Part shown: positions 1 through 32,257 of the stretch, in pieces
Numbering within the stretch: the first letter of the stretch is position 1
Layout: each line of letters starts with the position of its first letter
From: Acidobacteriota bacterium
GTDB lineage: Bacteria > Acidobacteriota > Thermoanaerobaculia > Gp7-AA8
Direction: 5' to 3'
Assembly: GCA_019242175.1 (NCBI GenBank)
Contig: JAFAVZ010000250.1
Location: 1-32,257 of the forward strand
Length of the DNA stretch: 32,257 nt
Notes under the pieces: model-generated
Seen by the model: only the letters and a program-made list of their open reading frames with translations
The model's database searches: none
Told to the model about the DNA's origin: nothing
Made by a program: the position numbers and the translations under genes

Positions 1-64
1 AAAAGCGGATGAACTCGTCGCGCCTGCCCGGCTTGATGCGGTACCGCCGAACCTCTACGATCAT
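1..64 (-). CDS. NIPSNAP-like protein, N-terminal fragment (runs off the window)
   Basis: Read on the minus strand from the ATG at 64, the first 21 codons give MIVEVRRYRIKPGRRDEFIR and one more residue, then the gene leaves the window. The pattern 'M-I-V-E-x-R-x-Y-x-[IL]-K-P-G' followed by a short helix is typical of the start of NIPSNAP / dimeric alpha-beta barrel proteins; this is family recognition from a short stretch only. The start codons of this gene and of the HxlR-like regulator lie 22 bases apart in divergent orientation, a common arrangement for an HxlR regulator and its target. A GAGG sits three bases upstream of the ATG, which is closer than usual. Function and full length cannot be judged from here. 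Confidence 0.5.
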   Translation of the reverse strand, partial: MIVEVRRYRIKPGRRDEFIRF

Positions 65-86
65 GCGCCTCAAGGTAATCGCAAAC

Positions 87-459
87 ATGAGCAGCCGCCA
101 GAAGGCACCTCGAGGTAACCCCGTCTCCGGGTGTCCGCTTACCGCGGCGCTCGCGGCGATCGGCGGGAAGTGGAAGCTGATCGTCGTCTACTGGCTCGCC
201 GCTTCGCCGCAGCACTTCGCCGCACTGCGCAACGCGATCCCCGGCATCTCGGAGAAGGTGCTGACGCAGCAGCAGCGCGAGCTGATCGCGGACGGCTCGT
301 GCGGCGCGACGCGAAAGGCGCGGTACCGGCTCCGGTCGTGTATTCGCTGACGAGTATGGCCGGTCGCTCCCGCCGCTCGTCGAGCTGGTCCGCGTTTGGG
401 GACACGGTCACATCGCGCAGCTCAAAGCGATCCGAGGAACTGCCGCACCGGCGGCGTGA
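87..459 (+). pseudogene. HxlR-family transcriptional regulator, broken by two frameshifts
   Basis: HxlR regulators are small winged-helix DNA-binding proteins. The N-terminal part (from about 87; an in-frame ATG also lies at 63) contains the family signature CPLTAALAAIGGKWKLIVVY followed by an ISEKVLTQQ recognition-helix region. At about 296 the frame is lost. The wing continues as LVRRDAKGAVPAPVVYSLT in the -1 frame up to about 349, then as DEYGRSLPPLVELVRVWG in a third frame ending at the TGA at 457-459. Both breaks are explained by loss of one base (GGC-CTC read as GGCTC; GAC-CGAG read as GACGAG). The last 38 bases overlap the 3' end of metX in convergent orientation. Either a decayed gene or two assembly deletions; neighbouring genes are intact, so decay is somewhat favoured. 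It is divergent from the NIPSNAP-like gene, its likely former target. Confidence 0.75.
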
Positions 460-1513
460 TCAGGTCGTAGTCGATGAGGAACGTGTCGTGGCCGTTCGTC
501 GATGCGATCGGCTCGTGGCGCACGTCCACGCCGTTCGTGCGCATCGCAGTCTCGATCCGTTCCGCCTCTTCGACGGGAAACAGCCAGTCGGTGTCGAACG
601 AGATCAGCAGCGACTTGCCGCGCCACTTCGCGAACGCCTCTTCGAGCGTGCCGAATTGTTCCGCGAGATCCATCTCGTCCATGCCCGCCTGCACGCGGAT
701 GTACGAGTTCGCGTCGTACAAACCGGCGAACTTGCGCCCCTGATGCTCGAAATACGAATCGATCTCGAACTGCCGCGTCGTCCCGCGTCGCCGGCGTCCG
801 AACTTCCGTTGCAGAGCCTCGGCGGACAGGTACGTCATGTGCCCGACCATGCGCGCGACCTGCAGGCCGCGCAGCGGCTCGGGATCTTCGTAGTAGTCGC
901 CGCCGCGGAACCGTGCGTCGCTCTCGATGATCTTCCGCCCGATGATGTGCCACGCGATGCCCTGCACCGGAACGGCGCAGCCGGTGGCCATCGCGATGAT
1001 CGAGTCCATGAGCTCGGGATAAAGCGCGGCCCACATCAGCACCTGCATTCCGCCGAGGGAGCCGCCGGCGATCGAACGGAGATGCGTGATGCCGAGGCGG
1101 TCGAGCAGGAGCTTCTGGGAGTGGACCATGTCTTCGATCGTCGGCCACGGATAGCGCGAGCCGTACGGCTTGCCGGTGGCGGGATCGATCGAGTGCGGCG
1201 CGGTCGTACCGAACGGCGAGCCGGGAAGGTTCGCGCAGATGACGAAGTACTTGTCGAGATCGATGCCTTTGCCGTAGCCGATCAGGCCATCCCACCAGCC
1301 GGGCTTCTCGTCGCCTTCGGAGTAACGGCCGGCGGCGTGCGCGCTCGCGGAGAGCGCGTGGCAGACGAGGATCGCATTCGACTTGTCGGCGTTCAGCTCC
1401 CCGAACGTCTCGTACGCGATGCGGAACGGCGCGATCGTCTCGCCGTGCGAGAAGCGGAAGCCCTCCTCGAGCACGAGCTCTTTCGGCGGCGCCGCGATGA
1501 ATGAATCCTGCAT
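422..1513 (-). CDS. metX: Homoserine O-acetyltransferase (MetX family)
   Basis: Alpha/beta-hydrolase-fold acyltransferase of 363 residues, the usual MetX length. It transfers an acetyl group from acetyl-CoA to the hydroxyl of L-homoserine in the cytoplasm, the entry step of direct-sulfhydrylation or trans-sulfuration methionine synthesis. The nucleophile elbow AGGSLGGMQ puts the catalytic serine at about residue 152. The remaining triad residues fit Asp309 (SFDTDWLFP) and His342 (NGHDTFL). The segment PATGKPYGSRYP...TIEDMV is the conserved stretch before the elbow. Family members also include succinyl- and serine-specific enzymes, so the acyl donor and acceptor are inferred. The ATG at 1513 has no good Shine-Dalgarno; a TATGCT box lies nine bases upstream, suggesting a very short leader. 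No other methionine gene is present. It follows the DNA ligase gene on the same strand but is separated from it by palindrome copy A. Confidence 0.93.
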   Translation of the reverse strand: MQDSFIAAPPKELVLEEGFRFSHGETIAPFRIAYETFGELNADKSNAILVCHALSASAHAAGRYSEGDEKPGWWDGLIGYGKGIDLDKYFVICANLPGSPFGTTAPHSIDPATGKPYGSRYPWPTIEDMVHSQKLLLDRLGITHLRSIAGGSLGGMQVLMWAALYPELMDSIIAMATGCAVPVQGIAWHIIGRKIIESDARFRGGDYYEDPEPLRGLQVARMVGHMTYLSAEALQRKFGRRRRGTTRQFEIDSYFEHQGRKFAGLYDANSYIRVQAGMDEMDLAEQFGTLEEAFAKWRGKSLLISFDTDWLFPVEEAERIETAMRTNGVDVRHEPIASTNGHDTFLIDYDLITPPVRQFLGSL

Positions 1514-1522
1514 CGAGCGCGG

Positions 1523-1528
1523 AGCATA
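1523..1528 (-). promoter_or_regulatory. Possible -10 element before metX
   Basis: On the minus strand the sequence reads TATGCT, nine bases before the metX ATG and just after the end of palindrome copy A. With a start site six to eight bases downstream the transcript would have almost no leader. No convincing -35 box is visible, so this is a weak call. Confidence 0.3.
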
Positions 1529-1530
1529 CC

Positions 1531-1622
1531 TGTCATCCTGAGCGAAGCGAAGGATCTCCTGACGCTGGCGCGTAGCGCACGTGCCGGGAGATCCTTCGGC
1601 GTCTGCGCGCCTCAGGATGACA
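1531..1622. repeat. Dispersed palindrome, copy A (short arm / long arm)
   Basis: Imperfect inverted repeat with outer arms TGTCATCCTGAG and CTCAGGATGACA and an inner stem GGATCTCC / GGAGATCC. The left arm is the short form (GAGCGAAGCGAAGGATC) and the right arm the long form (GATCCTTCGGCGTCTGCGCG). The same element recurs at 5847, 16228, 16331 and 17782. It lies between the ligase gene and metX, both on the minus strand. Confidence 0.92.
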
Positions 1623-1663
1623 CGTTCTCATTCGCCGTCTGCGCGACGTGCGATGACACCTTC

Positions 1664-1681
<18 letters not shown>
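1616..1681. repeat. Tandem direct duplication spanning the ligase stop codon (36-bp period)
   Basis: Bases 1616-1645 and 1652-1681 match at 27 of 30 positions (each begins GATGACAC, then TTCTCATTCGCC). The second copy holds the last codons and the stop of the DNA ligase gene. The first begins inside the right end of palindrome copy A. Consistent with a duplication of the gene end when the palindrome arrived or expanded. Confidence 0.7.
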
Positions 1682-4261
<2,580 letters not shown>

Positions 4262-4276
4262 AATAACCGCCTCTCC

Positions 4277-5221
4277 ATGAAAAAGCTCGTCATCGACATC
4301 GAGACGGTCGGCATCCCCTGGGAAGAGCACGATCCGTACGTTCGCGAGTACCTGATGAAGGGACTCAGCGAAGGTGACGCAGAAGAGACGCGGCGCGCGG
4401 GCGGCCTCTCGCCGTTCCGCGGCCGCATCGTCACGATCGGCGTCATCAACATCGAAGACGGGCGTTCCTGTGCGTTGTACGTAGTGCCGGGCCAGACCGA
4501 CGTCCGCATGGAAAAGGTCGGCCCGCGCACGTACATCTCCGGAACCGAGAAGCAGATCCTGGTGAAGTTCTGGGACTTCTTCGACAGCGACTCCCGCTTC
4601 ATATCCTTCAACGGCCGCCAGTTCGACGGCCCGTTCCTCATGATCCGGTCCGCCATCAACGGCGTGATCCCGAAGCGCGATCTCGTCGGCTATCGCTACG
4701 GCTTCCATCCGAACTGCGATCTGCGCGAGGCGCTCAACTTCTTCGGCACCACGAACAACCGCCAGTTCAAGTTCAACCTCGATCTCGCGTGCAAGGCCTT
4801 CGGCGTCGAGACGTCGAAAGGCGAGGGGCTCGACGGCCGTTCGGTCGAGACGTGGTTTCGCGCCGGGAAGCATCGCGAGATTGCCGACTATTGCCTCGAT
4901 GACGTCCGCGCCACGGCCGAGCTGTACGAGAAGCTGGCGGCGACGGTCCTGTCGTTCAACAAGGAGTTCCGCGAGGCCGAGGATCGCGCGGCGCGGATGG
5001 CGGCGACGAAGACGCTGATCGTCCCCAGCACCGAGGCGACGTTCATGGAGTCGGTGGAACAGACTTCGCTCGCGCTCACCGCGTCGTTGGAAATGGAGTT
5101 GGATGCAACGTCGGCCGACGTCGTCGGTACGGCGAAACATCAGGCCGCAGTTTTGGAGAAGCTCGTCTCGTCTTTGGCTCCCGACGAAGAACACATTCCT
5201 GAACAGATCCCGATGCTATGA
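4277..5221 (+). CDS. Predicted 3'-5' exonuclease, PolB-like DEDDy family
   Basis: A 314-residue DnaQ-fold exonuclease resembling the 'predicted 3'-5' exonuclease related to the PolB exonuclease domain' family. Motif I is LVIDIETVG (Asp7, Glu9), motif II is SFNGRQFDGPFL (Asp117), and motif III is YCLDDVRATAELY (Tyr205 and Asp209, the Y-x3-D pattern of DEDDy nucleases). All four metal-binding acids and the tyrosine are present, so an active nuclease on DNA or RNA is expected. After about residue 225 a roughly 90-residue tail carries no recognisable domain and looks partly helical. It lies 15 bases after mdh and overlaps the next gene by four bases (ATGA), implying translational coupling. The substrate and cellular role are unknown. 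Confidence 0.85.
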   Translation: MKKLVIDIETVGIPWEEHDPYVREYLMKGLSEGDAEETRRAGGLSPFRGRIVTIGVINIEDGRSCALYVVPGQTDVRMEKVGPRTYISGTEKQILVKFWDFFDSDSRFISFNGRQFDGPFLMIRSAINGVIPKRDLVGYRYGFHPNCDLREALNFFGTTNNRQFKFNLDLACKAFGVETSKGEGLDGRSVETWFRAGKHREIADYCLDDVRATAELYEKLAATVLSFNKEFREAEDRAARMAATKTLIVPSTEATFMESVEQTSLALTASLEMELDATSADVVGTAKHQAAVLEKLVSSLAPDEEHIPEQIPML

Positions 5222-5844
5222 CCCTCCGTCGCTCGCTCGCCGTTCTCTTTCTTCTGGTCGCCACTACGGCGACCGCGCAGAACCGGTTCGTGAATCGCGA
5301 TCTGAATTTCTCGCTCGCGACACCCGCGCCAGGGTGGAAGTGGGAGCGGCTCTCGACCGCTGCCGGCGTGTGGCTCGTGACGGGGTCTCACGGCGAACGC
5401 TTCACCGTGACGGTGTCGCAGCCGGGGCAGATGATCATCGACGATCAGTGGATGATGGGGATGATGCGCTCGGTCCAGCGCGACGCACTTGCGCGCACGG
5501 AGACGATCGAGAACTTCCGCTTCGTGCGTCGCACGGCGCCGGTCTATCCCTCGTTCAGCTACGAGTACGAGCGCGTGGCGGCAGACGGGAAACGTTCGTA
5601 CGTCGATGGCTACGTCGCCGCCGTCGGCCGCGTGTACGCGCTGCAGTACGCGTCGACGGAACGCGGCGCGATGCCGCAGTTCCAGACGTTCATCGAGTCG
5701 TTCCAGGTCGCAGACAAGTTCGAGTCGCTGCGCGCGGGCCGCGCCGGCGGCGCCGCCACCGGCGCGATCCAGGGAATGATGTCCGCGATGGCCGCGCCGA
5801 TCGGCCGCACCGTCGCGCCGAACAGCGAAGTGATCGTGCACTGA
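5218..5844 (+). CDS. Exported protein of unknown function
   Basis: A 208-residue protein. Residues 1-20 form a clear signal peptide (basic MTLRR, hydrophobic LAVLFLLVATTA, then ATA-Q as a likely signal peptidase I site). The mature part begins NRFVNRDLNFSLATPAPGWKW. This 'short beta strand, P-x-x-G-W' opening is shared by PsbP-like and other small beta-rich secreted domains; the resemblance is weak and I make no functional claim. Near the end is a small-residue-rich stretch (about 175-195, AGGAATGAIQGMMSAMAAP) that could be a flexible or membrane-associating segment. The ATG overlaps the stop of the exonuclease gene, so the two are probably co-expressed although one product is cytoplasmic and the other exported. 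Palindrome copy B begins two bases after its stop. Confidence 0.75.
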   Translation: MTLRRSLAVLFLLVATTATAQNRFVNRDLNFSLATPAPGWKWERLSTAAGVWLVTGSHGERFTVTVSQPGQMIIDDQWMMGMMRSVQRDALARTETIENFRFVRRTAPVYPSFSYEYERVAADGKRSYVDGYVAAVGRVYALQYASTERGAMPQFQTFIESFQVADKFESLRAGRAGGAATGAIQGMMSAMAAPIGRTVAPNSEVIVH

Positions 5845-5846
5845 GC

Positions 5847-5945
5847 TGTCATCCTGAGTCGCGTAGACGACGAAGGATCTCCCGGCTTGGACGCTCATCG
5901 CCCGCATCAGGAGATCCTTCGCCCTCTGCGGGGCTCAGGATGACA
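5847..5945. repeat. Dispersed palindrome, copy B (long arm / long arm)
   Basis: Outer arms TGTCATCCTGAG and CTCAGGATGACA with inner stem GGATCTCC / GGAGATCC. The left arm is the long form (GAGTCGCGTAGACGACGAAGG), and the right arm is also long, with CCCTCTGCGGGG in its variable part. It fills the gap between convergent genes: two bases after the stop of the exported protein and three bases from the stop of the CHAT gene. It may act as a bidirectional 3'-end structure. Confidence 0.92.
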
Positions 5946-5948
5946 CCG

Positions 5949-8108
5949 CTATCTTCCGATCACCACAAATCCTGCCCAGTAGAACGGATGCGCGTACCGT
6001 GTCTCGCGCATGAGCGCGAGCTGCGCTTCGCGTAACGCATCGGCCGGCGCGCGGCCGCGTTGCACGAGATTGCGGTGGAACGCCACGACGATGCGTCGCG
6101 CGCTGCCGGACTCGATCTTCCACTCCGTCGCGACGACTGTCGGGCAGCCGGCGAGGAAGAGCGCCCACGTCATCCCGACGAGCCCTTCCCCGGGTGCGAT
6201 GCGTCCCGTCGCCGTCTCGCAAGCGGACAGCACGACGAGGCTCGCGGTGAGATGCATCTCCATTAGCTCGCGCGCGGTGAGCTTGCCGTCGCGCAACAGG
6301 AGATGCGATTCCAGCGGCGCCGCGTCTTCGAAGATGCCGTGCGCGGCGATGTGGATGACGTCCGCTTCGCCGAGGTGTGCCTTCACTTCGCGCTCGGTCG
6401 CTTCGTCGCGCAACGTCGCGCGCGGATACAGCGCTCCAACCTCGGCCAGCTCGAGGCCGGAGTCGGGGAGGTGGCCGGCGGCGAAGAGCGAGCGATAGCG
6501 AGCGTTGGCGGCGCCGAGGCGGAGGGAGGGGGAGAGGGTGATGGCGGTGGTCTCGACGAGGTAGCGATCGTGGGCATCGATGAGCGCCGCGAACGGGACA
6601 CGCCATAGCTCGCGATCGGGAACGACGATCAGGCGTTGCGTCGGCGGCAACGCGAGCGGCGCGATGAGCAGGTCGTGCAGCTGCCGCGCGGTCGTGCGAA
6701 ACGCGAGATTGCGTTCCGCGAGCTCGCGCGCGAAGCGGTTTGCGAGCGCGGCGACGGCGGCTGGTGTCGCATCGATCGTCACGATGCGCAATTGCGGGAG
6801 CACGAATGCGAACACCTTCGACTCCGTGATCGCGAACTCCACCGCCGGTCCGTCGGGCAACGCGCCGGAGGGAACGACATCGCGCAACGCGCGTGCCTTC
6901 GCCCGTTCCGCGACCTCCAACGCCGCGGCCGCGTCACCGCGTGCCGCGTGCAGCTCGATGAGCTGCAGATATGGATACACCTCGCCCTCGAAGAACAGCT
7001 GCCGCGATTCCCGCCCGCCCGCCACCCGCGTCCGCGTTCGTTCGATCGCCTCGACCGCATCCCCGAATGCCGTGCGCGCCGCGGCTTCGTCGCCCAGCTC
7101 GCGATACGCGGCGCCCGCGAGCGATCGCGCCTGCGCGAACGTATCCAGCTGCCCCGCCCCGGCGGCCCGTTCCGCCGCCTCGGTCGCGAGGCGTGCGGCG
7201 TCGCGAGCGCGCCCTTCCGCGCGGCGCAGCTTCGCGCGATACGCGAGCACGACCGGCAGCGATCCGGCGTCCCCCTTCGTCTCGACGATCTTCTGGCTCG
7301 CATCGAAGTCGCGCGCCGCGCCGCGGAGATCGCCGCGTGCGAGCCGCAGATCGCCTTCGCGCAGTAGCACCGTCGCGCGCAGCAGGTCGTCGCGCGCGGA
7401 TGCATCGCGCGCCTGCTCGAGCACGCGCAACGCATCGGCGTTTTGCCCGAGCGCACGTTGTGCCTCGGAGATCGAGAGCAGCGTGCGCGCGGCGGCCGGC
7501 GATCGCAAACGCTGTTCGATGGCGAGCGCGCGACGCAGATGCGGCAACGCACGCGCAGGCTCGTTCTGCAACGCGAGCGTGAAGCCAATGTTGTGCTCCG
7601 CGGCGAGGATGCCGTCGCGATCCTTCGCCTTCTCGCTCGTCCGCAATGCGCGTTCGTACGCCGCGATCGCCCCGGCGAAGTCGGTCTCGCTCTGCGCGAC
7701 GTTGCCGAGGTTGTTCAGCAAGCGCGCGGTGAGCTTCGCGTCGCGGAAGGGGAGGGCGAGACCGCGTTGGTACTCGCCGCGCGCGCGGCGGCCGTCGGCG
7801 AACAGGTCGAAGTAGATGCGCCCGAGGTCGTTGTGCGCGCGAGCGCGGAGCGCGGGATCGTCGATGCGTTCGGCGAGGAACAAAGCCTCCGACGTGTACG
7901 AAAGCGCCGCATCGGGATCGCCGCGCATGCGGGCGACGATGCCGAGCACGTCGAGCGCCGCGGAACGCGCGCGCAGGTCTTCGCACTCGATCGACTCCGC
8001 GTGTACGCGTTGCGCGATCGCCGCGGCTTCATCGAGGCGCAACTCGTTCGTGAGCGAGATCGCGCGCTCGATGTCCACGAGCGCGGCGAGCAGGAGAAGC
8101 AGCGTCAT
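5949..8108 (-). CDS. TPR-CHAT domain protein (caspase-like cysteine peptidase fold)
   Basis: A 719-residue protein. Residues about 15-400 are tandem TPR-like helices (for example ARAHNDLGRIYFDLF, LLNNLGNVAQSETDFAGA, AYRELGDEAAARTAF). Residues about 440-719 form a CHAT domain, the caspase-like peptidase fold of separase relatives. The catalytic His and Cys are present: VIHIAAHG (His590) and VLSACETATG (Cys630). The domain closes with the usual HPFYWAGFVVIG, so an active protease is expected, with the TPRs binding a partner or substrate. The ATG at 8108 overlaps the stop of the upstream zf-HC2 gene (ATGA), placing it third in a sigma / anti-sigma / CHAT operon. The N-terminus MTLLLLLAALVD is hydrophobic but lacks basic residues, so export is uncertain. 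Longer open frame upstream overlaps the zf-HC2 gene and is not coding. Confidence 0.92.
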   Translation of the reverse strand: MTLLLLLAALVDIERAISLTNELRLDEAAAIAQRVHAESIECEDLRARSAALDVLGIVARMRGDPDAALSYTSEALFLAERIDDPALRARAHNDLGRIYFDLFADGRRARGEYQRGLALPFRDAKLTARLLNNLGNVAQSETDFAGAIAAYERALRTSEKAKDRDGILAAEHNIGFTLALQNEPARALPHLRRALAIEQRLRSPAAARTLLSISEAQRALGQNADALRVLEQARDASARDDLLRATVLLREGDLRLARGDLRGAARDFDASQKIVETKGDAGSLPVVLAYRAKLRRAEGRARDAARLATEAAERAAGAGQLDTFAQARSLAGAAYRELGDEAAARTAFGDAVEAIERTRTRVAGGRESRQLFFEGEVYPYLQLIELHAARGDAAAALEVAERAKARALRDVVPSGALPDGPAVEFAITESKVFAFVLPQLRIVTIDATPAAVAALANRFARELAERNLAFRTTARQLHDLLIAPLALPPTQRLIVVPDRELWRVPFAALIDAHDRYLVETTAITLSPSLRLGAANARYRSLFAAGHLPDSGLELAEVGALYPRATLRDEATEREVKAHLGEADVIHIAAHGIFEDAAPLESHLLLRDGKLTARELMEMHLTASLVVLSACETATGRIAPGEGLVGMTWALFLAGCPTVVATEWKIESGSARRIVVAFHRNLVQRGRAPADALREAQLALMRETRYAHPFYWAGFVVIGR

Positions 8109-8932
8109 CGCGCCGCTTGTTCGAGCGTCCGCAGGAAGCGCCGGGAGTCGGCGTTGTCGACGGCGCGCAGCTCGCGCTCCGCGGCATCGAACACGCCCGC
8201 TTCCGCGTATGCGACGCCCAGCGCGAGACTCGGCCGCGCCTCGCTGCGCTCCAGCTGCGCGAGCGCATCCGCGTGCGGCTCGTCGAGCACGAGGAACCGC
8301 GCCTCGGGCGAAGGCGGCTGCGGCGCGGTCACGATGGTCGTCGGCGTCACGGCAGTCACCTGCCACAGGAACGTCCCACCGCGCGGCAACGGCGCGGGCG
8401 GCGTCCAGCGATTCGTGTCGAGCAACGGGCTGGCGACTACGCTGCGAAACTGCGTGTCGAAGACCTCGACGCGGTAACGCGCGTCCGGCACGTCGTTCCA
8501 GGTGAACGACGGGCGGTTGTTGATCACGACGGCGCCGAGCGGCGCGAGCGGTTCCGGCGCTCCGTTCACGTGCGTCCGGCCGCGCAGGGCGAGCGTCGAC
8601 GAGCGGAGGTCGAGCGCGTATTGGGGAAGGTGCAGCTCGCGCGGCGCGGGCCGCAGCGTCAGGAACAAGGCGATGGCGATGGCGGCCGCAACCGCCACCG
8701 CAGCGGCAAGCCAGGGCCAGCGGCGCGATGCGGCCGGCTTGGCGAACGACTGCAGATCGCGCAGCTCGCGGCGGCAGCGCGCGCACTCCTCGCAGTGCGA
8801 GGCGACGATCTCGCGGCTGATCGGATCGAGCGTGCCGTCGACGAAGCCGGCCAGTTCATCGAACGACGGATGAACCGCCTCGACGTTGCCGAGGCGCTCG
8901 ATGAGGTCGCGGATCTGTTCAGGATCGGGCAT
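8105..8932 (-). CDS. Membrane zf-HC2 anti-sigma-like protein with FN3-like and TPR-like outer part
   Basis: A 275-residue protein. The cytoplasmic N-terminus carries the zinc-binding anti-sigma pattern H-x3-C-x2-C (His46, Cys50, Cys53 in SHCEECARC). A single membrane helix follows (about 72-93, WPWLAAAVAVAAAIAIALFL). The outer part has a beta-rich stretch (about 135-190, with RPSFTWNDVPDARYRVEVFD and GGTFLWQVTA) that looks like an FN3/Ig-type fold. The tail (about 225-275, LALGVAYAEAGVFDAAEREL) is like a TPR pair. This is an inside-out arrangement suited to sensing in the envelope and holding a sigma factor. It lies 36 bases downstream of the sigma-like gene and overlaps the CHAT gene by four bases. 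Anti-sigma activity is inferred from domain and position. Confidence 0.85.
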   Translation of the reverse strand: MPDPEQIRDLIERLGNVEAVHPSFDELAGFVDGTLDPISREIVASHCEECARCRRELRDLQSFAKPAASRRWPWLAAAVAVAAAIAIALFLTLRPAPRELHLPQYALDLRSSTLALRGRTHVNGAPEPLAPLGAVVINNRPSFTWNDVPDARYRVEVFDTQFRSVVASPLLDTNRWTPPAPLPRGGTFLWQVTAVTPTTIVTAPQPPSPEARFLVLDEPHADALAQLERSEARPSLALGVAYAEAGVFDAAERELRAVDNADSRRFLRTLEQAAR

Positions 8933-8968
8933 TCGTTTTCTCCCAGAGACGCGTGGGCGCGGGCCGGA

Positions 8969-9841
8969 TTACCAGCGCGCCATGCGCCTCCCGAGGCGCT
9001 CGCGCGCCGCTTTGCGAAGATTGATCACCTGTTGCCGTTTGAGGTCGAAGAGTGTGCCGATGCGATCGTCGTCGAGCGGCAGATCATTCCAGATCGCCGC
9101 CAGCTCGTCTGCCGGCATCGCCAGCGCCTGCGCGATCGCCGCCACGGACGCCACATTCGTCTGGGGAAAGAGGGCGAGTGCGCTTCCGCCTGCCTCGTCG
9201 CGAAGGTTGAGCAGGAGTGCAGCGCGTTGCCGCGGCGGGAGGCCGCCGATCTCCTGCCAGAGCTTGGTCAGGAGCTCGCGGGATTCCAGCTCCTCGAGGA
9301 TGCGCGGCGCCACGCCGATCGGCTCGAGCTCGTGCACCGCCGGCTCGTGCAGCCCGACGGCGAACATCGAGACGACCGCATGGAGCACGCGCGGCCCATG
9401 GGCGAGCAACCGTTCCAGCGACGGCGCGATGCGCTCCGGATCGAGCGGGACGTCGGAGTCGGCTGTGAGCGGCGCCCGTCCGCGGGCAGCGGCGAGTCCG
9501 CAGACGAGCTCGCGCTCGTGCTCCCAGAGCGCGAAACGGGAGTCGCGTGTGACGACGTAACGGATGCGATTTGCCAGCATCGTCCGGCGCGGATGCTTCG
9601 CGCGGATGAGGTCGTCTGCCGCGTGCAGCGTCACGATCGCCACGTAGTCGGCGAAGCTCGCGATCGGCTCGTCCTCTTCGTTCGTCAGCTTCCGGACGAG
9701 CCGTAAACGCACGGCGCCGCGCACGTCCTCGACATCCGCCTCGGTCAACAACCCGCGGCGGCGCGAGAGCGTGCGGACGATCACCGGCTCGGCGTCGGCG
9801 AGGAGTTGCTCGAGGTCGCGCCGATCGTGCGACAGCGGCAT
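8969..9841 (-). CDS. RNA polymerase sigma-70-like (ECF-type) factor with an expanded C-terminal region
   Basis: A 290-residue protein from the ATG at 9841. Its N-terminal half resembles sigma region 2 (EADVEDVRGAVRLRLVRKL, then SFADYVAIVTLHAADDLIRAKHPRR, the pattern of the core-binding and -10 helices). Region 4 starts normally at LPPRQRAALLLNLRD, but a spacer of about 56 residues separates this from the final helix QQVINLRKAARERLGRR, whereas ordinary ECF factors join these parts within about 20. Between regions 2 and 4 there is also a longer linker (about 120-180). The start is uncertain: in-frame ATGs exist upstream (beyond 9942), but they would overlap the divergent receptor gene. It is first of a three-gene operon with the zf-HC2 protein and the CHAT protein. 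Confidence 0.75.
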   Translation of the reverse strand: MPLSHDRRDLEQLLADAEPVIVRTLSRRRGLLTEADVEDVRGAVRLRLVRKLTNEEDEPIASFADYVAIVTLHAADDLIRAKHPRRTMLANRIRYVVTRDSRFALWEHERELVCGLAAARGRAPLTADSDVPLDPERIAPSLERLLAHGPRVLHAVVSMFAVGLHEPAVHELEPIGVAPRILEELESRELLTKLWQEIGGLPPRQRAALLLNLRDEAGGSALALFPQTNVASVAAIAQALAMPADELAAIWNDLPLDDDRIGTLFDLKRQQVINLRKAARERLGRRMARW

Positions 9842-9941
9842 GCGCTTCGACACATTCGCATCATCCGTCGCGCGCGCCGACGAATTCAAGCGTGGTAATT
9901 CGCCCGCCGTTCGCCCGTCTCCTTCCGGCATCGGGGGAAAC
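9842..9941. promoter_or_regulatory. Divergent promoter region, sigma-like operon / TonB receptor
   Basis: A 100-base gap between divergent starts. On the minus strand TTGAAT (9887-9892) is followed after 18 bases by GATGAT, a possible sigma-70-type pair for the sigma operon. On the plus strand TAATTC followed by GCCCGCC lies about 45 bases before the receptor ATG. The receptor has GGGGGA five bases before its ATG. Shared regulation of the two operons is possible. Confidence 0.4.
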
Positions 9942-12863
9942 ATGCGCTCCATCGCCGCATCGCTTCTGCTTCTGCTGCTCGTCGCCGCGGCGGCTTTCGG
10001 GCAGGCCACGACGGGCAATCTCAACGGCCGCGTCATCGCGCAAGGCGAGCCCGTGGCGGGCGTCACGGTGACGATCACCTCGCGTTCGCTACAGGGCACA
10101 CGCACGTTTCTCACGACGACGGACGGCACGTACCTCTTTCCGTCCCTCCCGCCCGGCGGCTACACCGTCACGTTCGAGATGACCGGACTGCAGACGGCCG
10201 TGAAAAGCGCCGAGCTGCACCTCTCCGAAACCACGCGCGTCGACATCGAGCTCCGTCCGCTGCTGACCGAAACGATCTCGGTCACGCCGGCGGGCAACTC
10301 GGTGCTGGAGACGCCGCAAGTCGCGATGAACATCGACGCGCGCACGCTCGAGTACCTGCCGATCGGGCGGGGGATCCTCGACGCGGTGCGCATCGCGCCG
10401 GGCGTGCAGCCGACCGGGCCGAACAACCAGCTGATGATCAACGGCGGCTACTCGTACGACAACCTCTACCTCGTGAATGGCGTCACCGTGAACGAGCCGA
10501 CGCGCGGTCAGCCGCATAACCTCTTCATCGAAGACGCGATTCAGGAGCTGACGGTCGTCACGGCCGCGGTCTCGGCGGAGTACGGCCGCTTCACGGGCGG
10601 CGTCGTGAACGTGCTCACGCGTTCCGGCGGCAACGAGTTGAGCGGATCCGTGCGCGACACGCTGAGCAGCGACGACTGGGCCGCGCGCTCACCATTCGTG
10701 AACGAGCCGGAGCATCTCGACAAGATCAACAACGACTATCAGGCCACGCTCGGCGGGCGCATCCTGCGCGATCGGCTGTGGTTCTTCCTCGCCGGCCGTT
10801 ACGCGGAGCGCACGAAGGCGGCGGCGACGGTCGGGACGTTCATCCCGTACGCGGATGCGAATCACGAGGCGCGTTACGAAGCGAAGCTCACGGCGAACCT
10901 CAGCCAGCAGCACACGCTCGTCGGCTCGTACATGAACATCAACTCCGCCTCGCTCAACACGAGCATCGGCGCCGGCGAGCTGGACGTGCTGGAGAATCGC
11001 AAGCAGCCGAACTCCATCGGCTCGCTGCACTACACCGGCGTTTTCTCCCAGAACTTCGTGGGCGAGGCGCAGTTCCATCGGAAGTTCTTCGCTTTCGAAG
11101 CGACGAATCCGACGGAACGCGACCGCGTCTCCGGAACGGTGGTCATCGACAACAACCTCTCGGGGCAATTCAACTCGCCGGTGTTCTGCTACACGTGCGG
11201 CAACAACCAGCGGAACAATCGCGATGTGCAATTGAAGGGCACGTGGTTCGTGGCGCCGCCCCACGCCGGCAATCACAACGTCGTTTTCGGCTACGACGAC
11301 TACCACGAGAACGCGATCGATAACGTGCATCAGTCGCCGAGCGACTTCTCGATTTACTCCGACGTGTTGATCGTCGGCCAGAAAGGTTTCCTGCATGCGG
11401 TGCCGTTCGAAACGGAGCTCGAGCTCGATGCCGTGCGCACTCCAAAGAGCGCCAGCGACTACGCCACGCGCTCGTATTTCGTGAACGACCGCATCGACTT
11501 CGGTGCGCATCTCTCCGCGAACGTCGGGCTGCGCTACGACAGCACGCGCGGCGAAGACCAGTTCGGCTTCACGCAAGCGAAAGACGCCGGCCTCGCCCCG
11601 CGCCTCGGTCTCATCTACGACATCGCCGGCAACGGGCGCGATCGCATCAGCGCGAGCTACAGCGTGTACAGCTCGCGCGCGCAGGAACGGATCGGCGCCT
11701 CCTCCTCCGGACTCTTCGGCCAGACGATGATCTGGCTCTACAGCGGGCCGGAGATCAACGACGATCCGGCCAATCTCATCCCGATGCGGGAGGTCGTGCG
11801 GCGCATCTTCCAGTGGTTCGATGCGAACGGCGGCGTGAATAACGAAGACGATCTCGAGTTCCGCAGCGCGTCCGGTGAGTACGAGATCCCGCGCAAGCTG
11901 AAGACGCCGGGCATGGACGAGATCGCGATCGGCTACGGACACCAATTCGGCCAACGCGCGTTCGTGCGCGCCGACTTCGTCAAACGCGCGTGGCACGACT
12001 TCTACACGCTCGCCGTCGATCGCAACAGCGGGAAGAAGATCGACAGCGCCGGCACGGTGCAGGATCGCGTGAGCATCCGCACCGATGACGGGACGCTGCA
12101 GCGCGACTACCAGGGCGTCGTGCTGCAGGCCGGCGCCAACTGGCGACGCGTCACCGCTGGCGGCAACTACACGTGGTCGAAGTTGCGCGGGAACATCGAG
12201 CAGGAGAGCGCCGGCTCGGGGTCCGTCGCGGTGCAACCGGCCGGCGCGTATTACCCGGAGTTCACGTCCTACGCGCAGTACCAGCCGGAGGGATACCTCG
12301 CCGGCGACGTGCGCCATCGCGCGAATGCGTGGCTCGGCTACGAGCTGCCCACGGCGATCGGCCGCTTCAATTTCTCACTGCTGCAGCAGTACCACAGCGC
12401 GATGAGCTACAACGCCACGGCACTCATCAACGTGCGCAACGTGATCCCCAATCCGGGCTACGTCACGCCGCCCTCCACGCGCACGTATTTCTTCGCACCG
12501 CGCGGATCGCTGCGTCTCGATTCCGTGACGTCGACCGGTCTCGGCATCAACTACGCGCGCCGCTTCGCGACGTACGAATGGTTCGCCGAAGCCGACGTTC
12601 GGAATGTGTTCGGAGAACAGGCGATCGAGAATCCGAGCGGGATCAACGCCGTCGTGCGGACGAACAGCAGCGACCGCAATCTCGCGCAGTTCGATCCGAA
12701 CAAGACGGCGCCCGTCGCCTGTCCGCAGAACGTCGCTACGTCGTCCGCGCAATGCCGCGGCATCGCGAACTACCAACTCTCGCCCACGTTCGGACAGGTG
12801 ACGAACGCCGGCGCCTATCAGGAGCCGAGAACGTACGGCTTCTCTCTCGGACTGCGTTTCTGA
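9942..12863 (+). CDS. TonB-dependent receptor with N-terminal carboxypeptidase-regulatory-like domain (Oar-like)
   Basis: A 973-residue outer-membrane protein. The signal peptide is MRSIAASLLLLLLVAAAAFG-Q. Residues about 25-105 are a carboxypeptidase-regulatory-like beta sandwich (GNLNGRVIAQGEPVAGVTVTI ... GTYLFPSLPPGGYTV). A plug domain follows (about 120-230, with NQLMINGGYSYDNLYLVNG and SAEYGRFTGGVVNVLTRSG). The rest is a long beta-barrel of alternating strands ending in the aromatic terminus GFSLGLRF expected for BAM-dependent insertion. Such receptors import large ligands such as oligosaccharides, peptides or metal chelates, or act in outer-membrane interactions; the ligand is not evident. 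Two cysteine pairs (FCYTCGN and ACPQ...QCRG) could form loop disulfides, which fits the thioredoxin-like gene that follows after 11 bases. The start is fixed by the signal peptide and GGGGGA. Confidence 0.93.
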   Translation: MRSIAASLLLLLLVAAAAFGQATTGNLNGRVIAQGEPVAGVTVTITSRSLQGTRTFLTTTDGTYLFPSLPPGGYTVTFEMTGLQTAVKSAELHLSETTRVDIELRPLLTETISVTPAGNSVLETPQVAMNIDARTLEYLPIGRGILDAVRIAPGVQPTGPNNQLMINGGYSYDNLYLVNGVTVNEPTRGQPHNLFIEDAIQELTVVTAAVSAEYGRFTGGVVNVLTRSGGNELSGSVRDTLSSDDWAARSPFVNEPEHLDKINNDYQATLGGRILRDRLWFFLAGRYAERTKAAATVGTFIPYADANHEARYEAKLTANLSQQHTLVGSYMNINSASLNTSIGAGELDVLENRKQPNSIGSLHYTGVFSQNFVGEAQFHRKFFAFEATNPTERDRVSGTVVIDNNLSGQFNSPVFCYTCGNNQRNNRDVQLKGTWFVAPPHAGNHNVVFGYDDYHENAIDNVHQSPSDFSIYSDVLIVGQKGFLHAVPFETELELDAVRTPKSASDYATRSYFVNDRIDFGAHLSANVGLRYDSTRGEDQFGFTQAKDAGLAPRLGLIYDIAGNGRDRISASYSVYSSRAQERIGASSSGLFGQTMIWLYSGPEINDDPANLIPMREVVRRIFQWFDANGGVNNEDDLEFRSASGEYEIPRKLKTPGMDEIAIGYGHQFGQRAFVRADFVKRAWHDFYTLAVDRNSGKKIDSAGTVQDRVSIRTDDGTLQRDYQGVVLQAGANWRRVTAGGNYTWSKLRGNIEQESAGSGSVAVQPAGAYYPEFTSYAQYQPEGYLAGDVRHRANAWLGYELPTAIGRFNFSLLQQYHSAMSYNATALINVRNVIPNPGYVTPPSTRTYFFAPRGSLRLDSVTSTGLGINYARRFATYEWFAEADVRNVFGEQAIENPSGINAVVRTNSSDRNLAQFDPNKTAPVACPQNVATSSAQCRGIANYQLSPTFGQVTNAGAYQEPRTYGFSLGLRF

Positions 12864-12874
12864 GGAGCCAATCC

Positions 12875-14932
12875 ATGCGCAAGATCGTCGCTTTGCTGCT
12901 GTTCACGGTGGCCTTCGCGGCGCACGCGGAGGATCTCGACAAGATGCGGGCGCTCTTCGCGCAGAACGACTGGGAAGGCGTGCTGCACGAGCCGATGCCC
13001 ACGTCGACGGAAGGCCGCGCATTGCGCATCCTGGCGTTGCATTCGGCGTGGATCAACGGCCAGGCGAAACGCGAGGCGGCTGCGCTGGCGCAAGACGCGC
13101 CGAACGATCCGTGGTCGTTCGCCATCCAGGCGGCGGAGCTCAGCAGTACTCCCGGCAAGTCCGTGGAAGTGCTCGCATTGTCCGAGAAGATGATGGCCGC
13201 GGCGCCGAAGCCGATCCCTGCGCGGCTGCTCCATCAGCACATCCTCGCGCTCCGCGAGAACAGCAAGTTGGACCAGGCAGCGGTGTTCATCGGCGACGAT
13301 CGCCTCGAAAAGGCGGATCTCCTGACTTCGCGCTCGTCGGTCGAGAGAAAACCGGAGCTGGTCGATCAGGCGATCGCCACGCTCGAGGAGCTGCGCAAGA
13401 ACGATCCGCACGACATCGCCGGCCGCCTCCGTCTCGCCGGTCTGCTCGGACGCGGGCGGAAGCAGTGGGACAAGGCGCTCGATGTGAATCGCGAGGCGGC
13501 CGCGCTGACGCCGTCTCTGCGCGTGCACAACGCGTTGTGGGACACGATCAACGCGCAGCGGAACATGACCGCGGAACAGAAGCTCGCCGCGATCGAGGCC
13601 GACATGCAGACGCTGCCCGCCGATCGACGCGACTGGACCGAGACCCGGCTCTTCGTCGCGCGCCAATACCGCAAGCTGAAGCTCGACACGAAGGCCGCGG
13701 AGATCGAAGACGCGTTGCTGCGTGAGACCCCGGATTCGTACGCCGTCGAACAGATTCTCTGGGCTCGCATCAACGACGCGGATCACGACGGCGGCGAGCG
13801 CATGCTGGAGGAAAAAGCGGCGAAGCGCAAGCTGCTCCAGGAATTCGTCAGCAGGCCGCACTTCGATGATCCGATGCTTCGGGCGAGCGGCTATCAGCAA
13901 CTTTTCTACAGTTTCAAGGAAGATCCTGCGGCGGCCACGGACCGTCAGCTGCTGGAGTCTGCGAAAGGGATGGAACCTGTGGGTGAGGAGACCCTGGTTC
14001 AATCGTTCGTGGACATCGCGCGGGTCTTGGCCGACCGCAGGATCGAGTTGGATTACGCGGAGAGGATGGCGCGCAAGGCAATCGCCGGCGCAGCGGTGGC
14101 CATCGAAGAAGACCGCCGCCTCGGCGGCATCGATCCGGCCGATCAGGCGAAGTACGAAGGGTATACGAACGGCAATGTTCACGACGCCCTCGGCTGGGTG
14201 CTGTTGCAGAAAGGCGAGCTCGCCGCTGCAAACAAGGAATTGCTGGCGGCCTACGATCTGTGGCCGGACAACGCCGGCATCGTCTATCACCTCGGCGTCT
14301 ATCAGGAACGCCGCGGCTCGCTCGCTCGCGCCGAGGAGTGGTACCGCAAGGGAGCGCTGCTGCAGAGCGCGACGAAGAACCAGAGCCAGGACGCGCTGAA
14401 GGCGCTCTACAAGAAGCGGAACGGATCGCTGAAGGGCTACGAGGCCTACCTCGCGACGCTCAAAGACAAAGACGCGAACGCGCGTCGCACGAAAGTGCTC
14501 GGCACGAAGGTCAAGACGCCGAAGCCGGCGCCGGCTTTCGCGCTCGCGACGCTCGGCGGCTACAAGCGCTCGCTGCAGGACTATCGCGGCAAAGTTGCGG
14601 TCATCAACTTCTGGGGTGTTTGGTGCGGTTGGTGCGTCCGCGAGATGCCCGACTATCAGGCGCTGGTGAAGAAGTACAAAGACGATCCGAAGGTCGCGGT
14701 GCTCACCATCAACAACGACACCGATCTCGACAAGGTGCGGAAGTGGATGAAGGACCACAAGTACGACTTCGACGTCCTGCTCGACGACGGCTGGGTCGGG
14801 AAGCAGTCGCTGCACTCGTTTCCAACGACGTGGTTCATCGATCCGAAAGGGCGGATCGCCTTCGAGAAACGCGGCTGGAGCGAGAAGCTGGTGGAGGAGT
14901 TCAGCTGGCGGATCGATGCGCTGAAGCAGTGA
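12875..14932 (+). CDS. Exported TPR protein with C-terminal thioredoxin (TlpA/ResA-like) domain
   Basis: A 685-residue protein. The signal peptide MRKIVALLLFTVAFAAHA-E is followed by about 500 residues of TPR-like helices (for example DIAGRLRLAGLLGRG and NVHDALGWVLLQKGELAAANKELL). The thioredoxin-fold domain spans about 545-685: APAFALATLGG, NFWGVWCGWCVREMPDY with the redox pair Cys584-Cys587, and the cis-proline segment FPTTWFIDPKG. TlpA/ResA-like proteins reduce or exchange disulfides outside the cytoplasm; the TPR part probably docks the client. GAGGAG at the receptor stop precedes the ATG at 12875, which lies 11 bases after that stop, so the two are one operon. A role in maturing disulfides in the receptor is plausible but unproven. 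The guanine deaminase gene follows after 10 bases. Confidence 0.9.
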   Translation: MRKIVALLLFTVAFAAHAEDLDKMRALFAQNDWEGVLHEPMPTSTEGRALRILALHSAWINGQAKREAAALAQDAPNDPWSFAIQAAELSSTPGKSVEVLALSEKMMAAAPKPIPARLLHQHILALRENSKLDQAAVFIGDDRLEKADLLTSRSSVERKPELVDQAIATLEELRKNDPHDIAGRLRLAGLLGRGRKQWDKALDVNREAAALTPSLRVHNALWDTINAQRNMTAEQKLAAIEADMQTLPADRRDWTETRLFVARQYRKLKLDTKAAEIEDALLRETPDSYAVEQILWARINDADHDGGERMLEEKAAKRKLLQEFVSRPHFDDPMLRASGYQQLFYSFKEDPAAATDRQLLESAKGMEPVGEETLVQSFVDIARVLADRRIELDYAERMARKAIAGAAVAIEEDRRLGGIDPADQAKYEGYTNGNVHDALGWVLLQKGELAAANKELLAAYDLWPDNAGIVYHLGVYQERRGSLARAEEWYRKGALLQSATKNQSQDALKALYKKRNGSLKGYEAYLATLKDKDANARRTKVLGTKVKTPKPAPAFALATLGGYKRSLQDYRGKVAVINFWGVWCGWCVREMPDYQALVKKYKDDPKVAVLTINNDTDLDKVRKWMKDHKYDFDVLLDDGWVGKQSLHSFPTTWFIDPKGRIAFEKRGWSEKLVEEFSWRIDALKQ

Positions 14933-14938
14933 CGTCCG

Positions 14939-14944
14939 TACAAT
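14939..14944 (+). promoter_or_regulatory. Possible -10 element at the guanine deaminase start
   Basis: TACAAT overlaps the ATG at 14943. If it is a real -10, transcription would start about at the GTG at 14952, giving a leaderless message and a protein three residues shorter (beginning VRLYRAR). No -35 box is evident, and readthrough from the upstream gene is equally possible. Confidence 0.2.
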
Positions 14945-16238
14945 GACGCCCGTGCGACTCTACCGCGCGCGCGTTTTCAGCCCGATCGCCGACCCGTTCG
15001 CGAACGATGTCGCCTCGTCGTACGTCGCGTACGAAGACGGTTATGTCGCCGTCGACGAGGCCGGCCGCATCGCCGCCGTCGGCGAATGGTCTTCGGAAGT
15101 CGCCCAAGAAGGCGACGAGATCGTCGACCTCGGCCGCGGCGCGCTCCTCACGCCCGGCTTCTTCGACACGCATCTCCACGCGCCGCAGCTGGAGATGATC
15201 GGCTCGTACGGCGGCCATCTCCTGGAGTGGCTGAATCGCTACACGTTCCCGACCGAGGCGAAGTTCCGCGATCCTGGCCATGCGCGGAAGGTTGCGACCG
15301 CATTCTTCGACGAGCTGATCCGCCACGGCACGCTCTGCGCGCTGATCTTCTCGACCATCCACGCCGAGGCTACGGACATCTTCTTCGAGGAGGCGGAACG
15401 GCGCGGATTCCGGGGAATCATCGGCAAGACGATGATGGACCGCAACGCGCCCGACTTCCTGCTGGAGAACGCCGCGGACTCTCATGCGCAGAGCCGGGAG
15501 CTGCTGCAGAAATGGCACGGACGCGGTCTGCTGCGTTACGCGATCACGCCGCGTTTTGCGCCGACGTCGACGCCGGAGCTGCTCGAACGCGCCGGCGATC
15601 TAAAACGCGAGTTCCCCGACGCGTACGTCCACACCCACATCTCCGAGAACCGCAACGAGGTCGAGTGGGTCCATCAGCTTTTCCCCGAAGCCGAGTATGC
15701 GGACGTCTATGACCGATATGGATTACTCGACGAGAAGAGCGTGCTCGCGCATGGCGTGCATCTGAGCGACGAGGAGCTCGACGTGCTGCGCGCGCGCGGC
15801 TCGCGCATCGCGCATTGCCCGAACTCGAACCTCTTCCTCGGCAGCGGTCTGTTCCCGCTGCACCGCATTCTCGACGCGGGAGTCGTCGTCGGCCTCGGCA
15901 GCGACATCGGCGCCGGGACTACGCCTTCGCTGTTCACGGCGATGGCCGACGCGTACAAAGTGCAGCAGGTGCAGAACGTGTCGCTGAGCCCGTTTCACCT
16001 CTGGTACCTCGCGACGCTCGGCGGCGCGCGGGCGCTCTCGCTGGAAGGCGAGACCGGCAGCCTCGAAGTCGGCAAGTCGGCCGATTTCCTCGTCCTCGAT
16101 TGCGGCGCGACGCCGCTCCTCGCGCTGCGCGGCGGCCGCGCGAGCTCAATGGAAGATCTGCTCGCGGCGTTCATCTTCATCGGCGACGACCGCGCGGTGC
16201 GCGAGGCTTACGTAGCCGGCCGCCGCGTGTCATTCTGA
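14943..16238 (+). CDS. guaD: Guanine deaminase
   Basis: Amidohydrolase-superfamily enzyme of 431 residues that converts guanine to xanthine and ammonia in purine salvage or catabolism. Metal ligands are visible in order: PGFFDTHLHAPQ (His77, His79), YVHTHISEN (His230 and His232), LAHGVHL (His270) and VGLGSDIGAG (Asp321). Stretches specific to guanine deaminases are LNRYTFPTEAKF, KTMMDRNAPDFLLEN and HCPNSNLFLGSGLF. The C-terminus re-forms the small beta domain (GSLEVGKSADFLVLD). No other purine-degradation gene is close. The start is either the ATG at 14943 or a GTG at 14952; neither has a clear Shine-Dalgarno. The stop codon and last two codons lie inside palindrome copy C, so the element appears to have supplied the present C-terminus. 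Confidence 0.93.
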   Translation: MTPVRLYRARVFSPIADPFANDVASSYVAYEDGYVAVDEAGRIAAVGEWSSEVAQEGDEIVDLGRGALLTPGFFDTHLHAPQLEMIGSYGGHLLEWLNRYTFPTEAKFRDPGHARKVATAFFDELIRHGTLCALIFSTIHAEATDIFFEEAERRGFRGIIGKTMMDRNAPDFLLENAADSHAQSRELLQKWHGRGLLRYAITPRFAPTSTPELLERAGDLKREFPDAYVHTHISENRNEVEWVHQLFPEAEYADVYDRYGLLDEKSVLAHGVHLSDEELDVLRARGSRIAHCPNSNLFLGSGLFPLHRILDAGVVVGLGSDIGAGTTPSLFTAMADAYKVQQVQNVSLSPFHLWYLATLGGARALSLEGETGSLEVGKSADFLVLDCGATPLLALRGGRASSMEDLLAAFIFIGDDRAVREAYVAGRRVSF

Positions 16239-16318
16239 GCCGCACAGACGGCGAAGGATCCGTACCGATCTCGCCCTGCGCCTGAAGGTACGGATCCTTC
16301 GCTTCGCTCAGGATGACA
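16228..16318. repeat. Dispersed palindrome, copy C (long arm / short arm), overlaps the guaD stop
   Basis: Left outer arm TGTCATTCTGAG (one base off the consensus), right outer arm CTCAGGATGACA. The inner stem is GGATCCGTACC / GGTACGGATCC, different from the GGATCTCC / GGAGATCC of the other copies but fully complementary, so both sides changed together. The left arm is long-type, the right arm short-type (CCTTCGCTTCGCTCAG). The TGA stop of guaD lies within the left arm. Confidence 0.92.
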
Positions 16319-16330
16319 CTGCACGGAAGT

Positions 16331-16429
16331 TGTCATCCTGAGCCGCGAAGACGGCGAAGGATCTCCTGATACGGACGACGAGTGCTCGTGCCGGGAGATC
16401 CTTCGCCGTCTACGCGACTCAGGATGACA
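16331..16429. repeat. Dispersed palindrome, copy D (long arm / long arm)
   Basis: Only 12 bases after copy C, same orientation. Outer arms TGTCATCCTGAG / CTCAGGATGACA and inner stem GGATCTCC / GGAGATCC, both arms long-type. With copy C it fills most of the 242-base gap between guaD and the next gene. The remaining bases up to the ribosome site at 16471 hold nothing else recognisable. Confidence 0.92.
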
Positions 16430-16470
16430 GCTTCCGACACTGGCCTGCCGTTTGCGCCGTCATAGCCCTT

Positions 16471-16475
16471 GGAGG
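16471..16475 (+). promoter_or_regulatory. Ribosome binding site that decides the start of the next gene
   Basis: GGAGG lies five bases before the ATG at 16481. An in-frame TTG at 16469 would place this Shine-Dalgarno inside the coding sequence, so the ATG is preferred. Confidence 0.75.
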
Positions 16476-16480
16476 TTTCT

Positions 16481-17776
16481 ATGACCCGCACTCTGGGTGC
16501 TTTGGGTGTCTTCCTGCTCGCCACGGTGTCCGCTTTTGGCCAATCCGGTTCGCCGTGGAGGACGTCCGCGGATGTGATCGAAGGCTCGCGCGGCTCCATC
16601 GTCGGCACGGTCACGGACTCGAACGACGCGCGCAACGTTCTGACGCTCGACACCGACGACCCCGCAGACAACACCATCACCGTCGTCGCCGACTCGGTTT
16701 CCACACAATTCAACGGCTTTGGCGGCGTGATCAACGGCGCGCCGGAGATCTTCGTCGGCTCCAAAGGCTTCGCCAACGTCCGCCTCGGCGACCGCGTCGA
16801 AGTGCGCGGCGTCGGCCAGGCAAACCGGACGATCCGCGCCGAATACGTGACGCTGCGCGGCCGCGCCATCGCAGCCAGCCCGGTCGGCGTCGGCGAAACG
16901 CGTCCGCCGTCGCAGATTTCCACCCCCACCGCCGGCCCAACCACATCCGCCAAGGCCGGCGACCAGTTCGGCCGCGTCGAAGGCCTGGTGCGCCAGGTGA
17001 ACAGCTCGCAGGGACTCATCGTGATCGAGACCGACGGCCGCGAGATCCTCACCGTCCGCACCGCCACGGCGACACCGGTCTGGTACCGCGGCGAGTCGTA
17101 CAACGTGCGTAATCTCGACGTCGGCGACCGCATCCGCGTAGAGCTCGAGCCGCGCTCGAATGGCTCGAACCTGCTCGCGCGCTCGGTGGACGTGCTGCAG
17201 TCGGTGCAGGAGAATCCGAACGCCTCGACGACGCGCGTCGGCTCGATCAGCGGCCGCGTGACGTCCGTGGATCGCCAGAACAACTACGTGCGCATCGACA
17301 CCACCGGCCGCGGCGACTCGGTGCGTGTGGATCTGCGCAACGCGAACGATCCCTCCGGCCGCGGCGTGCGAGCGGGCGACCTGCGCGTCGGCGACACGCT
17401 CGAGATCAGCGGCTCGTACAGCGCTAACCAGGCGAGCACGTTCAACGCGACGACCGTCCGCCAGACCGAAGATCCTTTCCCGACCCGCCCGCCTGACACC
17501 GGCTCGCCCGGCTACGACAACGGCGCCGGCGACTTCACGACCGTGACCATCTACGGAACGGTGACCGGCACGCTCGACGCCGGCCCGCGCCTCACGCTGC
17601 GCGACAACCAGGGCCGGACCGTGAGCGTGCTGGTAACGGAAGACTTCGTCGTCCGCGGCAAGGCCGCGTCGACATACGTGACCGCCGACCGGTTGAAATC
17701 GGGCGATGCGGTGGTGGTGAAGGCGTACCAGGATCCGACCGGCGACTACATCGCACAGACCATTCGCCAACGGTAA
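16481..17776 (+). CDS. Exported protein with repeated OB-like beta domains (DUF5666-like)
   Basis: A 431-residue protein with a signal peptide (MTRTLGALGVFLLATVSAFG-Q). The mature part contains four related segments of about 70-100 residues: near 35 (GSIVGTVTDSNDARNVLTLD), near 160 (GRVEGLVRQVNSSQGLIVIE), near 250 (GSISGRVTSVDRQNNYVRID) and near 350 (TIYGTVTGTLDAGPRLTLRD). Each opens with a G-x-V-x-x-V strand pair and ends with a '[LV]-x-[VS]-GD-x-[VIL]-x-V' strand such as LDVGDRIRVE and LRVGDTLEIS. This pattern is that of DUF5666-type small barrel repeats; molecular function unknown, probably periplasmic or surface. Linkers rich in Pro, Thr and Ser separate the repeats. It stands alone, with palindromes C/D upstream and E immediately downstream. 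Confidence 0.82.
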   Translation: MTRTLGALGVFLLATVSAFGQSGSPWRTSADVIEGSRGSIVGTVTDSNDARNVLTLDTDDPADNTITVVADSVSTQFNGFGGVINGAPEIFVGSKGFANVRLGDRVEVRGVGQANRTIRAEYVTLRGRAIAASPVGVGETRPPSQISTPTAGPTTSAKAGDQFGRVEGLVRQVNSSQGLIVIETDGREILTVRTATATPVWYRGESYNVRNLDVGDRIRVELEPRSNGSNLLARSVDVLQSVQENPNASTTRVGSISGRVTSVDRQNNYVRIDTTGRGDSVRVDLRNANDPSGRGVRAGDLRVGDTLEISGSYSANQASTFNATTVRQTEDPFPTRPPDTGSPGYDNGAGDFTTVTIYGTVTGTLDAGPRLTLRDNQGRTVSVLVTEDFVVRGKAASTYVTADRLKSGDAVVVKAYQDPTGDYIAQTIRQR

Positions 17777-17781
17777 CCCTT

Positions 17782-17859
17782 TGTCATCCTGAGCGAAGCG
17801 AAGGATCTCCCGCGTGCTTGCCGGGGGATCCTTCGCCGTCTCCGCGGCTCAGGATGACA
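17782..17859. repeat. Dispersed palindrome, copy E (short arm / long arm)
   Basis: The shortest copy (78 bases). Outer arms TGTCATCCTGAG / CTCAGGATGACA, inner stem GGATCTCCCG / CGGGGGATCC with one G-T pair. The left arm is short-type (GAGCGAAGCGAAGG), the right arm long-type (CCTTCGCCGTCTCCGCGGCTC). It starts five bases after the stop of the exported repeat protein. Confidence 0.92.
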
Positions 17860-17911
17860 CCGCCTCGGTTACGTGAAATAACTCGCCGCCTGTTCTTTTT
17901 TGAACTCTTGA

Positions 17912-18265
17912 ATGCGCCGCCGCCGAGATCTCCTTCCCGGTATTTCCGACGCCGAGTGCCCTCCCGTAGCGGTGATCGAATCGCGTGTTGCCATTCACCG
18001 CGCGCGTCGGAAGGCGGCGCTTCAAGACGTCCTCCAGCTCGTCCTTCTCGGCGGGCTGGACTTCCTCGCCTTCCGCTTTCGCGACGTCCACGTGCCGTCG
18101 CTCGACCGTCACGATTCCCTCATGCTCCTCGCCGTGCTGAACGCCGCCATCATCGGCTGGCTCTGGCTCGCGCGCGTGATGCCGTCGTGGAACGCGCGCC
18201 GCATCGCGAACACATGGTCGCGCGTCGAGCAGACGCGTTTCAGCGAGACGGTTCGTCGCTGGTAG
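17912..18265 (+). CDS. Small membrane protein of unknown function
   Basis: A 117-residue protein with two probable membrane helices (about 40-57, LQDVLQLVLLGGLDFLAF, and about 70-90, LMLLAVLNAAIIGWLWLARV) and a basic N-terminus and C-terminus (MRRRR, SWNARRIANTWSRVEQTRF). The composition and helix pattern look like a genuine small membrane protein, and the last 26 bases overlap the 3' end of the DUF3999 gene in convergent orientation. No family is recognised, and no strong Shine-Dalgarno is visible before the ATG. A minus-strand frame covers the same DNA but lacks such features. Confidence 0.5.
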   Translation: MRRRRDLLPGISDAECPPVAVIESRVAIHRARRKAALQDVLQLVLLGGLDFLAFRFRDVHVPSLDRHDSLMLLAVLNAAIIGWLWLARVMPSWNARRIANTWSRVEQTRFSETVRRW

Positions 18266-20171
18266 CGCGGATCCCCACCAGGCGCACGAGGATCACCAGC
18301 AGCACGAGCACCGCGACGCCGATCACGATCCAGAAGATCCACTGCTGCTTGTGACCTTCTTCCTTCTCCGTCGCCACCGCCGCTGACGTCATCACCACTT
18401 CCTGCGCCGCCTCGCCGAAGAGACGCGGCGCGAGCAGCGAGAAGTCGTAGCGCGGCGTGCTCGAGTTCGGGTTGCCGTAGAGCAGCGTGAGCGACTCGCC
18501 CGGATGATAGAAGCGCAGCGCGAAGGAAGGCAGCAGCAGCTGCGCCGAGGTGATGGGCAACGGTGCGTTGTCGCCTTCGTCGATCTCCAACTGCAGCTTG
18601 CTCACGCGTTGCAGCGACGGCTCGAACGTGAGCGGCGGCGGCACGGCGTCCGGGTCGCTGCTCGCCCAGTCCTGCGTGCCGAGGTAGTTGACGTAGCGTT
18701 GCTCGTCTTGCGCGTTACGGATCCGCGCGGAGCGTTGGAAGACGCGGCCGTTCGTCGTGAAAACGATGCGCGTGCCGGCCGGCAGCGTGTCGTACGGCAG
18801 CGGGAAAACATAGATCGACGTCGGGCCGTTCGCGGTCCGCTGCGGCACGGTGAGAGCGATCGCGAGCGGCTCATCGCGGCGTTCGAGGAGATACGGAACC
18901 TGGTTGCCTTTGCCGTCGGCGATGCGCACGTCACCGAGGTTGTTGACGCTGCGCGCGAGGACGTCGGCGTCGAGGACGAGCGTGGTCAGCCCCTTCGACT
19001 GCGGGATCGGACGCGCGATGCGGAAGTCGTCGCGGTTCACCGGCGCGCCGCCGAGCGGCAACGGCGCTTCCGTCGACGTCTGCGCAGAGCTCGGCCGCGC
19101 GTCGCCGTTCCACTTCGCATGCGGCGGGTTGGCTTTGAGCGCCTCGTTGCGCGAGGCTTCGAGGTCGTACTTCGGCGCGTTGAGCTTCGCGTCGCCGTAA
19201 CGTGCGGTGAGCGCGCCGCCATCGGCGCTCACGAAGTAAATCCACGGTTGCGGCTCGAGCTGCGCCGTGATGCCCGTGAGCTGTAGCGGCGGATTGTTGC
19301 CGTCGTCGACGACGAGCTCGAGATCGGGACCCTGCGGCGACACGACCGGAATGGTGAGATCGGCGGCGATGACTCCGTCGCGTTGCGCGCGCTTCAGCGT
19401 CGCATCGCCGAGCTTCGAAGGAACGACTTCGCTGTTCGCGAGCCGCGCCTCGTTCACGGTCGCCTCGCGGAAAACATCGCCCGCCGCGATCTGCAACTCG
19501 ATCTTCTCGATCGAGAGATGCGGACCGGGCAGCGTGAGCTTGTAGCGGCTCTTGCCCGGCTCGCTCGCACGACGCCGGAACGCGACCGGCACGCGCATCG
19601 GCTCCGGCGCGAAGCCAGCGATCGCCAGCCGCGCCTTCGCGTCGCTCACCGCGAGCCGCGCGCTGGAGCTGTCGTCCCAAGTGACGCGCAGGTAGCGATA
19701 GTCGCCGGGCGTGAACGCCACCTCCAGATTCGTCAGCTTCTCCTCGGGCAGATGGAACACCGTTGCCTCGGACGAGAGGAGTGTCCAATGCGCGCGGTCG
19801 CCGCTTCCTTCGAGGCGTAGCTTCTTCACGAACGGCGTTGACGGCCCTTCGATCTGCAGGCGATCGACGGAGAGAGGCTGGCCGAGGTCGAGCTCGAAGC
19901 CGCTCGTTTTCTTCGTCGGCGCGACCGGCAACAGCGCGCCGTCTTTGTAGTTGTAGGTGCGCGCCGGCGGCGGGATGCGCAGATACGGCACCTCGTGGCC
20001 CTGCGCGTCGAACAGACGGAGATCGCTCAAGTCGCGTTTCGCCTTCGCGAGCAACGCGACGTCCGGATCGAGGCGATTCGCGCCTGCAGCGGACGGCGTC
20101 ACAGTCCGTTCCTCGGCGTGCGCGAACGTAGCGAGAGCAATCGCGGCGAGCGCGAGGCGACGAAGCATCAT
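18240..20171 (-). CDS. DUF3999 family exported membrane-anchored protein
   Basis: A 643-residue protein. The signal peptide is MMLRRLALAAIALATFAHA-E. The long extracytoplasmic part is beta-rich with discoidin-like phrases (GFELDLGQPLSVDRLQIEG, FTPGDYRYLRVTWDDSSSAR) that suggest carbohydrate- or ligand-binding sandwiches. A single C-terminal membrane helix (about 612-634, WIFWIVIGVAVLVLLVILVRLV) anchors it. Both the layout and its place directly after a DUF2339 gene match the DUF3999 family, whose function is not established. The ATG at 20171 overlaps the DUF2339 stop by four bases (ATGA), so the two are translationally coupled. The frame continues open upstream over the DUF2339 gene, but the signal peptide marks the true start. 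The 3' end overlaps the small membrane protein gene by 26 bases. Confidence 0.88.
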   Translation of the reverse strand: MMLRRLALAAIALATFAHAEERTVTPSAAGANRLDPDVALLAKAKRDLSDLRLFDAQGHEVPYLRIPPPARTYNYKDGALLPVAPTKKTSGFELDLGQPLSVDRLQIEGPSTPFVKKLRLEGSGDRAHWTLLSSEATVFHLPEEKLTNLEVAFTPGDYRYLRVTWDDSSSARLAVSDAKARLAIAGFAPEPMRVPVAFRRRASEPGKSRYKLTLPGPHLSIEKIELQIAAGDVFREATVNEARLANSEVVPSKLGDATLKRAQRDGVIAADLTIPVVSPQGPDLELVVDDGNNPPLQLTGITAQLEPQPWIYFVSADGGALTARYGDAKLNAPKYDLEASRNEALKANPPHAKWNGDARPSSAQTSTEAPLPLGGAPVNRDDFRIARPIPQSKGLTTLVLDADVLARSVNNLGDVRIADGKGNQVPYLLERRDEPLAIALTVPQRTANGPTSIYVFPLPYDTLPAGTRIVFTTNGRVFQRSARIRNAQDEQRYVNYLGTQDWASSDPDAVPPPLTFEPSLQRVSKLQLEIDEGDNAPLPITSAQLLLPSFALRFYHPGESLTLLYGNPNSSTPRYDFSLLAPRLFGEAAQEVVMTSAAVATEKEEGHKQQWIFWIVIGVAVLVLLVILVRLVGIRATSDEPSR

Positions 20172-23100
20172 GGGGCGGCAGGCTCCTCCGGCGGCGGTGC
20201 GGTCTTCTTCAGCATCACGAACTTCTGCAGCAGGATCGTCACGAACACGAGCGACACGGCGAGGCCGAGAAGCGAGCCGACGCGATAGAGGCCGCCGAGG
20301 CGGCCGAGATCGTGGAGGAAGCACTTCAGGATCGTGACGAGGAGCAGCACGATCGCCGCGATGCGCGCCGAGCGCGTGTGCCTCACGATGCCGGCGACGA
20401 GCATGCCCACCGCGAACAAAGCCCACCCAATCGTGTACGTCAAATCCTCGGCCAGCGAGGACGAGAAGAAGTTGAACGTGAGGGTGGTGCCGGTCGAGTA
20501 AAAGTCGGCAATCTCGATGTTGAGCAACGCGAAAAGCAGGATCGTGCCGCCCGCATTGAGGATCGCCGGAACTTTCGCGAGATTGCGCGGCGCAAAGTAG
20601 GCAGCGATGAAGAACGACGCGGCGGCGACGAGATACGTGTAGAGGTACCAGTTGAAGACCGGCGCGTGACTCGCCGCGTGGTAGGTCAAGACCGCCGGGT
20701 TGAAGATCAGGCGAACGAACACCGCGCCGAGCAGGCCACCGGCCCAAAGCAACAGACCGCGATGCGGAATGCGTGTGAAGAGCCACGTGAGCGCCGCGCC
20801 TTCCAGCGCCCAACCGATCGTGATCCATTGCTTGTCGAGCTGCAGGGGAATCGCGACGGTGATGAACATCAGTGCCGCGCCGGCGAGCAACGCAAGCCGG
20901 GTGATCTCGTTCTGCGGACGCGCGGCGATGCTCGGCGCGCGTTCGAGGCGGCGCAGGTAATCAGCGAAGAGAATGAGCAGCAGGATCGCCTGCAAGACCG
21001 GCAACGCTCCGATCATCCAATCGAGGCCGGCGTGCTTCATCGCGTCGCGCGCGAAGTAGAAGAACGGCGCGCTGGCCACGACCGCCGCGAGATGCGCGTA
21101 GAGAGAACGCTTCGCGCGTTCGCCGAGGAGCAGCGGGAAGAGGATGAAGAACGCGTAGATCGCGCCGGCGAACGCGAGCTCGTGGCCCGGCGTGTCCGTG
21201 CGCGCGAGCGCGGTGCCGATCGTGGTGGTGACGACGGCGACGAGCGCGAGCTCGTGCTGACGCGTGATCCAGGCGACGGCGAGGAGCAGCGCGAGGAAGA
21301 TGAGATGCGTCGCGAGCAGCGGCGCGAAGAGCACGTCGGCGGATGTCGCGCCGGCGATGACGACGACGATCTGGCCGAGGATCAAGGCGACGACGGCGGG
21401 CGTCACGAAACGGCGGTCGAGCCGCATCCAGATCAACGCGAAGAGCGCGACCGCGAGCGCGGCGCCAAACGCGACGAGCGGCCACGGCGCGACGCGCGTG
21501 TGCGTGGCCCAGATCATCAACACGAGCTGCGATGCACCCATCGCAGCGGTCAGCAGCGACGTGCGGCGCAGCCAGAGCGCGGCAACGCCGATCGCGAGGT
21601 CGAGCACGAGCAGCACCGCGAACATCGGCCACGGCGGAAACGCGAGCTGCGTCTGCGACGCGACGAACGCGAGGAAGACGTGGCCGGCGAGGCCGAGATA
21701 GGTGCCGCGCTCGAATTCGGCGGCGTCCGCGGAGCCGCGGCGTGCCCACAGGTTGCCGGCGACGACGAGCAGGCCGAAGCCGCCCAGGACGACCATCGAC
21801 GGGATGAGGTTCGCCACGACCGTCGCACTCGTCCACCACACGCCGATCACAATCCACGACAAGACGATGGCGAGGATCGACAGCAGCGGGTTCGATCCCG
21901 TGCGCGACTCCATCAGCGCGCCGATATTCACCACCGCGAGCAGCAACGCGAGCCCCCACAACGCGGCGTTCGCAATCGCACCGATGGAGAGGAAGAAGAG
22001 CAGCGCGAGACTGAGCAGCAGCAGGACGGCGACGCCGTTGCGCGGCGCGAGCGGACGCCCGAAACGGCGGGCGATCATCGGGACGCCGAGGAAGAAGAGG
22101 GCGAAGACGCCGTAGAGCGTGAGCGCCGGAATGAGCCGCGTCTCATCCAACCGGTCCAGCGACCAAACGGCCTCGGCCGCAATGACGAAGAACGAGGCGA
22201 GGTAATACAGCCCACCGCGCCGGAAGTAGATCGCGTACGCGGCGATCGCGGCGAGCAGGAGGAAGGCGACGATGAACGTCAAGGCGCCCGGCTTGCCGGA
22301 GTAAAACGGAACGAGGAACAGCAACGCGGCCGCGGCATAGACGGCGCGCGTCCGGATCCAGATGCCGGCGACGAGGAAGAACGCGACGAAACCAGCTGCC
22401 CACCAGAGTCCAGCCGGCCAGCTGCCGTCTTGGAAGCACCACGCGAGGAAGATCAGGACCGACGTGACGGCGCCGAGCATGTGCAGCGCGAGCGGACCGC
22501 GGAAGTACGCGATGAACGCCAGACCGGCGCAGACCAGGAGCAGGAAGCCGAAGAGAAAGTTGTAATGCTCGGCGTACGGAGGCACGACGACGGCGTAGAC
22601 GGCGAAGAACAGCGGGAACGCGACGCCGGCTTTCGCGAACCGATCGAAGACGATTTGGAGATGATCGTCGCGCCGTGCGAAGAACATCGCGCTGGCGGCC
22701 ATCAACGCGAAGACGACGAAGATGCCGAAGGCGAGCGGCAGCTGGGCGACGTCGAGGAACTTCCAGATCCACAGCCACTGCCACAACACGCTGAACGCGA
22801 CACTGCACGCCGTCAGCACCGGCCAGCGCTTCTTGTGTGCGACCCAAGCGAGGCCGAGGTTCAGTAGCAGCAGGTAGCCGAAGAGGCCGATTGGATTGTT
22901 CTCACCGGTGGAGAGCATCGCCGGCGTGGCAAAGCCGCCGACGAGCCCGAGAAGCGCGATGAAGATGGAGTCGCGCCGGATGGCCAGCAAGACGGCGACG
23001 GCCGTGACCATCAGCATCAGGACGCCGACGACCAGCGACGGCAGCAGATGCCACAACGCGTGCGTGGCGAACAGTGTCGAGTAGAGGATGGCGATGCCGG

Positions 23101-23749
23101 CGCCGTGCAACGCGTTCGCCGTGAACTTGTAGTCGCGGGCGATGCGCAGCTCGCAGACGACGAGGAGCACGCTGCCGGTCAGGATGCCGAGCGAGGCGCG
23201 CACGATGGGCGAGAGCCAGCCGTGCTCGACGGAGTAGCGCAGGAAGAAGACCGCCGCGAGCACGAGCGCGATGCCCGTGATCCAGGAGAAGAGCTTGACG
23301 CCGATCAGGCTCTCCCAATCGAACGCCGGCCGCGGCGGAGGCGCCGGGCGGGAGGGCGGCGGGGGAGGAGGAGGCTCCTCGAACGGCGGGATCTCGGTCT
23401 CGGGCTCCCGCACCGGCTCCGGCTCCACCTCGGGCGGCACGGGCGTCGGCGTTTCAGGAATGGGAGGCGTTTCGGGAACGGGCGGCGGCGCCGGCTCGGG
23501 CTCGCGGATCGGCTCGGGCGCCGGCTGCGGCGCCGGCTCGGATTGGGGCGGAAGCGGTACCTCCGCTGTCGACTCCGAGACGCCGGCCTTCCGCAGCTCG
23601 GAGACGCGGCGCGAGAGCACGTCGATCGCGGCGCGCAGCTGCGCGATCTCGGCGTTCAGCCCCGAGGCGCGCCGGCTCGCATTCGTGGCCAGAACGATCG
23701 CCACGATCACGAGAATGAACAGGAGAAACGTGAAACAGCCGAGCTCCAT
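20168..23749 (-). CDS. DUF2339 family polytopic membrane protein
   Basis: A very large (1193 residues) integral membrane protein. An N-terminal helix (about 3-22, CFTFLLFILVIVAIVLA) is followed by a short coiled coil (ASGLNAEIAQLRAAIDVLSRR). Residues about 60-140 form a Pro/Glu-rich linker of repeated PEP, PPP and PETP units. From DWESLIGVKLFSWITGIALV onward there are some 25-30 hydrophobic helices to the end. The phrase 'W-E-x-x-[IL]-G-x-[KR]-x-x-x-x-x-G' at the start of the membrane part is the DUF2339 hallmark. Function is unknown; the paired DUF3999 protein and the size suggest an envelope or surface-polymer role, which is inference. The hydrophobic repeats make the opposite strand look open for more than 2.5 kb, but that is a shadow. 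The OPT gene lies upstream behind a terminator. Confidence 0.9.
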   Translation of the reverse strand: MELGCFTFLLFILVIVAIVLATNASRRASGLNAEIAQLRAAIDVLSRRVSELRKAGVSESTAEVPLPPQSEPAPQPAPEPIREPEPAPPPVPETPPIPETPTPVPPEVEPEPVREPETEIPPFEEPPPPPPPSRPAPPPRPAFDWESLIGVKLFSWITGIALVLAAVFFLRYSVEHGWLSPIVRASLGILTGSVLLVVCELRIARDYKFTANALHGAGIAILYSTLFATHALWHLLPSLVVGVLMLMVTAVAVLLAIRRDSIFIALLGLVGGFATPAMLSTGENNPIGLFGYLLLLNLGLAWVAHKKRWPVLTACSVAFSVLWQWLWIWKFLDVAQLPLAFGIFVVFALMAASAMFFARRDDHLQIVFDRFAKAGVAFPLFFAVYAVVVPPYAEHYNFLFGFLLLVCAGLAFIAYFRGPLALHMLGAVTSVLIFLAWCFQDGSWPAGLWWAAGFVAFFLVAGIWIRTRAVYAAAALLFLVPFYSGKPGALTFIVAFLLLAAIAAYAIYFRRGGLYYLASFFVIAAEAVWSLDRLDETRLIPALTLYGVFALFFLGVPMIARRFGRPLAPRNGVAVLLLLSLALLFFLSIGAIANAALWGLALLLAVVNIGALMESRTGSNPLLSILAIVLSWIVIGVWWTSATVVANLIPSMVVLGGFGLLVVAGNLWARRGSADAAEFERGTYLGLAGHVFLAFVASQTQLAFPPWPMFAVLLVLDLAIGVAALWLRRTSLLTAAMGASQLVLMIWATHTRVAPWPLVAFGAALAVALFALIWMRLDRRFVTPAVVALILGQIVVVIAGATSADVLFAPLLATHLIFLALLLAVAWITRQHELALVAVVTTTIGTALARTDTPGHELAFAGAIYAFFILFPLLLGERAKRSLYAHLAAVVASAPFFYFARDAMKHAGLDWMIGALPVLQAILLLILFADYLRRLERAPSIAARPQNEITRLALLAGAALMFITVAIPLQLDKQWITIGWALEGAALTWLFTRIPHRGLLLWAGGLLGAVFVRLIFNPAVLTYHAASHAPVFNWYLYTYLVAAASFFIAAYFAPRNLAKVPAILNAGGTILLFALLNIEIADFYSTGTTLTFNFFSSSLAEDLTYTIGWALFAVGMLVAGIVRHTRSARIAAIVLLLVTILKCFLHDLGRLGGLYRVGSLLGLAVSLVFVTILLQKFVMLKKTAPPPEEPAAP

Positions 23750-23775
23750 CTGGACGGTTCGACAAGGATACGCCC

Positions 23776-23814
23776 AGAAAGGAAAAGGCCCGCCTCGGGC
23801 TGGAAGGCGGGCCT
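23776..23814 (-). terminator. Rho-independent terminator of the OPT transporter gene
   Basis: On the minus strand a nine-base-pair stem (AGGCCCGCC / GGCGGGCCT, an 11-base loop, at 23786-23814) is followed immediately by TTTTCCTTTCTG. A strong GC stem plus a T-rich tail facing away from the OPT stop is the textbook form. It separates the OPT gene from the DUF2339-DUF3999 operon. Confidence 0.85.
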
Positions 23815-23819
23815 GCGTA

Positions 23820-23872
23820 TGTAGGGCCGGCTCTCCAGCCGGCCCTGGACCGGTTGGAGAACCGGTCCTACA
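23820..23872. repeat. Cloverleaf-like double hairpin element
   Basis: Two perfect hairpins, AGGGCCGGCT-CTCC-AGCCGGCCCT (23823-23846, loop CTCC) and GGACCGGTT-GGAG-AACCGGTCC (23847-23868), lie inside an outer stem TGTAGG / CCTACA (23820-23825 with 23867-23872). The loops CTCC and GGAG are complementary to one another, so they could also kiss. It sits between the OPT stop and the terminator. Confidence 0.85.
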
Positions 23873-23875
23873 TTG

Positions 23876-26263
23876 CTACGTCTCGGATTCTCGATGGGCG
23901 AGGATCGATTCTCGGCCGGTCAAATACAGCAGGATGATGATGATCGCGAAGGGGATGAGCGCGAGGAGGTTCGCGCTCTCGCCGTTGAAGAACGGGTTAT
24001 GCTCCGACTTGGCGGCGATCGCGTCGTTGAACTTCGCCATCACGTCCGCGCCCTGGATGAAGGCGATCAGGATGCCGGCGATGGCGCCGCCGGCGATGTA
24101 GCCGGAGGCCATCAGCACGCCGGGGCTCTTGTCGCCTTCCGCGGTGAGCTGCTCTTCGGACAGCTGGCGGCCCCGGAACTTCGTGCCGCTGATCCAGCGG
24201 TCGACGAGCCAGCGGATCATGCCGCCGATGAAGATCGGCGACGAGGACGACAGCGGCAGGTAGACGCAGACCGCGAACGCGAGCGACGGGATGCCGGACA
24301 TCTCCAGCACGATGGCGATCATCGCGCCGAGGAGCACGAGGCCCCACGGCAGCTTGCCGCCGAGGATGCCTTTGATGATGTAGGACATCAGCGTGGCTTT
24401 CGGCGCGTCGTACTTCTGCAGGCTCTCGCCGTTCGCCAGTTTGCGGATCGTGCCGTTGATGCCGGGGTCGACGAAGTAAACCGGGTGGCCCGTCTGGTCC
24501 ACGAGGTACTTTTCGGCGTTGCCGCCGGAAGGATCCTGGCGGTGCCACACCCAATACGTCTTGTCGTCCTTGGCGCCGGAGTAGATCCGGCCTTCGACCT
24601 TCTCCTGGCGGTGGAGCGTCGAGACGTCGACCGTCTCACCCGGCTGCACCTTCCCGGCGTGGATACCTTCCGCGATTGTGGTTCCGACCGGGACGTAGAC
24701 CGCACCCTTCGCGTTGAGGAAGAGGAGGATCGGTCCGAGCACGACGGCCGAGGCGAGCGCGCCGACGAGGATGGCGATCTGCTGATAGCTCGGCGTGGCG
24801 CCGACGAGGAAGCCGGTCTTGAGGTCCTGAGACGTCGTGCCGCCGTTCGAAGACGCGATGCAGACGATCGCGCCGATGGAGAGCGCCGTGACGAAGTAGT
24901 TCGAGCCGGTCCAGCCGAGGACGACGAAGATGAGGCAGGTGAGGAGGAGCGTGGCGACCGTCATGCCCGAGATCGGGTTCGACGACGAGCCGATCTCGCC
25001 CGTGAGGCGGGAGGAGACGGTCACGAAGAGGAAGCCGAAGACGATGATGAGGAACGCGGCCGCGATGCGCGCCGTGACGCCCGTGCCGCCGAAGTACAGC
25101 GGGTTGGCGAACGCGATGACGAGGATGAGGGCGATGATGCCGATGAGCACGACCTTCATCGACATGTCGCGGTCGGTGCGGGCGACGTTCTTCTTGCCCG
25201 TATCGCCTTTGACGCCCTTGAAGTCCTGCAGGCCGCCTTTGAGGCCGTGCCAGATGATCGGCAGCGAGCGGAGCACGCTGATGATGCCACCCGCGGCGAC
25301 GGCGCCGGCGCCGATGTAGAGCACGTACGCGTTGCGGATCGCGCCCGGCGACATGTCTTTGATCAGCGTCGAGCCTTCCGGCGGAATCGCGCCGGCGGCG
25401 AACGAGCCGAAGTACTTGATCATCGGGATGAGGACGAGATACGCCAGCACGCCGCCGGCGCACATGATCGAGGCGATGCGCGGCCCGATGATGTAGCCGA
25501 CGCCGAGCAGCTCGGGTGAGATTTCCGCGGAGATCGAGGCCGCCTGGAACGGCGGACCGAAGACTTTCTCCGGCGTGTCGCGCCAGCCGCGGAAGGCGAC
25601 CATCACGGCCTTGTAGACGAGGCCGATGCCGAAGCCGGTAAAGATCGTCTTCGCGCTCGTGCCCGCGCCGCCCAACGCTTCCTGCTCGCGCTTCGCTTCT
25701 TCCGAAGCCGCATCGCGCGACTCCTTGCTCGCCCCAGCCTTCAGCACCTCGGCGCAAGCGGTTCCTTCCGGATACTTCAGGAGACCGTGTTGCGCGACGA
25801 TGAGGGCGCGGCGCAGAGGAATCATCATCAGGATGCCGATGAGTCCTCCCAGGACGGCGACGAGCATCACACGGGTGATCTCGAGGTCGAAGCCGAGGAT
25901 GAGGATGGCCGGCATCGTGACGCCGACGCCGAACGCGATCGACTCACCCGCGGAGCCGGCCGTCTGCACGACGTTGTTCTCGAGGATGGTGGCGTCGCGC
26001 CTGCCCATTTTGTGGAGGAGGCGGAAGAAGGTGATGGAGATGACGGCGACGGGGATGGAGGCGCTGACGGTGAGGCCGACTTTGAGGACGAGGTAGAGGG
26101 AGGAGGCGCCGAAGATGATGCCGAGCAGAGTCCCTAGTAGCAGTGGACCCCACGTCAGCTCCCGCATCTGCCTTTCCGGCGGGATGTAGGGCGTGAAGTC
26201 CTGGGGTCCGTCCGGGGCGAAGCCGACGCGGTCGGGGTACTCCTGTGGAGGAATGGCACTCAT
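23876..26263 (-). CDS. OPT family oligopeptide transporter
   Basis: A 795-residue polytopic inner-membrane transporter; the family takes up short peptides or metal-chelate conjugates with protons. The cytoplasmic N-terminus (MSAIPPQEYPDRVGFAPDG ... IPPERQMRELTWGP) precedes about 14-16 helices. The first carries the family signature YLVLKVGLTVSASIPVAVIS. Other phrases are NVVQTAGSAGESIAFG and ASSNGGTTSQDLKTG. One unusual feature is a hydrophilic insert of about 110 residues (near 525-640, with GETVDVSTLHRQEKVEG and WVWHRQDPSGG) before the final helices, which partly explains the length above the typical 600-700. AGGAGA (26271-26276) lies seven bases before the ATG. It is monocistronic between an unremarkable 268-base gap upstream and an intrinsic terminator downstream. 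The substrate is not predictable from the sequence alone. Confidence 0.92.
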   Translation of the reverse strand: MSAIPPQEYPDRVGFAPDGPQDFTPYIPPERQMRELTWGPLLLGTLLGIIFGASSLYLVLKVGLTVSASIPVAVISITFFRLLHKMGRRDATILENNVVQTAGSAGESIAFGVGVTMPAILILGFDLEITRVMLVAVLGGLIGILMMIPLRRALIVAQHGLLKYPEGTACAEVLKAGASKESRDAASEEAKREQEALGGAGTSAKTIFTGFGIGLVYKAVMVAFRGWRDTPEKVFGPPFQAASISAEISPELLGVGYIIGPRIASIMCAGGVLAYLVLIPMIKYFGSFAAGAIPPEGSTLIKDMSPGAIRNAYVLYIGAGAVAAGGIISVLRSLPIIWHGLKGGLQDFKGVKGDTGKKNVARTDRDMSMKVVLIGIIALILVIAFANPLYFGGTGVTARIAAAFLIIVFGFLFVTVSSRLTGEIGSSSNPISGMTVATLLLTCLIFVVLGWTGSNYFVTALSIGAIVCIASSNGGTTSQDLKTGFLVGATPSYQQIAILVGALASAVVLGPILLFLNAKGAVYVPVGTTIAEGIHAGKVQPGETVDVSTLHRQEKVEGRIYSGAKDDKTYWVWHRQDPSGGNAEKYLVDQTGHPVYFVDPGINGTIRKLANGESLQKYDAPKATLMSYIIKGILGGKLPWGLVLLGAMIAIVLEMSGIPSLAFAVCVYLPLSSSSPIFIGGMIRWLVDRWISGTKFRGRQLSEEQLTAEGDKSPGVLMASGYIAGGAIAGILIAFIQGADVMAKFNDAIAAKSEHNPFFNGESANLLALIPFAIIIILLYLTGRESILAHRESET

Positions 26264-26270
26264 GCAGTGT

Positions 26271-26276
26271 TCTCCT
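26271..26276 (-). promoter_or_regulatory. Ribosome binding site of the OPT gene
   Basis: AGGAGA on the minus strand with a seven-base spacer to the ATG at 26263. One of the clearest Shine-Dalgarno sites in the window. Confidence 0.7.
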
Positions 26277-26531
26277 GACGGGCCGATTTGGAAGCCGGCG
26301 CATGCATTGGGTGCGCCATTGTAGGCTGATGTGCCGCGGTCAGCGAGCAGGGTGGGGCGAGCGGGGAACGGGCGGTGGCGAGCCGCTCGCGCGAGGTGAC
26401 AGAGTGTGCTCGAAGGGCGACGCTACACGCCGTAGAACTTCTGGCCGCGCGAAGTCCAAAGCCGCTACCCCATGGAGAAACCAGGCCGTCCGCAAGAAGC
26501 AGCGCTATTCTTGTGTTGCGGAGAACCGAAG

Positions 26532-26714
26532 ATGACGAACGAGAAGTTTTTCAAGATCTTCTACGACATTCCGAATCCGCTACTCAGGTCGTGGTTCCAA
26601 GCTGGCGGTGGAGGGTCAGAGCCGCATCCCCTCGCGGATCTCATCGAGGAAGCTCGATTGAGAGACGGCGAACTGGCTGACGTCGAGAGCATCAACGAAC
26701 CAAGAGAGAAGTGA
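26532..26714 (+). CDS. Small acidic protein of unknown function, coupled to the next gene
   Basis: A 60-residue protein beginning MTNEKFFKIFYDIPNPLLR and ending in an acidic helical stretch (LADLIEEARLRDGELADVES). The ATG at 26532 is preferred over an in-frame ATG at 26472 because GGAG sits eight bases before it (26520-26523). No known family is recognised. The stop TGA is followed after one base by the GTG start of the membrane protein gene, so the pair is translationally coupled and probably forms a complex. Base use is visibly less GC-rich than in the flanking genes, with several AT-rich runs (for example around 26545-26575). The DNA from 26264 to 26531 has no supportable gene. Confidence 0.6.
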   Translation: MTNEKFFKIFYDIPNPLLRSWFQAGGGGSEPHPLADLIEEARLRDGELADVESINEPREK

Positions 26715-26715
26715 A

Positions 26716-27591
26716 GTGAACGGCGTTGCGCTGGCGGTGTTCCTGCTGGCGATTTATCTTCCGCATACTTTCTTCCGAGCCATTGCCGAGCGATACGTCG
26801 ATCTCGGCCGCCGGCGAGATGTTTCGCAGTTCGACGAGATCGTCGCCCCCATCATCCCGAGTGCGCTGTTTCACCTGCAGACCTGGATCGTCGTCCACGG
26901 ACTCTGCTTCGTTCGAAACCGCATCCCGCTCGGAGCGCCGTGGCAGTTTCCCACTGTCGATTGGCGGCTCGTCCTGACACTCGGCAGCGACACGAGCCTC
27001 GATCCTCTGATCGCCGTTCTCGACGATCGCTATCGACTGATGTGGCCGCTGGCCTACGTGATCGCTCTCACCTTCGTCACGTTCATCAATGCGATTTCCT
27101 TGGGGCGAGGTGCACTCCTCGGTCTGTATACGACGGCTGATCCGGACATCTATCCGGCTGCCCAGGCCCAAGTCGACAGGAGAGGCTTCTGGAATCCGAT
27201 CAAAATCTACGTCGCCGGCACCGCCTTCTGGGCATGGAAACTGTTCTATTGGGAAAGCTTCGTTCCGATGTTTTCGTGGGCGGTCCTGAAGCCATTCGTC
27301 TTCGTGAAAACGAAGGAGGGCACGCTCTTTCATGGACGCTTCGAGAGATACGGAAAGAGCAAAGATGGCGAGATCGACACGATCGCCATCCTCCAGGCAA
27401 GCCGTTTCACACGCCGTCCGATTCGCGAGGCGCTTCGAGCCGGCGAGCATCCCTTGCGAGGACTGAAAGGGATGCTCATCCTCAAGTGGAGCGAGGTCGC
27501 GGACATCAACACCACCGTCCCCAATGAGATCCGCGATCTCTGGAAGCGGTGGGACAGACTGCGCGCGAAGGACCAGGCGCCGGCGGTCTGA
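26716..27591 (+). CDS. Membrane protein of unknown function with cytoplasmic beta domain
   Basis: A 291-residue protein starting with GTG one base after the small acidic gene. Three membrane helices are likely: about 3-20 (GVALAVFLLAIYLPHTFF), about 42-62 (APIIPSALFHLQTWIVVHGL) and about 110-130 (WPLAYVIALTFVTFINAISL). The C-terminal third is soluble and beta-rich, with a small-barrel look (VKTKEGTLFHGRFERYGKS, TIAILQASRFTRRP, GMLILKWSEVADIN). This layout of N-terminal helices plus a C-terminal SH3-like barrel recalls membrane proteins such as the DUF6338 group, but I cannot confirm the match. The pair is flanked by the OPT gene and uvrA, converging with uvrA across four bases. Its lower GC content suggests transfer. 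No enzymatic motif is visible. Confidence 0.7.
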   Translation: MNGVALAVFLLAIYLPHTFFRAIAERYVDLGRRRDVSQFDEIVAPIIPSALFHLQTWIVVHGLCFVRNRIPLGAPWQFPTVDWRLVLTLGSDTSLDPLIAVLDDRYRLMWPLAYVIALTFVTFINAISLGRGALLGLYTTADPDIYPAAQAQVDRRGFWNPIKIYVAGTAFWAWKLFYWESFVPMFSWAVLKPFVFVKTKEGTLFHGRFERYGKSKDGEIDTIAILQASRFTRRPIREALRAGEHPLRGLKGMLILKWSEVADINTTVPNEIRDLWKRWDRLRAKDQAPAV

Positions 27592-27595
27592 CGCG

Positions 27596-30358
27596 CTACG
27601 CCACCGCCCGCCCAACCCGTCGCGACAAGTACCGCCCGGTCACCGACCGCGGATTCGTCGCGATCTCTTCCGGCGTCCCCGTTGCCACCACCTCGCCCCC
27701 GCCGTCGCCCCCCTCGGGACCGAGGTCGATCACGTGGTCGGCGGCTTCGATGAGCTGCGTGTTGTGCTCGATCACGAGCACGGAGTTGCCGCGGTCGATC
27801 AGGTCACGGAACGTCTTGATCAGCTGGCCGACGTCGGTCCAGTGCAGGCCGGTCGTCGGTTCATCGAACAGGAAGAGCCGGCCCTGTTCGCTGCGCGCGT
27901 TCTCGGCGAGGAACGAAGCGAGCTTCAGGCGCTGCGCCTCGCCGCCGGAGAGCGAGTCGGTGGACTGGCCGAGGCGGAGATAGCCGAGGCCTACGTCTCG
28001 GAGGGCGGAGAGGCGTTTGAGGATGGCGCGGCGATCGACGAAGAACTTCATCGCTTCGTCGACGGTCAGGGCGAGGATCTGGTTCACGTCCTTCCCCTTG
28101 TACGTCACCTTCATCACCTGCTCGCCGAAGCGCTTCCCGCCGCACTTGTCGCACACGACTTCGACATCGGCCAGGAACTGCATGTCGATCTTCACCGTGC
28201 CGGCGCCCTCGCACGTCTCGCAACGGCCGCCGGTCGTGTTGAAGGAGAACATGCCGGCGGTCACGCCGTTCAGCTTCGCGCCGGTCGTGTCAGCCATCAG
28301 CTTGCGGATCTCGTCCCACGCCTTCGTGTACGTCGCCGGATTCGACCGCGTGGAGCGGCCGATCGGCGACTGGTCGACGAAGAGCATGTCGTAGATGAGG
28401 TCCGTCCCGTCGATGCCGTCGATCTTGCCGATGTCGAGACCGGTAACGCCGCGGAAGTCTCTTTGATAGCGATTGAACAGGCAGTTGCGGATGAGCGTCG
28501 ACTTGCCCGAGCCCGAGACGCCGGTCACGGCGACGAGCTTCCCGAGCGGGATCTCCACGTCGACGCCTTTGAGGTTGTGCTCCCGCGCATTGCGGATGCG
28601 GATCGCGCCGGTGTTGTCGTTCGTTGCGGCCGCGCGCGGAACGGGCGGAATGTCGATCGCTCCCTTCGACGGCCCGGAGGAGAGAATCTGGCCGCCGAGC
28701 TCGCCGGCGCCGGGACCCATTTCGATCGTCCAGTCCGCGCCGCCGATGATCGTCGGATCGTGCTCCACGACGATCACCGTGTTGCCGGCATTCTTCAGGC
28801 GCCGGAGCACGGCGAGCAGCCGTTCGCTGTCCCGAGCGTGCAGGCCGACCGTCGGCTCGTCGATCACGTACATGGTCTCGGTCAGCGAGCTGCCGAGCGC
28901 TGCGGCGAGGTTGATACGTTGCGACTCGCCGCCGGACAGCGTGCGCGTCTGGCGGTCGAGCGTCAGATACGAGAGGCCGACTTCATCGAGATAGACGAGC
29001 CGGTTCAGGATCTCGCGCCGCAGATGGCCGGCGAGCGCCTCCTCCGACTTCGACATCGGCAGCAGCTCCCAGAACCGGCGCGCGGTGCGGACGTCCATCG
29101 CAAACAGGTTCCCGATCGAGAGATCGCGGAACTTCACGTTGGACGCCGCGAGCTTGAGGCGCGAGCCGTGGCACTGCGGACACGGTTCGTAGCTGCGGTA
29201 CTTCGCCAGCTTCACCCGCACGTGGATCTTGTACTTCTTCGTCTCCAGCCACTCGAAGAAGCCCTTGATGCCGTACCACTTGCCGCGCCCGTCGTGGAGC
29301 AGCTCCCATTGCGCCGGCGTGAGGTCCTTGATCGGGACGTCGAGCGGCAGGTGGTACTTCTTCGACGCCTTCTCGAGGTCTTCGTAGCAGTCCTCGTAGC
29401 CGGCGGAGTTCCAAGGCGCGATCGGCATCTCGTCGAGACGCAGGTCGCGGTTCGGGATGACTTTCTCGAGGTCGATGCCGATGATCCGGCCGTAGCCCTG
29501 GCAGTTCGTGCACGCGCCGAGCGGAGAGTTGAACGAGAAGAGGTGGGGCGTCGGCTCCGGGAACTCCGTCCCGCAACGGTTGCAGGAGAAACGCGACGTG
29601 AATCGGTGGGACACCCATTGCTTTTCAGCGCCTGCCGGCGCGCCGGTCTCGCTCTCCTCGAGCAGATTCACATTCCCCTTCGAGATCTCGAAAGCCTGTT
29701 CGATCGCCTCGGTGATCTGCGACAGCCGATCCTGCTCGACGCGCAGCCGCGTGATCACCAGCTCCAGCGACGTGAATCCGGTCGTGTCGTGCTCTTTCAG
29801 ATCGACGACCTGGTGGTTGATCCAGGCCCGGAAGTAGCCGGCTTTGATCAGCTGCTCCAGCACGATGCCGCGCGTCTCCTCGTTGAAGAAAACGGGCGCG
29901 AGCACAACCACCCGTTTGCCGGCGAGCGACCCGGCGATCTCGTTCGTGATCGACTCCGGCGTCTCCCGCCGCACCTTCACCGCGCAATCGGGGCACCACG
30001 TTTCGCCGCAGTACGTCATGAAGAGGCGGATGTGGTCGGCGAGCTCGGTTGCCGTCGCCACGGTCGAACGCGCGTTCTTCACCGAGTTCTTCTGCTCGAT
30101 GGAGATCGCCGGGAGGATGCCTTCGATCTCGTCAACGTCCGGCCGGTCGATGCGCTCCAGGAACTGCCGCACGTAGGTCGACATCGACTCCACGAACCGC
30201 CGTTGCCCCTCGGCGTAGAGCGTGTTGAACGCGAGCGACGACTTTCCCGAGCCCGAAGGGCCGGTGATCACCGAGAGCTGTCGTTGGGGGATGTCGACCG
30301 TGACGTTCTTGAGGTTGTTCGTCCGCGCGCCGCGGATGGTGATGGTGCGTGCAGGCAT
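27596..30358 (-). CDS. uvrA: UvrA-family excinuclease ATPase (probably a second, divergent UvrA)
   Basis: A 920-residue ABC-type ATPase of nucleotide-excision repair, which finds lesions and loads UvrB. Two nucleotide-binding sites are visible: Walker [10 protein letters not shown] (residues 33-41) and GVSGSGKST (about 612-620), with signatures [12 protein letters not shown] and [12 protein letters not shown], and Walker B motifs [12 protein letters not shown] and [12 protein letters not shown]. Zinc-binding pairs are CNRC/CTNC and CETC/CDKC, plus CPDC and CPQC. The N-terminal segment reads [20 protein letters not shown] where housekeeping UvrA usually has a DQK-T-[ST]-x-N-PRSTVGTVTE pattern. 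This suggests a paralogous UvrA, perhaps for transport or resistance. That is an inference, and the gene could still be the sole UvrA. The aldo/keto reductase gene precedes it by 29 bases on the same strand. Confidence 0.9.
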
Positions 30359-30387
30359 TACGAGACGAGAACGTTTTCCCCGCGCTC

Positions 30388-31374
30388 TTAAATCCGGATT
30401 CCGTGCCTTTGGTAGATGTTGTAGTCGCCGAGGCGCGCGCGCAGCTTTTCGACGACTTCCTTCGGCAGGCGGCTCTCGGCCGCCGCCGCATTCAGCTCGA
30501 CCTGGCGGACGCTCCGCGCGCCGGGAATCGTCGTCGCCACCACCTCCTGCGCGAGCACGAACCGCAGCGCTCCCTCGGCCAGGCTGCGCGTGGTGCCGCC
30601 GATGATCGACTTCGCCTCGTCCACGCGCTCGATCGCTTCCTCGAGCCGCTTCGGCGTGAAGAAGTTCTGGCGGATGTCGTCCTTCGGGAAGACCGTATCC
30701 TGGTGGAACTTGCCGGTGAGCAGCCCCGAGGCGAGGGGCACGCGAGCGACGATGCCGTAGCCGCGTTGCTTCGCGAGCGGGAAAAGCTCCTTCTCCGGCG
30801 CCTGGTTGAGGATGTTGTAGTTGACCTGGAGCATGTAGCCCCAGCCGCGGCGGATGATCTCCAGCCCTTCGTCCGGCGTGTTGATGGAGACGCCCCAGTA
30901 GCGGATCTTGCCCAGTTCCTGGAGCCGGTCCATCGCTTCCTGCGCGTCCTCACGACGCAGCTCGTCGAGTGACGGGCTGTGCAGTTGGTAGACGTCGATG
31001 TAGTCGGTGCGCAGCCGGCGGAGCGAGGCATCGACGGCGTGGAAGATGTGCTCCTTCGAGAAGTCCTTCCCCAGCGCCCCGGTCGTTCCGCGTACGACAC
31101 CAACTTTGGTGGCGATCACCGCCTCGTGGCGTTTGCGCGAGAGCACGATGCCGAGGAGCGACTCGCTGCGGCCGAAGCCGTAGGAGTCGGAGGTGTCGAA
31201 GAAGTTGACGCCGAGGTCCCGCGCGCGGCGGATGGCGGCGAGCGACTCGTCGTCGTTCGTGCGCCCCCAACCCAACGGCACGCCCGAGGCTTCGACCGCG
31301 CCGCCAATGGCCCACGCGCCGAAACCAATCTCGCTGACTTTGATGCCTGTCGTTCCGAGCTCGCGAAGTAGCAT
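30388..31374 (-). CDS. Aldo/keto reductase
   Basis: A 328-residue NADPH-dependent (beta/alpha)8-barrel oxidoreductase. The catalytic tetrad is visible: Asp60 and Tyr65 in [14 protein letters not shown], Lys90 in VIATKVG and His132 in DVYQLHSPS. The entry [19 protein letters not shown] and the cofactor-binding end [13 protein letters not shown] fit the AKR family of sugar or general aldehyde reductases. The physiological substrate is not predictable. A TAGAAT box lies 12 bases before the ATG, with no strong Shine-Dalgarno, so initiation may be near-leaderless. It precedes uvrA by 29 bases on the same strand, and the two are probably co-transcribed. The 66-base gap towards serA holds no convincing terminator. 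Confidence 0.93.
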
Positions 31375-31386
31375 CCTGCGGACGGG

Positions 31387-31392
31387 ATTCTA
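31387..31392 (-). promoter_or_regulatory. Possible -10 element for the aldo/keto reductase gene
   Basis: TAGAAT on the minus strand, 12 bases before the ATG at 31374, followed by CCCGTCCGC. The spacing equals that of TAAAAT before the exonuclease gene. No -35 box is convincing. Confidence 0.35.
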
Positions 31393-31440
31393 AACGTATG
31401 CGCAGACTCTGGATGGTTCTGTTTCTTTGCGGGCGCTCCG

Positions 31441-32257
31441 CTACAGCCGAATCTGCCGCACTTCCTCGATCGCATTGAAGAAGCGGAGCACCTGCATCGT
31501 GTCGGTGTCGAGTGGCGAGTCGACGGTGATGATCGCCATCGCCTTGCCGCCGCTGTCGCGGCGCGCCAGGTTGTACTCGGCGATGTTGATCTCGCGTTCG
31601 CCGAGGATCGTGCCGACTTTGCCGACGACGCCGGGAACGTCTTTGTTGATGATGTAGACGAGGTGCCCGTCCGGCTTGAACTCCACGCGGAAGTTGTTCA
31701 CGGACACGATGCGCTGGTTCTTCTCGCTGAACAGCGTGCCCGAAACGCAGGTCTCTTCGCGGCCGTTCGACGCGCGGAACGTGATCAGGTTGTTGTAGTC
31801 GGGCGGCGAGGCGTACGCATTCGCCTGGATCGCGATCCCGCGTTGCTGCGCCACCTGTTCCGCATTCACGAAGTTCACTGACTCCGCCATGTGCGGCGTC
31901 AGGAGGCCCTTGAGCGCGGCGACGGAGAGGATCTTCATCAGCCGATCCTCGACGCCGAAGAGCTCGATCGCGGCCCGGGTCACAGGGCCGCTCATGATCT
32001 GCGCCGCGAAGTGGCCGAGCTTCTCCGCGAGGTTGATGAGCGGCGCGGCATCGACATCCGACAAGCCTTCGAACGGCAGATTCACCGCGGAGACGAAGAT
32101 CGAGCCGCGCAGCGCCTGGATCACCATCTCGCACGTCTGCACGGCGACGCGATCCTGCGCCTCGATCGTGTTCGCGCCGATGTGCGGCGAGAGGATGATG
32201 TTCTTCGCGTTGAGCAGCGGATGCTCTTTCGTCGGCGGCTCGTCGACGTACACATCG
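31441..32257 (-). CDS. serA: D-3-phosphoglycerate dehydrogenase, C-terminal part (5' end outside the window)
   Basis: The enzyme oxidises 3-phosphoglycerate to 3-phosphohydroxypyruvate, the first step of serine synthesis. The visible 272 codons start within the end of the catalytic domain (DVYVDEPPTKEHPLL, then NIILSPHIGANTIEAQDRVA, which carries the catalytic histidine). They continue through the intervening ASB-type domain (about LPFEGLSDVDAAPLINLAEK to GTLFSEKNQRIVSVNN) to a C-terminal ACT domain (VYIINKDVPGVVGKVGTILG ... INIAEYNLAR) used for allosteric control by serine in long-form SerA. A GTG at 32253 falls inside the conserved sequence and is not a start. The reading frame remains open to the window edge. 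The catalytic-domain start and the NAD-binding motif are outside. Confidence 0.95.
   Translation of the reverse strand, partial: DVYVDEPPTKEHPLLNAKNIILSPHIGANTIEAQDRVAVQTCEMVIQALRGSIFVSAVNLPFEGLSDVDAAPLINLAEKLGHFAAQIMSGPVTRAAIELFGVEDRLMKILSVAALKGLLTPHMAESVNFVNAEQVAQQRGIAIQANAYASPPDYNNLITFRASNGREETCVSGTLFSEKNQRIVSVNNFRVEFKPDGHLVYIINKDVPGVVGKVGTILGEREINIAEYNLARRDSGGKAMAIITVDSPLDTDTMQVLRFFNAIEEVRQIRL

Follow-up and report, generated by a model that had tools for sequence, protein, structure and literature searches.

The window analysed here, a stretch of 32,257 nucleotides from an Acidobacteriota bacterium (GCA_019242175.1, contig JAFAVZ010000250.1, positions 1-32,257), carries an operon encoding an ECF-like sigma factor, a membrane anti-sigma factor and a TPR-CHAT cysteine peptidase. 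The linkage of these three families is conserved, and the triad recurs across Acidobacteriota and some Verrucomicrobia. We give about an even chance to the proposal that the operon encodes a transmembrane switch of three parts, in which the CHAT protein would cut the anti-sigma factor outside the cytoplasm and so release the sigma factor. The best-supported form of this proposal is that of a split DdvA-like switch, made of the same parts as the anti-sigma factor DdvA, with the difference that the protease is a protein of its own. In the proposed mechanism, the zf-HC2 domain of the membrane anti-sigma factor would hold the ECF sigma factor in the cytoplasm, as judged from what is known of the family, while its FN3 and TPR outer region would lie in the periplasm and be engaged there by the TPR-CHAT protein. 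Upon a signal, the Cys-His dyad of the CHAT domain would most likely cut the anti-sigma factor in its outer or juxtamembrane region, in a site-1-like manner, and the sigma factor thereby released would transcribe its regulon, the cut thus acting in an activating rather than an inhibiting direction.

The three open reading frames were found packed on the minus strand (Table 1), as the sequence-only reading had described, and the stop codon of the anti-sigma gene overlaps the start codon of the CHAT gene in an ATGA. Two paralogous operons of the window genome (L020 and L021) have the identical gene order and ATGA overlap, together with homologous sigma and anti-sigma genes. The divergent TonB receptor gene was considered as a part of the module and rejected: in the relative RYN_27, the syntenic sigma gene lies directly beside the amidohydrolase gene, without the receptor and thioredoxin genes.

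Table 1. Features of the sigma/anti-sigma/CHAT operon, in positions of the window.
Feature	Positions	Strand	Basis
ECF-like sigma factor, atypical long family	8969..9841	-	TIGR02937 E 1.4e-6; homologues match Sigma70_r2/r4
Membrane anti-sigma factor with zf-HC2, a single TM helix and an outer region of FN3-like domain and TPR-like tail	8105..8932	-	Profiles, AF2 model, Foldseek
zf-HC2 motif H46-C50-C53, cytoplasmic anti-sigma domain	8771..8854	-	E 9e-4 to 1.1e-3; conserved in homologues
Single TM helix, residues 73-92	8657..8716	-	Sequence and AF2 model
FN3-like outer domain, residues 128-215	8288..8551	-	AF2, Foldseek FN3 matches; covaries with CHAT given sigma
TPR-like helical tail (outer), residues 218-274	8111..8281	-	AF2; covaries with CHAT catalytic domain given sigma
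TPR-CHAT cysteine peptidase (predicted), 719 aa	5949..8108	-	PF12770, TPR_12, AF2, Foldseek
N-terminal hydrophobic stretch TLLLLLAALV, short, signal-peptide-like, ambiguous in window CHAT	8076..8105	-	Sequence
TPR solenoid of CHAT protein	6876..8075	-	Profile match and AF2
CHAT catalytic domain	5952..6695	-	PF12770
Catalytic His590 codon	6339..6341	-	Invariant in 33 homologues
Catalytic Cys630 codon	6219..6221	-	Invariant in 33 homologues

The assignments of the sigma and anti-sigma genes are firm because homologues were included in the profile searches. Taken alone, the window sigma factor gave a weak match to the sigma70-ECF model TIGR02937, below its cut-off, and both sigma70 regions 2 and 4 were matched by its homologues. 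Its layout comprises sigma-2, a linker of about 100 aa, sigma-4 with an insertion and a C-terminal RQQVINLRKxARERLxRR. The ECF-like sigma factor proposed earlier is thereby placed in the sigma70 family through its homologues, as an atypical and long ECF. The profile of the linker matched RNA polymerase delta subunits (E 0.002-0.004), PF05066 (HARE-HTH) had no match in the window genome or at the sigma positions of the other genomes tested, and a delta-like (HARE-HTH) domain in the linker is regarded as a lead only.

In the window anti-sigma factor the zf-HC2 match (E 9e-4) lies under the Pfam cut-off, and the domain is present in 31 of 37 homologues. The three residues of the zinc motif HxxxCxxC (H46, C50 and C53) are kept in at least 90% of the homologues, and the profile of the family also matches ChrR and RsiW, anti-sigma factors of the zf-HC2 class; the zinc motif and the TM helix that define this class are both found in the window protein, which has one copy of the zinc finger where many relatives have two. 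The AF2 model built with homologue alignments (pLDDT 89.8) consists of the zinc-finger domain, the TM helix, a beta domain and a four-helix TPR-like tail, and Foldseek matched the beta domain to FN3 folds. Homologue profiles, AF2 and Foldseek thus all back the earlier description of a zinc finger joined to an outer FN3-like region and a TPR-like tail. The linker of this protein is variable and rich in Pro, and showed no conserved cleavage motif.

The third protein matches PF12770 (E 2.8e-61 to 5.4e-61) and TPR_12 (E 1.2e-19), and its AF2 model has a pLDDT of 91.7. His590 lies within HIAAHG and Cys630 within LSACET, and the invariance of both residues among 33 homologues, in agreement with the intact dyad read from the window, suggests that the peptidase activity matters and is probably under selection.

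The association of CHAT genes with sigma genes is strong in the window genome, which holds 16 CHAT places, 59 sigma70-ECF matches at E <=0.01 and 14 zf-HC2 matches. An ECF sigma gene is found within about 3.3 kb of 12 of the 16 CHAT genes, the expectation for a single locus being 7% at a span of 4 kb (binomial p 1.2e-11). When the relatives of the same class are added (80 CHAT genes in all), 40 of the 270 genes that lie one or two places from CHAT encode sigma factors (about 15%), against 1 of the 303 genes that lie five or more places away (0.3%; p 4e-13). With the CHAT protein of the window and its closest homologues as queries, a scan of species-representative genomes then gave 79 loci selected by CHAT alone, most of them from Acidobacteriota and a few under the labels Verrucomicrobia, Fimbriimonadaceae, Planctomycetota and Acidimicrobiia, these taxa being those of the records, in which MAG binning errors are possible. 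In 34 of these loci a sigma gene is the second gene from CHAT, and in 33 a zf-HC2 gene is its immediate neighbour, with none beyond distance 4, and nearly all of these sigma factors belong to the family of the window sigma (E down to 7e-85). These CHAT queries, together with loci selected by sigma, yielded 42 distinct triads, all with the unusual sigma family of the window; in most of them the sigma and anti-sigma genes converge on the CHAT gene, some triads are codirectional and a few are divergent. Since the adjacency persists through these changes of orientation, it argues for a functional link and not for an inherited operon. The proposal that CHAT forms a system with the sigma/anti-sigma pair is strengthened by these counts, and the outcome that was to speak against it, a rarity of CHAT homologues beside sigma and zf-HC2 genes, is clearly not observed.

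The search from the side of the sigma factor covered 396 sampled genomes of the phylum, 21 of which have a sigma of the window family, and CHAT is absent from some of those loci. Among the sigma-selected loci, the outer region of the anti-sigma factor is present without an adjacent CHAT in 5 of 15. The association of the outer region and tail with a CHAT neighbour at these loci (p 0.005 by loci) was given no weight because it reached only p 0.26 once clades were collapsed.

On the question of the compartment, the sequence-only reading had allowed the CHAT protein to act either from outside or from inside; for the family, an extracytoplasmic CHAT that would act on the anti-sigma factor from outside is now favoured over the inside. 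The export-like N-termini, the topology of fusions and the covariation of the outer half speak for this placement. A signal-peptide-like N-terminus, called by a simple hydrophobicity heuristic of our own and not by a trained predictor, and dependent on predicted start codons, was found in 58 of 72 sigma-linked non-fused CHATs (about 80%), against 4 of 88 sigmas (about 5%) and about 40% of the other genes at the same loci. Such an N-terminus is clear in the paralogues L020 and L021 but ambiguous in the window CHAT, whose N-terminus (MTLLLLLAALVDIERA) is hydrophobic but has neither basic residues nor a clear cleavage site, and is fused by AF2 into the first TPR helix; export of the window protein is thus plausible. 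In ten zf-HC2/CHAT fusions, the sole TM-like helix sits between zf-HC2 and CHAT, which would place the CHAT domain outside; the charge bias across this helix is non-uniform. Four single-chain zf-HC2-TM-CHAT proteins are encoded in the window genome (L011_7, L013_2, L015_2 and L016_2), each directly after a sigma gene.

Covariation was measured by partial Mantel tests on 36 of the 42 triads, a few that were truncated or shared a CHAT gene being left out. Given sigma and the cytoplasmic part, the distances of the outer anti-sigma region follow those of CHAT (partial r 0.55, p 0.001). In contrast, the cytoplasmic part does not follow CHAT (partial r 0.02, p 0.41) and follows sigma (partial r 0.30, p 0.003). 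Given sigma, the covariation with the CHAT catalytic domain is seen for the 56-residue tail alone (partial r 0.50), and the 47-residue zinc-finger segment does not covary with CHAT (partial r 0.19, p 0.10). Applied to related sequences, these tests can be anticonservative and may overstate significance, and the contrast between outer and cytoplasmic parts counts for more than the p values. Such a pattern would be expected from contacts of zf-HC2 with sigma in the cytoplasm and of FN3/TPR with CHAT on the outer side.

Several known systems resemble the operon in part. By Foldseek, the first match of the window CHAT model by E-value is Csx29 (3.3e-16); DdvA (8ROT, 8RW5) has E 9e-15 to 3e-14 and a TM-score of 0.58-0.59, the best among bacterial matches, and apo separase alone equals this TM-score and is also high by E-value. 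DdvA of Myxococcus is the anti-sigma factor of the ECF DdvS, which is activated by DdvA inactivation, and the inactivating signal was described as unknown in 2015 (PMC4374960). Its structure entries carry the label of a transmembrane anti-sigma factor and its sequence entry that of a CHAT domain-containing protein, and it keeps the H and C of the dyad (ATHG, LAACEG); the window anti-sigma profile matches its zf/TM region (8rot_B residues 7-110, E 2.2e-5). As in DdvA, a zf-HC2-type N-terminus, a TM helix, TPR and CHAT are combined, putatively for ECF control. DdvA is a single chain, whereas the window has the anti-sigma factor and CHAT as two proteins, an FN3 domain and a TPR-like tail of its own in the anti-sigma factor, and a sigma of an atypical long family; the closer architectural counterparts of DdvA are the four fusions of the window genome.

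In type III-E systems, a TPR-CHAT protease (Csx29), an ECF sigma inhibitor (Csx30) and a sigma factor (CASP-sigma) are likewise encoded together, and the protease, whose partner is Cas7-11 and whose activator is target RNA, was shown experimentally to cut the sigma inhibitor (PMC10028731). Unlike the window anti-sigma factor, Csx30 is not described as a zf-HC2 membrane protein (PMC10028731), and CHATs of the window family mostly have export signals. The window CHAT is not of the Csx29 family (26 bits with the NCBIfam model, cut-off 300), and by eye no cas genes were recognised among the predicted genes of the window and no Cas7-11-like gene beside the operon. The analogy with antiviral defence drawn earlier has no support in the window locus beyond the likeness to Csx29. 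The ECF54 group, compared here by its published description, also has CHAT-domain proteins in a conserved context, and proteolytic control has been proposed for it; it is said to lack an anti-sigma factor (PMC8999054), whereas a zf-HC2 anti-sigma gene adjoins sigma in the window and the triads.

DegS and signal peptidase are serine proteases. The actions of DegS/RseP on RseA and of signal peptidase on RsiP offer a proposed analogy, in which a membrane anti-sigma factor with a periplasmic region releases its sigma after an outside cut; unlike DegS and signal peptidase, the candidate of the window belongs to the cysteine peptidases of clan CD, and its gene lies together with that of its putative substrate. 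The wider claim is advanced tentatively, at somewhat less than an even chance: a free exported CHAT protease acting in trans would be the site-1 protease for the membrane anti-sigma factor, in a module widespread in Acidobacteriota and some Verrucomicrobia that would be a split counterpart of DdvA and an outside-cell analogue of Csx29/Csx30/CASP-sigma.

Other explanations can account for parts of these data. It is rather unlikely that the exported TPR-CHAT protein is a non-proteolytic partner, a sensor or co-inhibitor bound to the FN3/TPR outer region, with a peptidase whose targets are other envelope proteins or only the CHAT protein itself. The outer-region covariation by itself indicates association only, TPR solenoids are typical binding scaffolds, and the loci with a full anti-sigma factor and no neighbouring CHAT suggest that an adjacent CHAT is not always needed; the invariance of the Cys-His dyad is in disagreement with this explanation. 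The CHAT protein could also be an output instead of an input, i.e. a sigma-controlled effector such as an envelope or stress protease, adjoining its regulator merely for co-expression. The gene order in the window and its paralogues, with sigma first and then anti-sigma and CHAT joined by an ATGA overlap, does look like that of a single operon. However, CHAT is convergent with sigma/anti-sigma in most triads, hence not co-transcribed; a comparison of the regions upstream of the two genes gave no common promoter motif and no dyad above shuffles; and co-regulation predicts neither a covariation limited to the outer half nor the zf-HC2-TM-TPR-CHAT fusions, all of which makes this role unlikely.

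A cut from the inside, with the CHAT protein severing the cytoplasmic part of the anti-sigma factor as Csx29 cuts Csx30, has a published precedent for the same three functions (PMC10028731), and the first place of Csx29 by Foldseek E-value and the weak export signal of the window CHAT are in agreement with it. We consider it quite improbable: most of the family has export signals, CHAT lies beyond the TM helix in the fusions, and the cytoplasmic half shows no covariation with CHAT. Finally, a chance neighbourhood without functional link, in a genome where CHAT and sigma genes abound, would explain why some CHATs have no nearby sigma and some sigmas of the window family no CHAT, but it is rejected by the linkage statistics, the several gene orders and the fusions, and is hardly credible.

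No paper on the exact module of sigma, anti-sigma and free CHAT was found in the open-access literature searched, which is weak evidence of novelty. The occurrence of the module in many genomes, some with several paralogous triads, offers material for genetics and structure. If the switch proposed here is true, a free-protease form of DdvA would be open to testing, the module would suggest a cellular, non-CRISPR counterpart of the protease-plus-sigma logic of type III-E systems, and caspase-like proteases would join those that carry signals across the bacterial envelope.

The genome to which the window belongs also carries four genes encoding zf-HC2-TM-TPR-CHAT fusions, each immediately preceded by an ECF sigma gene, and these are DdvA-like paralogues, DdvA being the single-chain anti-sigma of Myxococcus with this architecture. 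At L011, the protein adjoining the fusion gene displays a further caspase-like motif pair (VTFSGH ... SDSCHSG) and could be a second clan CD protease within one operon. Two pairs of look-alike proteins, to which no function is assigned, are also encoded directly downstream of CHAT genes, their likeness being judged by eye. A four-gene set of another kind is recurrent, and near a window-family sigma/anti-sigma pair devoid of a CHAT neighbour, a TPR protein with an export-like N-terminus has no CHAT domain.

Features at the loci around CHAT or sigma genes (L-numbers, locus-internal coordinates) and in the window
Feature	Location
zf-HC2-TM-TPR-CHAT fusions	L011:4796-8053; L013:3651-6827; L015:2606-5725; L016:1625-4864
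Protein with the further caspase-like motif pair	L011:8066-9685
Look-alike pair 1	L013:2877-3632; L015:5738-6490
Look-alike pair 2	L012:7034-8110; L023:6280-7332
Recurrent four-gene set (short sigma; zf-HC2 protein; product of ~290 aa; CHAT of ~812 aa)	L076, L094, L098, L105
TPR protein	L262:5181-6824
Sigma linker with delta-subunit profile match (A4 sigma-family profile positions 174-218)	window sigma gene, 8969-9841
TonB-type receptor and TPR-thioredoxin genes	window, 9942-14932

In profile comparison, the linker of the window sigma matched the N-terminal domain of the RNA polymerase delta subunit (E 0.002-0.004), although the Pfam HARE-HTH model gave no match in the window's genome or at the sigma loci covered in other genomes.

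The receptor and TPR-thioredoxin genes are flanked in the window by the sigma and an amidohydrolase gene. Since the amidohydrolase gene directly adjoins the syntenic sigma in the relative RYN_27, the receptor and thioredoxin pair differs between the two genomes.
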